Shown: positions 1-64,000, counted from the first letter of the stretch. The stretch is DNA of 64,000 nt from Alphaproteobacteria bacterium (GCA_028871055.1 JAGWON010000015.1:1-64000), one strand, 5' to 3'. Program-made: numbers and translations. Notes: generated by a model from the sequence alone, not told the origin.

Positions 1-90
1 GACGGCGGAGCCGTGAAACTCCAGCTTCACACGGCGGTCGAAGTAGAGCCTCAGACTGCCACGTTCCGATTCACCCACCGGGTCCGCCAT
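1..90 (-). CDS. IS1380-family transposase, N-terminal fragment cut by window edge
   Basis: The reverse strand opens with ATG at 90-88 and reads 30 residues to the window edge without a stop. The peptide contains SLRLYFDRRVKLEFHGSAV, which resembles the conserved N-terminus of IS1380-type DDE transposases. The rest of the gene and the far end of the element lie outside the window. I could not identify a terminal inverted repeat in the 76 bases before the next gene. The family call rests on about 20 residues. Confidence 0.65.
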   Translation of the reverse strand, partial: MADPVGESERGSLRLYFDRRVKLEFHGSAV

Positions 91-166
91 GACCGCCTCG
101 CTCAATCCAGGATAAGCTGCTGAATCTTATACCAGAATCGACCACGAAGCGCCGCACTTCCGAGCG

Positions 167-628
167 TCATCCGGGGAATGCGGGCTTATAGCTGCCGGCC
201 GGCGTGCGGAAGGCGATCGCCAGGCGATTCCAGCCGTTGATCGCAACCACCGCCATCGTGAGGTCGATGATCTCCTTCTCGCCGAAATACTTGCGCGCCT
301 CCTCGTAGATCTCGTCCGGCACATGGCCTTGGTTGACGAAAGTCACCGCTTCGCACCAGGCGAGGGCCGCGCGCTCGCGGTCGGTGTAATAGGGCGCCTC
401 GCACCAGGCCGAGAGACCGTAGAGACGCTGCTCGGTCTCGCCTGCCGCGCGTGCATCCTTGGTGTGCATGTCGAGGCAATAGGCGCAGCCGTTGATCTGC
501 GACGCGCGCGTCTTGACCAACTCGAGCAAGGAATGATCGAGACCGCTCGCGTTCACATAGCCTTGCAAGCCCTGCATCGCCTTGAGGGCCTCGGGCGCCG
601 CTTGCCGGTAGTTGATCCGTTGCGTCAT
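167..628 (-). CDS. AhpD-like / carboxymuconolactone decarboxylase family protein
   Basis: This 153-residue protein is a single CMD/AhpD domain. The redox signature is intact: C48-x2-C51-x3-H55 within NGCAYCLDMH, preceded by ELVKTRASQ, the alkylhydroperoxidase-like core. Members are all-helical peroxidase or disulfide-reductase proteins that act in oxidative stress defence; the physiological reductant is unknown here. The length matches single-domain family members of about 150 residues. An AGGAG-like sequence precedes the ATG. It lies 109 bases downstream of the broken nitrilase on the same strand, so it could once have shared its transcript. Confidence 0.9.
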   Translation of the reverse strand: MTQRINYRQAAPEALKAMQGLQGYVNASGLDHSLLELVKTRASQINGCAYCLDMHTKDARAAGETEQRLYGLSAWCEAPYYTDRERAALAWCEAVTFVNQGHVPDEIYEEARKYFGEKEIIDLTMAVVAINGWNRLAIAFRTPAGSYKPAFPG

Positions 629-737
629 GACGATCTCTCCTCCTGGAAAATTTCGCTTGCCCTGAGCAGCCTGTCACTCAACGCCCGCTGGCGAACGGAA
701 AGGCCACACCAGCATTTCGATCGGACAGCAGTCAGGT

Positions 738-1704
738 TCACGGCTCGCCGGACTTTGCCATATCCGAGCCGATCTTCACCACCACCGGCTGCATGGGTTT
801 CTCGTTGATCGTCAGTTGGAACACATCGGGCCGCGCATAGTGGCCCGTGGCATCGAAATCGTATTTTCCGCGGGTGATGTCCGAAAGGTCGAGATCGGCC
901 GTCAGGATTGTCTCGCCGTCGAAATGCGGGCCGGCGAGCACGGCGCCGAGCGGGCTGATGATGGCGCTGCCGCCGCGCATCAGAACCGTATTCGGATCGT
1001 TGCCCTGTGCCGCAGCATAGTCGTCCGGGCAGTCGGCGCGCGTCAGATATTGGCAGGCGGAGAGCACGAAGCAGCGCCCCTCGAGCGCGATGTGCCGCAT
1101 CGAAGAGAGCCAGCTGTCGCGATCGTCCGCCGTGGGTGCGCAATAGATCTGGATGCCTTTCGCGTACATCGCCGTGCGCAGCAATGGCATGTAGTTTTCC
1201 CAGCAGATCACCGCACCGACACGTCCGATTGGCGTGTCCAGAACGGTCAGGGTGGAGCCGTCGCCAAAGCCCCAGACGAGGCGCTCCGCTGCCGTCGGCA
1301 TCAGCTTGCGATGCTTGCCGAGCAGCGTGCCTTCCGGACTGAAGAACAGGACCGTGCAGTAGAGCGTGCCACCGTCGCGCTCGATGAAGATGCACGCCGG
1401 CCGCACGCGCCGCTTCGCCCAACGCCGTACAAGCCGGTCCAGGCACCGCCACGGCGCTGTCGTAATAGCGGCGGAAGTCGTCGCGGCCCTGCTCCGTGCG
1501 CGATCCGATCCGGGCGCCGAAATCGAGCCCCTTGGGGTAGCCGGAGACGAAGGCTTCGGGGAATACGACGAGATCGGCGCCGCGGCGCGCCGCATCGGCG
1601 CTCAGCTCGAAGACCTTGGCGATTGTTCGCTCTCGGTCGAAGACGACGGACGCGGCCTGAACCACGGCTGCGCGTACGGTTGTCCGGCCGTTGGCCAAGG
1701 TCAT
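738..1704 (-). pseudogene. nitrilase, frameshifted by a short internal deletion
   Basis: Two overlapping reading frames together make one carbon-nitrogen hydrolase of the aliphatic/aryl nitrilase type. The first part carries VVFPEAF with the catalytic Glu50. The second part carries the lysine motif GKHRKLMPT and the cysteine motif [12 protein letters not shown]. The frames join at about 1383-1392, between AAGVHL and IERDGG. Relatives usually have about four more residues there, and the span (967 bases) becomes divisible by three, giving about 325 residues, if 11 bases are restored. Translation from the ATG at 1704 therefore runs into the wrong frame, and the product should be inactive. An 11-base loss is less likely to be a sequencing error than a single-base slip. 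Confidence 0.8.
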
Positions 1705-2045
1705 CGGACCCGCCGCATCGCCGATCGGTCAGGCTGCCGCGGCGGCGGCAGTGAGAGCCGGCGCGCGTTGCTTGCACTCACGGCCGGGGCGGTATTGCCG
1801 GGCTGACAGTCCATGGCGGAAACTCTACGCGGCTGCGGACGAATCGAGAATGATCCAGGCGCACCTCGTCGGACAATCATCTCCATAAGCTGGAATGCCT
1901 CCAGATCGCGCCACGCGATCGCCGGTAACGCGCCGCGCCCGCCCCAGCCTGGGAAGATGTACGGCCGGACGCGCCACCGGACGCGACCATCGGAACGGCG
2001 CGGAAACCTGCGATCCCCTGCGGCTTGACGTCGCCTATAAAGATA
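1705..2045. other. intergenic stretch between divergent nitrilase remnant and membrane-protein gene
   Basis: About 340 bases hold no credible coding region on either strand; the short open frames lack recognisable protein features. It must contain the promoters of both divergent genes. Only the palindrome at its right end stands out. Confidence 0.5.
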
Positions 2046-2065
2046 TATATGATTTATATCATATA
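2046..2065. promoter_or_regulatory. candidate operator: AT-rich 8-bp inverted repeat
   Basis: TATATGAT and ATCATATA are separated by TTAT, a perfect inverted repeat with 8-base arms in a very AT-rich island inside GC-rich DNA. It lies 53 bases before the start of the seven-gene cluster whose last gene encodes an NsrR-like Rrf2 regulator. NsrR-family operators are AT-rich dyads, so autoregulation through this site is a reasonable inference, but no footprint-level consensus was matched. Confidence 0.45.
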
Positions 2066-2117
2066 GAGCAACGGCGATGATTGCCGATGCGATCGGTGGG
2101 TAGCGGGCGAGGTTCAC

Positions 2118-3485
2118 ATGTTCGGTTCGGCCGTATCGCGCTGGACGATGCTCCATTTCGGAGCGGCGATAAGCTGCTTCCTCCTCGCTCAACTTGCGAT
2201 GATCTCCGGTCTGGCCTTTCCGGCCGCGCCTCTTCTCGCGCCCCTGACGCTCGCCACCGTCCATCTGTTGACCATCGGGTGGCTGACGATTCTCATGTTG
2301 GGCGCGCTGCATCAGTTCGTGCCGGTCATCACCGCCCAGGGCGCCGTCGCAAGGACATCGGCCCTCGTCTCCGTGCTCGCCATTCTCGCCGGCCTCGGCG
2401 GGATGGAGGCGGGGTTCGTCGCATTGGACGGAGTCCTGCCGGCGCCGACCATTCTTGCCCTTCCCGCCGGCGGAGCGTTGGTTCTGGGCGGCGTGGTGAC
2501 CGCCGCCGCTTCGCTCGGACGGACCTTGTGGCAGACACGACCGCTGCCGTTCCCCGCGCGGTTCGTAGCCGTCGGCCTCGTGTTTTTGTTTGCCGCGCTC
2601 GGGCTGGGGATGCTCTTGGGGCTCGCGTTCTCTTCACCGGATCTCGTCCGATGGTCCGGCGCATTCACGGACGGCCTGCGGCTTCATCTTCTTGCCGGCC
2701 TCATCGGCTGGTTCACGCTCACCGCGATCGGCGTCAGCTATCGCCTACTCAGCATGTTCACGCTCGCGCCCGAAGAGCGGGGCAGACTTGGTACGGCCGT
2801 TCTTGTCCTGAGCGCAGGCGGCCTTGCGGCGACTTGGCTCCTCGGTGTCGGCGAGGCAATCGGCGCTCCCGTAACAGGCGGAGTCGTTACGATTGCCGCC
2901 GCCGTCACCGGATTGGGCATCGTTCTCTACCTTCTCGATATGCTGCGGCTCTATCGCGCGCGGCGGCGGCAGAAGCTCGAGCTCAACACGCGCATGACGC
3001 TTCCTGCTCTGGCGGCTCTCGCGATCTCGATTATGGGTGTCGGCTACGCTTACGCCAGCGATTTTGCCGAGCCCGTTGTCGGCGCGGTGGGCTACCTTTT
3101 CCTGTTCGGCTGGCTGTCCGGACTCGGACTGAGTCAGCTCTATAAGATCGTGCCATTCCTGACGTGGCTTGAGCGCTATGGCAGCCTGCTCGGCAAGCAG
3201 CCGGTGCCGCGTGTCCAGGACCTCGTCGACGAACGCCGCGACCGGCCGTGGTTCGCCCTCTACTTCGCCGCCGTTGCCGCCGGCGCGGTTTTCGCCGCGC
3301 TCGGCTGGACCATGCTCTTTCGCGTAGCCGTCCTCGGACATCTCGTCGCGACGCTCATGATCGTTCGCGCGCTTTGGCTCGTGCGCCAGGGGGCTCCCCG
3401 CGCCGCGGCGCCGCTTGTTCGTCCGCCAAGCCTGAAAGCCGGTACGCAGTCGCTATTTGCAGCCAATCCGACCACCACGGAGTAA
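2118..3485 (+). CDS. polytopic haem-copper/NnrS-like membrane protein
   Basis: This 455-residue protein is almost entirely hydrophobic, with about twelve predicted membrane helices. Conserved-looking histidines sit inside helices: H49 (ATVHLLTIGW), H65 (GALHQFVPV) and H190 (LRLHLLAGLIGW). This spacing recalls haem-binding subunits of the haem-copper oxidase superfamily and the NnrS haem-copper proteins linked to nitric-oxide metabolism. It lacks a clear full set of oxidase ligands, so an oxidase role is not claimed. It heads a compact operon with DUF2249, DUF59 and NsrR-like genes; the next gene starts 7 bases after its stop. That context suggests a role in NO or nitrosative stress. The exact family is uncertain. 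Confidence 0.7.
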   Translation: MFGSAVSRWTMLHFGAAISCFLLAQLAMISGLAFPAAPLLAPLTLATVHLLTIGWLTILMLGALHQFVPVITAQGAVARTSALVSVLAILAGLGGMEAGFVALDGVLPAPTILALPAGGALVLGGVVTAAASLGRTLWQTRPLPFPARFVAVGLVFLFAALGLGMLLGLAFSSPDLVRWSGAFTDGLRLHLLAGLIGWFTLTAIGVSYRLLSMFTLAPEERGRLGTAVLVLSAGGLAATWLLGVGEAIGAPVTGGVVTIAAAVTGLGIVLYLLDMLRLYRARRRQKLELNTRMTLPALAALAISIMGVGYAYASDFAEPVVGAVGYLFLFGWLSGLGLSQLYKIVPFLTWLERYGSLLGKQPVPRVQDLVDERRDRPWFALYFAAVAAGAVFAALGWTMLFRVAVLGHLVATLMIVRALWLVRQGAPRAAAPLVRPPSLKAGTQSLFAANPTTTE

Positions 3486-3492
3486 TGACGCC

Positions 3493-3765
3493 ATGACCAC
3501 GCCATCATTGTCCACGCTCGACGTCAGAGAAATCCTCAAGTCTGGCGGCGAGCCTTTCTCTGAGATCATGCAGGCCGTCGCCGCACTGACTCCCGGCCAG
3601 GGTCTCCGATTGCTGGCGACCTTCAAACCCGTTCCGCTGTTCGGCGTGTTGGCGCAACGCGGGTTCTGCCACGCGGAGCGCGAGATCGGTGGCGGCGACT
3701 GGGAAGTGATCTTCACGCCGTCAGCGACGGATACGGCACCGGCCAGCGCGGGAACCCAGCGATGA
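3493..3765 (+). CDS. DUF2249 domain protein (first of three)
   Basis: Starting at the ATG 7 bases after the upstream stop, this gives 90 residues. The core STLDVREI...PGQGLRLLATFKPVPLFGVLAQRGF matches the DUF2249 fold, which is TusA/SirA-like. DUF2249 proteins recur near nitrite/NO reductases and hemerythrins, but no biochemical function is established for this type. An earlier in-frame ATG at 3457 would overlap the upstream gene and is less likely. Its stop overlaps the next start by 4 bases, indicating translational coupling. Confidence 0.8.
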   Translation: MTTPSLSTLDVREILKSGGEPFSEIMQAVAALTPGQGLRLLATFKPVPLFGVLAQRGFCHAEREIGGGDWEVIFTPSATDTAPASAGTQR

Positions 3766-4019
3766 GCGGCCTCACGGAAGCGCAATCGAAAAGGAGTCTC
3801 GACTTGCGCGGCCTCGACCCGCCCGAGCCGATGCGGCGGGCGCTCGAAGCGGTCGAAGCGTTGAGTCCGGGCGATGCGCTGGAGGTCGTCACCGATCGGG
3901 AGCCGCTACTGCTTCACCGCGAGTTGGGGCGGCGCGGACACGATTTCGTCAGCGAGCCCCGGCCGGATGGTTGCCGGACGACTATTCGCCATGGTAGCGG
4001 CCACGGTGACACGCGATGA
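3762..4019 (+). CDS. DUF2249 domain protein (second of three)
   Basis: This 85-residue protein carries the DUF2249 signature SLDLRGLDPPEPMRRALEA followed by LSPGDALEVVTDREPLLL and GHDF. It is clearly related to its two neighbours of the same family yet very different from them in sequence, so the copies are old paralogues rather than a recent duplication. It overlaps the genes on both sides by 4 bases. The C-terminus is rich in His, Gly and Arg. Function is unknown; context suggests a small sulfur-, metal- or haem-related carrier role. Confidence 0.8.
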   Translation: MSGLTEAQSKRSLDLRGLDPPEPMRRALEAVEALSPGDALEVVTDREPLLLHRELGRRGHDFVSEPRPDGCRTTIRHGSGHGDTR

Positions 4020-4324
4020 GCGACGAGATCGTCCGGACGCTGGCCGAGGCGCTCAAATCCGTGATCGATCCGGAGCTCGGCTACAACATCGTCGACATCG
4101 GTCTCGTCTATGAGGTCGACGTCAAAGACGGCTACGCCCGCATCGTGCTGACCACGACGACGCCCGGCTGCCCCGCGACCGACTATATCCGGCAAGCCGT
4201 CGAGACTTGCGCCGCCGCGGTTCCCGGCATCGGCGCCGTCGACGTCACCATGACCTGGCAGCCGCCGTGGACGCCCGATCGCATGAGCGAGGAAGCCAAG
4301 GCCCATTTCGGGGTTGCGGCCTGA
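4016..4324 (+). CDS. DUF59/MIP18-family Fe-S assembly factor, SufT/PaaD-like
   Basis: This 102-residue protein is a single DUF59 domain. It has the conserved VIDPELGYNIVDIGLVY segment and TTTTPGCPATDYI, where C52 is the conserved family cysteine. Relatives (SufT, the N-terminal domain of some ApbC/Mrp proteins, PaaD) help mature Fe-S proteins. In this cluster it may repair or load clusters damaged by NO, perhaps including that of the NsrR-like regulator downstream; this is inference. It overlaps the preceding gene by 4 bases and is followed 6 bases later by the next. Confidence 0.88.
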   Translation: MSDEIVRTLAEALKSVIDPELGYNIVDIGLVYEVDVKDGYARIVLTTTTPGCPATDYIRQAVETCAAAVPGIGAVDVTMTWQPPWTPDRMSEEAKAHFGVAA

Positions 4325-4330
4325 TCCGCC

Positions 4331-4576
4331 ATGGCGGCTATGACCGAGACCTCGTCAGCGTGTGAAACCAAGGCCGATGCGCCGGCGGACGACCTTCGCT
4401 CGCTCAATCGGCTGCTGATCCGCGCCCTCAAGGCGCTTGGCGATGCAGGCCAGACCGATCTCGCCTGCCGCATTGCCGCCGAGGCCTGGTCATCGGTCCG
4501 CACTGCGCGCCCGCAAGAGGCCGAGAAGCTGAACGGCGCGCTTCACTATCTCACCCGTTCCGTCCACCGAAAGTAA
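4331..4576 (+). CDS. small unknown protein in DUF2249 cluster
   Basis: This 81-residue soluble protein has no family I can name. It is predicted to be mostly helical (SLNRLLIRALKALGDAG...LACRIAAEAWSSV). It sits 6 bases after the DUF59 gene and 12 bases before the third DUF2249 gene, so it is almost certainly co-transcribed with them. A second ATG three codons downstream is possible. Its place in a tight operon is the best argument that it is a real gene. Confidence 0.65.
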   Translation: MAAMTETSSACETKADAPADDLRSLNRLLIRALKALGDAGQTDLACRIAAEAWSSVRTARPQEAEKLNGALHYLTRSVHRK

Positions 4577-4588
4577 AAGGAGACTGCT

Positions 4589-4828
4589 ATGTCGGACCTT
4601 CAACAACTCGACGTGCGTGCGCTGCCGCCGCCGCAGCGGCACGCGCTGATTTTCGCCACTTGCGGCACGCTGCCGGTCGGCAACGCCGTGATCCTGGTGA
4701 ACGACCATGATCCGAAGCCGCTCTATTACCAGTTCGAGGCGGAACGTCCGGGGCAGTTCGGTTGGGAGTATGTCGAGTCAGGACCCGAAGTGTGGCGCGT
4801 TCGCATCACGCGGAAGAAAACCGTATAA
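4589..4828 (+). CDS. DUF2249 domain protein (third of three)
   Basis: This 79-residue protein is the most typical DUF2249 member of the cluster: QLDVRALPPPQRH, then LPVGNAVILVNDHDPKPLYYQF and a C-terminal FGWEYVESGPEVWRVRI. Hemerythrin-associated DUF2249 proteins look like this. A strong AAAGGAG ribosome site lies 9 bases before the ATG, stronger than those of the upstream genes, so it may be made at a higher level. The regulator gene follows 49 bases later. Confidence 0.85.
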   Translation: MSDLQQLDVRALPPPQRHALIFATCGTLPVGNAVILVNDHDPKPLYYQFEAERPGQFGWEYVESGPEVWRVRITRKKTV

Positions 4829-4877
4829 GAGGCCGAAGACACCGGTCGATCGCTCGCCCAGGTACAAAGGAGTCCGA

Positions 4878-5342
4878 ATGCGTCTCACGCTCCACACGGA
4901 TTATGCGCTTCGCGTGCTCATGTATGCGGGCGTGAAAGGCGGTGCGCTTTCCACGATCGGCGAAATCGTCGAGCATTTCCAGATCTCCAAGGGCCACGTC
5001 ATGAAAGTGGTCCATCAGCTCGGCCAGAAGGGATATCTGGAGACCATCCGCGGCAAGAACGGCGGCATACGCCTCGCGCGGCCGCTGGCACAAATCAACG
5101 TCGGCAGCGTCGTCCGCGATATGGAGGAGGAGCTGGGCGTGCTCGGCTGTCTCCAGGGCAGCGAGGGCTACTGCCGCATCGAGGCGTGCTGCGTGCTTCT
5201 GAGCGCGATGCGCGATGCGACCAGCGCGTTCCTAGCCGTGCTTGACCGTTACACCCTCGGCGATCTGGTGAAGCCGCGGCGACCGCTCGCCCGCCTGCTG
5301 GAAATCGACGAGTTCCCGCGCGCGGGCGAGAGGGTCGGATAA
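4878..5342 (+). CDS. nsrR: NsrR-like Rrf2-family transcriptional regulator
   Basis: This 154-residue Rrf2-family winged-helix protein begins MRLTLHTDYALRVLMY and has GHVMKVVHQLGQKGYLETIRGKNGGIRL, very close to NsrR. Cluster-ligand cysteines are present at C91, C99 and C104/C105, matching the three-cysteine loop of NsrR with its NO-sensitive Fe-S cluster. NsrR represses NO-detoxification genes until its cluster is nitrosylated. The ATG at 4878 follows AAAGGAG with good spacing; longer frames upstream have no family similarity. As last gene of the operon it probably represses its own cluster. IscR and RirA are less likely because of the GKNGGIRL segment. Confidence 0.85.
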   Translation: MRLTLHTDYALRVLMYAGVKGGALSTIGEIVEHFQISKGHVMKVVHQLGQKGYLETIRGKNGGIRLARPLAQINVGSVVRDMEEELGVLGCLQGSEGYCRIEACCVLLSAMRDATSAFLAVLDRYTLGDLVKPRRPLARLLEIDEFPRAGERVG

Positions 5343-5363
5343 GGGACGGCACCGGCGCGGCGG

Positions 5364-6866
5364 TCAATTCCGCGCGAACTTGACCGCTTCCTCGGCGGCG
5401 CGGAAGAGGGCGCGCGCCTTGTCCTGAATCTCCTGATACTCCGTTGCCGGATCGCTGTCGGCGACGACGCCGCAGCCGGCCTGCACCACCATGCGCCCGT
5501 CCTCGACGATCGCGGTGCGGAGCACGATGCAGGTGTCCATGCTGCCGTCGCCGGCGAAATAGCCGATGCCGCCGCCATAGAGGTTGCGGCGCTCGGGCTC
5601 AAGCTCGTCGATGATCTCCATCGCCCGGACCTTGGGCGCGCCCGACAGCGTGCCGGCGGGAAAGCCCGCCATCAGCGCGTCGAGCGCCTCGACACCGGGC
5701 GCGGCCTGGCCCTCGACATGCGATGAGATGTGCATGACGTGGCTGTAGCGCTCGATCACGAACTGTTCGATCACCTTGACCGTGCCGGTTTGCGACACGC
5801 GGCCGACGTCGTTGCGCGCGAGATCGAGCAGCATCAGATGCTCGGCGCGTTCCTTGGGATCGGCGAGCAGCTCGTCGGCGAGACGCTTGTCTTCGTCGGC
5901 GTCCTTGCCGCGCCGCCGCGTGCCGGCGAGCGGCCGGATCGTCACCCTGCCGTGGCGGAAGCGCACCAGGATCTCGGGGCTCGACCCCACCACGGCGAAA
6001 TTTTCGAAATCGAGGAAGAACAGGAACGGCGAGGGATTGAGGCGCCGGAGCGCGCGATAGAGCGCGAAGGGCGGCAGCTTGAAGGGCACGCTCATGCGCA
6101 TCGAGGGGACGACCTGGAAGATCTCGCCGGCGCGGATGTATTCCTTCGCCGTCGCGACCATGCGCAGGCATTCGTCGCGCGTCATATTGGCGGAGGGCGC
6201 CGGCAATTCTTCGGTCACCTCGACGGACTCGCGACGGTGCGGCAGGCTGCGCTCGAAATCGGACAGCACGTCGGCGAGGCGCTCGCGCGCGGCGCGATAG
6301 GCCTGCTCGGCGTTGAGCGCCGGATCGGGCCACACCGGCGTCACCACGGTCACGCGGTCGGCGATGGTGTCGAAGATGCAGACGATGGTCGGCCGCACCA
6401 ACAGGCCGTCGGGAATGCCGAGCGTGTCGGGTTTGGCGTCGGGCAAGCGCTCGATCAGCCCGACCGTGCCGTATCCCAGATAGCCGAACAGGCCGGCCGC
6501 CATCGGCGGCAGGTCCTGGGGCGTCACGACGCGGCACTCCTTGATCAGCGCGCGCAGCGAGGCGAGCGCGCCCTGGTTCTGCGGTTCGAAGCGATCGGCC
6601 GCCGAGCGCGCGTGGCGGTTGATCTCGGCGCGGTCGCCGAAGCAGCGCCACACCAGATCGGGCTTCAGACCGATGAAGGAATAGCGGCCGCGCGCGGCGC
6701 CGCCCTCGACGCTCTCGAACAGAAAGCTCATCGGCTTGCCGTCGGCGAGCTTGAGCATAGCCGAGACCGGCGTCTCGAGGTCGCTGACCAGCGAGGTCCA
6801 CACCAGTGCCGGCTTGCCGGCGGCGTGCGCCTGGGCAAAGTCCTTGAACTCCGGCGAAATCTGCAT
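5364..6866 (-). CDS. trpE: anthranilate synthase component I
   Basis: This 500-residue protein has the chorismate-binding architecture: an N-terminal regulatory half, then GEIFQVVPSMRMSV, PEILVRF, IRPLAGTRRRGKD, ARNDVGRV and PAGTLSGAPKVRAMEII. It makes anthranilate from chorismate with the glutamine amidotransferase TrpG, the first committed step of tryptophan synthesis. The length is normal. trpG, trpD and trpC are not downstream; the regulator gene faces it convergently 21 bases away. It lies downstream of ppiD on the same strand, a common alphaproteobacterial order, with a palindromic repeat between them. Confidence 0.95.
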   Translation of the reverse strand: MQISPEFKDFAQAHAAGKPALVWTSLVSDLETPVSAMLKLADGKPMSFLFESVEGGAARGRYSFIGLKPDLVWRCFGDRAEINRHARSAADRFEPQNQGALASLRALIKECRVVTPQDLPPMAAGLFGYLGYGTVGLIERLPDAKPDTLGIPDGLLVRPTIVCIFDTIADRVTVVTPVWPDPALNAEQAYRAARERLADVLSDFERSLPHRRESVEVTEELPAPSANMTRDECLRMVATAKEYIRAGEIFQVVPSMRMSVPFKLPPFALYRALRRLNPSPFLFFLDFENFAVVGSSPEILVRFRHGRVTIRPLAGTRRRGKDADEDKRLADELLADPKERAEHLMLLDLARNDVGRVSQTGTVKVIEQFVIERYSHVMHISSHVEGQAAPGVEALDALMAGFPAGTLSGAPKVRAMEIIDELEPERRNLYGGGIGYFAGDGSMDTCIVLRTAIVEDGRMVVQAGCGVVADSDPATEYQEIQDKARALFRAAEEAVKFARN

Positions 6867-6942
6867 GGCGTTACGACGGCAGAACGATTGACGCTGGGTT
6901 CGCGTCGCTCAACGCCGGCCAACGCGCGGTTCGGTCTCGCTT

Positions 6943-6993
6943 CACCCCCACCCTAACCCTCCCCCCTCGAGGGGGAGGGAAGGGAGGGGGGCG
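6943..6993. repeat. CTCGAG-centred palindromic repeat, copy 1
   Basis: A C-rich run (CACCCCCACCCTAACCC) leads into CTCGAG and then a G-rich run, forming a long imperfect hairpin between ppiD and trpE. The same unit recurs at about 12265, 29307, 30801 and 45859. Confidence 0.85.
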
Positions 6994-7056
6994 ACGCTCG
7001 CCCCATTCGCCATCGGCGAGTGATGGAGCGACGGCTTCGCGTGCCGCGCGCATGGC

Positions 7057-8934
7057 TCAGAGCGCCCGGTCGAGATTGGTCTTGTTGATCTCGACGGGAT
7101 AGCGGCCGCGCAGCGCCTGGGAGAATTCGCCCAGGAACTCGCTCTGCATCTGCTGCGCCAGCTGATGCGACAGCGCGTCGACCGCCGCCTTGTCCTTGGC
7201 CGGTTCGGGCTCCTGGATCGCGGTGAGTTGGGCGATCGCGTAGCCGATGCCGTCCGGCGCGGACGCCGCTTGATTGGGCTTGAGCGCGAACAGCGGGCCG
7301 ATGAGCGCCGGCGGCACTTTGCCGCCGCCGGTGCGCAGTACCGGCCCGGTGCTGGTGACGACGAGCTTGTGCTTGGCCGCAAGCTCCTTGAGCGACCGAC
7401 CGGCCTCGACCTGGTCGACGATCTGCTTCGCGAGTGCGGCGAGCGCCTGGCTGCGCTGCTGCGCCTGCCAGTCCTTCGTCGCCTGGTCGCGCACCTGGTC
7501 GAGCGGTGGCACGCCCGAGGGCGTCACTTTGTCGACGCGCAGCAGGAAATAGCCGTCGTCGCCGAGATCGTCGAGCGCGCTGGCCTGGCCCGCCGCCGTG
7601 GCGAAGGCGGTCTGCAGCACTTTGTCCTTGGGCTGCGGCAGGCCGGCGGGCTTGCCGCTTGCGAGCAGGCCCTGCGCATCGGCGCCGGTTACGGCGATGG
7701 TCTTCATGCCGAACTGCTTTGTCACCGCGTCGAACGCGCCGCCGCCGGCGAGCGCGTCGTCGATGTGATTCGCCAATGCGGCGATGCGGTCGCCCGCCAT
7801 GTCGCGCGCCACCTCCTGTCGCAGCTTGCCCTTGACCTGGTCGAAGCTCTGGGTCGCAGCCGGCTTGACCGCGACGACGTGCAGGATGTGCCAGCCGAAC
7901 GAGGTCTGGATCGGCTGCGTGACGCCGCCCGGCTTCGCCGCGAATGCGGCGTCGGCAAGCTGCCGCGGCACGTCCGCGCGGCGTATCCAGCCGAGGTCGA
8001 GCGTGCTCGCCGCTTCGCCGGCAATATCCTTGGCTACGCCGGCGAAGTTCTTGCCGGCGGCGAGTTGCGCCTCGGCGGCGTCCGCCTTCGTCTTGTCGGG
8101 CAGCAGCATCTGCTGGAGCTGGCGCGTCTCGGGCGTCTGGAACTCGTCGAGCCGCGCCTGGTAGGCGTCCTTGAGCTTGCTCTCGGGCACGTCGATGCCG
8201 GCGGCGACGTCGTCGATCGTCAGCGTGGCGATGGTGAAGTCGCGCCGTTCCGGCGTACGGAACCGGTCCTGGTGCGACTGATAATAGGCGGCGAGGTCCT
8301 GTTCCGACGGCTTGGCCGGCGGCGGCACCGCGGTCGGCGGCAGCACCACCATGTCGGCGACGCGGCGCTCGGCCTCGGCGCGATAGATCGCGTCCGTCAA
8401 TTCCTTCGGCGGCCGGATGCCCTCGGTAAGCGCGATGGTCAGCTCATTGCGCGCGAGGTCGGCGCGCAGCAGCTCCTCGTACTGCGCGTCGCTCAGCCGG
8501 TTCGCCGCCAGGACCTGGTTGTAGACGTTGCGGTCGAAATGGCCGTCGGCGCCGCGGAAATTGGGATTGCCGACGATCGCGCGGCGCACCGCCTCGTCGC
8601 CGACGCGGATGTCGATCCGGTTGGTCTCGCGCGCAAGCAGGTCGGACTCGATCAGTCGGTTGAGCGCGCTGTCGACGATGCCGAGCTGCTTCGCCTGGTC
8701 GAGCGTGATGCCCGAGCCGAGCGTGCCCCTGAGGCGGTCCATGTCGGCGCGCACCGCCTGCTGGAGTTGCGCGGCCGGGATCGGATCGCCCGCCACGGTC
8801 GCCACCGAGGTGTCGATGCTGCTGCGATTGCGGAAGATGTCGCCGATGCCCCAGATGCCGAACGTGACGATCAGCACGCCGAACAGGATCTTGACGATGA
8901 GCGAGGTGGCTTTGGAGCGGATGGCTTGCAGCAT
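7057..8934 (-). CDS. ppiD: periplasmic folding chaperone PpiD/SurA-type peptidyl-prolyl isomerase
   Basis: This 625-residue protein has an N-terminal membrane anchor (about residues 12-32, LIVKILFGVLIVTFGIWGIG), a SurA_N_3-like chaperone region, a parvulin rotamase domain around residues 240-370 ending in TSFGWHILHVV, and a long C-terminal region. PpiD is anchored in the inner membrane and helps newly secreted proteins fold as they leave the Sec translocon. The length fits the family. The gene is divergent from tpiA, as in many alphaproteobacteria, and probably shares its transcript with trpE. Confidence 0.93.
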   Translation of the reverse strand: MLQAIRSKATSLIVKILFGVLIVTFGIWGIGDIFRNRSSIDTSVATVAGDPIPAAQLQQAVRADMDRLRGTLGSGITLDQAKQLGIVDSALNRLIESDLLARETNRIDIRVGDEAVRRAIVGNPNFRGADGHFDRNVYNQVLAANRLSDAQYEELLRADLARNELTIALTEGIRPPKELTDAIYRAEAERRVADMVVLPPTAVPPPAKPSEQDLAAYYQSHQDRFRTPERRDFTIATLTIDDVAAGIDVPESKLKDAYQARLDEFQTPETRQLQQMLLPDKTKADAAEAQLAAGKNFAGVAKDIAGEAASTLDLGWIRRADVPRQLADAAFAAKPGGVTQPIQTSFGWHILHVVAVKPAATQSFDQVKGKLRQEVARDMAGDRIAALANHIDDALAGGGAFDAVTKQFGMKTIAVTGADAQGLLASGKPAGLPQPKDKVLQTAFATAAGQASALDDLGDDGYFLLRVDKVTPSGVPPLDQVRDQATKDWQAQQRSQALAALAKQIVDQVEAGRSLKELAAKHKLVVTSTGPVLRTGGGKVPPALIGPLFALKPNQAASAPDGIGYAIAQLTAIQEPEPAKDKAAVDALSHQLAQQMQSEFLGEFSQALRGRYPVEINKTNLDRAL

Positions 8935-9073
8935 GGCGGAGCTCGGAATGGCGCGGCGCGCGGCCGCTTCGGCCGGGTTGGGCGCGCGCGGATGATAGGC
9001 GGCGGCCGGAGGCGCCGCAACGCCGAAAGCGCCCCGCTGGTCGCCGTTGCGCGCCTATGCTAAAGCCCCTCGC

Positions 9074-9817
9074 ATGCGCAAGCTGGTGGCCGGCAACTGG
9101 AAGATGAACGGTCTCAGGGTCGAGGGCGCGGCGCTGGCGCGCGATATTGCCGCCCGTGCCAAGGCCGCGCCGCCCGTTGCCGAGATCGTGCTGTGCCCGC
9201 CGGCGACGCTGCTCGTTCCGGTGGGCGAGGCGATCGCCGGTTCGGGCGTCGCGCTCGGCGCACAGGATTGCCATCCCGAGGGCAAGGGCGCCCACACCGG
9301 CGACATCAGCGCGCCAATGCTCAAGGACGCCGGCTGCTCTTATGTCATCGTCGGCCATTCCGAGCGCCGCCAGGATCATAACGAGGGCGACGCGGTCGTC
9401 CGCGCCAAGGCGGCGGCGGCGGTCGCGGCCGGGCTCTGCGCCATCGTCTGCGTCGGCGAGACCGCCGCCGAGCGCGACAGCGGCCGTACCGAGGCGGTGG
9501 TCGTGCGCCAGCTGCGCGGCTCGCTGCCGCCGAAGCTCACGGCGGGGCAACTCGTCGTCGCCTACGAGCCGGTGTGGGCGATCGGCAGCGGCAAAACGCC
9601 GACGCCGCACGACGTCGCCGCGGTTCACGGCCGCATCCGCGACGCGCTGCGCGAGCTCGCCGCCGAATCCGCCGCGGTCCGCATCCTTTACGGCGGTTCG
9701 GTCAAGCCGGCCAATGCGCGCGCGCTGCTGTCGATCGCCGACGTCGACGGTGCGCTGGTCGGCGGTGCCAGCCTGGTGGTGGCCGACTTCTGGGCGATCG
9801 CGCGGGGTTGCGGTTGA
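9074..9817 (+). CDS. tpiA: triosephosphate isomerase
   Basis: From the ATG at 9074 the protein is 247 residues and begins MRKLVAGNWKMNG, the classic N-terminus with the active-site Asn and Lys. The catalytic histidine lies in IVGHSERR and the catalytic glutamate in VAYEPVWAIGSGKTP; the phosphate loop YGGSVKP is present. It interconverts dihydroxyacetone phosphate and glyceraldehyde 3-phosphate in glycolysis. A longer frame from 9047 would add nine residues not found in the family, so the internal ATG is preferred. In related genomes secG normally follows directly; here it is 9.6 kb away. Confidence 0.96.
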   Translation: MRKLVAGNWKMNGLRVEGAALARDIAARAKAAPPVAEIVLCPPATLLVPVGEAIAGSGVALGAQDCHPEGKGAHTGDISAPMLKDAGCSYVIVGHSERRQDHNEGDAVVRAKAAAAVAAGLCAIVCVGETAAERDSGRTEAVVVRQLRGSLPPKLTAGQLVVAYEPVWAIGSGKTPTPHDVAAVHGRIRDALRELAAESAAVRILYGGSVKPANARALLSIADVDGALVGGASLVVADFWAIARGCG

Positions 9818-9860
9818 TCTGCGTTGCGCGTAAACGCAATCGGAGGGAGTGGGGGATTCC

Positions 9861-10610
9861 ATGATGCTCGATCGTCGCGCGCTGTTGCTCGGTTTGTTAT
9901 CGTGCCCGATCTGCGCATCGTTGGCGCGCGCCGCCGAAGGACCGCACTGGAGCTTCGAAGGCGCCGACGGGCCGGCGCATTGGGGCGATCTCGATCCCGG
10001 CTTCAAGGCCTGCGCCGTCGGCAGCGAGCAATCGCCGATCGATCTCAAGGGCGCGATCAAGGCGGATTTCGGCCGCGCCGCGCTCGACTGGAAGCCGCAG
10101 GCCTATGCCGTCGTCAACAACGGGCACACGATCCAAGCCAACGCCAAGCCGGGCAGCTTCGCGCGCGTCGGCGGAGAGACCTACGCGCTGCAGCAGTTCC
10201 ACTTCCACGCGCCGAGCGAGCACGCCATCGATGGCGTGCGCACGGCGATGGAGGTGCATTTCGTCCATTCCCGGGCGGGCGGGCAACTCGCCGTGATCGG
10301 CGCCTTCATGAAGGCCGGCGCCGCGAATGCGGCCTTCGCCACGGTGATGAAGGCGGCACCGCGCCACGTGGGCGAGCAAACGCTCGAGCGGCCGATCGAT
10401 CCGCACCAGCTGATCCCGGCGAAGAGCGCGATCTATCGCTACGAGGGCTCGCTGACGACGCCGCCCTGCGCCGAGGTCGTCGACTGGAACGTCTTCGAGC
10501 GTCCGGTCGAGGTAGCCGCTTCCGCGATCACCGCGTTCCGTGCGATCTATCCGATGAACGCGCGGCCGCTGCAGCCGCTCAACCGCCGCTTCGTGCTCAT
10601 CGGCCGCTGA
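9861..10610 (+). CDS. cah: alpha-class carbonic anhydrase, exported
   Basis: This protein of about 249 residues hydrates CO2 to bicarbonate. The zinc ligands of the alpha class are visible: H114 and H116 in QFHFHAPSEH and H133 in MEVHFVH. QSPIDLKG near the N-terminus and TTPPCAEVVDW near the C-terminus are also family hallmarks; C51 and the Cys in TPPC probably form the usual disulfide. The N-terminus (LDRRALLLGLLSC...ARA) looks like a short Tat-type signal, placing the enzyme in the periplasm. The ATG at 9861 was chosen because the signal starts there. It sits alone between tpiA and a long leader region. Confidence 0.93.
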   Translation: MMLDRRALLLGLLSCPICASLARAAEGPHWSFEGADGPAHWGDLDPGFKACAVGSEQSPIDLKGAIKADFGRAALDWKPQAYAVVNNGHTIQANAKPGSFARVGGETYALQQFHFHAPSEHAIDGVRTAMEVHFVHSRAGGQLAVIGAFMKAGAANAAFATVMKAAPRHVGEQTLERPIDPHQLIPAKSAIYRYEGSLTTPPCAEVVDWNVFERPVEVAASAITAFRAIYPMNARPLQPLNRRFVLIGR

Positions 10611-10946
10611 GCGCTGCTGAAAATCTGAGCACGGATCCGTGGCATACCACGCGGAAGGCCGACTGACTTGCCCGTCGCGTTACACGTTATTCATGTGAAC
10701 GCCTTGCGACGGTTTGGCGCGCAGCGGCAAAAGCCCTTGAAAGTCCTTGAAGGTTTGGCCGGGTTTGCGGATGATGGGCGCAAGAAAATAATAGGCCCAA
10801 TAGAGGGGGAGGCTGTACGACCGCGCTGACGAGCGAGGCTCGTCATTCCGTGATATTCAACGAAAGCCGCGACGGGCCGCTTCGGCGGCCGGTCGACGAT
10901 GCCGCGTCAATCCGAAAATGAAATCGTACCAACAGGGAGTCAAACG
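10611..10946 (+). promoter_or_regulatory. leader region with two strong hairpins ahead of the ABC importer operon
   Basis: This 336-base gap holds no gene. It contains a perfect 8-bp hairpin with a 3-base loop (TGACGAGC-GAG-GCTCGTCA, 10827-10845) and, 30 bases later, GGCCGC-TTCG-GCGGCC (10875-10890), a UUCG tetraloop stem. A short partial direct repeat CTTGAA..CTTGAA lies at about 10737-10760. The hairpins lie 57 to 120 bases before the first start codon and could act in the mRNA leader; the promoter was not located. Confidence 0.5.
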
Positions 10947-12206
10947 ATGAATCAACCGAAGCCACCCACGATCGGCCGCCGCACGGTCCTGAAGGCCGCC
11001 GCCGCCGCCGGCGTTGCGCAGGTCGCCGCGCCTTTCGTCATCTCCGCCCGCGCGGCCGAGACCCTCAAGATCGGCATGATCAATCCGTTCACCGGCGTCT
11101 ATGCCGCGGTGTCGAACAACGAGCTGATCGGCGCCAAGTTCGCGGTCGAGCAAATGAACGCCAAGGGCGGCATCCTCGGCCGCAAGGTCGAGCTGCTCAC
11201 CGAGGATTCGGCGAACGACGTCGGCACCGGCGTGCAGAAGGCGCGCAAGCTGATCGACCGCGACAAGGTCACCTTCATCACCGCCGACGTCAATTCCGCC
11301 ATCGCCCAGGCCGTCGCCCAGGTGACGAACGAGAAGAAGGTGCTACACATCGTGCCCGGCGGCCACACCGATCCGATCACCGGTACGGACTGCCACTGGA
11401 ACGTCTTCCGCGTCTGCAACACGACGGCGATGGAGGCCAATTCGGTCGCCCCCGTGCTGTTCAAGAAGTACGGCAAGAAGTGGTATTTCATCACGCCCGA
11501 CTACGCCTTCGGTCACACGCTCGAGGCGGCGGCGAAGAAGGATCTCGCCAAGATGGGGGGCACCGTCGTTGGCAATGCGCTGACGCCGCTCGGCACCACC
11601 GACTTCTCGGCCTATCTCATCCAGGCGCGCGCCGCGAAGCCGGACGTGCTCCTGGTGCTGCCGCAAGGCGGCGACATGATCAACTGCATGAAGCAGATCG
11701 CACAGTTCGGCATCAACAAGACGATCCACGTCGCCGGCCTGCAGCAGGAGGAGGAATCGCTCATCGCCATGCCGCCCGCGTCGCGCGTCGGCACCTGGAT
11801 GTTCGAATGGTACTGGAAGCAGCCGGGCGTGCCGCATGTCGCCGAGTTCGTCGCCGACATCCGCAAGCGCAGCGGCGGCCACGTGCCGACGGCGCGCACC
11901 TGGTTCGGCTACACCGCGCTGTGGTCGTTCAAGCTCGTCACCGACAAGGCGAAGACGCTCGACGCGGTGAAGCTCGCCAAGGCGCTGGGCGGCTTGGAGC
12001 TGCCACCCCAGATCAAGCTGCAGCCCAACAAGGTCTATTACGCCGCGGGCGATCACCAGCTGCGGACCTCGTCCTTCGTCGGCGAGGCCGTGGCGAACCC
12101 CAAGGGCGATCCCGAGGACCTCTTCCACATTGACACTGTGATCCCCGGCGACAAGACCTCGCCGCCCGATACCGAAACCGGCTGCAAGCTCACCTGGCCG
12201 GCCTGA
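10947..12206 (+). CDS. LivK-type substrate-binding protein of an ABC importer
   Basis: This 419-residue protein is a periplasmic type I binding protein (Peripla_BP_6). It starts with a twin-arginine signal, GRRTVLKAAAAAG, ending near ISARAA, and continues LKIGMINPFTGVYA. It would capture a ligand and deliver it to the downstream LivHM permease. The family takes branched-chain amino acids, but also amides, urea and aromatic acids, so the ligand cannot be read from sequence. The ATG at 10947 follows AGGGAGT with good spacing. A palindromic repeat separates it from the permease genes. Confidence 0.9.
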   Translation: MNQPKPPTIGRRTVLKAAAAAGVAQVAAPFVISARAAETLKIGMINPFTGVYAAVSNNELIGAKFAVEQMNAKGGILGRKVELLTEDSANDVGTGVQKARKLIDRDKVTFITADVNSAIAQAVAQVTNEKKVLHIVPGGHTDPITGTDCHWNVFRVCNTTAMEANSVAPVLFKKYGKKWYFITPDYAFGHTLEAAAKKDLAKMGGTVVGNALTPLGTTDFSAYLIQARAAKPDVLLVLPQGGDMINCMKQIAQFGINKTIHVAGLQQEEESLIAMPPASRVGTWMFEWYWKQPGVPHVAEFVADIRKRSGGHVPTARTWFGYTALWSFKLVTDKAKTLDAVKLAKALGGLELPPQIKLQPNKVYYAAGDHQLRTSSFVGEAVANPKGDPEDLFHIDTVIPGDKTSPPDTETGCKLTWPA

Positions 12207-12264
12207 TCACGGTCGATGCACGCCTGCTCACCTGGCGTTCGGTCAGACAGGGCATGCGTCGCAT

Positions 12265-12311
12265 CACCCCCACCCTAACCCTCCCCCTCGAGGGGGAGGG
12301 AAGGGAGGGGC
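12265..12311. repeat. CTCGAG-centred palindromic repeat, copy 2
   Basis: Nearly identical to copy 1 and in the same orientation. It lies between the binding-protein gene and livH inside one operon, where a stable hairpin could protect the upstream mRNA or reduce read-through. Confidence 0.85.
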
Positions 12312-12363
12312 GTGGACGAGCTGTTTCGTCGTCGCAGGATGTGTGTCGATTTAACCGGTTTCA

Positions 12364-13233
12364 ATGACCCAGCTTATTCTCTTTAATGTCACCAACGGCT
12401 TGATCATCGGCGCGTTCTACGTGCTGATGGCGATCGGGCTTTCGCTCATCCTCAATCTCTCCAACGTCATCAACTTCGCGCATGGCGGCTTCCTCGTCGT
12501 CGGCGGCTATCTCGCCTACACGCTCGAGCCCTATCTCGGGTTCTGGGGCGCGCTGCTGGCGTCGCCGTTCCTGACCGCCATCCTGGGATTGGCCATCGAG
12601 CGCGTGTTGATCCGCCCCCTCTATGGCCGCGATCCGCTCTACAGCCTGCTTTTGACCTTCGGCCTCGCTTTCATGTTCGAAGATGGCACGCGCTTCATCT
12701 GGGGCGCGCAGGGCAAGCCCTTCACCGTTCCCGATTTCATGGCTCAATCCCTGAGCACTGAGTTCTTCTTCCTCACCGGCTATCGCCTATTCATGGTGGC
12801 GATGGTGGCAGTGACGGTGACGCTGCTGTTCCTGTTGCTGCGCTTTACCCGAGCCGGCATCCGCATCCGCGCCGGCACGCTCGATCTCGACACCGTCTCG
12901 GCCTTGGGCGTCAACGTGCGGGGATTGCGCTCGTTGAATTTCGGCGTCGGCATCTTCCTCGCAGGATTGTCCGGCGTGCTCGCCGGTGGCCAACTCGGCC
13001 TTGAGCCGACCATGGGCGCCGGCCTGCTGATGCCGAGCTTCATCGCCATCATCGTCGGCGGCGTCGGTTCGTTGATCGGCACGCTGGTTGGCGGCCTCTT
13101 GATCGGCGTCGCCTCGGGCCTCACTGCCGTCTTGCTGCCGTCGGCGAGCGAGGCGGTGATCTACGTGTTGATGGCGGTGGTGCTGCTGATCCGCCCGCGC
13201 GGCCTGTTCGGCGAGGAGGGTATGCTCACATGA
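12364..13233 (+). CDS. livH: LivH-type ABC permease
   Basis: This 289-residue integral membrane protein has the LivH features: MAIGLSLILNLSNVINFAHGGFLVVGGYLAY near the N-terminus and GVGSLIGTLVGGLLIG near the end. With LivM it forms the inner-membrane channel of a branched-chain-amino-acid-type importer. The length is normal, and its stop overlaps the livM start by 4 bases. Confidence 0.93.
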   Translation: MTQLILFNVTNGLIIGAFYVLMAIGLSLILNLSNVINFAHGGFLVVGGYLAYTLEPYLGFWGALLASPFLTAILGLAIERVLIRPLYGRDPLYSLLLTFGLAFMFEDGTRFIWGAQGKPFTVPDFMAQSLSTEFFFLTGYRLFMVAMVAVTVTLLFLLLRFTRAGIRIRAGTLDLDTVSALGVNVRGLRSLNFGVGIFLAGLSGVLAGGQLGLEPTMGAGLLMPSFIAIIVGGVGSLIGTLVGGLLIGVASGLTAVLLPSASEAVIYVLMAVVLLIRPRGLFGEEGMLT

Positions 13234-14222
13234 CTGCCGCCGTCGACAAGGCGGCGCCCGTCGCGGCCAACCGCGAACGCGCGCGCAGTCTGGCGATGCT
13301 GGCGGCGATTTGGGGCGTGCTGGCGCTCGCGCCGTTCTGGATGCCCTATCTCGGCGGCTATACCGCGCTCGGTACCCGCGTCTTGGTGCTGGGCCTCGGC
13401 GCCATGGCGGTGAATTTCCTGCTCGGATTCACCGGTGTCCTGTCCTTCGGCCATGCCGCCTGGTTCGGCCTCGGCGCTTATGGCTGCGGCCTGTTCCTGA
13501 AATTCATCGCGCATTCGACGCCGCTCAGCATCGTCGCCGGCACGCTTTTGGGCGGCGTCATGGGCGCGATCCTGGGCGCTCTCATCGTGCGCCGGCGCGG
13601 CGTCTATTTCGCCATGGTCACCATCGCATTCGGCCAAGTGTTCTATTACATCGCGTTCCAGTGGTCGTCTTTGACCGGCGGCGACGATGGCTTGCGTGGC
13701 TTCCAGCGCGCGCCGCTCGACCTCGGGTTCACGACCGTCGACATCCTCTACAACTCGACCGCCTTCTATTATTTCGTGCTGATTTGCTTCGCGGCGGCCG
13801 CCGCGGTGATGGGTTTCATCCTGCGCTCGCCCTTCGGCCGCACCATGCTCGCCATCCGCGAGAACGAGCGCCGCGCGCGCTTCCTCGGCATTCCGATCGA
13901 ACTGCACATTTGGATCGTCTTCACGCTGTCCTGTTTCTTCATGGCCTTCGCCGGATCGCTCTACGCGCTCGTCAACAACTTCGCCGATCCTCTGGGGCTC
14001 CACTACAGCCAGTCCGGCAATTTCGTCATCATGGCGGTGCTGGGCGGGATGCGGAAATTCTGGGGCCCGCTGCTGGGCGCAGCAGTCTTCGTCGTGCTGC
14101 AGGACTACGTCTCGAGCCTCACCGTCAACTGGCAATTTTTCATCGGCCTCTTGTTCGTGGTCGTCGTCTTGTTTTTCCCGCGCGGCCTCTTGGGATTTTT
14201 CCAGCAGCGGGTGCAGTCATGA
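13230..14222 (+). CDS. livM: LivM-type ABC permease
   Basis: This 330-residue polytopic protein carries LivM motifs such as FLLGFTGVLSFGHAAWFGLGAY and FGRTMLAIRENERRARFLGI. It is the second permease subunit and pairs with LivH. It overlaps livH by 4 bases upstream and the ATPase gene by 4 bases downstream, so the four transport genes are translationally coupled. Confidence 0.93.
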   Translation: MTAAVDKAAPVAANRERARSLAMLAAIWGVLALAPFWMPYLGGYTALGTRVLVLGLGAMAVNFLLGFTGVLSFGHAAWFGLGAYGCGLFLKFIAHSTPLSIVAGTLLGGVMGAILGALIVRRRGVYFAMVTIAFGQVFYYIAFQWSSLTGGDDGLRGFQRAPLDLGFTTVDILYNSTAFYYFVLICFAAAAAVMGFILRSPFGRTMLAIRENERRARFLGIPIELHIWIVFTLSCFFMAFAGSLYALVNNFADPLGLHYSQSGNFVIMAVLGGMRKFWGPLLGAAVFVVLQDYVSSLTVNWQFFIGLLFVVVVLFFPRGLLGFFQQRVQS

Positions 14223-14968
14223 CCCTTCTGCGGGTGGAGAACGCCTCGAAGAAGTTCGGCGACCTGGTTGCGGTCGACGGCGTGTCGATGACCGTCGAGC
14301 CGGGCGAGCTGCGCGCCGTGATCGGCCCCAACGGCGCCGGCAAGACGACGTTCTTCAACCTGATCAGCGGCTTTTTGACGCCGTCGTCGGGCCGCATTGT
14401 GTTCGACGGCGAGGATGTCACCAAGCTGCTGCCGGCGCGGCGGGTGTGGCGCGGCATGGCTCGCACGTTCCAAATCACCGAGGTCTTTCCCGAACTGACG
14501 GCGCGCGAGAATTTACGCATCGCGGTCGAGGTGGCGTCCGGCTACCGGCTCAAGACCTGGCTGTCGCGCGACGCCGACGGCGAGGTGCGGGCCCGCGTCG
14601 TCGATCTCCTCGACATGAGCGGCCTCGTCGACAAGGCGGACCGGCTGGTCGGCGAGCTCGCGCACGGCGATCAGCGCGCGACCGAGATTATGATGGCGCT
14701 GGCGCTGAGGCCACGGCTGCTGCTGCTCGACGAGCCGACGGCGGGGATGGGCGACAAGGAGACCTATGACATCACGCAGCTCATCCGCAAGTTGCACAAG
14801 AACCAGAACCTGACCATCGTGCTGATCGAGCACGATATGCGCGTCGTGTTCCATCTTGCCGACCGCATCATGGTCCTGGCCGAGGGCGCGATGCTGGCCG
14901 AGGGCACGCCGCAGGAAATCGCCGCGAACGAGGCGGTGCAGACGGCCTATCTGGGGAAGGCGGCATGA
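14219..14968 (+). CDS. livG: LivG-type ABC ATPase
   Basis: Starting at the ATG overlapping the livM stop, this gives 249 residues. Walker A is [11 protein letters not shown], the LivG-type Q-loop region is ARTFQITEVFP, the signature is LAHGDQRATEI, and Walker B is LLLLDEPTAGMG, followed by IVLIEHDM. It energises uptake together with LivF. The signature motif has HGDQ instead of SGGQ, which is common in LivG-type ATPases. A longer open frame upstream is only read-through of another frame. Confidence 0.93.
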   Translation: MTLLRVENASKKFGDLVAVDGVSMTVEPGELRAVIGPNGAGKTTFFNLISGFLTPSSGRIVFDGEDVTKLLPARRVWRGMARTFQITEVFPELTARENLRIAVEVASGYRLKTWLSRDADGEVRARVVDLLDMSGLVDKADRLVGELAHGDQRATEIMMALALRPRLLLLDEPTAGMGDKETYDITQLIRKLHKNQNLTIVLIEHDMRVVFHLADRIMVLAEGAMLAEGTPQEIAANEAVQTAYLGKAA

Positions 14969-15690
14969 GCGAGCTCGCGCTCCAGGCCGAGGATCTGCAC
15001 ACCTTCTACGGCAAGAGCCACATCCTGCACGGCGTCGGCCTCGAGGTGCGCGAGGGCGAGATCGTCACGCTGTTGGGCCGCAACGGCGCCGGCAAGACCA
15101 CGACGCTCCGCAGCCTGATGGGCCTGACCCACGCGCGCGAAGGCGCGGTGCGCATCTTCGGCCACGCCACGACCGACTGGGCGCCGTTCCGCATCGCCGC
15201 GCTCGGCGTCGGCTACGTGCCCGAAGGCCGCCGCATCTTCCCGAACCTGAGCGTCGACGAGAATCTGAGGGTGCCGATCGACCGACCCGGCCCGTGGACC
15301 ATCGCCCGCATTTACGAGCTTTTTCCGCGCCTGGCGCAGCGCAAGGCGAACAAGGGTCGCCAGCTCTCGGGCGGCGAACAGGAGATGCTGTCGATCTCGC
15401 GTGCGCTGCTGCTCAATCCCAAGCTGCTGATGCTCGACGAGCCGTCGCAGGGCTTGGCGCCGCTCATCGTTCAGGATGTGTTCAAGGTCGTCGCCGCCGC
15501 GCGCAAGGAGGGTATCTCGGTGCTGCTGGTCGAGCAGAACGTGCGCGCCGCGGTCGAGATCGCCGACCGCGCCTACGTGCTCGACGACGGCAAGGTGGTC
15601 TATACCGGCGCGGCGGCCGAGTTCGCCAAGGACGAGGAGCGCGTCCGCGCCCTCGCCGGCGCCAGCGCCGCGAAGTGGGAAGAGGTCTAG
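14965..15690 (+). CDS. livF: LivF-type ABC ATPase
   Basis: This 241-residue ATPase has Walker [15 protein letters not shown], the LivF-typical YVPEGRRIFPNLSV, signature LSGGEQEML and Walker B LLMLDEPSQGLAP. It is the second nucleotide-binding subunit and last gene of the importer operon. It overlaps livG by 4 bases. The operon ends against the convergent arsenite exporter gene. Confidence 0.93.
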   Translation: MSELALQAEDLHTFYGKSHILHGVGLEVREGEIVTLLGRNGAGKTTTLRSLMGLTHAREGAVRIFGHATTDWAPFRIAALGVGYVPEGRRIFPNLSVDENLRVPIDRPGPWTIARIYELFPRLAQRKANKGRQLSGGEQEMLSISRALLLNPKLLMLDEPSQGLAPLIVQDVFKVVAAARKEGISVLLVEQNVRAAVEIADRAYVLDDGKVVYTGAAAEFAKDEERVRALAGASAAKWEEV

Positions 15691-15724
15691 CGGCCGACCG
15701 CGGCTCGGACAAACTTGGCCCGGG

Positions 15725-15751
15725 CTGACGGCGGGCGGTCGCCGCCGTCAG
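15725..15751. terminator. hairpin between convergent operons
   Basis: CTGACGGCG and CGCCGTCAG form a perfect 9-bp stem with a 9-base loop, spanning the stop codon of the arsenite exporter gene and lying 34 bases past the livF stop. There is no clear U-tract, so its strength as a terminator is uncertain. Confidence 0.45.
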
Positions 15752-16827
15752 GAACGGGCGGCCTGCTTGGCTTGGCCGATGACTTTTCCGGCCCGTCGCA
15801 CGGCCGCGCCGCTCTCGTACCACTGCTTGCTGGCGTTGACGATCCGCACGACGGACAGCATCACCGGAACCTCGGTCAGGACGCCGACGACGGTGGCAAG
15901 CGCCGCGCCCGAGGCAAAGCCGAACAGGCTGATGGCTGCGGCTACGGCCAGTTCGAAAAAGTTGCTTGCGCCGATGAGTGCCGAAGGCGCGGCGACGCAA
16001 TGCGCCTCGCCGGCTGCCCGGTTGAGGAGATAGGCGAGTCCGGCATTGAAATAGACCTGAATCAGGATCGGTACGGCGAGAAGCGCGATGATCAACGGTT
16101 GCGCGACAATTTGTTCGCCCTGGAAACCGAAGAGCACGACGAGCGTCGCGAGCAAAGCGATCAAGGCGACCGGCTGAAGCCGAACGAGCAGCCGCCGCAA
16201 GCCCGCTGCGCCACTCCGTGCGAGCGCCCTGCTGCGGACGATCTGCGCGGCGATGACCGGAACGACGATGTAGAGCGCCACGGAAAGCAGCAGCGTGCTC
16301 CACGGCACGGTGATCGCCGAAATACCGAGCAAAAGGCCGACGATCGGCGCGAAGGCGAAGACCATGATCGTGTCGTTCAGGGCGACTTGCGTCAGCGTGA
16401 AGTCCGGCTCGCCGTCGGACAAGTTGCTCCACACAAAGACCATCGCGGTGCAAGGGGCCGCCGCCAGCAGAATCAATCCGGCGATGTAGCTGGCGATCTG
16501 GCCCGGCGGGAAATAGGGCGCAAACAGATAACCGACGAAAAGCCAACCCAGCGCCGCCATCGAGAACGGCTTGACCGCCCAGTTGATGAACAGCGTCACG
16601 CCGATGCCGCGCCAATGCGCACGCACCTTGCCGATGGCGGAGAAGTCCACCTTGATCAGCATCGGGATGATCATCAGCCAGATCAACACCGCGACCGGTA
16701 GGTTGACCTCGGCGATCTCGGCGGCGCCGATTGCGTGGAAAACGCCGGGCAGAAGATGCCCGAGCGCGATGCCAACGACGATGCAGAATCCGACCCAAAG
16801 GGTCAGATACCGTTCAAAAAGCGACAT
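15748..16827 (-). CDS. arsB: ACR3-family arsenite efflux permease
   Basis: This 359-residue protein with about ten membrane helices belongs to the ACR3 (BART) arsenite exporters, not the larger ArsB family; the symbol is used in the loose annotation sense. The key cysteine lies in AAAPCTAMVFVWSNL, a hallmark of ACR3. VALNDTIMVFAFAPIVGLLLG also fits. It exports arsenite using the membrane potential. It is the last gene of a six-gene operon that runs leftwards from arsR. Confidence 0.93.
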   Translation of the reverse strand: MSLFERYLTLWVGFCIVVGIALGHLLPGVFHAIGAAEIAEVNLPVAVLIWLMIIPMLIKVDFSAIGKVRAHWRGIGVTLFINWAVKPFSMAALGWLFVGYLFAPYFPPGQIASYIAGLILLAAAPCTAMVFVWSNLSDGEPDFTLTQVALNDTIMVFAFAPIVGLLLGISAITVPWSTLLLSVALYIVVPVIAAQIVRSRALARSGAAGLRRLLVRLQPVALIALLATLVVLFGFQGEQIVAQPLIIALLAVPILIQVYFNAGLAYLLNRAAGEAHCVAAPSALIGASNFFELAVAAAISLFGFASGAALATVVGVLTEVPVMLSVVRIVNASKQWYESGAAVRRAGKVIGQAKQAARS

Positions 16828-16863
16828 GTGGCCGTGCCCTTTGGTTTCCAGACCCGGCGATGG

Positions 16864-17382
16864 TCACGATGCGGCGTCTTCGGGTGCGCGCGTGCCGCCG
16901 ATCCGCCGCGCCTCGCGCTGCAAGGCGAGCCGGTCGAGCTTCTCGAATGGCAATGCGAGGAACAGCTTGATGCGGGTGTCGAGCCGCCGGAAGGCGTCAC
17001 GGAACGCGGCCATCTTTTCCGCGTCGGTGCCCTCCGCCGCGGCTGGATCGGGCACGCCCCAATGCGCCGTGATGGGCTGGCCCGGCCAGACCGGACAGGT
17101 CTCGGCTGCCGCCTGGTCGCAGACGGTGAAGACGAAATCCATGCGCGGCGCGTCGGGCCGGGCGAATTCGTTCCAGCTCTTGGAGCGCAGGCCTTCGGTC
17201 GGTAGCTTCATCGCTTGCAGCAACTTGAGCGTCAGCGGATTGACCGCGCCCTTCGGCTGGCTGCCGGCGCTGTAGGCGCGGAACCGGCCCTTGCCCCAAT
17301 GGTTGAGCAGAACCTCGCCGATGACGCTGCGCGCCGAATTGCCGGTGCACAGGAAGAGGACGTTGTAGGGCCGATCTCTCAT
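16864..17382 (-). CDS. arsC: arsenate reductase, low-molecular-weight phosphatase type
   Basis: This 172-residue protein starts YNVLFLCTGNSARS, the P-loop with catalytic C12, and has FTVCDQAAAETCPVWPG with C88 and C96. It reduces arsenate to arsenite for export by the neighbouring ACR3 protein. Reductases of this fold use either thioredoxin or glutathione/glutaredoxin to recycle their disulfide. A glutaredoxin-2-like gene is directly upstream, favouring the latter, by inference. About 30 residues beyond the core domain form a charged helical tail. Confidence 0.93.
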   Translation of the reverse strand: MRDRPYNVLFLCTGNSARSVIGEVLLNHWGKGRFRAYSAGSQPKGAVNPLTLKLLQAMKLPTEGLRSKSWNEFARPDAPRMDFVFTVCDQAAAETCPVWPGQPITAHWGVPDPAAAEGTDAEKMAAFRDAFRRLDTRIKLFLALPFEKLDRLALQREARRIGGTRAPEDAAS

Positions 17383-17429
17383 GCTTCGATCCTCGCGCTG
17401 GCTGCGTTTCCTGTCATGCGCCGGCTTGG

Positions 17430-18068
17430 TCAGACCACGGGCAACGGCTGATAGCCGATGCGGCTCATCATCGACTCAAAATAATCCCGGACTTTCCGCG
17501 GCAACCGGAGCCCTTTGACGATCGCAACGGATCGCAGCAGCGGCAAGACGCGGATATCATCGAGCGACGGCGCGCCGTTGACCGCGAACGGGCTCTCGAT
17601 CAGGCGGTCGAGCTCTTCGAGGTCGGGCATCAGCTCCGCGATGTAACGACGGGTGTTGGCGCGAAGCTCCACGAAGTCGCCAAACGCCTTGCGCTTGCGC
17701 AGGTTATAGTGGTCGAGCGCGGCGATGGTGGCGAACTCGGGCAGGTCGAGCAGGGGATAGCGCGGCATGGTCAGCGGCGCGGTCTTGGCGACGACCCGGT
17801 CGGCCCATGCCGCGATCTCGGAGCGCTGCGGGCCGGTGAGAAGCGGATCGCCGCGGCTGTCGATGTATTTGACCATGTCCATGCTCTCGAGCATGGGGTG
17901 GCCGTCGTCCTTGACCAGGATCGGAATGACCCGCTTGCCGACGAGCCCGACCATGGTGTCCGTGTCGTCGTCGAGCACCACGGTTTCCTGCAAGTGCAGC
18001 CGCTTGAGCGCGGCGGCCATGCGCACGCGGAAACACAGCGAGCAGTGTTCAAACATGTAAAGTCTCAT
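17430..18068 (-). CDS. grxB: glutaredoxin 2-like protein
   Basis: This 212-residue protein has the GrxB two-domain layout: a thioredoxin-fold N-terminus with MRLYMFEHCSLCFRVRM (C9-x2-C12), cis-proline region VIPILVKDDGHPMLESMDMV, and a helical GST-like C-terminal domain with PSLDDIRVLPLLRS. GrxB transfers electrons from glutathione to substrates such as arsenate reductase. Its place between arsI and arsC in an ars operon is unusual and suggests it is a dedicated reductant here. The CSLC active site differs from the CPYC of E. coli GrxB. Confidence 0.9.
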   Translation of the reverse strand: MRLYMFEHCSLCFRVRMAAALKRLHLQETVVLDDDTDTMVGLVGKRVIPILVKDDGHPMLESMDMVKYIDSRGDPLLTGPQRSEIAAWADRVVAKTAPLTMPRYPLLDLPEFATIAALDHYNLRKRKAFGDFVELRANTRRYIAELMPDLEELDRLIESPFAVNGAPSLDDIRVLPLLRSVAIVKGLRLPRKVRDYFESMMSRIGYQPLPVV

Positions 18069-18089
18069 GTCGCCTGCTCCTGCCGCACC

Positions 18090-18548
18090 TCAGCACGCGT
18101 GAGTGGCCTTGGCGCCGCAGCCGCAGGCAGGTGCTGGCGCGGCGACGCTCGCCAGCCGCTCGGTCGCGCCGGCGTTGCCGTAAACCGTCGCCTCGCCGTG
18201 TGTCAGGAAGGTTTCCCACGCGACGCCCTGCGGATCGGCAATCCACTGCTTGTCCGACTTTGCGTAACAACAGGTCGTCGCCGTTTCTTCCAGCACCGGC
18301 GCTTTCGCCTGCGCCAAGCGGTCCGCGACCTCGGCGAGTTCGGCCGCGTCCTCGACCTGGATGCCGAGATGGTCGACGCCGGCGGCCGTGCCGCGCTGCG
18401 AGATCGCGAAGTTGACGCGCGGATCGTCGAGCATCCATTTGGCGTAATCCGGCTTGCGCACGGCCGGCGCGGCGGCGAACAGCGTCGTATAGAATTCGAC
18501 TGAGCGGTCGATGTCGTCGACCGCGACGTGGACATGAAAGCGCTTCAT
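18090..18548 (-). CDS. arsI: ArsI-type C-As lyase / VOC-family protein
   Basis: This 152-residue protein is a vicinal-oxygen-chelate domain with the vicinal cysteine pair C93-C94 in TTCCYAKSDKQW, which binds trivalent organoarsenicals in ArsI. Likely metal ligands are a histidine near residues 5-7, H60 (VDHLGIQ) and E112 (WETFLTHG). ArsI cleaves the carbon-arsenic bond of trivalent methyl or aryl arsenicals. A C-terminal tail, ACGCGAKATHAC, adds three more cysteines beyond the fold. The related CadI group is an alternative name for similar proteins. Confidence 0.88.
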   Translation of the reverse strand: MKRFHVHVAVDDIDRSVEFYTTLFAAAPAVRKPDYAKWMLDDPRVNFAISQRGTAAGVDHLGIQVEDAAELAEVADRLAQAKAPVLEETATTCCYAKSDKQWIADPQGVAWETFLTHGEATVYGNAGATERLASVAAPAPACGCGAKATHAC

Positions 18549-18562
18549 GGTCGATCTCCGGA

Positions 18563-18790
18563 TTAGGGACGATTGGTGCGATCAAGCGGCCAATAGCGGC
18601 CGGACGTGACGCCGATTTCCGATAATGACCGTTCATCGAGCTGGCGGAGCTCGCACCAGGCAGTGCGCGCGGCCTGGCGCATGCGCAGCCGAGCGACGAC
18701 GGTGCGACACGCGGCACGCCAAAGATTTAGTGCGCCGCCGGCAGGCAGGACGCCGGCCAACGGTTCGGGGCAGCAGAGCGCGGCGTTCAT
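18563..18790 (-). CDS. DUF1127 small protein in ars operon
   Basis: From the ATG at 18790 this is 75 residues. The second half, LRQLDERSLSEIGVTSGRYW, is a DUF1127 (YjiS-like) motif common in alphaproteobacterial small proteins. A vicinal cysteine pair, C6-C7 (ALCCPEP), plus C28 and C46 are not part of the usual domain. The start overlaps the arsR stop by 4 bases, so it is translated with the repressor. Its role in arsenic handling is unknown; the cysteine pair hints at As(III) binding. A longer frame upstream is read-through antisense to nothing recognisable. Confidence 0.7.
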   Translation of the reverse strand: MNAALCCPEPLAGVLPAGGALNLWRAACRTVVARLRMRQAARTAWCELRQLDERSLSEIGVTSGRYWPLDRTNRP

Positions 18791-19137
18791 GCCGACCTCC
18801 GTTGGGCGCGCGTGGGTTTGGCGGCGGCTGGCTGGCACGCGGGCGCGCAAGCCGCACCGCCGCAGCAATTCTCGGTGAGATAGGCGACGAGGCCGTTCAT
18901 CGCCGCGTAGTCGGCGGCGTAGATCAGCCGGCGGCCGAGCCGCCGCTGCGTCACCAGCCCGGCGCGCAGCAGTTGCTGGAGATGGAAGGTGAGGGACGAC
19001 GGCGGCAGCTCGAGCCGCGACGCGATCTCGCCTGCCGGCAGGCCCGCCGGCCCGCGCTTCACCAGCAGGCGATAGACTGCGAGCCGGTGGCCGTGCGCCA
19101 CCGCGCCGAGCGCCACCACGGCATCGTCCGCTTTCAT
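18787..19137 (-). CDS. arsR: ArsR-family arsenic-responsive repressor
   Basis: This 116-residue winged-helix protein has the ArsR core (ASRLELPPSSLTFHLQQLLRAGLV). It lacks the ELCVCDL metal motif of E. coli ArsR, but has C-terminal cysteines C91-C92 and C97 (NCCGGAAC) plus C101, like the C-terminal As(III) site of the Acidithiobacillus-type ArsR. It should repress the operon running to acr3 until arsenite binds. It is the first gene of that operon. Confidence 0.92.
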   Translation of the reverse strand: MKADDAVVALGAVAHGHRLAVYRLLVKRGPAGLPAGEIASRLELPPSSLTFHLQQLLRAGLVTQRRLGRRLIYAADYAAMNGLVAYLTENCCGGAACAPACQPAAAKPTRAQRRSA

Positions 19138-19152
19138 CCGATCCTCCGATAT

Positions 19153-19168
19153 TTCGAAGATAATCGAA
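19153..19168. promoter_or_regulatory. candidate ArsR operator
   Basis: TTCGA-AGATAA-TCGAA is an inverted repeat 16 bases upstream of the arsR start, in the only AT-rich patch of the arsR-secG gap. ArsR-family operators are short dyads at this position. The rest of the 309-base gap (19169-19446) must hold the secG promoter, but no further element was recognised in it. Confidence 0.5.
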
Positions 19169-19446
19169 CAATAGGAAAGGAGCGGGCGGCCGTCAAGCGC
19201 CGCCGCGGCTGCGCCGCGAGAGCGTGACGGCAGGGTGGATCGTCAGTGGGTCGCGGGTCGTGTCCCCGGCGCGAGGCTTTCGCGGGCGGCGTCGAAGGCG
19301 ACACCCCGCGACACGCACGGCCCGCGTCCGGCTACGCACATAAGCGCTAGGCAGACGCTAAAGCCGTTCCAAGCTGGAAACATCCCGCCGCCTGCGGCCG
19401 CCTTGGCACTGGCAATCCGGCGCCGGACGGTCTAAAACCCCGGCCC

Positions 19447-19806
19447 ATGTTCACGGTCATCGTGGTTATTCACTTGCTGCTGGCGGTGGCGCTGGTCGCC
19501 GTCATTCTGCTGCAGAAGAGCGAGGGCGGCGCCCTCGGTATTGGCGGCGGCGGCATGTCCGGCTTCATGAGCGGCCGCTCGACCGCCAACCTGCTCACCC
19601 GCACCACTGCGGTCCTCACCGCGTGCTTCTTCGGCACCAGCATCGCGCTGGCGATCATTGCCGCCCGCGGCCGCGTGCCGGTCTCGGTGATCGATCAACC
19701 GGTGCCGACGCAGCAGGCGCCGGCGGCACCGAGCGCGCCCGGCTCACCGGCCAAGCCGCAGGCGCCCGCCGCGCCCGCCGGACCGTCGGTGCCGCTGACG
19801 AAATGA
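19447..19806 (+). CDS. secG: preprotein translocase subunit SecG
   Basis: This 119-residue protein has the two SecG membrane helices, with VILLQKSEGGALGIGGGGMSG between them, and a Pro/Ala-rich C-terminal tail usual in alphaproteobacteria. It is a helper subunit of the SecYEG protein-export channel. In relatives it lies between tpiA and pyrG; here both neighbours have been separated by insertions, though the order is kept. Confidence 0.94.
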   Translation: MFTVIVVIHLLLAVALVAVILLQKSEGGALGIGGGGMSGFMSGRSTANLLTRTTAVLTACFFGTSIALAIIAARGRVPVSVIDQPVPTQQAPAAPSAPGSPAKPQAPAAPAGPSVPLTK

Positions 19807-19897
19807 TGCGCCCACAAAGCGCCGCAATCGCCGGTTCGTCCTGTTGCAGTATCGTCGTCGCCCGGTTTGTGTCCGCATTCCGATCAGGAGGCTCACG

Positions 19898-20263
19898 ATG
19901 AACGCGCGTATCGCCTTCGCCGCCGCCGTTTTTGCCGCGCTCCTTGCGGTCGTCGCAGTCGCGTCGTCGGCGCGCGCGCAGATCAGCGCCCAGATCGTCA
20001 TCACCACGCCGCCGCCGGCGCCCGTCGTGATCGCGCCGCCGCCGCCGCGTCCGGGCTTCGTCTGGGCGCCGGGGTTCTGGGGCTGGGAGCACGGCCGCCA
20101 CGTCTGGCACGAGGGGTACTGGATAGCGGCGCGGCCCGGCGCGGTCTACGTGCCGGCGCAATGGGTCGCGGTGCGGGGTGGCTGGCGCTTCATGCCCGGT
20201 CATTGGGAGCGGCACGGCCCGCCGGGTTGCCCGCCAGGACTCGCCAAACAGGGCCGCTGCTAG
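19898..20263 (+). CDS. secreted YXWXXGHW-repeat protein
   Basis: The ATG at 19898 follows AGGAG. The 121-residue product has a signal peptide (MNARIAFAAAVFAALLAVVAVA...ARA) and a Pro/Trp-rich mature part with repeats such as FVWAPGFWGW, VYVPAQWVAVRGGWRFMPGHW. Such YXW-repeat proteins are short, exported and widespread, with no defined function; they may bind the cell surface. It is a lone gene between secG and the helicase. Confidence 0.8.
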   Translation: MNARIAFAAAVFAALLAVVAVASSARAQISAQIVITTPPPAPVVIAPPPPRPGFVWAPGFWGWEHGRHVWHEGYWIAARPGAVYVPAQWVAVRGGWRFMPGHWERHGPPGCPPGLAKQGRC

Positions 20264-20535
20264 CCAAATCACGCGCCGAACGCGCTTCGTCTTTCGTTAA
20301 CGCTTGCGGAAATTCGCCGGCACCGGCGTTATTCGGTTGACTTCGCGCGCGGGCAGGCCCATGTAACGGCCACCTCCTTCTCGCGAATGCGCGAAGCGCG
20401 GCGGATTTCGATCCCCAGCGCCCCGGTTTCGAGAAATCACCAACAACACGGCACCTCGGTTCGCGCGGGGCAAGCCAAAACCACAGGCCGCCGCGCCTGC
20501 GCGCTCGGCCGTATCGATAGAAAGCAAACCACACA
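20264..20535 (+). other. 272-base region ahead of the RNA helicase gene
   Basis: Open frames here on either strand show no protein-like features. Long 5' leaders are common in front of DEAD-box helicase genes, where they take part in cold-shock or autoregulation, so a structured leader is plausible. No specific structure was identified. Confidence 0.3.
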
Positions 20536-21906
<1,371 letters not shown>

Positions 21907-21924
21907 GCGGCGCTGCTTTTCTTC

Positions 21925-22030
21925 GTCATGCCCGGCCCACGGGTCCGGCCGTAGGCCGGCCGAGGACAAGCCTTGTGCCGGGCATCCACGCCTTCAAGAC
22001 GGGATGGCCGAGTCACGCCCGGCCATGACG
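21925..22030. repeat. GGCCGG..GGGCATCCACG dispersed palindromic repeat, copy 1
   Basis: The element runs from TCATGCCCGG to GGCCATGACGG, with mirror-image ends and internal pairing of the CGGGCATCCACG / GATGGCCG segments. Related copies lie at about 27161, 34435, 38363 and 52321. With the next repeat it fills most of the 313-base helicase-pyrG gap. Confidence 0.8.
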
Positions 22031-22052
22031 GCAAAGCGCATTCATACCGCCC

Positions 22053-22132
22053 GTCATTGCGAGCGGAGCGAAGCAATCCAGAGGACAGCGCGTCTCCTGG
22101 ATTGCTTCGTCGCTGCGCTCCTCGCAATGACG
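22053..22132. repeat. CATTGCGAGCGGAGCGAAGCAATCC-type palindromic repeat
   Basis: Left arm CGTCATTGCGAGCGGAGCG and right arm CGCTGCGCTCCTCGCAATG, with AAGCAATCCAG and CTGGATTGCTT inside, make a long near-perfect hairpin. This repeat type is known from many bacterial genomes. Only one copy was seen here, about 87 bases upstream of pyrG. Confidence 0.8.
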
Positions 22133-22219
22133 ATCGAGAGGATGTCGCATATCCGCCCTGCGCGCCGAGTCGTCGCTTTCCGTTTGCGTGCGCCTCCCGG
22201 TGCTGTATCTTGAAATTCC

Positions 22220-23845
<1,626 letters not shown>

Positions 23846-23886
23846 TGACCAATCAAGATAGCCTTCTATGACTGAACGAAGACCTT

Positions 23887-24767
23887 TCAGGTATTCGGCG
23901 GTTGGCCTGTTACGTGCTTAGCAAACCATGCTTCAAGTGCGGGTAGATCAGTTACGTAAATTTGTCCGCCACGAGCGAGTTCGATTACTGGATAGCGAAC
24001 TCCTCTCGGATAAGCGTTGCCACGATCTGCGCTTATAATGAGTCGGAATATGGGCCAGAGCGTCGAGACAAATGAAACGGGTTCACCGTCGATGTGCGAT
24101 CCGGCAATATTCGAACAAACGATTCCACACAGGCTTCCAGTTTCATCAAACGCTGGGCCGCCGCTCATGCCGCCGTCAAAGCGCGCACCGACCTGAAAAC
24201 ATGGGAATGGAAGATTGGCATCTCGCCGCATGGGAAAAATTGCGCGAACGCGGCCCACACTTACCATTGGCTCATCATTTAATTCAATGTGGTTACACCC
24301 AGCGGCGTTTTTGCTCACCGCGACTGTCGAAAGTCGATAGCCAAACGCTGCGACGGGCTCATCGGTTTCTGGCGCAAACGGATTAACGCGAGGTTGCCTT
24401 CGATTTGCGGCTTTTCCGGTTGGCTTCGTCCTGGGTTCGTTGCCAATCGCAGAAGAGCCAAGTCCGATGCAGGATCTGCGACGCCGTCGATTACATCCCA
24501 TACAATGTATTCAGGCCCGGGAAGTAACTGGACGGCTTGAACGCTCTTGTCGGCATGGTTGATGGGACCAGCAATAAATTCATCGATTACGTGTCTTGCT
24601 GTAACAAGTAGATTGCCACAGAGGATCGTGGCGGTTCCAATTACATACGGTGAGTCAGAATAGAAATTGACTACGAGCCGAAGTGCAATTTCGGAAAGCT
24701 GGGTCGTCGGCTCTTGTTTCTCGAATGGCTTGTCTAACGGAAAGGTTGTGATACGCGGCATTCGCAT
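23887..24767 (-). pseudogene. trypsin-like serine protease, frameshifted
   Basis: Two overlapping frames together spell a trypsin-fold protease of about 293 residues. The first half has the catalytic histidine (LLVTARHVID) and aspartate (SDLALLRL); the second half has the serine motif GMSGGPAFDETG. The frames meet around 24380-24400, after KPQIEGN and before RVNPFAPETD, and restoring one base makes the length divisible by three. Base composition is clearly more AT-rich than the neighbours, with codons unusual for this chromosome, pointing to horizontal transfer. No signal peptide is seen. A sequencing slip remains possible because the lesion is one base. Confidence 0.75.
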
Positions 24768-24786
24768 GGAGACAGGTCTCAGCAAA

Positions 24787-24800
24787 GATAATGCATTATC
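24787..24800. promoter_or_regulatory. 14-bp perfect palindrome between protease remnant and kdsA
   Basis: GATAATGCATTATC is its own reverse complement. It lies 20 bases before the protease start and about 90 bases before kdsA, in AT-rich DNA. It could be an operator for the transferred gene. Confidence 0.4.
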
Positions 24801-24889
24801 GTGATTCTCTCTGGGGAGGCGGATTAACGCCTTTTTTCACGAAAAGCCACACTATCGTCGGTAGAATTTATCCGCTAAAAATCAACCCC

Positions 24890-25732
24890 ATGACCTCTCC
24901 CCGCCACGTCCATATCGGCAACATCACCTTCGGCAATGACCGGCCGCTGGCGCTGATCGCTGGTCCCTGCGTGCTGGAGAGCCGGGCGCACGCGATGGAG
25001 ATGAGCCACGCGCTGGTCGAGCTGACGGCCAAGCTCGGCATCGGCCTGGTCTACAAGACTTCGTTCGACAAGGCGAACCGCACTTCGGGCGAAAGTCCGC
25101 GCGGCATGGGTCTCGAAGCCTCGCTGCCGATCCTCGCCGAGGTGCGCGAGAAATGGGGCTGTCCGGTGCTGACCGACGTGCACGCGCCCGACCAATGCGT
25201 GCCCGCCGCCGAGGCGGTGGACGTGCTGCAAATCCCGGCGTTCCTTTGCCGCCAGACCGATCTCTTGGTTGCGGCGGCCAAGACCGGCCGCGCCATGAAC
25301 ATCAAGAAGGGCCAGTTCCTGGCGCCGTGGGACATGAAGAACGTCGCCGCCAAGGTCGCCGGCGCCGGCAACCAGGACATCCTGCTGTGCGAGCGCGGCG
25401 TCTCCTTCGGCTACAATACGCTGGTCTCCGACATGCGCGCGCTGCCGATCCTGGCCGAGACCGGCTATCCGGTGGTGTTCGACGCCACCCACTCGGTGCA
25501 GCAGCCGGGCGGGCAGGGCGAAAGCACCGGCGGCGAGCGCAAATATGTTGCGAGCCTGGCGCGGGCGGCGGTGGCGGTCGGCGTCGCCGCGGTGTTCATG
25601 GAGACCCACGAGGACCCCGATCACGCGCCCTCCGACGGACCCAACATGGTGCATTTGAAAGACATGCCGAACCTGCTTCAGAGCCTGATGGCGTTCGACA
25701 AGGTGGCCAAGGCGAAGAAGAACGGCGCATGA
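24890..25732 (+). CDS. kdsA: 3-deoxy-8-phosphooctulonate synthase
   Basis: From the ATG at 24890 the protein is 280 residues and begins [16 protein letters not shown], then [38 protein letters not shown] and [16 protein letters not shown], all KDO8P synthase signatures. It condenses phosphoenolpyruvate with arabinose 5-phosphate to make KDO8P for lipopolysaccharide. An in-frame start 33 codons earlier lies in the AT-rich inserted DNA and is unlikely. Gene order kdsA-eno is kept. Confidence 0.95.
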
Positions 25733-25750
25733 GGGCTGGGTCAATGATGT

Positions 25751-27133
<1,383 letters not shown>

Positions 27134-27160
27134 GTTCGTCCCCACGGTCAAACCCGCGTG

Positions 27161-27268
27161 TCATGCCCGGTCCACGGGTCCGGCCGATGGCCGGCCCGAG
27201 GACAAGCCTTGTGCCGGGCATCCACGTCTTGAAGACGTGGATGGCCGGGACGAGCCCGGCCATGACAA
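27161..27268. repeat. GGCCGG..GGGCATCCACG dispersed palindromic repeat, copy 2
   Basis: Starts TCATGCCCGG and ends CCCGGCCATGAC; internal GGGCATCCACGTC and GACGTGGATGGCC are complementary. It occupies the eno-ftsB gap and closely resembles copy 1. Confidence 0.8.
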
Positions 27269-27391
27269 AGGAGCAAATCGAACCCGTCAGTGCTCAGTTT
27301 CCGCCGTAGAGTCGCCTAACGACTCGTTGATTCATAATTCGGGAATCGGATTTCATTTGACCCGGCGACTCGGCCGTGATTCTGTCGAGTC

Positions 27392-27712
27392 ATGGACGTG
27401 CTTTACGCCTTGCGCGCCCGTGCGCGCCAGATCGTCGGCCCGGTCTTCGGCTTCACGCTCTGCGCCTACTTCGCCTACCATCTGGTAGAGGGCGATCGCG
27501 GCCTGCTCGCGTTGTGGAATCTGCAGACCCAGGTGCGCGATGCGCGCGCGACTTTGAGCCGGCTCGAGGCCGCGCGTGCGCCGCTGGCACGGCGCGTCGA
27601 TCTGCTGCAAGGCAACCACATCGATCGCGACTTCCTCGACGAGCGCGTGCGCGCGATGCTCAATGTCGGCGCGCCCGACGACATCGTCATCTACAACCCT
27701 CATCCAGAATAG
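27392..27712 (+). CDS. ftsB: FtsB/DivIC-type septum formation initiator
   Basis: This 106-residue protein has a short cytoplasmic start, one membrane helix (about residues 11-29), and a periplasmic coiled coil (LQTQVRDARATLSRLEAARAPLARRVDLLQ), followed by DFLDERVRAMLNVGAPDDIVIY. This is the FtsB layout and its usual alphaproteobacterial place between eno and pdhA. FtsB works with FtsL and FtsQ in the divisome. Confidence 0.9.
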   Translation: MDVLYALRARARQIVGPVFGFTLCAYFAYHLVEGDRGLLALWNLQTQVRDARATLSRLEAARAPLARRVDLLQGNHIDRDFLDERVRAMLNVGAPDDIVIYNPHPE

Positions 27713-27840
27713 GCGACCCGCCGCGGCGCCGACTCGTCGGCGCAATTCGTCGCGCCCGGAATAACCAGCGGCGTTTTACGACGGTCCGTCATGCGCGCAC
27801 GCTCGTCGCCGGTTCGGTCCAGCAGGCTTTTCAGCGGACT

Positions 27841-27906
27841 TAACCGAAAAACGGTTACGTTTCATTTTGTGTTGCAAAACAATCTCTTGTAAAGAGTCAA
27901 GTTGCA
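27841..27906 (+). promoter_or_regulatory. candidate control region upstream of the pdh operon
   Basis: TAACCG-AAAAA-CGGTTA at 27841-27857 is a perfect inverted repeat. TTTTG-TGTTG-CAAAA follows at 27865-27879, and GTTGCA occurs twice exactly 30 bases apart (27871 and 27901). The stretch is AT-rich and lies 77-142 bases before pdhA, where the promoter should be. No known binding consensus was matched. Confidence 0.45.
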
Positions 27907-27982
27907 TTGTCCGGGCTAGCTGAGTAGGGATAGCGAAGGCCGCGTTCGTCACCATGCGGCGGTTGAGAGTCCAGGAGACGCC

Positions 27983-29011
27983 ATGGCCGTTGCCGCCAAG
28001 CGCAAGCTCAAATCCAGGCCCGACGAGCCCACCGAGGCCGAAGTTTCCGCCGAAAAGCTGATCGATCTTTACCGCCGCATGCTGCTGATCCGCCGCTTCG
28101 AGGAGAAGGCGGGCCAGATGTACGGCATGGGGTTGATCGGCGGCTTCTGCCACCTCTACATCGGCGAGGAAGCGGTGGTCACCGGTGCCATGGCCGCGGT
28201 CGAGCTCGGCGACACCGTCATCACCGCTTATCGCGATCACGGCCACATGCTCGCCTGCGGCATGGATCCGAAAGGCGTGATGGCCGAGCTCACTGGCCGC
28301 CGCACCGGCTACTCCAAGGGCAAGGGCGGCTCGATGCACATGTTCTCGCGCGAGAAGAATTTCTTCGGCGGCCACGGCATCGTCGGCGCCTGCGTGCCGC
28401 TCGGCACCGGCCTCGGCTTCGCCCACCGCTATCGCGGCAACAGCCGCGTCTCGCTCACCTTCCTTGGCGACGGCGCGATGAACCAGGGCCAGGTCTACGA
28501 GAGCTTCAACATGGCGGCACTATGGAAGCTGCCCGTCGTTTACATAATCGAGAACAACCGCTACGGCATGGGCACGTCGGTCTCGCGCTCGTCCGCGTCG
28601 CCCAATCTCTACGGCCGCGGCGAGCCCTTCGGCATTCCCGGCGAGCAGATCGACGGCATGAACGTGCTGGCGGTGATGGCGGCGGTGCAGGAGGCGGTCG
28701 AGCACGCCCGCAGCGGCAAGGGCCCGTTCATCCTCGAAATGCTGACCTACCGCTATCGCGGCCACTCGATGTCCGATCCGGCGAAGTACCGCAGCAAGGA
28801 CGAGGTCAGCCGCATGCGCCAGGAGCACGATCCGATCGACCAGGTGCGCAAGCGGCTCGTCGACGGCGGCTTCGCCGACGAGAACCGACTCAAGGCGATC
28901 GACAACGAGGTCAAGGCGCAGATCACCGAGGCCGCCGACTTCGCGCAGCAGAGTCTCGAGCCCGATCCGAGCGAGCTGTGGACCGACGTTTACGGCGAAG
29001 TTGAGGCTTAG
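27983..29011 (+). CDS. pdhA: pyruvate dehydrogenase E1 component, alpha subunit
   Basis: This 342-residue protein has the E1-alpha signatures RRMLLIRRFEEKAGQMYGMG, GFCHLYIGEEAV and the thiamine-diphosphate motif GDGAMNQGQVYESFNMAALW...IIENN, and ends with the MSDPAKYRSKDEV phosphorylation-loop region. With the beta subunit it decarboxylates pyruvate and acetylates the lipoyl group of E2. AGGAGA precedes the ATG. The pdhB start follows its stop immediately, with no gap. Confidence 0.96.
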   Translation: MAVAAKRKLKSRPDEPTEAEVSAEKLIDLYRRMLLIRRFEEKAGQMYGMGLIGGFCHLYIGEEAVVTGAMAAVELGDTVITAYRDHGHMLACGMDPKGVMAELTGRRTGYSKGKGGSMHMFSREKNFFGGHGIVGACVPLGTGLGFAHRYRGNSRVSLTFLGDGAMNQGQVYESFNMAALWKLPVVYIIENNRYGMGTSVSRSSASPNLYGRGEPFGIPGEQIDGMNVLAVMAAVQEAVEHARSGKGPFILEMLTYRYRGHSMSDPAKYRSKDEVSRMRQEHDPIDQVRKRLVDGGFADENRLKAIDNEVKAQITEAADFAQQSLEPDPSELWTDVYGEVEA

Positions 29012-30451
<1,440 letters not shown>

Positions 30452-30459
30452 GCGCCGCC

Positions 30460-31827
30460 ATGCCGACGCAGATCCTCATGCCGGCGCTGTCGCCCACGAT
30501 GACCGAGGGCAACCTTGCCAAGTGGCACAAGAAGGAAGGCGACGCGGTCAAGCCCGGTGACATCCTCGCCGAGATCGAGACCGACAAGGCGACAATGGAG
30601 TTCGAGGCGGTGGACGAGGGCACGCTCGGCCGCATCCTGGTGCCCGAGGGCACTCAACACGTCCAGGTCAACCAGCCGATCGCCGTGATCCTGGGCGAAG
30701 GCGAGAGCGCCGCCGATATCAAGGTGACGCCAGCGGCGAAACCCGCGGCGCCGTCACCGCCGAAGCCCCAAGTAAAACCGGCCGCGCCGGCGCCGGTTTT
30801 CACCCCCACCCCAACCCTCCCCCCTCGAGGGGGAGGGGATGGGAGCGGGGCGCTGGCTGCGCCAACGCCGCGACCGATCGCACCCGCACCCGCACCGCGC
30901 CCGGCGGCCGCGCCGGTCGCTCAGCCGCGCGCGGACGGCGCCCGCATCTTCGCGAGCCCATTGGCGCGGCGTCTCGCCCGCAATGCGCGGCTCGATCTTG
31001 GCATCTTGCGCGGCACCGGCCCGCACGGCCGCATCGTCAAGGCCGACATCGAGGCGGCAATCGCCAGCGGCAGCCGCGCGCCCGGCGCGGTCGCTCCTGC
31101 GGCATCGCCCCTCGGCAAGGACGACGTGATCGCGCTCGCCGGCAACATCCCCTACACGGCCATTCCGCTCACGCCGATGCGCCGGATCATCGCCAAGCGC
31201 ATGTCGGAATCGATGGCCCGCGCGCCGCATTTCTTCCTGACCGTCGATTGCGAGCTCGACGCGCTGCTCCGCGCGCGCAAGGACATCAACGAGACGCTTG
31301 GCCAGAAAATCTCGGTCAACGACTTCGTCATCCGCGCCGCGGCGCTGGCGCTGCGCCAGATGCCGGTGGCCAACGCCTCCTACACCGATGATGCCATCCT
31401 GCGCTGGAACGAGATCGATGTCGCGGTTGCGGTCGCGCTCGACGACGGCCTCATCACGCCCATCATCAAGAACGCCGACCACAAGCGTGTGCCGCAGATC
31501 GCGGCCGAGATGAGGGATCTCGGCCTGCGCGCGCGCCAGGGCAAGCTCAAGCTCGCCGAGTTCCAGGGCGGCACCTTCTCGATCTCCAACCTCGGCATGT
31601 ACGGCATCCGCGAGTTCACCGCCGTGATCAACCCGCCGCAGGGCTGCATCCTCGCTATCGGCGTGGGCGAGGAGCGGCCGGTGGCGCGAAATGGCGGCCT
31701 CGCCGTCGCCACGGTGATGACGTGCACGCTCGCCTGCGATCACCGCGTGCTGAATGGCGCGGAGGGCGCGCAATGGCTCGAGGTGTTCAAGAAACTGATC
31801 GAAGCGCCGGCGGCGCTGTTGGTTTAG
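30460..31827 (+). CDS. pdhC: dihydrolipoamide acetyltransferase (E2) of pyruvate dehydrogenase
   Basis: This 455-residue protein has one lipoyl domain (residues 1-85, lipoyl Lys in [14 protein letters not shown]), a Pro/Ala linker, an E1/E3-binding domain ([35 protein letters not shown], split here for reading at about 165-205) and a C-terminal acetyltransferase domain. The catalytic motif reads [11 protein letters not shown], with Asn where most family members have Asp (DHRxxDG). The lipoyl domain is very similar to that of pdhB. The first linker contains a palindromic repeat copy. Confidence 0.95.
30801..30852. repeat. CTCGAG-centred palindromic repeat inside pdhC (copy 4)
   Basis: CACCCCCACCCCAACCC, CTCGAG and a G-rich arm lie inside the first E2 linker, encoding [16 protein letters not shown] in frame. 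It is in the same orientation and reading phase as the pdhB copy. Confidence 0.9.
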
Positions 31828-31867
31828 GAGCTATCGTGCTTTCACGGCTGACGCGCGTCTTCTCTGT

Positions 31868-31943
31868 CGTCATTCCCGCGCAAGCGGGAATCCAGGGCCG
31901 CCGGCGTGTCGGCGCCCTGGGCTCCCGCTTTCGCGGGGCGACG
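31868..31943. repeat. CGTCATTCCCGCG..GCGGGAATCC-type palindromic repeat
   Basis: CGTCATTCCCGCGCAAGCGG on the left and CCGCTTTCGCGGGGCGACG on the right form a long hairpin filling most of the pdhC-lpd gap. This repeat type is known from many proteobacterial genomes; one copy was seen in the window. Confidence 0.8.
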
Positions 31944-31962
31944 GAAACGCCTAGGAGAACGC

Positions 31963-33357
31963 ATGCCCGACACCTCTTTCGACGTCATCGTTATCGGCGG
32001 CGGCCCGGGCGGCTATGTCGCCGCCATCCGCGCGGCGCAGCTCGGCATGAAGACCGCGGTGGTCGAGCGCGAGCATCTCGGCGGCATCTGTCTCAACTGG
32101 GGCTGCATCCCGACCAAGGCGCTGCTGCGCTGTTCCGAGATCAACCATCTGCTGCACCATCTCGGCGATTACGGCTTCAGCGCCAAGGACGTGTCGTTCG
32201 ATCTGAAGAAGCTCGTCGAGCGCTCGCGCAAGGTGGCGGCGCAGCTCTCGTCGGGCGTCGGCTACCTGATGAAGAAGCACAAGATCGCGGTGTTCGACGG
32301 CAGCGGCGTGCTCGCAGGGAAGGGCAAGGTGAAGGTGGGCGGCAAGACCAGCGCCGATCTCACCGCCAAGCACATTATCGTTGCCACCGGCGCGCGGGCG
32401 CGCACGCTGCCCGGGCTCGAGCCCGACGGCAAGCTCGTCTGGACCTATAAAGAGGCGATGGTGCCGCCGGCGATGCCCAAGTCGCTGCTCGTCGTGGGCT
32501 CCGGAGCCATCGGCATCGAGTTCGCCAGCTTCTATCTCGATCTCGGCGGCGCGGTGACGGTGGTCGAGGTGCTCGACCGCATCCTGCCGGTCGAGGACGA
32601 CGAAATATCCGCCTTCGCGCGAAAGAGCTTCGAGAAGCAGGGCATGAAGATTCATACGTCGGCGACCGTGAAGGCGCTCAAGAAGAATGCCAACGACGTC
32701 GTCGCCACGGTCGAAGCCCAGGGCAAGAGCTTCGAGGTCAAAGCCGACCGCGTCATCCTCGCCATCGGCATCGTCGGCAACGTCGAGAACATCGGCCTCG
32801 AAGGCAGCAAGGCGAAGGTCGAGAAGACGCACATCGTCGTCGATCCATGGTGCGCGACCGCCGAGCCCGGACTCTACGCCATCGGCGACGTGATCGGCCC
32901 GCCCTGGCTCGCACACAAGGCAATGCACGAAGGCGTGCTCTGCGTCGAGCACATCGCCGGCCTCAACACGGCGCGCCCGCTCGACGTCAAGAACGTGCCC
33001 GGCTGCACCTATTGCCGGCCTCAGGTGGCGAGCGTGGGACTGACCGAGAAGGCTGCGAGGGATGCCGGCCGCCAGGTCAAGGTCGGCCACTTCCCTTATA
33101 TCGGCAACGGCAAGGCGATCGCGCTCGGCGAGCCCGAAGGCATGATCAAGACCGTGTTCGACGCCAAGACCGGCGAGCTTCTCGGCGCGCACATGATCGG
33201 CGCCGAAGTCACCGAGCTGATCCAGGGCTACGCCATCGCCAAGACCTGCGAGAGCACCGAGCAGGAGCTGATGGAAACCATCTTCCCGCATCCGACGCTG
33301 TCGGAGACGATGCACGAGGCGGTGCTTGAAGCCTATGGCCGCGCGCTACACATCTAG
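31963..33357 (+). CDS. lpdA: dihydrolipoamide dehydrogenase (E3)
   Basis: From the ATG at 31963 (after AGGAGA) the protein is 464 residues. It has the FAD-binding start VIVIGGGPGGYVAAI, the redox disulfide GGICLNWGCIPTKALL, NAD-binding VVGSGAIGIEFASFY, YAIGDVIGPPWLAHKA and the C-terminal catalytic HPTLSETMHEAV. It reoxidises dihydrolipoamide in the pyruvate dehydrogenase complex. Longer starts read into the upstream repeat and are rejected. Confidence 0.96.
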   Translation: MPDTSFDVIVIGGGPGGYVAAIRAAQLGMKTAVVEREHLGGICLNWGCIPTKALLRCSEINHLLHHLGDYGFSAKDVSFDLKKLVERSRKVAAQLSSGVGYLMKKHKIAVFDGSGVLAGKGKVKVGGKTSADLTAKHIIVATGARARTLPGLEPDGKLVWTYKEAMVPPAMPKSLLVVGSGAIGIEFASFYLDLGGAVTVVEVLDRILPVEDDEISAFARKSFEKQGMKIHTSATVKALKKNANDVVATVEAQGKSFEVKADRVILAIGIVGNVENIGLEGSKAKVEKTHIVVDPWCATAEPGLYAIGDVIGPPWLAHKAMHEGVLCVEHIAGLNTARPLDVKNVPGCTYCRPQVASVGLTEKAARDAGRQVKVGHFPYIGNGKAIALGEPEGMIKTVFDAKTGELLGAHMIGAEVTELIQGYAIAKTCESTEQELMETIFPHPTLSETMHEAVLEAYGRALHI

Positions 33358-33380
33358 GACAAAGCTGCAATTCGATCCCG

Positions 33381-33467
33381 CGTGCTTCGACCATGCTCGG
33401 CATGAGGAAGATTGGTGGATGGCATTGAGAAAAGCGCCTCACCGTGAGCTTGTCGAAGGGCGCACGA
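33381..33467. repeat. CTTCGAC..GTCGAAG-type palindromic repeat, copy 2 (degenerate)
   Basis: CGTGCTTCGACCATGCTCGG on the left and GAGCTTGTCGAAGGGCGCACG on the right pair imperfectly. It fills the lpd-lipA gap and resembles the kdsA-eno element. Confidence 0.65.
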
Positions 33468-33480
33468 TGGCAGTCCAGCC

Positions 33481-34419
33481 ATGACCGAGCCCGCGCTCCG
33501 CCATCCCGAGAAGGCGCATAAGCCCGATCGGCCATCGCCGCCGAAGCCCGCGTGGATCCGCGTCAAGGCGCCGGTCTCGCGCGAATACCAGGAGACGCGC
33601 GACCTGATGCGTGCGCTCAAGCTCAACACGGTGTGCGAGGAAGCGGCGTGCCCAAACATCGGCGAATGCTGGAAGCAGAAGCACGCGACGGTGATGATCC
33701 TGGGCGCGGTCTGCACCCGTGCCTGCGCCTTCTGCAACGTCGCCACCGGCAAGCCGAGTGCGCTCGATCCGCACGAGCCCGAGCACGTCGCCGCCGCGGT
33801 CGGCAGGCTCGGCCTCGATCACATTGTGGTGACATCGGTCGATCGCGATGATTTGAGCGACGGCGGCGCCGGGCACTTTGTCGAGACGATCAAGGCCATC
33901 CGCCGCCAGGCGCCCGGCACCACGATCGAGGTGCTCACGCCCGACTTCCTCAAGAAGGACGGCGCGATCGAGGCGGTGGTTGCGGCGCGGCCCGACGTCT
34001 TCAACCACAATCTCGAGACCGTGCCCCGGCTCTACCGCGCGGTGCGGCCGGGTGCGCGCTATGCCGCGTCGCTCGAATTGCTCGCCCGGGTCAAGCAGAT
34101 CGACCCCTCGATGTTCACCAAGTCCGGCCTCATGGTCGGCCTCGGCGAGACCATCGACGAGGTCGAGGCCCTCATGGACGATCTGCGCGGCTCGGACGTC
34201 GATTTTCTCACCATCGGCCAGTATCTCCAGCCGACGCCCAAGCACCACGCGGTCGCGCGTTTTGTTGCGCCCGCGGAGTTCGCGGGCTTGAAGGAGCAGG
34301 CCTTCGCCAAGGGCTTCCTCATGGTCTCGGCGTCGCCGCTGACGCGCTCGTCCTATTTCGCCGGCGACGACTTCATGAAGCTGCGCGCTGCGCGGGCGGC
34401 TAATTTCGCGTCGAGTTGA
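33481..34419 (+). CDS. lipA: lipoyl synthase
   Basis: This 312-residue radical-SAM enzyme inserts two sulfurs into octanoyl groups to make lipoyl cofactors. Both cluster motifs are visible: the auxiliary cluster C52-x4-C57-x5-C63 ([13 protein letters not shown]) and the radical-SAM C78-x3-C82-x2-C85 ([10 protein letters not shown]). The position directly after the PDH genes suits its job of lipoylating PdhB and PdhC. The C-terminal SSYFAGDDF segment is conserved. Confidence 0.96.
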
Positions 34420-34434
34420 CTTCATGCTCCATTC

Positions 34435-34517
34435 CGTCATCGCCGGGTTTGACCCGGCGATCCACGTCTTGAGCGCCGCCAAGGACGTGGATGGCCGGCA
34501 CGAGGCCGGCCATGACG
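34435..34517. repeat. GGCCGG..CATCCACG dispersed palindromic repeat, copy 3
   Basis: Runs CGTCATCGCCGGG to GGCCGGCCATGACG with internal GATCCACGTC and GACGTGGATG. It lies between lipA and the RatA-like gene. Confidence 0.75.
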
Positions 34518-34533
34518 ATCGAGAGGACTAGCA

Positions 34534-34968
34534 GTGCCAACCCATGCCGAGCAGCGGCTTCTGCCCTATCCGCCGGAGCAGCTCTTCGATCTCGTCGCCG
34601 ACATCGAGCGCTATCCCGAATTCCTGCCGTGGTGCGTCGGTGCGCGGGTGCGCGAGCGGCACGACGATTTCATCCTCGGCGACTTGCTGATCGGCTGGCG
34701 CATGGTGCGCGAGCGGTTCACCTCGAGAGTCCATCTTTATCGGCCCGATCGCATCGACGTCGAATACGCCGAGGGGCCGTTCAAGTATCTCGAGAACCAC
34801 TGGAGGTTCCTTCCGCAGGACGGCGGCACGCTCATAGACTTCCACGTCGATTTCGAATTTCGCTCGCATGTCCTGACGGGAATCGTCGAGATGGTCTTCA
34901 CCGAGGCGGTGAAGCGGATGGTCTCGGCGTTCGAGAAGCGCGCGCGCCAGCTCTACGGCGAGCGCTGA
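34534..34968 (+). CDS. RatA/Coq10-like START-domain protein
   Basis: This 144-residue protein starts with GTG and is a single polyketide-cyclase/START domain: LLPYPPEQLFDLVADIERYPEFLPWCVGARV, then the FKYLENHWRF segment and FRSHVLTGIVEMVFTEAVKRMVSAFEKRA. Homologues are called RatA (proposed to affect 70S ribosome formation in E. coli) or Coq10 (ubiquinone chaperone); the latter role is the more general one. It usually follows lipA in alphaproteobacteria. Its 3' end overlaps the convergent PilZ gene by 16 bases. Confidence 0.9.
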   Translation: MPTHAEQRLLPYPPEQLFDLVADIERYPEFLPWCVGARVRERHDDFILGDLLIGWRMVRERFTSRVHLYRPDRIDVEYAEGPFKYLENHWRFLPQDGGTLIDFHVDFEFRSHVLTGIVEMVFTEAVKRMVSAFEKRARQLYGER

Positions 34969-35345
34969 GGCATTCCGGCGGCGAGCAGCGGCCCGAGCGT
35001 GCGGCCGATGAACGTCGGATCGTCGGTGAAGCGGATGCCGACCATGCCGATGCCGAGCCAAATCACCTCGGCGTTGAGTGGGCTCAGCTTCTCGATGTCG
35101 AGCCGCACTCGCTGCTGCTTCTGCAACTGCGCGACCAGTCGCACCCGTGCACCGCCCATCGACAGGTCGTAGACGACGCAGTTGATCGCGCCTTCGGGCA
35201 GAACCAGGCGGGCCGCCCAGAACACGTTCTTGCGCTCGTAGGCCCGGCGTTCTTCCATCTCGCGCGCCTCCCGCTCCGCCTCTTGGCGGACGCGCCACAA
35301 CTCGTCGAATTCGGTGACGTCTTTCTGCGACAACGGACCGGCCAT
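34953..35345 (-). CDS. PilZ-domain protein
   Basis: Using the ATG at 35345 this is a 130-residue protein; a start 15 codons earlier at 35390 is possible. A charged helical N-terminus (EAEREAREMEERRAYERKN) leads to a PilZ domain with the DLSMGGARVRL motif; the usual RxxxR c-di-GMP motif is only partly kept (RRAYER). It may bind c-di-GMP as a single-domain effector. It is transcribed towards the RatA-like gene. Confidence 0.8.
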   Translation of the reverse strand: MAGPLSQKDVTEFDELWRVRQEAEREAREMEERRAYERKNVFWAARLVLPEGAINCVVYDLSMGGARVRLVAQLQKQQRVRLDIEKLSPLNAEVIWLGIGMVGIRFTDDPTFIGRTLGPLLAAGMPQRSP

Positions 35346-35492
35346 CGTTGGTGTACCCCGGCGGGGGCCGCGGTTCGTGAACGGGCTCACTTTGCCACGT
35401 ATTTTCTTGACCGTCTGTTAACCGCTGAGCGCAATTCGCTCGGTTTTCTCCTGAATTCGCTGGAATTTCAGGGATTTTATGCCGCCTTGGCG

Positions 35493-36161
35493 CTAGCGCC
35501 GGCGCCGGCGTTTGTCGCTGGCGCGGGCGCGATAGGTGGCGACTTTCGCGCGGTTGCCGCAGGCCGCCATGCTGCACCAGCGCCGGACCCCGGCCTTGGT
35601 CTTGTCCAGGAACATCAACGCACAATTCGGTGCCTCGCAAGCGCGGATGCGGCGGAAATCAGCGTGACAGACAAGATCGCCAATCGCCTCGGCGATCGGC
35701 TGCAGCAGTTGCTCGGGCGCCGACCATCGCCGCACGCGGACGCGCCGCAGCGGATGTCGATGCGCGCCGGCGCTATCGCTTCCGGCGTCGTCGCCGGCCT
35801 CGATCCGGCCGTAGCTGTCGTCGCGGACAAGCAGGCGGTTGAGCGGGGCGATCTCCGCGAGCGCGGCCGCGCCGAGCGTACGCCCGGCATGCCACCGGAT
35901 GAACCCTCGCAGCCATTCGCGCAAGGCTCGAGCCTGCTCGGCGACACGGTCGAGATCGCGGCCGTGGTGTGGCGCCCGGAACTTCGCCGCCGCGTCGGCG
36001 CTGATCGCACCGGCCCGCTCGAGCCAGCCGACGAGATCGGCGCCGTTGCGCAGCCAATCGACCCGCACGCCCGCGGGCGTCGCCGCGGTATTGAGAAAAT
36101 CCAGCGCTAGGTGATCGCCGACGAAACGGGCAGACGGGCGCGGGTCGCGTTCGAGCGGCAT
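35493..36161 (-). CDS. CGNR zinc-finger / ABATE-domain regulator
   Basis: This 222-residue protein has an N-terminal ABATE (DUF1470) region starting near FVGDHLALDFLNTAA and a C-terminal CGNR zinc finger: C-x4-C in RACEAPNCALMF and C-x4-CGNR in RRWCSMAACGNRAKV. These proteins are thought to be stress-related transcription factors, but few are studied. The C-terminus is a basic run of arginines. It is divergent from a small DUF1127-like gene across a region with repeated TGTAACCG elements. Confidence 0.88.
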   Translation of the reverse strand: MPLERDPRPSARFVGDHLALDFLNTAATPAGVRVDWLRNGADLVGWLERAGAISADAAAKFRAPHHGRDLDRVAEQARALREWLRGFIRWHAGRTLGAAALAEIAPLNRLLVRDDSYGRIEAGDDAGSDSAGAHRHPLRRVRVRRWSAPEQLLQPIAEAIGDLVCHADFRRIRACEAPNCALMFLDKTKAGVRRWCSMAACGNRAKVATYRARASDKRRRRR

Positions 36162-36172
36162 GGTATCCAGAC

Positions 36173-36244
36173 TGTAACCGCTAAAATACGTATTGACAAG
36201 TTACCAAAACAGTGTAACCGTTTAAATAGCATATAGGTGGTAAC
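36173..36244. promoter_or_regulatory. repeated TGTAACCG elements in divergent promoter
   Basis: TGTAACCG followed by an A/T-rich octamer occurs at 36173 and again at 36213, exactly 40 bases apart. A GTTACC at 36200 and GGTAAC at 36239 are in inverted relation. A TTGACA lies at 36193-36198. The spacing of about four helical turns suits cooperative binding by the adjacent CGNR regulator; this is inference. Confidence 0.45.
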
Positions 36245-36256
36245 GGGTGGCCGGCG

Positions 36257-36478
36257 ATGGAAGTGGTTCGCCGCAATCTCTGGCTCGGTCGGACTTGGCG
36301 ATTGGACCGGCCGCTGCGCGCCGCGTGGCAATGTCTGCGCGCGTGGCGGGAGCGCGACCGCGACCGGCTTTATCCGGCCGTGCTTGATGACGCTCAGCTG
36401 AAGGACCTGGCACTGACGCGCGCGCAACTTCGGGCGGTGCTCTCGTGGCCGCTGTGGCGCAAGCCGCGTTCCGATTGA
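36257..36478 (+). CDS. DUF1127-like small protein
   Basis: This 73-residue, Arg- and Trp-rich protein has a C-terminal LDDAQLKDLALTRAQLRAV segment resembling DUF1127 followed by WPLWRK. It is divergent from the CGNR regulator gene and convergent with modC, 6 bases away. DUF1127 proteins in other alphaproteobacteria affect phosphate and RNA metabolism, but nothing specific can be said here. Confidence 0.65.
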   Translation: MEVVRRNLWLGRTWRLDRPLRAAWQCLRAWRERDRDRLYPAVLDDAQLKDLALTRAQLRAVLSWPLWRKPRSD

Positions 36479-36484
36479 GGCTCG

Positions 36485-37606
36485 CTAATAGGCTTCGTGG
36501 GCCTCGGCCAGGCCACGACCGCCGCCCGGGCTCGGGCGTTCGAGGGCCACGGTCTTGACCAGGGCATGCACCGGGCTGCCGACCTGGAGCCGCAGGTCGG
36601 CCAGTGCGCGCTGGGTGATGCGCACCCACAGCATCACCGGCTCGGCCGCCGTGCCGATGTCGAGGCGCAGATCGACCAGTGGTCCCTTGTCGGGCGAGAT
36701 CTCGACCACTTTTCCGGCGAAAGCGTTGCGGATGGACAGGCCGGACGGCGGCGCCGTCGCCAACACCACGTCGCGCGCGTGGATACGGATGCGCAGCGGC
36801 GTACCGAGCGGCTGGTTGACATACGGCACGCGCAGCCGGCCGCCGGGAAATGCCAGCTCGCTCAGGCCATAGTCCTTGTCGTGGCCGCGCAGCACGGTGC
36901 GGATGACGGCGCCGGCCTCGAACCGGCCGGTCAGCGGCCGCAGATCGAGGCGGCTGGTGAGCGCCTCAACCGTGCCGCTCGCCGCGACCTTGCCGCCGTC
37001 CACCAGCACCAGCCGATCGGCCAGCCGCACGACCTCCTCCATCGCGTGGCTGACATAGACGACGGGAATGTCGATGGCGTCGCGCAGCGCCGCGATGAAC
37101 GGCAGGATTTCCTCCTTGCGCGCGGCATCGAGCGCGGCGAGTGGTTCGTCCATCAGCAACAGCTGCGGCTCCGCCAGGATGGCGCGGCCGATGGCGACAC
37201 GCTGCTTCTCGCCGCCGGAGAGATCGCCCGGCCGCCGCCGCAGCAGGTTGCCGAGACCGAGCAGCGCGACGATCCGGTCGAAGGCCGCGGTATCAGCCCG
37301 CTTGGCGCCGTAGAGCAAGTTGCCCTTGACCGAATAATGCGGGAACAGGCGACCTTCCTGGAAGATGTAGCCGAGGCGGCGCTTCTCGGGCGGCAGATTG
37401 ATCCGGCGCTTGGCATCGAACAGGATTTCATTCCGGACCACGATTCTTCCGCGCGCCGGCGTCAACAGGCCGGCGAGCGCGTTGACGATCGAGGTTTTGC
37501 CCGCACCCGAGCGGCCGAACAGCGCAGTGATGCCCGAAGCCGGCGCGGTGAAGCGCGCGTCGAGCGCGAAGCCGCCGAGCGTGGTTCCGATATCGACTTC
37601 GATCAC
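36485..37606 (-). CDS. modC: molybdate ABC transporter ATP-binding protein
   Basis: Starting from the GTG at 37606 (after GGAGG) this is 373 residues. Walker A is FGRSGAGKTSIVNALAG, the signature LSGGEKQRVAIGRA and Walker B LLLMDEPLAALD. The C-terminal third (RIHARDVVLATAPPSG...VGSPVHALVKTVAL) is the molybdate/tungstate-binding TOBE (MOP) domain typical of ModC. Its start overlaps the modB stop by 4 bases (GTGA). A longer frame reading through modB is rejected. Confidence 0.92.
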   Translation of the reverse strand: MIEVDIGTTLGGFALDARFTAPASGITALFGRSGAGKTSIVNALAGLLTPARGRIVVRNEILFDAKRRINLPPEKRRLGYIFQEGRLFPHYSVKGNLLYGAKRADTAAFDRIVALLGLGNLLRRRPGDLSGGEKQRVAIGRAILAEPQLLLMDEPLAALDAARKEEILPFIAALRDAIDIPVVYVSHAMEEVVRLADRLVLVDGGKVAASGTVEALTSRLDLRPLTGRFEAGAVIRTVLRGHDKDYGLSELAFPGGRLRVPYVNQPLGTPLRIRIHARDVVLATAPPSGLSIRNAFAGKVVEISPDKGPLVDLRLDIGTAAEPVMLWVRITQRALADLRLQVGSPVHALVKTVALERPSPGGGRGLAEAHEAY

Positions 37607-38301
37607 GATACGCCTCCGATGCGGCGGTCGAGGCGCCGGGCGATCACCTCGGATGCAAGTAGCGCCGCCATGGCGACGACGACGGCGATGACGCACAGTC
37701 GCCACGCCGCGGGGTCGCCGCCCGGCACCTGGGTGAAGGCATAAAGCGCAAGCGGGAGAGTCTGGGTTTCACCCGGAATGTTAGACACGAAGGTGATGGT
37801 GGCGCCGAATTCGCCGATGCTGCGCGCGAAGCCCAGGATCGCGCCGGTCAATATTCCGGGCGACATCAGCGGCAGGGTGATGGTCCAGAACACGCGGGCG
37901 CGGCTGGCGCCCAGGGTCCGCGCCGCCGCCTCGAGCCGCCGGTCGACCGTCTCGAGCGACAGGCGCATCGCGCGCGCCATCAGCGGGAAGCCCATCACCG
38001 CCGAGGCCAGCGCCGCGCCCTTCCAGGTGAAGGCGACGGTGAAGCCAAAGGTGTCGTAGAGCCAGGCGCCGATCGGCCCGTGCCGGCCGAACAGGACCAG
38101 CAGCACGAAGCCGACGACCACCGGCGGCAGCACCAGCGGCAGGTGCACCACACCGTTGAGCAGCTGCTGACCGACGAACCGCCGTCGCGCCAGCAGCCAG
38201 GCGACCAGCAGCGCCACCGGCAGGCTGAAGACCGTGCCCGCAAGCGCAACGCGCAGACTCAGCAACAGCGCCGCGGTCTCGACCGGCGTCAGCATCAGCA
38301 T
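37603..38301 (-). CDS. modB: molybdate ABC transporter permease
   Basis: The ATG at 38301 lies 5 bases after GGAGG, giving 232 residues; a GTG two codons earlier is possible. It has the ModB layout: five or so helices, LINGVVHLPLVLPPVVVGF-like segment near residue 50-70 and the cytoplasmic loop EAARTLGASRARVFWTITLP. It forms the channel for molybdate uptake. No modA binding-protein gene lies upstream, where it is usually found; a repeat occupies that space. Confidence 0.93.
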   Translation of the reverse strand: MLMLTPVETAALLLSLRVALAGTVFSLPVALLVAWLLARRRFVGQQLLNGVVHLPLVLPPVVVGFVLLVLFGRHGPIGAWLYDTFGFTVAFTWKGAALASAVMGFPLMARAMRLSLETVDRRLEAAARTLGASRARVFWTITLPLMSPGILTGAILGFARSIGEFGATITFVSNIPGETQTLPLALYAFTQVPGGDPAAWRLCVIAVVVAMAALLASEVIARRLDRRIGGVS

Positions 38302-38316
38302 CCGCACCTCCGGCGA

Positions 38317-38340
38317 GTATTATATCCAATCATATACAAC
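38317..38340. promoter_or_regulatory. candidate ModE-type box upstream of modB
   Basis: On the modB strand GTTGTATA and TATAATAC flank an 8-base centre (imperfect dyad, six of eight arm positions pair). This loosely resembles the TATA-rich half-sites of ModE operators. It lies 16 bases before the modB start. No modE gene is in the window. Confidence 0.35.
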
Positions 38341-38362
38341 GGGTACGACCATGCCGCTCTGT

Positions 38363-38483
38363 TCGTCATGGCCGGACTTGTTCCGGGCATCCACGCCGAG
38401 CGGCACTCCAAGCTCGTGGATGGCCGGCCCAACGCTTGTCCTCGGGCCAGCCTATGGCCGGACCCATGAGTCCGGCCATGACG
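38363..38483. repeat. GGCCGG..GGGCATCCACG dispersed palindromic repeat, copy 4
   Basis: Starts CGTCATGGCCGGAC and ends GTCCGGCCATGACG, with GGGCATCCACG and CGTGGATGGCC inside. It fills the modB-metC gap, where modA would be expected. Confidence 0.8.
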
Positions 38484-38538
38484 CGCATGGGAGAGGGAAG
38501 GGTAAGGGCACATCTCTCCGACGATGCATGTCAAAGCG

Positions 38539-39750
38539 CTACAGCGCCGCGGTAAGCCGCTTGAAGCCGGCGTCGAGGTCGGCGATCAGGTCGTCGACGT
38601 CCTCGAGCCCGGCATGGACGCGCAGGACGGGGCCGTCCTGCCACGGCACGGCAGTGCGCAAATGCTCGGGATACACCGGCACCAGCAGACTCTCGAAGCC
38701 GCCCCACGAGAACCCCATGCCGAAGAGTTCCAGGCCGTCGAGCAGTATGTCGATCGCGCGCTTCTGGACGCCGGGCTTCAAGACGAAGCTGAACAGGCCC
38801 GACGCGCCGGTGAAGTCGCGTTTCCACAGATGGTGGCCGGGGTCATTTGAGAGCGCGGGATGGAGCACGCGCTCGACCTCGCGCCGCTTGGTAAGCCACT
38901 GCGCCAGTTCGAGCGCAGCGGCCTGGTGCTGCTTCAGCCGCACGCCCGCGGTGCGCAAGCCCCGGAGCGCGAGATAGCAGTCGTCGGGCGCGGCGTGGTT
39001 GCCCATCAGCGTTGCCGCCTCGCGCACCTTGAGGAAATTCTCCTCGTTGGCGACGGCAAGCCCCATCATCGCGTCGGAATGGCCGACGATGTACTTGGTG
39101 CCGGCGATGACCTCGACGTCGCAGCCGAGCGCCAGCGGCTTGCAATAGAGCGGCGCCGCCCAGGTGTTGTCGAACACGGTCTTGATGCCGCGCGTCTTCG
39201 CCAACCGGGCGATCGCCCGCGTATCCTGTATCTCGAAGGTGAGCGAGCCCGGGCTTTCGAGATAGATCACCCGCGTGTTGTCGCGGATCGCCGCGCCGAT
39301 GCCTTCGCCGATGGTCGGATTGTAGAACGTGGTCTCGACGCCGAAGCGCGCGAGAAAGCCATTGCAGAAGCCGCGCACCGGACCATAGACCGAATCCGTC
39401 ACCAGCACGTGGTCGCCTGCCTTGACGAAGGCGAGAATCGCCGCATAGCACGCCGCCGCGCCGGAGCAGAACGCGATCGCGCGCGATCCGCCTTCGAGCG
39501 CCGCCACCGCCTGCTCGAGCGCGAAGGTGGTCGGCGTGCCGTAGCGGCCATAGACAACCTGGTCGATGCCGTAGCGGTTCTTCTGCGCCTTTTCGAGATC
39601 GGCGACCGTCTGATGGATGATGGTCGAGGCGTGATAGACCGGCGGATTGACGACGCCAAAATTGCGCGCTGGATCGCGCCCGGCATGGGCGAGGAGCGTG
39701 TCGGGCTTCTTCGATCTGCTTTTCATCTTGTGACCCGTGCTTTCGCCCAT
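38539..39750 (-). CDS. metC: cystathionine beta-lyase
   Basis: This 403-residue PLP enzyme has the Cys/Met-metabolism fold. Signatures include VVNPPVYHASTIIH, YGRYGTPTTFALE, SGAAACYAAI, VFDNTWAAPLYCKPLALG and the PLP lysine in EVIAGTKYIVGHSDAMMG. It cleaves cystathionine to homocysteine, ammonia and pyruvate in methionine synthesis. The GHSD sequence after the lysine and close family match favour MetC over MetB/MetZ. Confidence 0.93.
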   Translation of the reverse strand: MGESTGHKMKSRSKKPDTLLAHAGRDPARNFGVVNPPVYHASTIIHQTVADLEKAQKNRYGIDQVVYGRYGTPTTFALEQAVAALEGGSRAIAFCSGAAACYAAILAFVKAGDHVLVTDSVYGPVRGFCNGFLARFGVETTFYNPTIGEGIGAAIRDNTRVIYLESPGSLTFEIQDTRAIARLAKTRGIKTVFDNTWAAPLYCKPLALGCDVEVIAGTKYIVGHSDAMMGLAVANEENFLKVREAATLMGNHAAPDDCYLALRGLRTAGVRLKQHQAAALELAQWLTKRREVERVLHPALSNDPGHHLWKRDFTGASGLFSFVLKPGVQKRAIDILLDGLELFGMGFSWGGFESLLVPVYPEHLRTAVPWQDGPVLRVHAGLEDVDDLIADLDAGFKRLTAAL

Positions 39751-39835
39751 CTTGCCCGGAGACGCGCGCGCGCGGAAGGGCCGTGCGGCGCTGCGTTCGG
39801 CGGCAAAAAATGTTGACGGCCACGCCGCGCCCCTG

Positions 39836-39859
39836 TAATTAACGCATAGGTTAATTAAC
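39836..39859. promoter_or_regulatory. candidate operator of the ArsR-type regulator
   Basis: GTTAATTAAC at 39850-39859 is a perfect 10-bp palindrome, and TAATTAAC at 39836 repeats its right part. The site lies 17 bases before the regulator's start codon and is AT-rich. Autoregulation is likely by position. Confidence 0.5.
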
Positions 39860-39876
39860 TAGGCGGTTTATTTGGC

Positions 39877-40296
39877 ATGACGACCGATCGCCTCAGCACC
39901 ACCTTCGCCGCGCTTGCCGATCCGACGCGGCGGGCGATCCTGGCGCGGCTGGCCCTGGGCGAAGCCTCTGTGACCGAGCTGGCCGAGCCGTTCGACATGA
40001 GCCTGCCGGCCGTGTCCAAGCATCTCAAGGTGTTGGAGCGGGCGGGTCTGATCGCGCGCAGCCGCGAGGCGCAATGGCGGCCGTGCCGGATCGAGGCCGG
40101 CGCGCTCAAGGACATCGATGTCTGGCTCAAGCGCTATCGCCGGTTCTGGGACGAGAGCCTCGACCGGCTCGACGTGTATCTGCAAAAGCTTGCAAGGCAA
40201 GGAGGAGAGGCGTGGCCTCAAAAAGTGAAACCCGGGAGGCGATCGAAGCCCGTTCGATTATCTTCGTCCGTACCTTCGATGCGCCGCGCGCGCTAG
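39877..40296 (+). CDS. ArsR/SmtB-type regulator paired with SRPBCC protein
   Basis: This 139-residue protein has the winged-helix core TFAALADPTRRAILARL and EPFDMSLPAVSKHLKVLERAGLI, ending with RFWDESLDRLDVYLQ, the pattern of ArsR regulators that partner SRPBCC (AHSA1) proteins. No metal-binding cysteines are visible, so it is probably not a metal sensor. About 25 extra residues at the C-terminus are coded by DNA that also encodes the start of the next gene in another frame; relatives usually stop near residue 110-115. Confidence 0.88.
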   Translation: MTTDRLSTTFAALADPTRRAILARLALGEASVTELAEPFDMSLPAVSKHLKVLERAGLIARSREAQWRPCRIEAGALKDIDVWLKRYRRFWDESLDRLDVYLQKLARQGGEAWPQKVKPGRRSKPVRLSSSVPSMRRAR

Positions 40297-41162
40297 TGTT
40301 CTCGGCGTTTTCCAATCCGGTGCACTTGGCGCAATGGTGGGGGCCGAACGGCTTCACCACCACGACCCACGCATTCGAGTTCCGTCCCGGCGGCGTCTGG
40401 CGCTTCGTCATGCATGGGCCCGATGGACGCGATTACCAGAACCGGATCACCTTCGACGCAATCGCGGCGCCGGAGCGGTTGGTCTATCGCCATGGCGGCG
40501 CCGACGACGTCGAGCCGGTCGAATTCGGCGTCACGGTGACGTTCGCCGACGAAGGCGGCAAGACGCGGCTTACCTGGCACATGCTGTTTCCGAGTGTCGC
40601 CAAACGCGACCGCGTTGTTCGTGAATATGGCGCTGCGGAGGGCCTCAAACAGACGGTCGGCCGCCTGGCCGATCACGTGGCCCGGATCGCCGCGGTCGTG
40701 AAAGGCGTGCCCGACTTGGTCATCACGCGCGTCTACGCCGCGCCGCGCGATCTGGTTTTCATGCTGTGGACCGATCCCAAGCATTTGGCGGAATGGTGGG
40801 GACCGCGCGGCTTCACCAATCCCGTTTGCGAGGCCGATGCGCGCGCCGGCGGCGCCATCCGCATCCACATGCGCGCGCCCGATAGTCGCACGCATCGCAT
40901 GACCGGCATCTTCGACGAAGTCGTGCCGCCCGAACGTCTGGTTTTCACCATCGTTGTTCCCGACGAGAACGGTCAGACGCTGTTCCAGATCCGCAATACC
41001 GTGCTGTTCGAGAACGCGGACGGCAAAACCCGACTGACACTGCGCGTGACGGTGCTCATGCAAACGGATGCGGCGGCACCATACCTCGCCGGCATGAACG
41101 AGGGCTGGAGCCAGACCCTCGACCGGCTCGCCGAGCGCGTGGCGGCGGTGCGCGGCGGATGA
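40212..41162 (+). CDS. protein with two tandem SRPBCC (AHSA1) domains
   Basis: It starts from GTG at 40212 after a strong GGAGGAGAGG site and encodes 316 residues. Two similar domains follow each other: domain 1 (about 15-145; RTFDAPRALVFSAFSNPVHLAQWWGPNGF) and domain 2 (about 165-310; RVYAAPRDLVFMLWTDPKHLAEWWGPRGF). AHSA1/START-like domains bind hydrophobic ligands. ArsR-linked SRPBCC proteins are widespread but their ligands are unknown. Its first 85 bases overlap the regulator gene. Confidence 0.88.
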   Translation: MASKSETREAIEARSIIFVRTFDAPRALVFSAFSNPVHLAQWWGPNGFTTTTHAFEFRPGGVWRFVMHGPDGRDYQNRITFDAIAAPERLVYRHGGADDVEPVEFGVTVTFADEGGKTRLTWHMLFPSVAKRDRVVREYGAAEGLKQTVGRLADHVARIAAVVKGVPDLVITRVYAAPRDLVFMLWTDPKHLAEWWGPRGFTNPVCEADARAGGAIRIHMRAPDSRTHRMTGIFDEVVPPERLVFTIVVPDENGQTLFQIRNTVLFENADGKTRLTLRVTVLMQTDAAAPYLAGMNEGWSQTLDRLAERVAAVRGG

Positions 41163-41167
41163 GAGGC

Positions 41168-42319
41168 TCAGCCGCCGCCGATGGCAACGCCGATCAGCCA
41201 GCCGATGCCGAAGGTCACGCCGGCCGCGGCGAGGCCGATCGCGAGCTGACGCAGGCCGGAGAACAGCACGCCGCGTCCGGTGAACAGCGTCGTGCCGGCG
41301 CCGATCAGGAACATGACCGCGCCGCTCAGCGCCGCGCCCGCCCACACCGCCTGGTTGCCGCTCAGCACGGCAAAAGGCAGGATCGGCATCGCCGCGCCAC
41401 CCGCGAACAGCAGGAACGACGTCGCCGCCGCGATCCACGCCGAGCCGCCGAGTTCGTTCGGATCGATGCCGAGCTCTTCACGCGCCAGCGTGTCGAGCGC
41501 GGCGCCCTTGTCGCCGATGATGCGCTCGGCCAGCAGCTTCGCCTGGTGCTCGGTCAAACCCTTCGTCTGGTAAATGAGTGCCAGCTCTTCCTGCTCCTCC
41601 GCCGGGAAGGTACGCAGCTCCTCGGCCTCGATGTCGATCTGCGCCTGCGCCAGCTCGCGCGCGCTGTTGACCGAAAGCCATTCGCCCATCGCCATCGAGC
41701 ACGCGCCGGCGATCAGCCCGGCGATGCCGGTCACCAGCACGGCGTGGCTGCTGAGCTCGGCGCCGGCGACGCCGGCCACGAGGCTGAGATTGGACACCAG
41801 CCCGTCATTGGCGCCGAGCACGGCGGCGCGCAGGGCGTTGCCGCCGCCACGGTGGCGGCCCTCGAGCTGCGCCACCTCGCCGCCGGTGAGTCCGCCGCGC
41901 GGCGGCCGCGCCAACGCCTGGATGATGCGCGCATGCGAGCGCTCGTCGGCGGGCAGGCCGGCGGCGGCCGCCTCGGGCTGGGCGTCGTATTGGGTGACGT
42001 CGCTGCGCTCGAGCGTGTCGATGATCGGCAGCACCGTCGCGACGCCGAAGCGTCGGGCGAACCAGGCGAGAACGCGCGAGCGCAATCCGGGCCGCAGCTT
42101 TCCGGCGCGACCGCCGGCGCCCAGGATGCGCCGCGTCCAGAATTCGGCATGCGCCTCCTCGACACCGGCGAGCCGGCGATAGACCTGTTGCAGCCGTGGG
42201 TCGCTCTCGGCCTCGGCGAGGGCGCGGTAGAGCGCGGCGCTGTCGACCTCGCCCTGCAGGTTGCGGCGGTAGCGGCCGAGATTACCGCGCGCGCCGGCCG
42301 CTGGCTTCGTCTCGCTCAT
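41168..42319 (-). CDS. mbfA: membrane-bound ferritin-like iron exporter MbfA
   Basis: From the ATG at 42319 this is 383 residues. The N-terminal half is a ferritin/rubrerythrin-like four-helix domain (SAALYRALAEAE...VEEAHAEFWTRRI, DERSHARIIQAL) with diiron-type Glu and His. The C-terminal half is a VIT1/CCC1 transporter (RAAVLGANDGLVSNLSLVAGVAGA...AMGEWLSVNSARE). MbfA exports iron and protects against iron and peroxide stress in Bradyrhizobium and Agrobacterium, usually under Irr control. Here it is divergent from the TetR gene. Confidence 0.93.
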   Translation of the reverse strand: MSETKPAAGARGNLGRYRRNLQGEVDSAALYRALAEAESDPRLQQVYRRLAGVEEAHAEFWTRRILGAGGRAGKLRPGLRSRVLAWFARRFGVATVLPIIDTLERSDVTQYDAQPEAAAAGLPADERSHARIIQALARPPRGGLTGGEVAQLEGRHRGGGNALRAAVLGANDGLVSNLSLVAGVAGAELSSHAVLVTGIAGLIAGACSMAMGEWLSVNSARELAQAQIDIEAEELRTFPAEEQEELALIYQTKGLTEHQAKLLAERIIGDKGAALDTLAREELGIDPNELGGSAWIAAATSFLLFAGGAAMPILPFAVLSGNQAVWAGAALSGAVMFLIGAGTTLFTGRGVLFSGLRQLAIGLAAAGVTFGIGWLIGVAIGGG

Positions 42320-42418
42320 CGGCCGATTATAGCCGGAGCCGCCGTGACGGCACGCATGGCTGTCCTGCGGTATTTCTGTGACCGCAGCCATATCGCGATT
42401 TTATAGTTTGACACTAGC

Positions 42419-42430
42419 TATCGATCGATA
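42419..42430. promoter_or_regulatory. 12-bp palindrome in mbfA-tetR intergenic region
   Basis: TATCGATCGATA is a perfect palindrome 16 bases before the tetR start. It could be the operator of the TetR protein. TTGACA at 42408-42413 is a plausible -35 element. Confidence 0.4.
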
Positions 42431-42446
42431 TAATTCGAGCCAGCCC

Positions 42447-43160
42447 ATGCTTGCGCCTCAGACCATCCCAACGCGAAGCCGCCGGCGGAGCGCTGCCTCG
42501 GCCCGCGGCGCCGACACCCGCCGCCGTCTGATCGAGACGGCGATCGAGGTCTTCGCCGCACACGGCTACGACGGAACGAGCACCCGGCTACTGGCGGAGC
42601 GTGCCGGAGTCAATCTGCCGGCGATCCAGTACCACTTCGGTAGCAAGGAAGGCCTCTACCGCGCGGTCGTCGGCTACTTCGCCGACTACATCGAGCGGCA
42701 GATGGCGCCGATCGGCGGGCGGGTCAGGGCAGCGCTCGCATCCGGCAAGCCGTCGCATGCGGCGACGCTCGCGCTGCTGACCGAGCTGCTCGAGAATTTC
42801 GTCGCGCTCATCTTCGAAGGCGGCGACGGTGATACCCGCGCCAGCGTCGAGAGCCGCAAGTTGTTCATCGCTCGCGCCGAGCTCGAGCGCTCGGCGGCGC
42901 TCGGATCGCTCTATGCGACGATGCGACGTTGCGTCGGCGAGCCGTGCGCCGCGCTGGTGGCGCGGTTGATCGGGCGATCGCTCAACGACGAGCAGACCTG
43001 GTTGCGCGCCACGGCGGTCCTCGGCCAGGCGGCGGTATTCTGCAACAAGCCGGCGGCGCACACGCTGCGCTGGAAGAGCGTGAACGGTACGCGGGTGCGC
43101 GCGGTGCAGCGCATCGTCTGCGAGCAGACGCGCGCCATCTTCGCGGAGCCGGGCAGGTGA
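42447..43160 (+). CDS. TetR-family regulator of the RND efflux operon
   Basis: This 237-residue protein has an N-terminal TetR helix-turn-helix (TRRRLIETAIEVFAAHGYDGTSTRLLAERAGVNLPAIQYHFGSKEGLYRAVV) split here by reading; the C-terminal part resembles DUF1956, as in CecR/YbiH-type repressors of efflux genes. Its stop overlaps the next start (TGATG), so it is co-transcribed with the efflux genes and likely represses them. The ATG at 42447 gives the normal N-terminus. Confidence 0.88.
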   Translation: MLAPQTIPTRSRRRSAASARGADTRRRLIETAIEVFAAHGYDGTSTRLLAERAGVNLPAIQYHFGSKEGLYRAVVGYFADYIERQMAPIGGRVRAALASGKPSHAATLALLTELLENFVALIFEGGDGDTRASVESRKLFIARAELERSAALGSLYATMRRCVGEPCAALVARLIGRSLNDEQTWLRATAVLGQAAVFCNKPAAHTLRWKSVNGTRVRAVQRIVCEQTRAIFAEPGR

Positions 43161-44626
43161 TGAAAAGACTCCTCGCGATCGTCGCCGCGCTGACGCTCGC
43201 CTCATGCGCGGTCGGCCCCGACTTCACGAAGCCGGCGGCGCCAGCAGGTGCGGGCTACGCGCCCGAGAAACTGGCCGATACCGCGGCGACGAAGGTCGCC
43301 GGCGGCGCGGCACAGCACTTCGCGGTCGGCCGGGACATTCCCGGCGAATGGTGGACGCTCTTCCATTCGCCGGCGCTCAACGCGCTGGTCGAGGCCGCGC
43401 TCCAGCACAATCCCGACCTCCAGGCGGCGCAGGCCTCGCTGCGCCAGGCGCGCGAGAACGCACTCGCCGCCCAGGGCGGTCTCTATCCGAGCGCCAACGG
43501 CAGCGTCCAGCACGAGCGCGAGAAATTCAACGGCGCCGGTATCGGCAATTCCAAGCTGCACAGCATCTTCTCGTTCAATACCGCCGAGGTCAGCGTCGCT
43601 TATTCGCCCGACGTGTTCGGCGGCGTCCGGCGCGGCGTCGAGGCGGCCGAGGCCGCCGCCGACTATCAGCGCTTCCAACTCGAGGCGGCTTACCTGACGT
43701 TGACCTCGAACGTCGTCGGCGCGGCGGTGCAGGAGGCGAACCTACGCGCCCAAATCGCCACGACTGATGACATCATCAAGGTCGAGAGCGACCAGCTCGG
43801 CCTGCTCGAACAGCAGTTCCGTCTCGGCGCGGTGGCGCGCACGGCGGTGCTGCAGCAAGAAGCGACGCTAGCCCAGGAAAAGGCGACGCTGCCGCCGCTG
43901 CGCAAGCAGCTGGCACAACAGCGCGACCGCATCGCCGCGCTCGCCGGCCGCTTCCCGAACCAGCCGCCCGGCCAGACCTTCGAGCTCGCGTCGCTCACCC
44001 TGCCGCAGGACCTGCCGGTGAGCCTGCCGTCGCGCCTGGTCGAGCAGCGTCCCGACGTGCGCGCGGCCGAGGCGACGCTGCACCAGGCCAGCGCCGAGAT
44101 CGGCGTCGCGATATCCAACATGCTGCCGCAGTTCCCCTTGAGCGCCGACATCGGCACCGAGGCGACCGAAATCGGCAGCTTGTTCAGTTCGGGCACCGGC
44201 ATCTGGAGCGTCGTCGCCGGCGTCACCCAGCCGCTGTTTCGCGGCGGCACGCTCTTGCACCAGAAGCGCGCGGCCGACGCCGCGTTCGACGCCGCGGCGG
44301 CGCAATATCGCGGCACCGTGCTGACCGCGTTCCAGAACGTCGCCGACGCGCTGCGCGCGCTGCAATCCGATGCCGACGCGCTGCAGGCGAGTACCGCGGC
44401 GGAACGCTTCGCGGCCGAGAGCCTCGGCCTCGCGCGCGACCAATATCGCCTCGGCGCCGTCAGCTATCTCGCGCTGCTCAACGCCGAAACCACATATCAG
44501 CAGACGCGGATCGCCCTCGTCCAGGTGCAAGCGGCGCGCTATGCCGACACTGCCGCGCTGTTCCAGGCGCTCGGCGGCGGCTGGTGGAACCGCGCCGACG
44601 TTGCCCAGAATCAAAGCCGAGGCTGA
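43160..44626 (+). CDS. outer-membrane efflux lipoprotein, NodT family
   Basis: This 488-residue protein has a lipoprotein signal (MKRLLAIVAALTLASC, lipobox LASC with Cys16) and TolC-fold repeats, with AVGPDFTKP and WWTLFHSPALNALVEAAL typical of NodT/OprM-type channels. It forms the outer-membrane duct of the tripartite efflux pump encoded with the next two genes. It is the first structural gene, an order differing from the common adaptor-pump-channel. Confidence 0.93.
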   Translation: MKRLLAIVAALTLASCAVGPDFTKPAAPAGAGYAPEKLADTAATKVAGGAAQHFAVGRDIPGEWWTLFHSPALNALVEAALQHNPDLQAAQASLRQARENALAAQGGLYPSANGSVQHEREKFNGAGIGNSKLHSIFSFNTAEVSVAYSPDVFGGVRRGVEAAEAAADYQRFQLEAAYLTLTSNVVGAAVQEANLRAQIATTDDIIKVESDQLGLLEQQFRLGAVARTAVLQQEATLAQEKATLPPLRKQLAQQRDRIAALAGRFPNQPPGQTFELASLTLPQDLPVSLPSRLVEQRPDVRAAEATLHQASAEIGVAISNMLPQFPLSADIGTEATEIGSLFSSGTGIWSVVAGVTQPLFRGGTLLHQKRAADAAFDAAAAQYRGTVLTAFQNVADALRALQSDADALQASTAAERFAAESLGLARDQYRLGAVSYLALLNAETTYQQTRIALVQVQAARYADTAALFQALGGGWWNRADVAQNQSRG

Positions 44627-44630
44627 AGCC

Positions 44631-45812
44631 ATGCCGTTCGATCCGCGCGAGGTGAAGCAGCGTCTCCGGGGCCTGACCCCGCTGACCCGGCGCATGATCA
44701 TCATGCTAGCCGCGGCGGTGGTCGTGCTGGTCCTCATCTTCGGCTTCGAGGCCTTCCGCTCCGCCATGATCAGCCAAGCCATGAAGGCCTTCGCCAACCC
44801 GCCGCAGACGATCTCGACGACCGTGGCGACGGCGCAGGAATGGCAGCCGCAGCTCAGCGCCGTCGGCTCCTTGCGCGCGGTCAACGGCGCCGACCTGTCG
44901 GTCGAGGTCGACGGCATCGTCGACCAGGTCCATTTCCATTCGGGCGACGACGTCGCCGCCGGGACGGTGCTGTTGACGCTGCGCGATGCCGACGACGTCG
45001 CGCATCTGCGTGCGCTGCAGGCCAGCGCCGATCTTGCGGCGATCAATGACACGCGGGACCAGAAACAGCTCAAAGTCAACGCCATCAGCAAGGCGCAGGT
45101 CGACACCGACGCCGCTACACTGCGCAACGCCGAGGCCCAGGTGGCCCAGCAGCAGGCGGTGGTCGACAAGAAGATGCTGCGCGCGCCCTTCGCCGGTCAT
45201 CTCGGCATTCGCGCCGTCGACGTCGGGCAATATCTTGCCGCCGGCACCACGATTGTCACGCTCCAGGCGCTCGATCCGATCTATCTCGACTTCACCCTTC
45301 CGCAGCAGGCACTCGCGCAGATCCGAAACGGCCAGACGATCGCCGCCACGGTCGATACCTTCCCAGGCGAGACCTTTGCCGGCACGATCACCGCGATCAA
45401 TCCCAAGGTCGATCCCGCGACGCGCAACGTCCAGGTGCGTGCCACGCTCGCCAATCCCGGCCACAAGCTGCTGCCGGGCATGTACGCCAAGGTCGTCATC
45501 GACGTCGGTTCGGCGCAGCGCTACGTCACGCTGCCGCAGACGGCGATCACCTACAATCCCTACGGCGACACGGTCTATCTGGTCGAAAACCAGGGCAAGG
45601 ACGCGCAGGGCCATCCGCTGCTGGTGGCGCACCAAACCTTCGTCACGACGGGTTCGACGCGCGGCGACCAGATCGCAGTCCTTAAGGGCATCAAGGCCGG
45701 CGACGTCGTGGTTTCGGCCGGCCAGATGAAGCTGCGCAACGGCGCGCATCTGATCGTCAACAATTCGGTCGAGCCGACCGACAATCCCAATCCGCATCCG
45801 CAGGACGAGTAA
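44631..45812 (+). CDS. RND efflux periplasmic adaptor protein
   Basis: The ATG at 44631 gives 393 residues: one N-terminal membrane helix (MIIMLAAAVVVLVLIFGF), then the HlyD-like lipoyl/coiled-coil region (LSAVGSLRAVNGADLSVEVDG, KKMLRAPFAGHLGIRAVDVGQYL) and beta-barrel region. It links the inner-membrane pump to the outer-membrane channel. It starts 4 bases after the channel gene. A palindromic repeat separates it from the pump gene. Confidence 0.93.
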   Translation: MPFDPREVKQRLRGLTPLTRRMIIMLAAAVVVLVLIFGFEAFRSAMISQAMKAFANPPQTISTTVATAQEWQPQLSAVGSLRAVNGADLSVEVDGIVDQVHFHSGDDVAAGTVLLTLRDADDVAHLRALQASADLAAINDTRDQKQLKVNAISKAQVDTDAATLRNAEAQVAQQQAVVDKKMLRAPFAGHLGIRAVDVGQYLAAGTTIVTLQALDPIYLDFTLPQQALAQIRNGQTIAATVDTFPGETFAGTITAINPKVDPATRNVQVRATLANPGHKLLPGMYAKVVIDVGSAQRYVTLPQTAITYNPYGDTVYLVENQGKDAQGHPLLVAHQTFVTTGSTRGDQIAVLKGIKAGDVVVSAGQMKLRNGAHLIVNNSVEPTDNPNPHPQDE

Positions 45813-45858
45813 AGCGGGGATATGACCAGAGTTTTCATTATCGCTCTGCCCGTCGCCA

Positions 45859-45912
45859 GCGCCCCCCTCCTAGTCCCTCCCCCTCGAGGGGGGAGGGTTA
45901 GGGTGGGGGTGC
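45859..45912. repeat. CTCGAG-centred palindromic repeat, copy 5 (reverse orientation)
   Basis: Here the G-rich GGGTTAGGGTGGGGGTG arm is on the right, so the unit is inverted relative to copies 1-4. It lies between adaptor and pump genes of one operon. Confidence 0.85.
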
Positions 45913-45949
45913 TAGGCCGCATTGGTTTCGCTGGCTCGGCAGGCGCGCG

Positions 45950-48900
45950 ATGAAGTTCACCGACATCTTCATTCGCCGGCCGGTGCTCGCCATGGTGGTG
46001 AGCCTGATGATCCTGGTGCTCGGTCTGCGCTCGGTCGGCACGCTGCCGATCCTGCAATATCCGCGTACCGAGAACGCGGTGGTGACCGTCAGCACCACGT
46101 ACTACGGCGCCGATCCGTCGGTGGTCGCGGGCTTCATCACCACGCCGCTCGAGAACGCGATCGCTCAAGCCAACGGCATCGACTATCTGACGTCGATCAG
46201 CACCGCGGGCGTCAGCACCATCACCGCCAACCTCCGGCTCAACTACGACCCGGACAAGGCGATGACCGAGATCAACGCCAAGATCACCTCGGTGCTGAAC
46301 CAGCTGCCACCGGGCGCGCAGCAGCCGGTGGTGACGATCAAGATCGGCCAAACCTTCGACGCGATGTATATCGGCTTCAAGAGCACCGTGCTCGCGCCGA
46401 ACCAGATCACCGATTACCTGACGCGCGTGGTGCAGCCCAAGCTGCAGGCGGTGTCCGGCGTGCAGACCGCGGAGATTCTGGGCGGCCGCACCTTCGCGCT
46501 CCGGGCCTGGCTCGATCCGGCGAAGCTCGCCGCCTATGGCCTGACCGCGAGCGATGTTGCCACCGCGCTGTCGCAGAACGACTACATCTCCGGCCTCGGC
46601 AACACCAAGGGCCAGATGGTGCAGATCAACCTGAATGCGTCGACTAACTTGCATACCGTCGACGAGTTCAAGAACCTGGTGCTGAAGCAATCGGGCGGCG
46701 CGATCGTGCGCCTCAAGGACGTCGCCAAAGTCACGCTCGGCGCCGACGACTATGACTCGCAGGTCAGCTTCGACGGCCAGCGCGCGGTCTATATCGGCAT
46801 CCAGGTCGCGCCGGCGGCCAATCTGCTCGACGTCATCAAGCAGATCCGGGCCGTCTTCCCGGGCATCCAAAGTCAGCTGCCGCAGGGACTCCAGGGTGCG
46901 ATCGTCTACGATTCGACCGAATTCGTGCACAGCGCGATCAACGAGGTGGTCTGGACACTGGTCGAGGCGCTGCTGATCGTCACCGCGGTGGTGTTCCTGT
47001 TTCTGGGCTCGGTGCGCTCGGTGGTGATCCCGACCGTGGCCATTCCGCTGTCGCTGATCGGCACCTTCACGATGATGCTGATCTTCGGATTCTCGATCAA
47101 CCTGCTGACGCTGCTCGCGTTGGTGCTCGCTATCGGCCTCGTCGTCGACGACGCGATCATTGTGGTCGAGAACGTCAACCGCCATCTCGAGGAGGGGATG
47201 CGGCCGATAACGGCCGCGATCCGCGCCGCGCGCGAGCTCGGCGGGCCGATCATCGCCATGACCGTGGTGCTGGTCGCGGTCTACATCCCGATCGGCTTCC
47301 AGGGCGGCCTCACCGGCGCGCTGTTCACCGAATTCGCCTTCACCCTGGTCGGCGCGGTCACGGTCTCGGCGGTGATCGCGCTGACGCTGTCGCCGATGAT
47401 GACGTCGCGGCTGCTGAAGCCGCACACCGAGCTCGGTCACGGCTGGCAGGCGCGCTTCACCGCGTTCGTCGACCGCAACTTCGAGCGGTTGCGCGGCGGC
47501 TATACCCGCCGGCTGAGCGGCAGCCTCGACTATCTGCCGGTGACGGCGACGCTGGCGGTCATCGTGCTCGGCAGCATCTATTTCCTCTATACCGGCTCGA
47601 AGACCGAATTGGCGCCGATCGAGGATCAGGGCGTCATCATCGAATCCTCGCGGCCGGCGCCCGACGCGACGCTGCAGCAGAAGCTGCTCTATTCGCGCGA
47701 GGTCTACCAGACCTTCGCCGGCTATCCCGAAACCGCCCACGTCTTCCAGCTCGACACGCCGACCCAGGATCTCGCCGGCATGGTGCTGAAGCCCTGGAAC
47801 GAGCGCGCGCGCACCTCGAACGAGCTCCAGCCGCAGGTCCAGCAGAAGCTCAGCCAGATCACCGGCATCAACGCGGTGGCGTTCCAGCCGCCGCCGCTGC
47901 CCGGCAGCTTCGGCCTGCCGGTGCAGTTCGTCATCGGCACCACCGAGCCGTTCAATCGGCTCGACGCCGTCGCGCAAAATTTCCTTCAGGACGCGATCAA
48001 GAGCGGCCAGTTCATCTTCCTCGACAGCGATCTCAAGGTCGACCAGCCGCAGGCGACCGTGATCATCGACCGCGACAAGGCGGCACAACTCGGCCTAAAG
48101 ATGAGCGACGTCGGCGGGGCGCTGTCGTCGATGTTGGGCGGCGCCTACGTCAACTATTTTGACCTGCAGGGCCGCTCCTACAAGGTGATCCCACAGGTGC
48201 AGCAAGTCTCGCGGCTCAATCCCGACCAGCTGACGAACTACTACATCAAGACAACGGACGGCACGTCGGTGCCGCTCTCGACCATCGCCCAAATCAAGAC
48301 TGCGACGGTTCCGGAATCGATCAACCACTTCCAGCAGCTCAACAGCGCCACCATCCAGGGCGTGGCCGCGCCCGGCGTGGCGCTCGGCGACGCGCTCGCC
48401 ACGCTCAAGAGCCTGGCCGACCGCACCCTGCCGTCCGACTATTCGATCGACTACGCCGGCACATCGCGGCAGTACATCCAGGAATCGAGCGGCTTCGTCG
48501 CCACCTTCGCCTTCGCGCTGATCATCATCTTCCTGTCGCTGGCGGCGCTGTTCGAAAGCTTCCGCGATCCGTTCATCATCCTGGTCTCGGTGCCGATGTC
48601 GATCGCCGGCGCGTTGGTGTTCATCAGCCTCGGCATCGGCGGTGCGACCCTCAACATCTATACCGAGGTTGGCCTGGTCACGCTGATGGGCCTCATCAGC
48701 AAGCACGGCATTCTGATCGTCGAGTTCGCCAACGTGCTGCAGCGTCAGGGCAAATCGAAGCGCGAGGCGATCGAGCAGGCGGCGGCGATCCGGCTGCGTC
48801 CCATCCTGATGACCACGGCGGCGATGGTGCTGGGCGTGATCCCGCTGATCCTGGCGACGGGCGCCGGCGCGGTGTCGCGTTTCGACATGGGCTTGGTAAT

Positions 48901-49036
48901 CGCGAGCGGGATCGCGATCGGCACGCTGTTCACGCTCTTCGTCGTGCCGGCGGTCTACATGTTGGTCGCCGCCGATCATTCCCGGGCGGCCGAGGCGCAG
49001 GCCGGAATCGTCCCGCCCGAGCCCGAAGGCGTTTAG
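45950..49036 (+). CDS. RND multidrug efflux pump
   Basis: This 1028-residue protein is a hydrophobe/amphiphile efflux RND transporter with twelve membrane helices and two large periplasmic loops. It starts MKFTDIFIRRPVLAMVVSLM. The proton-relay aspartates are in GLVVDDAIIVVENVNRH, and the second half has GLISKHGILIVEFAN. It exports drugs, dyes or detergents using proton flow; substrates cannot be predicted. The sequence style is nearer the MexI/MdtB groups than AcrB. Confidence 0.95.
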   Translation: MKFTDIFIRRPVLAMVVSLMILVLGLRSVGTLPILQYPRTENAVVTVSTTYYGADPSVVAGFITTPLENAIAQANGIDYLTSISTAGVSTITANLRLNYDPDKAMTEINAKITSVLNQLPPGAQQPVVTIKIGQTFDAMYIGFKSTVLAPNQITDYLTRVVQPKLQAVSGVQTAEILGGRTFALRAWLDPAKLAAYGLTASDVATALSQNDYISGLGNTKGQMVQINLNASTNLHTVDEFKNLVLKQSGGAIVRLKDVAKVTLGADDYDSQVSFDGQRAVYIGIQVAPAANLLDVIKQIRAVFPGIQSQLPQGLQGAIVYDSTEFVHSAINEVVWTLVEALLIVTAVVFLFLGSVRSVVIPTVAIPLSLIGTFTMMLIFGFSINLLTLLALVLAIGLVVDDAIIVVENVNRHLEEGMRPITAAIRAARELGGPIIAMTVVLVAVYIPIGFQGGLTGALFTEFAFTLVGAVTVSAVIALTLSPMMTSRLLKPHTELGHGWQARFTAFVDRNFERLRGGYTRRLSGSLDYLPVTATLAVIVLGSIYFLYTGSKTELAPIEDQGVIIESSRPAPDATLQQKLLYSREVYQTFAGYPETAHVFQLDTPTQDLAGMVLKPWNERARTSNELQPQVQQKLSQITGINAVAFQPPPLPGSFGLPVQFVIGTTEPFNRLDAVAQNFLQDAIKSGQFIFLDSDLKVDQPQATVIIDRDKAAQLGLKMSDVGGALSSMLGGAYVNYFDLQGRSYKVIPQVQQVSRLNPDQLTNYYIKTTDGTSVPLSTIAQIKTATVPESINHFQQLNSATIQGVAAPGVALGDALATLKSLADRTLPSDYSIDYAGTSRQYIQESSGFVATFAFALIIIFLSLAALFESFRDPFIILVSVPMSIAGALVFISLGIGGATLNIYTEVGLVTLMGLISKHGILIVEFANVLQRQGKSKREAIEQAAAIRLRPILMTTAAMVLGVIPLILATGAGAVSRFDMGLVIASGIAIGTLFTLFVVPAVYMLVAADHSRAAEAQAGIVPPEPEGV

Positions 49037-49081
49037 CGCCGAGCGCTTGCCCAGTGCGCGAGGATCGGGAAAACTAGCGTC

Positions 49082-49674
49082 ATGGGACGGCCACTCGATT
49101 TCTTCTTCTTTTACGGCAGCATCCACAGCTATCTCTCGGTCATGCGGATCGAACCGTTAGCCGCCAAGGCGGGCGTCGCCGTCCGTTGGCGCCCATTTAA
49201 TCTGCGCGAAATCCTGATCGAGCAGAACAACACCGCCTTCGCCAAGAATCCGGTGCGCCTCGCATACAACTGGCGTGACATCGAGCGGCGCGCGGCGCGG
49301 CTCGGTATCCCATTCAAGGGTCGTGCGCCGTATCCGGTCGAACCCGACCTGCTCGCGCTGCGCGTCGGCATTGCCGCCGCCGCCGAAGGCTGGTGCGCCG
49401 ACTACACCCGCGCGACGTTCCGCGCCTGTTTCTCGACGGCAAGCCGGCCGGATTAGCGGCCAGCGTCGAAAGCGTGCTCGCCGGGCTTGGCAAGGCGCCG
49501 GCGCCGATCATCGCGCGTGCCGCAAGTGCCGAGGTTGCCGAGCGTCTGAAGGCCGAAACCGATTCCGCGCGCTAGCTCGGAGTTTTTGGCGCGCCGACCT
49601 TCGCGATCGGCTCCGAGATTTTCTGGGGCGACGATCGGCTCGACGAAGCGGTCGTGTATACGGCTGCGGCCTAG
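49082..49674 (+). pseudogene. 2-hydroxychromene-2-carboxylate isomerase (DsbA-fold), broken
   Basis: The first 115 codons read MGRPLDFFFFYGSIHSYLS...EGWCADYTRATFRA, a kappa-GST/HCCA-isomerase N-terminus. The frame is then lost at about 49425-49432 (TG TTTCTC, where TGG TTT CTC would restore FRAWFLDGKPAG). The second frame continues to a premature TAG at 49573 and resumes as GVFGAPTFAIGSEIFWGDD to a final TAG at 49674. Adding one base makes 198 codons, the usual size. Two independent lesions make a true pseudogene likely. Confidence 0.82.
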
Positions 49675-49758
49675 GCGCGCCGCCGCATTCTGCTTGTGTG
49701 TGGCCGGCAACCCGCGTGACGCTTGCGGCTGCAGCGCCCAAGCCGCAAACGGGGAACC

Positions 49759-49875
49759 ATGAGCGATTACGCGACCGTTGCCGGCCGCGATCCAGCGGAC
49801 GGCCGCGCTTGCGCGCCCACATTTTTTGGCGCGCTTGTTTTGCCATACGGCGGTTCTTCGGAAGGCCGACGATGA
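49759..49875 (+). pseudogene. decayed duplicate of the DUF4870-like gene start
   Basis: This 38-codon remnant begins MSDYATVAGRDPADGR, matching MSDRAIVGGRDPAQGR at 51075; the similarity also covers about 70 bases upstream of both ATGs, including GGGGAACC. After codon 16 the copy diverges and soon stops. It is a partial copy that has lost its membrane domain. Confidence 0.7.
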
Positions 49876-49904
49876 GCGGCAACCGTGCGGTTTCGTGGTG
49901 GTGA

Positions 49905-50162
49905 TCACGCGCCGTCGGGCGGCTGTTCGGGATAGTGGCCAACGATCACCCAGGAATACGCGACGAAAATGAGAGTCGCGACCACCAGGCCGGATACGAA
50001 GCTGTGCAGGAACTCCGACAGGATCAACGGCGCGACGAGAAGCGTTCCGAACATGCACACGGTCAGGTAGACGATCCGAAGTACGCTCGCCTCCCATCCG
50101 TTCCACGTATCCGCATCCCAATTTCTGGTCAGCCAGCGATGCCACCGATGTTTCCACGGCAT
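49905..50162 (-). CDS. small two-helix membrane protein, unknown
   Basis: This 85-residue protein starts MPWKHRWHRWLTRNWD and has two membrane helices (about 27-48 and 52-74), ending in a short polar tail. Tryptophan and positive charges at the start suggest a cytoplasmic N-terminus. I recognise no family. The hydropathy pattern supports it as a real gene; it stands alone between the decayed copy and the PAS gene. The 277 bases between it and that gene show nothing recognisable. Confidence 0.5.
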   Translation of the reverse strand: MPWKHRWHRWLTRNWDADTWNGWEASVLRIVYLTVCMFGTLLVAPLILSEFLHSFVSGLVVATLIFVAYSWVIVGHYPEQPPDGA

Positions 50163-50439
50163 GGTTTACCCCTTCGCTTCCTCGGCATAGGCGCGAGACC
50201 CAGCTTGGCATCACAGGGAGCCCCGAGACAATCGGCCAATCAAAATCGAGTCTCAGCGCTCCTGCCGTGCGATTCGTCCGCCGAGTCCGCCATGGCTAGG
50301 CTCCGGACATCGACGGTGACGTCCAGTCGTATTCACCCGGCACGATCACCGGTCGCGCTCCGGGCTCGATTATAATTTTATTCAGCGGTTGGCCACGATA
50401 CGCTGGTGCAGAGACACAGGTCGTCGGGACGGTCAATCG

Positions 50440-50961
50440 ATGGCGCCTGAACCTTCTCCCATTAACAATGAGCTAATAGGGGAAGGCTATGCCTATTGGC
50501 TGCGCAAACGAGGAGCGCGGGCGATGCCGTCTCGCGCTGATCTGGACCCAAGCGAACTCAAGCGAGTTTTGCCTCACGTTATGCTGGTCGATGTGCTTGG
50601 GCCGCGTCAATATCGATATCGCTTGATTGGCACCGAGTGCGTGGTAGCCCATGGGATCAATGCGACCGGCCAAACGCTCGATGTGGCCTTGAAAGACGAT
50701 CAGTACCGAGCTCATGTCATCGGGCTTTATGACCAATGCGTCAGCGAGTGTCGTCCGCTTTATTCGGAGAGTCTGTTCTTTCAAAAAGGCGCCGACATCG
50801 ACCGCCATGTAAAGGTTCTATTCCTTCCCCTGTCGAATGACGGCGCTACGGCGAACATGATTTTCGTCATACAGGTTATCCAGTTCGTTGATGAACAAGC
50901 GCGGAAAGATCATTTCACGTCGATAAAGCCGCACAAAGAGATCGTACGCGCGACGCTTTGA
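50440..50961 (+). CDS. PAS_5-domain protein
   Basis: From the ATG at 50440 this is 173 residues. It matches the PAS_5 layout common in Rhodospirillales: YWLRKRGARAMPSRADLDPSELKRVLPHVMLVDVL, then YRYRLIGTECVVAHGINATGQ and LYSESLFF, VLFLPLSNDG. There is no output domain. Such proteins are presumed small-molecule sensors, but their partners are unknown. Composition is slightly less GC-rich than neighbours. Confidence 0.8.
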   Translation: MAPEPSPINNELIGEGYAYWLRKRGARAMPSRADLDPSELKRVLPHVMLVDVLGPRQYRYRLIGTECVVAHGINATGQTLDVALKDDQYRAHVIGLYDQCVSECRPLYSESLFFQKGADIDRHVKVLFLPLSNDGATANMIFVIQVIQFVDEQARKDHFTSIKPHKEIVRATL

Positions 50962-51074
50962 GTCGCCAGTCGCACGATTTTCAGAGCGGATTGCGGCTCG
51001 GCATACCGCTTGAACGCAGCCGGCCGGCCACGTAACGCTTGTGCCGGCGGCGCCCACGCCGCGAAGGGGGAACC

Positions 51075-51434
51075 ATGAGCGATCGCGCAATCGTTGGCGG
51101 CCGCGATCCGGCGCAGGGTCGCACCGCGACCATCATCTACATCCTTTATCTCGTCGGGTTGGTCGTCCAGGTGACGCACCTGATCGGCGTGATCGTGGCC
51201 TATGTCTACCGCAACGACGGGCCGGATTGGGTGCGGACCCATTACCGGTTCCAGATTCGCACCTTCTGGATCGGCCTGCTCTACGCCGTGACCGGCTTCG
51301 TCACGCTTCACCTGCTGATCGGCGGCCTGATCCTGTTCCTCACGCTGGTCTGGTTCATCGTCCGTTGCGTCAAGGGCCTCAGGTTCGTCGGCCGCGCCGA
51401 GGCCTACGACAACGTGACGAGCTGGCTGTGGTGA
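51075..51434 (+). CDS. DUF4870-like membrane protein
   Basis: This 119-residue protein has about three membrane helices and the family features YILYLVGLVVQVTHLIGVIVAYV and DWVRTHYRFQIRTFWIGLL. DUF4870/Tic20-like proteins are small integral membrane proteins of unknown function. The ATG at 51075 follows AAGGGGGAACC. A truncated duplicate of its start lies 1.3 kb upstream. Confidence 0.78.
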   Translation: MSDRAIVGGRDPAQGRTATIIYILYLVGLVVQVTHLIGVIVAYVYRNDGPDWVRTHYRFQIRTFWIGLLYAVTGFVTLHLLIGGLILFLTLVWFIVRCVKGLRFVGRAEAYDNVTSWLW

Positions 51435-51441
51435 CCGCGCT

Positions 51442-52302
51442 TTAGCGCGCGCCGGTCTCGACCGGCGTATCGCCGGGCAGGCCCCATTCCGACCACGAGC
51501 CGTCGTAGACTGCGGTCTCGGGCCAGCCGAGTAGATGCATGCCGAAGGCGATGGCGCAGGCGGTGACGCCCGAGCCGCAACTCGACACCGCCGGCTTTGC
51601 CGGATCGACGCCGGCGGCGCGGAATTTGGCGGCGAGCGCGTCGGCCGGCAGCACCGTGCGCGTCGCTTTGTCGACGAACTCAGTTGAAGGCAGCGAGACG
51701 CTGCCGGGGATGTGGCCGCCGTGCAGTCCGGCGCGCGGCTCGGGCTCGGTGCCGGCGAAGCGGCCGGCGCTGCGCGCGTCGATCACCTGCTCGCGCCTCG
51801 ATTGGAGATTGGCGAGCATCTGCGCCTTGTTGCGCACGCGGCCCCGGTCGAGCTTGGCGTCGAACGTCGCCGTCGGAAATTTCGGCACCTTGGCGGTGAC
51901 TGGAAGGTTTTCGGCGAGCCACTTGGGCAAGCCGCCGTTGAGGATCGCAACATCTTTGTGGCCGAAGGCGCGCAACGTCCACCACACCCGCGGCGCTGAG
52001 GCGAGGCCGAAGGCGTCGTAGACGACGATCTTGTGGCGGCTGCCGACGCCGAGCGCCGTCATCATCCGCGCGAAGGTCGGCGCGTCGGGCAACATGTGGG
52101 GCAGGGGATTGGCGGCGTCCTTGATCTCCTCAATATCGAAATAGATCGCGCCCGGAATGTGCTGGCGCGCATAGAGCTCGGGTCCGGTCGGGCTGACGCC
52201 GGGCAGCGTAAACGTCCCGTCGAGGATGCGCAGGTTCTGATCGCCGAGATGTGCGGCGAGCCACGCGGTCTCAACCAGCGCCTCGGGATGGGCATAGTTC
52301 AT
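51442..52302 (-). CDS. sseA: 3-mercaptopyruvate sulfurtransferase
   Basis: From the ATG at 52302 this is 286 residues with two rhodanese domains. The active-site loop CGSGVTA (in AVSSCGSGVTACAIAFG) is the mercaptopyruvate type rather than the thiosulfate CRKGVTA. Domain 1 has HIPGAIYFDIEEI, domain 2 HIPGSVSLPSTEF. It moves sulfur from 3-mercaptopyruvate to acceptors such as thioredoxin or cyanide. It lies just downstream of cysteine synthase on the same strand, a sulfur-metabolism pairing. Confidence 0.94.
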   Translation of the reverse strand: MNYAHPEALVETAWLAAHLGDQNLRILDGTFTLPGVSPTGPELYARQHIPGAIYFDIEEIKDAANPLPHMLPDAPTFARMMTALGVGSRHKIVVYDAFGLASAPRVWWTLRAFGHKDVAILNGGLPKWLAENLPVTAKVPKFPTATFDAKLDRGRVRNKAQMLANLQSRREQVIDARSAGRFAGTEPEPRAGLHGGHIPGSVSLPSTEFVDKATRTVLPADALAAKFRAAGVDPAKPAVSSCGSGVTACAIAFGMHLLGWPETAVYDGSWSEWGLPGDTPVETGAR

Positions 52303-52320
52303 GCGCCTTGCCTCGCGAAC

Positions 52321-52390
52321 GTCATGGCCGGGCTTGGCCCGGCCATCCACGCCTTAAGACGTGGATGCCTGGCACTAGGCCGGGTATGAC
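52321..52390. repeat. GGCCGG..CATCCACG dispersed palindromic repeat, copy 5
   Basis: GTCATGGCCGGGC and GCCGGGTATGAC form the ends, with CATCCACGCCTTAAGACGTGGATG, a near-perfect hairpin, inside. It separates cysK and sseA. Confidence 0.8.
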
Positions 52391-52423
52391 AAACACGGAT
52401 CGACAGGGCGGCACTCAATTATC

Positions 52424-53440
52424 CTACTCCTCCGGTATCCATGACGGCACCGGCAGCTTCTTCTCGCGCAGGAACGCCGGGTTGAACAGTTTCGACTGAT
52501 AGCGCGTGCCGTAATCGGCGAGAATGGTGACGACCGTATGGCCGGGTCCCAGCTCCTTCGCCGCCCTGATCGCGCCGACGATGTTGATCCCCGACGAGCC
52601 GCCGAGGATCAGGCCCTCCTCGAGCACGAGATCGAACAGCACCGGCAGCATCTCCTCGTCGGTCACCTGGAACCAGCCGTCGAGCGGCGCGCCTTCGAGA
52701 TTCTTGGTGATGCGGCCCTGGCCGATGCCCTCGGTGATCGAGTTGCCCTCGGCCTTCAATTCGTGGCGCGCGTACCACGAATAGATCGCCGAGCCCAGCG
52801 GATCGGCGAGATAGATCCGGACCTTGCGGCTGAATTCCTTGAGCGCGATGCCGACGCCGGCAAGCGTGCCGCCGGTGCCGACCGAGCAGACGAAGGCGTC
52901 GACCTTGCCCTGGGTCTGCTCCCAGATCTCCGGTCCCGTCGTCTCGATATGCGCGCGTTGGTTGGCGAGGTTGTCGAACTGGTTGGCCCAGATCGCGCCG
53001 CGCGGCGACTGCGCCGCAACCTCCTTCGCCAACGTCTCGGAATAGCGCACGTAGTTCATCGGATTGGCATAGGGCACCGCCGGCACCAGGCGAAGATCGG
53101 CGCCGCACAGCCGCAGCATGTCCTTCTTCTCCTGGCTCTGCGTCTCGGGCATGACGATGACGCTTTTGTAACCCAGTGCATTTCCGACGAGCGCGAGGCC
53201 GATGCCGGTGTTGCCTGCGGTGCCTTCGACGATGGTGCCGCCCGGCTTGAGGAGCCCGCGTGTCTCGGCGTCCTTGACGATGTAGAGCGCGGCGCGGTCT
53301 TTCACCGAGCCGCCGGGGTTGAGGAACTCTGCCTTGCCCAGGATCTCGCAGCCGGTCAGCTCCGACGCCTTGCGCAAGCGGATCATCGGCGTATTGCCGA
53401 TGGTTTCAATGAAGCCGTTGCGGATCGCCGGGCTGAGCAT
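52424..53440 (-). CDS. cysK: cysteine synthase A-type PLP enzyme
   Basis: This 338-residue enzyme has the fold type II PLP signatures: IGNTPMIRL, PLP lysine in EFLNPGGSVKDRAALYI, substrate loop EGTAGNTGIGLALVG, GTGGTLAGVGIALKE and GGSSGINIVGA. It makes cysteine from O-acetylserine and sulfide. It is a little longer than E. coli CysK (323) because of an extra C-terminal segment (FLREKKLPVPSWI), typical of a proteobacterial subgroup. The gene is divergent from a small lipoprotein gene. Confidence 0.92.
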   Translation of the reverse strand: MLSPAIRNGFIETIGNTPMIRLRKASELTGCEILGKAEFLNPGGSVKDRAALYIVKDAETRGLLKPGGTIVEGTAGNTGIGLALVGNALGYKSVIVMPETQSQEKKDMLRLCGADLRLVPAVPYANPMNYVRYSETLAKEVAAQSPRGAIWANQFDNLANQRAHIETTGPEIWEQTQGKVDAFVCSVGTGGTLAGVGIALKEFSRKVRIYLADPLGSAIYSWYARHELKAEGNSITEGIGQGRITKNLEGAPLDGWFQVTDEEMLPVLFDLVLEEGLILGGSSGINIVGAIRAAKELGPGHTVVTILADYGTRYQSKLFNPAFLREKKLPVPSWIPEE

Positions 53441-53513
53441 GGGGGCGGGACGGCAAGGTTATGAATGCGTGACTATAGAGAGTCGCCTCTTGCAATCAAC
53501 CCCGCGGGCTCGC

Positions 53514-53699
53514 ATGCTAGGGGGCGTGTACGGGCGATCGGCGGGCATCTTGGCCATGGCGATCGCGGCGATCGTGCTGGCCGGTTGTGCCGGCAATCCG
53601 CCGACCCCGACCTACGGCCCGTTCACGCCACGCAACGGCGCCGGCGCGCCGATCGACCGGAACGGAATTCCGATCATCGGCACGCCCTGGCGACCGTAA
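53514..53699 (+). CDS. small lipoprotein
   Basis: This 61-residue protein has a signal with lipobox LAGC (AIAAIVLAGCAGNPPTP) and a short, proline- and glycine-rich mature peptide of about 30 residues. It is probably anchored in a membrane. No family is recognised, but such short lipoproteins are common. It lies 73 bases from the divergent cysK start. Confidence 0.6.
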   Translation: MLGGVYGRSAGILAMAIAAIVLAGCAGNPPTPTYGPFTPRNGAGAPIDRNGIPIIGTPWRP

Positions 53700-53763
53700 T
53701 CTTTTCGGGGGGATTAACCTCGGAGTCGGTGCCTAGAATCTTCCGAAGGGGGAGGTAGACCTC

Positions 53764-53958
53764 ATGTGGCACTGGATTCTCGATCATCGCAGCACGTTCG
53801 ATGCCATTGGCTTGGCCTGGGCCATACCGGTCGTGGTGGTTCTCGTCGCCACGAAGCTGTTCCCGCCCGCCTATCGCCGCGGCGAGACCGCATCCGAACT
53901 CATCACGGTGCGGACCGACAAAGGCGCCGAGACCAAGAGCCCGCGCTCGGCGGCTTAA
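53764..53958 (+). CDS. small single-helix membrane protein, unknown
   Basis: This 64-residue protein has one membrane helix (about residues 13-34, FDAIGLAWAIPVVVVLVATKLF) and a charged tail. GGGGGAGG lies about 9 bases before the ATG, supporting translation. No family is recognised. It ends 10 bases from the convergent Nudix gene. Confidence 0.55.
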   Translation: MWHWILDHRSTFDAIGLAWAIPVVVVLVATKLFPPAYRRGETASELITVRTDKGAETKSPRSAA

Positions 53959-53967
53959 CCGGGCGGC

Positions 53968-54582
53968 CTATCGCTGCAGCCAGCGCCGCCGCAAGCGCGC
54001 GCGGTTCGCGGCCAGCCAATAGAGCGCGACCAGCGTCGGACCGTTCTGGATGCGGCCCGTGAGCGCGAGATTCATCGCCGCGCGAAAGCCCTTCACCGTC
54101 ACCCGGATGTCCTCGTGTTCTTCGGCGAGCCCATGCAGCCCGCCGACGCCGCGTGAATCGACCCGCGCGCAAAACAGATGAAAGCTCTCGGTCGAGCCGC
54201 CCGGCGAGGTCATGAATTTCTGCGCCAGGAACGGCGCGCCGGTGATGGCGATGCCCGCTTCCTCGCGCGCTTCGCGGACCGCCACGTTGCGCGGGCGCTC
54301 GCGCCGATCCTCGATGATGCCGGCGACGATCTCGATCTGCCAGGCGGGAAAGCCAGCGAGATGGGCGGGTAGCCGGAATTGCTCGACCAGCACCAGAGCG
54401 TCGCGCTTAGGATCGTAGAGCAGGATGCCGACGGTCTGGCCGCGCTCGAACACCTCGCGCGTCATCGGCGGGCTCATGCCGCCGCGATAGAGCCGGTGGC
54501 GCAGCGTGTAGAGGTCGAGTTGGAAATAGCCGCGATAGATCGTCTGCTTGCTGAGAATCTTTACGGGCACGCGCTTCGCCAT
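53968..54582 (-). CDS. nudF: ADP-ribose pyrophosphatase-type Nudix hydrolase
   Basis: From the ATG at 54582 this is 204 residues. The Nudix box is intact: GIIEDRRERPRNVAVREAREEAGI (read in two parts, with REAREE the catalytic core). VERGQTVGILLYDPKRDALVLVEQFR-like context and PGGSTESFHLFCARV are typical of NudF/ADP-ribose pyrophosphatases, which cleave ADP-ribose to AMP and ribose 5-phosphate. The open frame continues far upstream only as shadow coding. Confidence 0.9.
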   Translation of the reverse strand: MAKRVPVKILSKQTIYRGYFQLDLYTLRHRLYRGGMSPPMTREVFERGQTVGILLYDPKRDALVLVEQFRLPAHLAGFPAWQIEIVAGIIEDRRERPRNVAVREAREEAGIAITGAPFLAQKFMTSPGGSTESFHLFCARVDSRGVGGLHGLAEEHEDIRVTVKGFRAAMNLALTGRIQNGPTLVALYWLAANRARLRRRWLQR

Positions 54583-54701
54583 GGCGGCGCAGTCTAGGGG
54601 AGGCGGCACCGGCCGGTCGAGCGCCGTCCCCTCATGCCCAATGCGCTCAGCCCGAGGGCGAGAACGCGCCGCCGCCGGCGCTTCATCGGCTCCGGTCGGC
54701 A

Positions 54702-55604
54702 TCAACTGCCGGGAATGAGTCCCGGCTTCAGCGAGAAGCAGTATTTCGCGATCTCGCCGGCGCGGGTGAACCAGACGCGATCCTTGCGCTGGTGCTGCGC
54801 GCAATGCTTGATCGCCTGGCGCAGCGGCCGCAGGCGGAACGGCTGGCCGACGATGAAGCCGTGCAGCGACAGCGCGAACACCAGTGGCTTCGCGTCCGAG
54901 CGCTCCAGCAGCTCTTCGAACTGGTCGACCACCATGTCGGCGAACTCGCGGCCGGTGTGGTCGCGCAAGGCGAGTGTGCCGGCGTCGTTGAGCTCGAGCG
55001 GATAGGGCACCGATAGGAGCGGGCCTGAGCGCGTACGCATCCACACCGGCTGGTCGTCGAACGGCCAGTCGAGCAGATGGGTGTAACCGGCCTCCTTGAG
55101 CAGGTCGGGCGTGACGTTGGATTCGAGCGCACCCGGGCCCATCCAGCCGGTCGGCCGCACGCCGATGGACTTTTCGATCACCTCGGTGCATTCGGCGATG
55201 ACGCGCGCCTCGTCGTGCTCCCAATAGGTGCGCAGCAGCTCGGCGTTGGTGCGGCCGTGGCCGCAGACATCGTCGCCGCGCTGTTTGATCTTCGCGACGA
55301 TGTCCGGATAGTGGGTGCAGACGCTGCTGTTGAGCAGAACCGTCGCCGGCAAGGCGAGCTCGTCGAGAATCTCGAACAGCCGCCAGTTGCCGATACGGTT
55401 GCCGTAATCCCGCCACGCATAGTTGCGCGTCGTCTGCGGTCCGCCGCGGTTGGTCGGATCCATGCCGATACCGGTGCCGAAGGCGAAGTGCTCGATGTTG
55501 AGCGCGATGTAGAACGCCAGGCGCTTGCCGCCGGGCCAATCGTAATCGGGCCGCTGGTTGATGTTCGAGTGGTCGTATCGACCGTGAGCCGGAAGCTTGA
55601 GCAT
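54702..55604 (-). CDS. polysaccharide deacetylase-family protein (PuuE/allantoinase-like group)
   Basis: This 300-residue protein has the NodB-like fold: LPATVLLNSSVCTHYPDIVAKIKQRGDDVCGHGRTNAE with the metal-site H-x-R/T-N pattern, GWMGPGALESN and LHGFIVGQPFR near the end. The group includes PuuE allantoinases and other deacetylases acting on C-N bonds other than sugars. No signal peptide is seen, so a cytoplasmic small-molecule substrate is more likely than peptidoglycan. It is transcribed in the same direction as the Nudix gene, 119 bases upstream of it. Confidence 0.85.
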   Translation of the reverse strand: MLKLPAHGRYDHSNINQRPDYDWPGGKRLAFYIALNIEHFAFGTGIGMDPTNRGGPQTTRNYAWRDYGNRIGNWRLFEILDELALPATVLLNSSVCTHYPDIVAKIKQRGDDVCGHGRTNAELLRTYWEHDEARVIAECTEVIEKSIGVRPTGWMGPGALESNVTPDLLKEAGYTHLLDWPFDDQPVWMRTRSGPLLSVPYPLELNDAGTLALRDHTGREFADMVVDQFEELLERSDAKPLVFALSLHGFIVGQPFRLRPLRQAIKHCAQHQRKDRVWFTRAGEIAKYCFSLKPGLIPGS

Positions 55605-55790
55605 GCCATCCCTCCCTGGTGGAACTGGCCGATTTATCGCGCGGGTTGGGCCTGCGCCGACGATGAACGACGATTGATCATACGACTGATCGCGAAAGAG
55701 GCATCACCGTCGCGAAAAGGCGCCTTTATCCAGGTCATCCACCGTCATGAAACGTTGGCGGCTCGCCTGCCGGCCAGTATGATGCAGCCC

Positions 55791-56444
55791 ATGACGGCGG
55801 TTGCGGCTGACGAGCGGCTTCGCTTCATCGATCTGACGGTATTCGAGCGCACCACGCTCGAGACCGACCCGTTTCCCTATCTAATCGTGCCCGGCTTCGT
55901 GCCGCCGACGGCGCGTACGGCGCTGTCGGCCGATTATCCCAAGGTCGAGCGGCCGGGCAGCTTTCCGGTCGCCGACGTGACCTATGGTCCGGCTTTCGCG
56001 AAATTTCTCGCCGAGATCCAAGGGCCGGAAATGCGCGCCGCATTCGTGCGCAAATTTTCCGTCGATCTCGCCGGACGGCCGACCATGGTCACGGTGCGCG
56101 GCCAGGCCCAGGCCAAGGACGGCCGCATCCACACCGACACCCCATCGAAGATCATCACTGTGCTGGTCTACATGAACGAGGCGTGGGAGGCGCAGGGCGG
56201 CCGGCTGCGGCTGCTGCGCTCGAACGCCGACCTCGACGACATGGTGGCCGAGGTGCCGCCGGCGGCTGGCACGCTGCTCGCATTCCGCGTCACGCCGCAT
56301 TCCTGGCACGGCCACCATCCGACCAGCGGGCCGCGCCGCGTCGTGCAGCTCAACTGGGTCGAGAGCGAGGCGGTGGTGCGGCGCGAGCGCCTGCGCCACG
56401 GCCTGTCGGCGCGCATCAAGCAGTTGCTGCCCGCGCGGCACTGA
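55791..56444 (+). CDS. 2OG-Fe(II) oxygenase
   Basis: From the ATG at 55791 this is 217 residues; an ATG four codons earlier at 55779 is equally possible. The iron ligands are H114 and D116 (GRIHTDTPSK) and H173 (PHSWHGHHP), with the 2-oxoglutarate arginine in GPRRVVQLNW. The layout is that of the 2OG-FeII_Oxy_3/prolyl-hydroxylase-like superfamily. The substrate is unknown. It is divergent from the deacetylase gene and ends 15 bases from a small convergent gene. Confidence 0.85.
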   Translation: MTAVAADERLRFIDLTVFERTTLETDPFPYLIVPGFVPPTARTALSADYPKVERPGSFPVADVTYGPAFAKFLAEIQGPEMRAAFVRKFSVDLAGRPTMVTVRGQAQAKDGRIHTDTPSKIITVLVYMNEAWEAQGGRLRLLRSNADLDDMVAEVPPAAGTLLAFRVTPHSWHGHHPTSGPRRVVQLNWVESEAVVRRERLRHGLSARIKQLLPARH

Positions 56445-56459
56445 GCGCGGCCGGCGCGT

Positions 56460-56675
56460 TCAGCCGGCGTCATCGTGATGGCTTGCAGGCGCATCCTCGG
56501 CCGTATCGGCGTCGAGCTGCACCGCCTCCGTGCTGGTCGGGCTCGCCTCGACCGCGCTTTCGGCCACGACCGGAGCCGTCAGCGCATCGCCAACGGTCGC
56601 CGGCTCGTCCATCAGCGCCGGCGACGCGACGCCGCCGAGCCACGCGATCGCCAGCACGCGCCAAAGGTTCGCCAT
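56460..56675 (-). CDS. small secreted acidic protein, unknown
   Basis: This 71-residue protein starts MANLWRVLAIAWLGGVASPALM, a probable signal peptide, and continues as an acidic, Ala/Glu/Asp-rich peptide ending SHHDDAG. AGGAG lies 5 bases before the ATG. No family is recognised. The disordered mature part makes a structural role impossible to predict. Confidence 0.5.
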   Translation of the reverse strand: MANLWRVLAIAWLGGVASPALMDEPATVGDALTAPVVAESAVEASPTSTEAVQLDADTAEDAPASHHDDAG

Positions 56676-56696
56676 GATCGCTCCTGCACCCCTCGG

Positions 56697-56786
56697 TCAA
56701 CACGCGGCCACGATTGCGACGCGGTCGGTCGATAGACCCGCGAACAAATTGAAACCGGCGGCGACGAAGACTGTCTTTCCTGTCAT
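56697..56786 (-). CDS. possible 29-residue small protein
   Basis: A short frame (MTGKTVFVAAGFNLFAG...) is preceded by GGGAG at good spacing and ends 21 bases before the next small gene on the same strand. It is mildly hydrophobic. The ribosome site is the only support, so it is uncertain. The rest of the 303-base gap up to 56978 holds no other candidate gene; the region near 56860 is AT-rich and probably contains promoters. Confidence 0.25.
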   Translation of the reverse strand: MTGKTVFVAAGFNLFAGLSTDRVAIVAAC

Positions 56787-56978
56787 GTCGGACTCCCGTG
56801 TGCTGGGAAATGACTGAGAAGCCGGCGCGACATTCCGGAATATCCATCGCGTTACAGTGATTTAACTTGGCTGGCGCCGGCGCGGCGTTATTTTCCCGGC
56901 GCCCCGAACGGGGTCGGCTGGTGTTCGTTTGCATTCTACACAGCCGCGCATTCGGCACTGCCGGGAGGAGACCCCACG

Positions 56979-58142
56979 ATGCGTCGCGCATTTTGGTTGC
57001 CGGTGGTGTTCGTTACGCTCGTCGCTGTTTCGCACGCGCAGGCGGCTGACGCACCGCACGTCAAGGGCCTGTGGCTGACGACCGATTATCCGTCGCTCGC
57101 CGCGCAGGCCGGGCAGCCGACGACCCTCCAGCTCAAGCTGCAGAACTATGGCCTGCCGCCCGAGCGTGTTGCGCTGTCGGTAGCTGACGTGCCCGCCGGC
57201 TGGAAGGCGGCGATCCTCGGCAACGGCCTGCCGGTCACCGCCGCGATGCCGGCGACGAACGACAACGTGCCGCTGACGCTGCGCATTGACGTGCCGGCCA
57301 ATGCGGGGCCGGGCACCGACGAGTTGGTGCTGCACGCCAGGGGTGCGGGTGCGTCGGCGACGCTGCCGATCGACATTACCATCGGCCAGAACCTGCCGCC
57401 GCAGCTCAGCATCAAGACTGATCTGCCGTCGCTGCGCGGTACGCCGACGACGAGCTTCAAGTATACGTTCCACGTCCAGAACGACAGCGACAAGGATGCG
57501 ACGGTCAAGCTGGTCGCCGACGCGCCGCCGGGTTTCCAGACGTCGTTCACCGAATCCTACGGTACGCAGCAGTTGAGCTCGATCCCGATCGCCGCCGGCA
57601 AAAGCAAAGACCTCCAGGTCCAGGTTCAGCCGCCGGACAATATCAAGGCGGGCGACTATCCGGTCACCGTGCATGCCTCGGCCGACGGCGCCGCGGCGTC
57701 GACGCGGCTCGAGATGCAGATCACCGGTCAGCCGAAGCTCAGCCTCAGCGGCCAGGGCGGTCGCCTCAGCGCCTCAGCGGAGGCCGGCAAGGCGACGGCC
57801 ATTAGCCTCGTCGTCCGCAACGACGGCAGCGCGCCGGCTCAGGACATCCACTTCTCGGGCTCGCCGCCATCCGACTGGAAGGTCGATTTCAAGCCGGACA
57901 GCATTCCCGCGCTCGTCCCCAACCAGAAAGCAACGGTGCAGGCTCTGCTGACGCCCTCGGACAAGGCGCTGGCGGGCGACTACATGACGACCTTCGACGC
58001 CGACGGCAAGGGCGCGGCGACCTCGGCAGATTTCCGCATCACCGTCGAGACCTCGACGCTGTGGGGCGTGATCGGGATCGCGGTGATCGCCATCGCGCTG
58101 CTGATCGCCGTCGGCGCGGTTGCGCGCTTCGGCCGGCGATGA
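56979..58142 (+). CDS. secreted NEW3-domain protein anchored at the C-terminus
   Basis: This 387-residue protein has a signal peptide (ending near SHAQA), three repeated beta-sandwich units with NEW3 (alpha-galactosidase-associated) character ([52 protein letters not shown]), and a C-terminal membrane helix ([20 protein letters not shown]). It would face the periplasm. Its stop overlaps the ABC ATPase start by 4 bases, so it is an accessory of that transporter. Such NEW3-ABC sets occur in many bacteria with unknown substrate. Confidence 0.85.
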
Positions 58143-59077
58143 GCGAGGTCGTCCTCAGCGCCAAAGGACTGAGCAAGTGGTACGGCCCGATCGCCGCGGT
58201 TTCCGGTGTTGATCTCGAGCTGCATCGCGGCGAGATCCTCGGCATGCTCGGCCCTAACGGTGCGGGCAAGACGACGACCATCCTGATGCTGCTGGGATTG
58301 ACCGAGCCTAGCAGCGGCACCATCGATGTCGGTGGTTTCGATCCGATCCGCGCGCCACTCGAGGTCAAGCGAAGAGTCGGCTATCTGCCGGACTCGGTCG
58401 GCTTCTACGACAACCTGACGGCGCGGCAGAACCTGCGCTACACCGCGCGGCTTGCCGGCCTGCCGCGCGAGCAGGCCGAAGCCGGAATATCAGCGGCGCT
58501 GAAGCGCGTCGGGCTCGACGAAGTGGCCGATCGCGGCATGCGGACGCTGTCGCACGGCATGCGCCAGCGCCTCGGCCTCGCCGAGGTGCTGATGAAGGGC
58601 GTCGAGCTCGCGGTGCTCGACGAGCCGACCTCGGGCCTCGATCCGCAGGCGAGCTTCGATCTGCTCGACACCATCCGCGGCCTCAAGGCCGACGGCACCG
58701 CCGTGCTGCTGTCGTCGCATCTGCTCGATCGCGTGCAGGCGGTGTGCGACCGCGTCGCGCTGTTCCATCGCGGCAAGATCGTGCTTGAAGGCACCGTGCC
58801 CGATCTGGCGCGGCGCGTCTTCGGCGGCGTCTATATCTTCGAGCTCGACCTCGAGGGCGACGTCGACGCGCCAAGCCTGTTCGCGGCGCTGCCGGGCGTG
58901 CGCCAGGCGACGGCGGCGGACGGCACGGTGCGCGTGCTCGCTGACCGCGACGTGCGCGCCGAGCTGGCGCGCGCAGCGGTTGCCGCCGGCGCCGCGCTCC
59001 ATCGCCTAGTCAGCGTCGAGCCCAGCCTCGACGCCATTTACCGCCATTACTTCGAGGGCCGGCATGGCACGGCGTAG
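58139..59077 (+). CDS. ABC transporter ATP-binding protein (ABC-2 type partner)
   Basis: This 312-residue ATPase has Walker [17 protein letters not shown], signature [14 protein letters not shown] and Walker [14 protein letters not shown], then a C-terminal region of about 90 residues typical of CcmA/NosF-like exporters. It overlaps the permease start by 14 bases. With its permease it resembles NosF-NosY and gliding-type ABC-2 systems; the substrate is unknown. The open frame upstream is read-through of the preceding gene. Confidence 0.92.
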
Positions 59078-60032
59078 CGGCTCGCCATTCATCGGGTTTG
59101 GTGCGGTCTTCGTCAAGGAGCTCGCCGACCATCTCGGCAGCTCGCGCATGTTCGTGCTCGAATGGCTAGTGCTGCTGACCGGGATTGGCGCGGTCTATAC
59201 CGCGATCAGCGACCTCAAGACTACCACCGCGAGCGATCCGTTCGTGTTCCTGCGTCTCTTCACCCACGCGCGCGATCCGCTGCCGTCGTTCATCGCGGTG
59301 CTGGCGTTCCTGGTGCCGCTGATGGCGATTGGCCTCGGCTTCGATGCGATCAACAGCGAATTCAACCGCCGTACCATGAGCCGCATCCTGGCTCAACCGA
59401 TCTATCGCGATGCACTACTGCTGGGGAAATTCCTCGCCGGCCTGGCGACGCTGGCGATCGCGCTGGTGATGCTGTGGCTGCTGGTCGTCGGCTTCGGGCT
59501 CATCACCCTGGGCGTGCCGCCGAGTGGCGCCGAGGTGTCGCGCGGCATCGGCTTCCTCGTCGTCGCCCTGTTCTATGGCGGGCTGTGGCTAACGGTGGCG
59601 ATACTGTGTTCGGTGCTGTTCCGTTCGGCAGCGACCTCGGCGCTGGTCGCGCTCGGGCTCTGGCTGCTGGCGACCGTACTGTGGCCGCTGATCGTCCAGT
59701 TCGCCGCCAACGCGATCTATCCGCCCAATGCGGTGACGCTGCTCCTCGGCGGTGGGCCCAGCCTCGGCCAGGTCGAGCTGCAGCAGACGTTGTCGCGCGT
59801 CTCGCCCAGTACGCTGTTCGATGAATCCGTGCTGGCGCTGCTGCATCCGGCGACGCGCGCGCTCGGGCCGGTGTTCATGTCGCAGCTCGAAGGCAGCGTG
59901 ATGGGAGCTCCGTTGCCCTTCGGCCAGAGCCTGCTGCTGATCTGGCCGCAGGCGACTGGCCTCGTCGCCGGCACCATCATCGTCTTCGTGTTTGCCTATA
60001 TCGCGTTCCAGCGGCAGGAAGTGCGGGCGTAG
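59064..60032 (+). CDS. ABC-2 type permease
   Basis: This 322-residue protein has six or so membrane helices and the NosY-like start [59 protein letters not shown] stretch (read in parts) marks the coupling region shared by ABC-2 permeases of the NosY/Gld type. It forms the transmembrane part of the exporter encoded by this three-gene operon. A strong hairpin follows 36 bases after the stop. Confidence 0.9.
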
Positions 60033-60067
60033 TCTTTCAAAGCGCGGTCCGCGTCGCGTCAAGCGCG

Positions 60068-60097
60068 AAAAGGGCGGACCGGCAGGCCCGCCCTTTT
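60068..60097. terminator. bidirectional intrinsic terminator
   Basis: AAAAGGGCGG and CCGCCCTTTT form a perfect 10-bp stem with a 10-base loop, giving a T-run on either strand. It ends the ABC operon on the plus strand and the tRNA-Asn transcript on the minus strand. Confidence 0.85.
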
Positions 60098-60105
60098 CTG
60101 TCGAA

Positions 60106-60180
60106 TGGCTCCGGGGGTCGGGATCGAACCGACGACCGATCGGTTAACAGCCGATTGCTCTACCGCTGAGCTACCCCGGA
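60106..60180 (-). tRNA. tRNA-Asn (GTT)
   Basis: The reverse strand reads TCCGGGGTAGCTCAG at the 5' end, anticodon loop CTGTTAACC (anticodon GTT), GGTTCGATCC in the T arm and CCCCGGAGCCA at the 3' end, with CCA encoded. The acceptor stem of seven pairs is complete. Confidence 0.96.
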
Positions 60181-60228
60181 ATATCGCCGCATCATATACA
60201 CGCGGTCCCTTAACGAGTCCAAACCGCG

Positions 60229-60302
60229 TGGAGGCCGGAAGCGGAATCGAACCGCTGTACGGGGATTTGCAGTCCCCTGCATAACCACTCTGCCATCCGG
60301 CC
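60229..60302 (-). tRNA. tRNA-Cys (GCA)
   Basis: The reverse strand starts GGCCGGATGGCAGAGTGG, has anticodon loop ACTGCAAAT (anticodon GCA), T arm GGTTCGATTCC and ends TTCCGGCCTCCA with CCA encoded. It lies 48 bases upstream of tRNA-Asn on the same strand, so the two may be one transcript. Confidence 0.96.
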
Positions 60303-60447
60303 GGCGCGCCGAGGCCCGAGATATAGGCGTTTCCGCCCGCCCGGCGCAATGCCGAGGCGGCTCCGGCGACTCTGCGATTGTCCTGCGCGGCTGCCGCGGC
60401 TAGTATAAATTTTCAAGACCGTTAGCGGCCGATCTTCATCCAAATCT

Positions 60448-61113
60448 ATGACCCGATTCGATTTCCACGCCGCGCGCCTGGCCATGATCGACGGCCAGCT
60501 GCGCACCAATACGGTGACCGATCTCCGCGTGCTCGAGGCGTTCGACGCAGTGCCGCGCGAACGCTTCGTGCCCGAGGTGCTGCGCGGCGTCGCCTATATC
60601 GACGAGGATCTATCGCTCGGCGACGGCCGCTGGCTGATCGAGCCGATGGTGCTGGCGCGGCTGGTTCAGTTTGCCGCCATCGCACCGACCGACCGCGTGC
60701 TGGCCATCGGCGATCCGAGCGGCTATGCCGCGGCGATTCTGTCGCACCTCGCCGGCCGCGTGGTCATGCTTGAAGCCGATGCCGGCGCCATTGCGGCCGC
60801 GCGCCAGCGCCTGGCCGGGCTCGGTTGCGCCAATGTCGAGGTCGTCCAGGGCCCGCTCGAGCACGGCCATAAAGCGGCCGCGCCCTACGACGCGATCGTG
60901 ATTGCCGGCGCTGCGGCCGAGGTGCCGCACGATCTGCTCGGCCAGCTGGTCGAAGGCGGCCGACTGGTGGTGGTGATCCGCAAGCCGGGCGCGCCAATCG
61001 GCGAGGGCGAGGTGATGACCCGCGTCGGCGCGGTGCTGTCGCGCCGGCCGGTGTTCGACGCCGGCACGCCCTATCTGCCGGGCTTCCAGCCGGCGCCGAG
61101 CTTCGCTTTTTGA
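60448..61113 (+). CDS. protein-L-isoaspartate methyltransferase-like protein
   Basis: This 221-residue protein has the PCMT fold: RLAMIDGQLRTNTVTD, VPRERFVPEVLRGVAYID, a motif I region VLAIGDPSGYAAAIL and VIVIAGAAAEVPHDLLGQLVEGGRLV. It belongs to the pcm-like genes found directly before tolC in alphaproteobacteria. Motif I reads GDPSG rather than the usual GxGxG, so SAM binding or repair activity is not assured. It lies 7 bases before tolC and is probably co-transcribed. Confidence 0.87.
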   Translation: MTRFDFHAARLAMIDGQLRTNTVTDLRVLEAFDAVPRERFVPEVLRGVAYIDEDLSLGDGRWLIEPMVLARLVQFAAIAPTDRVLAIGDPSGYAAAILSHLAGRVVMLEADAGAIAAARQRLAGLGCANVEVVQGPLEHGHKAAAPYDAIVIAGAAAEVPHDLLGQLVEGGRLVVVIRKPGAPIGEGEVMTRVGAVLSRRPVFDAGTPYLPGFQPAPSFAF

Positions 61114-61120
61114 GCGGCCG

Positions 61121-62521
61121 ATGCGGCGCGGCGCGGTCCTGGCCTTGCTCCCGGCGCTCGCGTTGGGCGCGGTGCCGGCTTGGTTTTTGGTTTCGCTCCT
61201 GACGAGCGACGCCGCCCGGGCCGAGACGCTCCAGGACGCGCTCGCTGAGGCTTACAACACCAATCCGCAACTGCTGGCCGAGCGCGCCAATCTGCGCGCG
61301 ACCGACGAAGGCGTGAACCAGGCGCTCGCCGGCTGGCGGCCGACGCTCCAATTCACCAGCGCCATCGGCAAGGAGAAATTCGAGAACACGCCGACCACCA
61401 GCTCCCAACTCCCCGCAGGCTACACCACGCCGCGCTCGCTCGATTTCAAGCTGATCCAGCCGGTCTATCAGGGCGGCCAGACGGTCGCCAAGACGGCGCA
61501 GGCCGAGGATACCGTCCGCTCGGAGCGTGCCCATCTGATCGCGCTCGAAGGCACGGTGCTGTTCAACGTCATCTCCGCCTATTTCGACGTGCTGCGCGAC
61601 CAGGCGGTGGTCGCCCTCGACCGCAATAACGAGAACCTGCTGGCCGAGACGCTCAAGCAGACCCAGGCGCAGTTCCGCTCCGGCCTCGTCACCCGCACCG
61701 ACGTGGCGCAGGCCGAAGCTCGCCTCCAGGCGGCTCACGCCCAGCGCCAGCAGGACGAGGGCACGCTGCAATCCGATCGCGCCAACTATGCGCGCTACGT
61801 CGGCCACGCGCCCGCGAATCCGGCGCAACCGACCATCCAGCCGCAGATTCCGGCATCGCGCGCCGAGGCGCTCGGCTTGGCTGCAACCAAGAACCCGAAC
61901 GTGATCTCGGCGCTGTTCGGTGAGGACGCCGCACGCGACTTCGTCGCTGCGACCGAGGCGCAGTTGCTGCCCAGCGTCAACCTGGTCGGCGAGGCGAACC
62001 GCACCGACGATCCGTTGCAATTGAGCGGCCACGAGACCACCTACGGCACGGTGCAGGCGCAGCTTTCGGTGCCGCTCTACGAGGCCGGATTGATCTATTC
62101 GGAATCGCGGCAGGCCAAGCAGAAGGTCGGCCAGAGCGAAGGACTGACCGACGACGCGCGACGCTTCGCGGTGGAAGGCGCCACCGCGGCCTGGGAGACC
62201 ATCCAGGCGCAGCGCGCCAACATCGTCTCGCAGCGATCCGCGATCCGGGCCGACCAGATCGCCTATGACGGCCTCAAGGCGCAGCAGCGCGCCGGCCTGC
62301 GCACCCTGATCGACGTCCTGAACGCCGAGCAGGAGCTGTTCGCCGACCGCACCAACCTGATCAAGGCGCAGCACGATCTCGCCGTCGCCGAGTTCAACCT
62401 GGCGGACCAGGTCGGCCGGCTCACCGCGGCCGACCTCAAGCTGGCGGTCAATCTCTACGACGTGAACCGCTACTACGAGGCGGTGCGGTCGAAGTGGCTG
62501 GGCTTCGGGCCCAGCCGGTGA
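61121..62521 (+). CDS. tolC: TolC-family outer-membrane channel
   Basis: This 466-residue protein has a signal peptide ending near SDAARA, then the TolC repeats: ETLQDALAEAYNTNPQLLAERANLRATDEGVNQALAGWRPT (read in parts) and TLIDVLNAEQELFADRTNLIKAQHDL in the second half. It forms the outer-membrane exit duct for type I secretion and efflux pumps. Gene order pcm-like, tolC, popZ-like, valS is conserved in alphaproteobacteria. Confidence 0.94.
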   Translation: MRRGAVLALLPALALGAVPAWFLVSLLTSDAARAETLQDALAEAYNTNPQLLAERANLRATDEGVNQALAGWRPTLQFTSAIGKEKFENTPTTSSQLPAGYTTPRSLDFKLIQPVYQGGQTVAKTAQAEDTVRSERAHLIALEGTVLFNVISAYFDVLRDQAVVALDRNNENLLAETLKQTQAQFRSGLVTRTDVAQAEARLQAAHAQRQQDEGTLQSDRANYARYVGHAPANPAQPTIQPQIPASRAEALGLAATKNPNVISALFGEDAARDFVAATEAQLLPSVNLVGEANRTDDPLQLSGHETTYGTVQAQLSVPLYEAGLIYSESRQAKQKVGQSEGLTDDARRFAVEGATAAWETIQAQRANIVSQRSAIRADQIAYDGLKAQQRAGLRTLIDVLNAEQELFADRTNLIKAQHDLAVAEFNLADQVGRLTAADLKLAVNLYDVNRYYEAVRSKWLGFGPSR

Positions 62522-62641
62522 GATAACGCGCAAAACGAGTTATCCCCAGGCGGGAAGGCATATCTAGCATTTAGCGAGGCCTTTCCCTACTATATCTGGG
62601 TGCCGCTCAGGTCAGGCGGCAGGTTGTTGGTGGAGGTTGCC

Positions 62642-63184
62642 ATGTCGGATATCAGCCGCCAGGACGAGCCCTCGATGGAGGAGATTCTCGCCTCGATCCG
62701 CCGCATCATCGCCGAGGACGCGGACGCCACGGGCAAGCCGAACGCGGCGTCTGCCGAGCAGGACATTCTCGAGTTGACTGATCGCGTCGAGCCCGACGGC
62801 TCGGTCGTCTCGCTCGCCGCGCGCCTGGCGCCGCGGAGCGAGCCGTCGCCGATCGCGGTTGCGCCCTACGAGCCAGCGCCCAAGGCCGCGCCGGAGCCGC
62901 CGCCGGCGGTCGCCGAAACTCCGGCGGCGCCGGTCGAGCACTCCGATCGCGTGATCTCCGAAAGCGCCGCCGCCGCTTCGATCGCCGTGCTGACCGAACT
63001 CGCGCGTGCCGCGCCGCGCAGCGCCGCCACCGGCACGCCGGGCGACCGCGCGCTCGAGGACGCGACGCGCGAGCTGCTGAAGCCGCTCCTCAAGGCGTGG
63101 CTCGACACCAATCTGCCCGCGATCATCGAGCGCATCGTGCGTGAGGAAATCGCTCGGCTCGTGCGCGAGGCGCGCGACGGCTGA
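62642..63184 (+). CDS. DUF2497 / PopZ-like polar organising protein
   Basis: From the ATG at 62642 this is 180 residues. A short conserved N-terminal helix, SMEEILASIRRIIAED, is followed by a long Pro/Ala/Glu-rich disordered middle and a conserved C-terminal helical region, LKPLLKAWLDTNLPAIIERIVREEIARL. This is the PopZ architecture. In Caulobacter PopZ gathers at the cell poles and anchors ParB and the centromere. The place between tolC and valS is typical. Confidence 0.88.
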   Translation: MSDISRQDEPSMEEILASIRRIIAEDADATGKPNAASAEQDILELTDRVEPDGSVVSLAARLAPRSEPSPIAVAPYEPAPKAAPEPPPAVAETPAAPVEHSDRVISESAAAASIAVLTELARAAPRSAATGTPGDRALEDATRELLKPLLKAWLDTNLPAIIERIVREEIARLVREARDG

Positions 63185-63276
63185 CACGCTAAAGGTCGGT
63201 CGACGGGCGCACGATAGTCATCCACCGGAGCGTGCGCCCTTGCGGTGACGCGCCGGGCCGCCTAAAAACGGGCGCG

Positions 63277-64000
63277 ATGCTCGACAAGACCTTCAATCCC
63301 GGCGCGATCGAGCCGGTCCTCTACGCGGCGTGGGAGAAGTCCGGCGCCTTCGCCTGCGATCCGCAATCGGCGAAGCGGCCGTTCTGCATCGCCATGCCGC
63401 CGCCCAACGTCACCGGCAGCCTGCACATGGGCCACGCGCTCAACCACACGCTGCAGGACATCCTGGCGCGGTTCGAGCGCATGCGCGGCCGCGATGTGCT
63501 GTGGCAGCCGGGCACCGACCACGCCGGCATCGCCACGCAGATGGTGGTCGAGCGCAATCTCGCGGCGGAAAAGACCGATCGCCGCGCGCTCGGCCGCGAG
63601 AAATTCATCGAACGCGTCTGGCAATGGAAGGCCGAGAGCGGCGGCACCATCACCCGCCAGCTGCGCTCGCTCGGCGCTTCGCCGGACTGGAAGCGCGAGC
63701 GCTTCACCATGGACGACGGGCTGAGCGCCGCGGTGCGCAGGGTCTTCGTCAGCCTCCACAAGGAGGGCCTGATCTATCGCGACAAGCGGCTGGTGAACTG
63801 GGACCCCAAGCTGCACACCGCGGTCTCCGACCTCGAGGTCGAAAGCCGCGAGACCAAGGGCTCGCTCTGGTACATCAGGTATCCGGTCGTCGGCCACGAC
63901 GGCGCGTTCATCACCGTGGCGACGACGCGCCCCGAAACCATGCTCGGCGACACCGGCGTCGCGGTGAATCCCGAGGACGAGCGCTACAAGCATCTGATCG
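63277..64000 (+). CDS. valS: valyl-tRNA synthetase, N-terminal part cut by window edge
   Basis: The ATG at 63277 opens a frame to the window end (241 residues) starting [44 protein letters not shown] contains the class I HIGH motif as HMGH, and [17 protein letters not shown] is typical of ValS. It charges tRNA-Val. About three quarters of the protein, including the KMSKS motif, lies beyond the window. Confidence 0.96.

Follow-up and report, generated by a model that had tools for sequence, protein, structure and literature searches.

What is a compact run of seven genes, in which an unusual membrane protein, three different DUF2249 proteins, a DUF59 protein and a small protein of no known family precede an NsrR-type regulator, doing in an alphaproteobacterial genome? 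The DUF2249 family, which we take to be COG4309, has been tied to NO and denitrification since 2005, with no function assigned to it. In that year, COG4309 was predicted to be a member of NO regulons (PMC1274295); the four DUF2249 genes of Haloferax mediterranei are all upregulated during denitrification, and one haloarchaeal Fe-S carrier NTPase also contains DUF2249 (PMC11218638). Here, we analyze such a locus in a window of 64,000 nucleotides from Alphaproteobacteria bacterium (JAGWON010000015.1:1-64000). The interpretation that we favor, at roughly even confidence, is that these genes form an NO-inducible operon that would protect or repair Fe-S and haem centres, and that this operon is a variant of the drp cluster of Thermus.

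ORF calling across the window places seven open reading frames on the plus strand between positions 2118 and 5342, tightly packed in the order M-D1-D2-S-U-D3-R, with gaps of 7, -4, -4, 6, 12 and 49 bases, behind a predicted promoter and operator:

2025..2053, plus strand: predicted sigma-70-type promoter, TTGACG-17-TATGAT, 10 of 12 consensus positions
2040..2062, no strand assigned: predicted NsrR-type operator, AAGATATATATGATTTATATCAT, overlapping the -10 box
2118..3485, plus strand: M, 455 aa, 12-helix membrane protein with a predicted haem-copper oxidase/NO reductase fold, homologue of Thermus hyp383
3493..3765, plus strand: D1, DUF2249, counterpart of the first DUF2249 domain of DrpB
3762..4019, plus strand: D2, DUF2249/TusA-like, without the TusA cysteine, counterpart of the second DUF2249 domain of DrpB
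4016..4324, plus strand: S, DUF59 (FeS_assembly_P), with the TTPGCP cysteine
4331..4576, plus strand: U, 81 aa, without a family, three predicted helices
4589..4828, plus strand: D3, DUF2249, orthologue-like match to Thermus DrpA, with invariant RH and DHDP histidines
4878..5342, plus strand: R, Rrf2-family regulator, NsrR type, with putative cluster ligands D8, C91, C99 and C105

These coordinates confirm the spacing reported in an earlier, sequence-only reading of the same DNA, with six genes overlapping or at most 12 bases apart and the regulator following after 49. The protein families named there also stand: the three DUF2249 proteins have Pfam matches of 63.5, 58.4 and 109.3 bits (cut-off 29.5), the DUF59 protein is S, with an FeS_assembly_P domain (PF01883, 71.5 bits) and a conserved cysteine in TTPGCP, and the 81-residue protein described as unknown is U, which matches no Pfam family and no PDB entry better than E 0.9.

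The arrangement is not a chance one, because among 38 loci that carry a close M homologue, 34 have M-D1-D2-S in the same order and on the same strand; these loci were collected through M itself and so form a non-random sample, a few of them closely related. M, D1 and S share one strand in 36 of these loci, and D3, U and R are found nearby in 26, 15 and 11, respectively. Overall, an M homologue is present in 40 of 397 sampled genomes of the phylum, and 14 of those 40 are close. The sequence-only reading had raised the prospect of M occurring widely without its neighbours, and the answer is split: the neighbours are retained beside close homologues (34/38) and missing beside most of the 21 distant homologues. 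In distant relatives, the genes next to M encode hemerythrin and DUF2249 proteins, or a DUF2249-hemerythrin fusion.

Sequence comparison identifies the gene set as a variant of the drp cluster of Thermus, because the nar plasmid pTTJL1801 of Thermus thermophilus carries DrpA, DrpB, an M homologue and a DUF59 protein together. D3 matches DrpA at 63% over 71 aa. DrpB consists of a DUF1858 domain and two DUF2249 domains, and it is these two that D1 and D2 match, at 45-47%. Downstream on the plasmid, S has a DUF59 counterpart (44%), and M a 383-aa homologue, hyp383 (29% over 340 aa, E 6e-15). The two clusters differ in that here DrpB is split into two genes with no DUF1858 in D1 or D2, the set additionally contains U and the NsrR-type regulator, there is no neighbouring nar operon, and the protoglobin and a 144-aa protein of the Thermus cluster are missing. 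Within the window's own family, a relative (L011/L119) encodes a protein of DrpB architecture, followed directly by a distant M homologue and S, and DUF1858 is present in the L011 fusion. The same four components also form one run in the denitrification islands of Sinorhizobium and Shinella. In these islands, D3 leads the run and a single gene encodes D1 and D2 as a fusion; neither U nor R is present, the neighbours include nor, nirK and NnrS, and the sites are of FNR/NnrR type where the present locus has an NsrR-type operator. The Thermus counterpart had been missed in the sequence-only reading.

In a genome-wide search, all DUF2249 domains of this organism fell within the cluster. D2 additionally matches TusA (PF01206, 34.5 bits). 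The catalytic cysteine of TusA sulfurtransferases sits in a CPxP motif; at this position, D2 has LDPPEP, and the cysteine is absent. Given that D1-D3 are without the TusA sulfur-transfer cysteine, sulfur movement is a less likely task for these proteins than docking, sensing or the handover of a metal centre. The relay of small carriers that the sequence-only reading saw in the DUF2249 set finds no support in these results. A D3 profile compared with PDB sequences yielded nothing below E 0.39. S scores below the NCBIfam equivalog cut-offs for both SUF_assoc (97.7 against 143.4 bits) and SufT (78.8 against 202.6 bits), and two further copies of DUF59 are encoded elsewhere in the genome. In other genomes, DUF2249 is fused to hemerythrin or encoded beside it, as well as beside the Fe-S repair protein ric. 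Clusters of DUF2249 genes without M or S, in Agrobacterium pAt and in Eleftheria, indicate that the parts of the module are separable.

The membrane protein M matches no Pfam family, even at E up to 10, and no NCBIfam model. Its AlphaFold model is confident (mean pLDDT 87.8) and consists of 12 helices; among solved structures, NorB and cbb3 oxidase come nearest (Foldseek, 3o0r_B, E 2.8e-5; VIA-align with NorB 4xyd_A, Z 34.7 over 391 residues at 3.5 A), at only 9-14% sequence identity to NorB and the haem-copper oxidases. These enzymes have the fold in common with M and, unlike M, use six histidines to hold two haems and FeB or CuB. Across 59 M homologues, near and far (one sequence truncated before H49), the only histidines kept are H49 in helix 2 and H190 in helix 6, and four of the six active-site histidines have no conserved counterpart, so that the usual catalytic site of NO reductases and oxidases is absent. 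The basic loop that follows helix 8 suggests an inside N-terminus for M; in that orientation, H49 and H190 would be close to the outer face, the side on which oxidases bind their haems, and the two histidines probably hold one haem that could bind NO or pass electrons or haem. Two loops of M that would be cytoplasmic, at about residues 274-290 and 343-372, are also conserved. In 2014, Pei and colleagues reportedly described HCO-homology proteins with 12 helices, the oxidase fold, two conserved histidines, DUF2249 neighbours and a single bound haem; as far as that description goes, M is alike in the first four features.

The sequence-only reading had described M as a haem-copper/NnrS-like protein of 12 helices. 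The haem-copper likeness and the helix count are borne out by the fold, and the NnrS likeness is not: there is no match to PF05940 or any other Pfam family, and the hhalign probability is 5%, obtained with a small NnrS profile and small alignments. Like M, NnrS is a 12-helix membrane protein of NO-responsive operons, and it often neighbours the module, but it is a separate gene here, as it is beside M in relatives; the genuine NnrS gene of this genome lies on another contig (C3). Assignment of M to NorB by sequence profile was likewise rejected (hhalign probability 0.1%, small alignments), which leaves the fold as the sole link.

Regulation is, as far as sequence can tell, the best-supported part of the functional picture. 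R has an Rrf2 match of 109.2 bits (Pfam), and its D8, C91, C99 and C105 align with D8, C93, C99 and C105 of ScNsrR, so that all four [4Fe-4S] ligands are conserved. The NCBIfam scores for NsrR (128 bits, equivalog cut-off 182) and RirA (126 bits, cut-off 193) are nearly tied, and R is called NsrR type because of the type of the operator, on which grounds assignment to RirA or IscR was set aside. The operator AAGATATATATGATTTATATCAT scores 21.5 out of 24 against the NsrR-type consensus; 300 shuffles of the upstream region gave no score as high. Two promoter-like sites occur in this region, where shuffles give a mean of 0.3. Genome-wide (3.07 Mb), this operator is the only site with at most 3 mismatches (expected number in the window, 0.02), and a wider NsrR regulon was accordingly rejected, no second such site having been found. 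The gene set is apparently switched by NO through the NsrR-type R; the operator, its overlap with the promoter and the Fe-S cluster ligands all agree with the NsrR-like regulator of the sequence-only reading. Related operators precede M in other loci (L012-L016, L018, L019 and L084) and D3 in L085, with FNR/NnrR-type sites instead in L114-L116 and in the rhizobial-type L055 and L057. Compared with the described NsrR regulons, the operator type, the Rrf2 regulator and DUF2249 (COG4309) as a predicted target are alike, and the differences are the alphaproteobacterial host, the single operator detected genome-wide and the lack of a detected hmp or norB target (PMC1274295).

If NO is the signal, which enzymes would the module serve? 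A search of the 99%-complete genome for NO reductase, NirK, NirS, globin and Hcp detected none of these, in keeping with the earlier statement that no known NO reductase is present; the one COX1-family gene has an oxidase-like score (E 1e-165), compared with values near 1e-50 for the NO reductases of relatives. Because these proteins were not detected, the module is unlikely to be a dedicated assembly kit for NO or nitrite reductase in this organism. The further step from the missing reductase to a distinct system does not hold, given that the same module in relatives adjoins norB, nirK, NnrS or nar. At least one N-oxide gene (norB, nirK, NnrS, nar, hemN or globin) is found within 9 kb in 29 of the 38 close loci, which upholds the link to NO and nitrite proposed before; near the module studied here, the window contains none.

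These neighbours speak for the strongest alternative, namely, that the genes encode a module that matures or assembles a respiratory N-oxide enzyme (nitrate, nitrite or NO reductase) by inserting or protecting its Fe-S, haem or copper centres. In Sinorhizobium, Shinella and one Roseateles-labelled plasmid, D3-M-D1D2-S lies between hemN and NnrS/nirK, placing the module between nor/hemN and nirK in the first two; in L016 and L017, a quinol NO reductase is encoded just downstream; and nar is found beside the module in Thermus and in L027. The Thermus drpAB double mutant still produces nitrate reductase protein, at about a tenth of the activity, and Chahlafi et al. infer a role of DrpA/DrpB in maturation (PMC6282519). 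We nevertheless consider this explanation unlikely for the present locus, where the genome has no detectable NO reductase, NirK or NirS, yet the module is intact and separately regulated; a role in nitrate respiration resembling that of Drp may still apply.

The same mutant also figures in a less probable explanation, signal transduction, in which transcription would be adjusted in response to nitrate, nitrite or NO, sensed by the DUF2249 proteins together with M as the membrane sensor. Deletion of drpAB renders nar and dnr expression independent of nitrate, and nitrate sensing is the main model of Chahlafi et al. for DrpA/DrpB (PMC6282519), to the first of which D3 is 63% identical. However, the operon comes with a sensor regulator of its own and one operator, a pure sensor would have no use for a DUF59 protein or for a reductase-like fold in M, and the Thermus mutant is also short of enzyme activity; we regard this explanation as rather improbable. 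Least probable of all is that M itself removes NO, as a reductase or sink with a non-standard haem site that the small proteins mature, for although NorB is its best structural match and the genome search turned up no other enzyme that consumes NO, M has a conserved counterpart for only two of the six histidines of NO reductases and oxidases, and the module coexists with a true NO reductase in many relatives.

We therefore return to protection or repair of metal centres under NO, a role that the sequence-only reading had also proposed and that is plausible, as the preferred reading. Under this model, R, encoded at the end of the operon, would repress from a single operator over the -10 box, and NO, by damaging the [4Fe-4S] cluster of R, would release the operon, R included. 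M would be a membrane pseudo-NO-reductase, an NO reductase/oxidase scaffold with two conserved histidines near the outer face, whose probable single haem may bind NO or pass electrons or haem. D1-D3 would dock, sense or hand over a metal centre, S would provide an Fe-S maturation function, as its family suggests, and the module as a whole would serve existing metalloenzymes without being tied to one NO or nitrite reductase. In favor of repair, we counted the unique operator overlapping the promoter, the regulator ligands, the synteny, the N-oxide genes near 29 of the 38 close loci, the Thermus parts, the drpAB mutant, the company that DUF2249 keeps with hemerythrin, ric and the NTPase, and the failure to detect NO reductase, NirK, NirS, globin and Hcp in the genome; against it, the nitrate sensing model of the Thermus authors and the DUF2249 clusters without M or S. 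More tentatively, at somewhat below even confidence, we propose that a four-part module of pseudo-NO-reductase, DrpB domains, DrpA and DUF59 repairs or matures metal centres under NO across phyla.

The components and the NO link are already known in part; our search of open-access literature turned up no account of the four-part module or of its being the same as the Thermus cluster. From Thermus to alphaproteobacteria, DUF2249 is accompanied by one particular oxidase-fold protein and one DUF59 factor, so that what were scattered hypothetical genes can now be tested as a unit, and the published DrpA/DrpB mutant gains an alternative reading. The genome studied here, with the module and no detected NO or nitrite reductase, set against relatives that have both, offers a natural separation of NO protection from enzyme maturation. 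If the proposal is true, the Thermus "nitrate sensors" DrpA and DrpB would be parts of a membrane-anchored machine for Fe-S and haem maintenance, one that is kept in this alphaproteobacterium without any detected NO or nitrite reductase.

Upstream of the seven-gene operon lies a nitrilase-like gene that looks split, with the start of the protein in one reading frame and the remainder in another, apparently as the result of a frameshift or sequencing error. In another genome (L018, 11762-12739), a nitrilase-like gene is also found close to the module. Several genomes also have carboxymuconolactone decarboxylase/AhpD-like genes (PF02627) near the module. The window's nitrilase-like gene and the AhpD-like genes have these coordinates:

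Window 625-1704 and 738-1595, - strand: nitrilase-like gene, two frames
Window 167-628, - strand: AhpD-like gene
L017 10731-11081: AhpD-like gene
L026 10529-10876: AhpD-like gene

Genes for DUF2249 proteins occur in other settings as well. The denitrification island of Agrobacterium fabrum pAt1 (L135 6001-8234) contains two such genes flanked by norD and NnrS, with no gene for DUF59 or the membrane protein M listed there, and in Haloarcula hispanica pHH406 (L136 11200-13051), a DUF2249 gene immediately precedes ric, which encodes an Fe-S repair di-iron protein.

One Thermus gene lies between those for the DUF2249 protein DrpB and protoglobin:

L133 15010-15444: 144-aa protein

This protein aligns with a portion of the M profile (E 6e-9) and possibly represents one four-helix oxidase unit. 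In two further loci (L109 7722-9712 and L110 7608-9615), genes for hemerythrin, a DUF2249 protein and a distant homologue of M are consecutive, which may be a pared-down form of the module.
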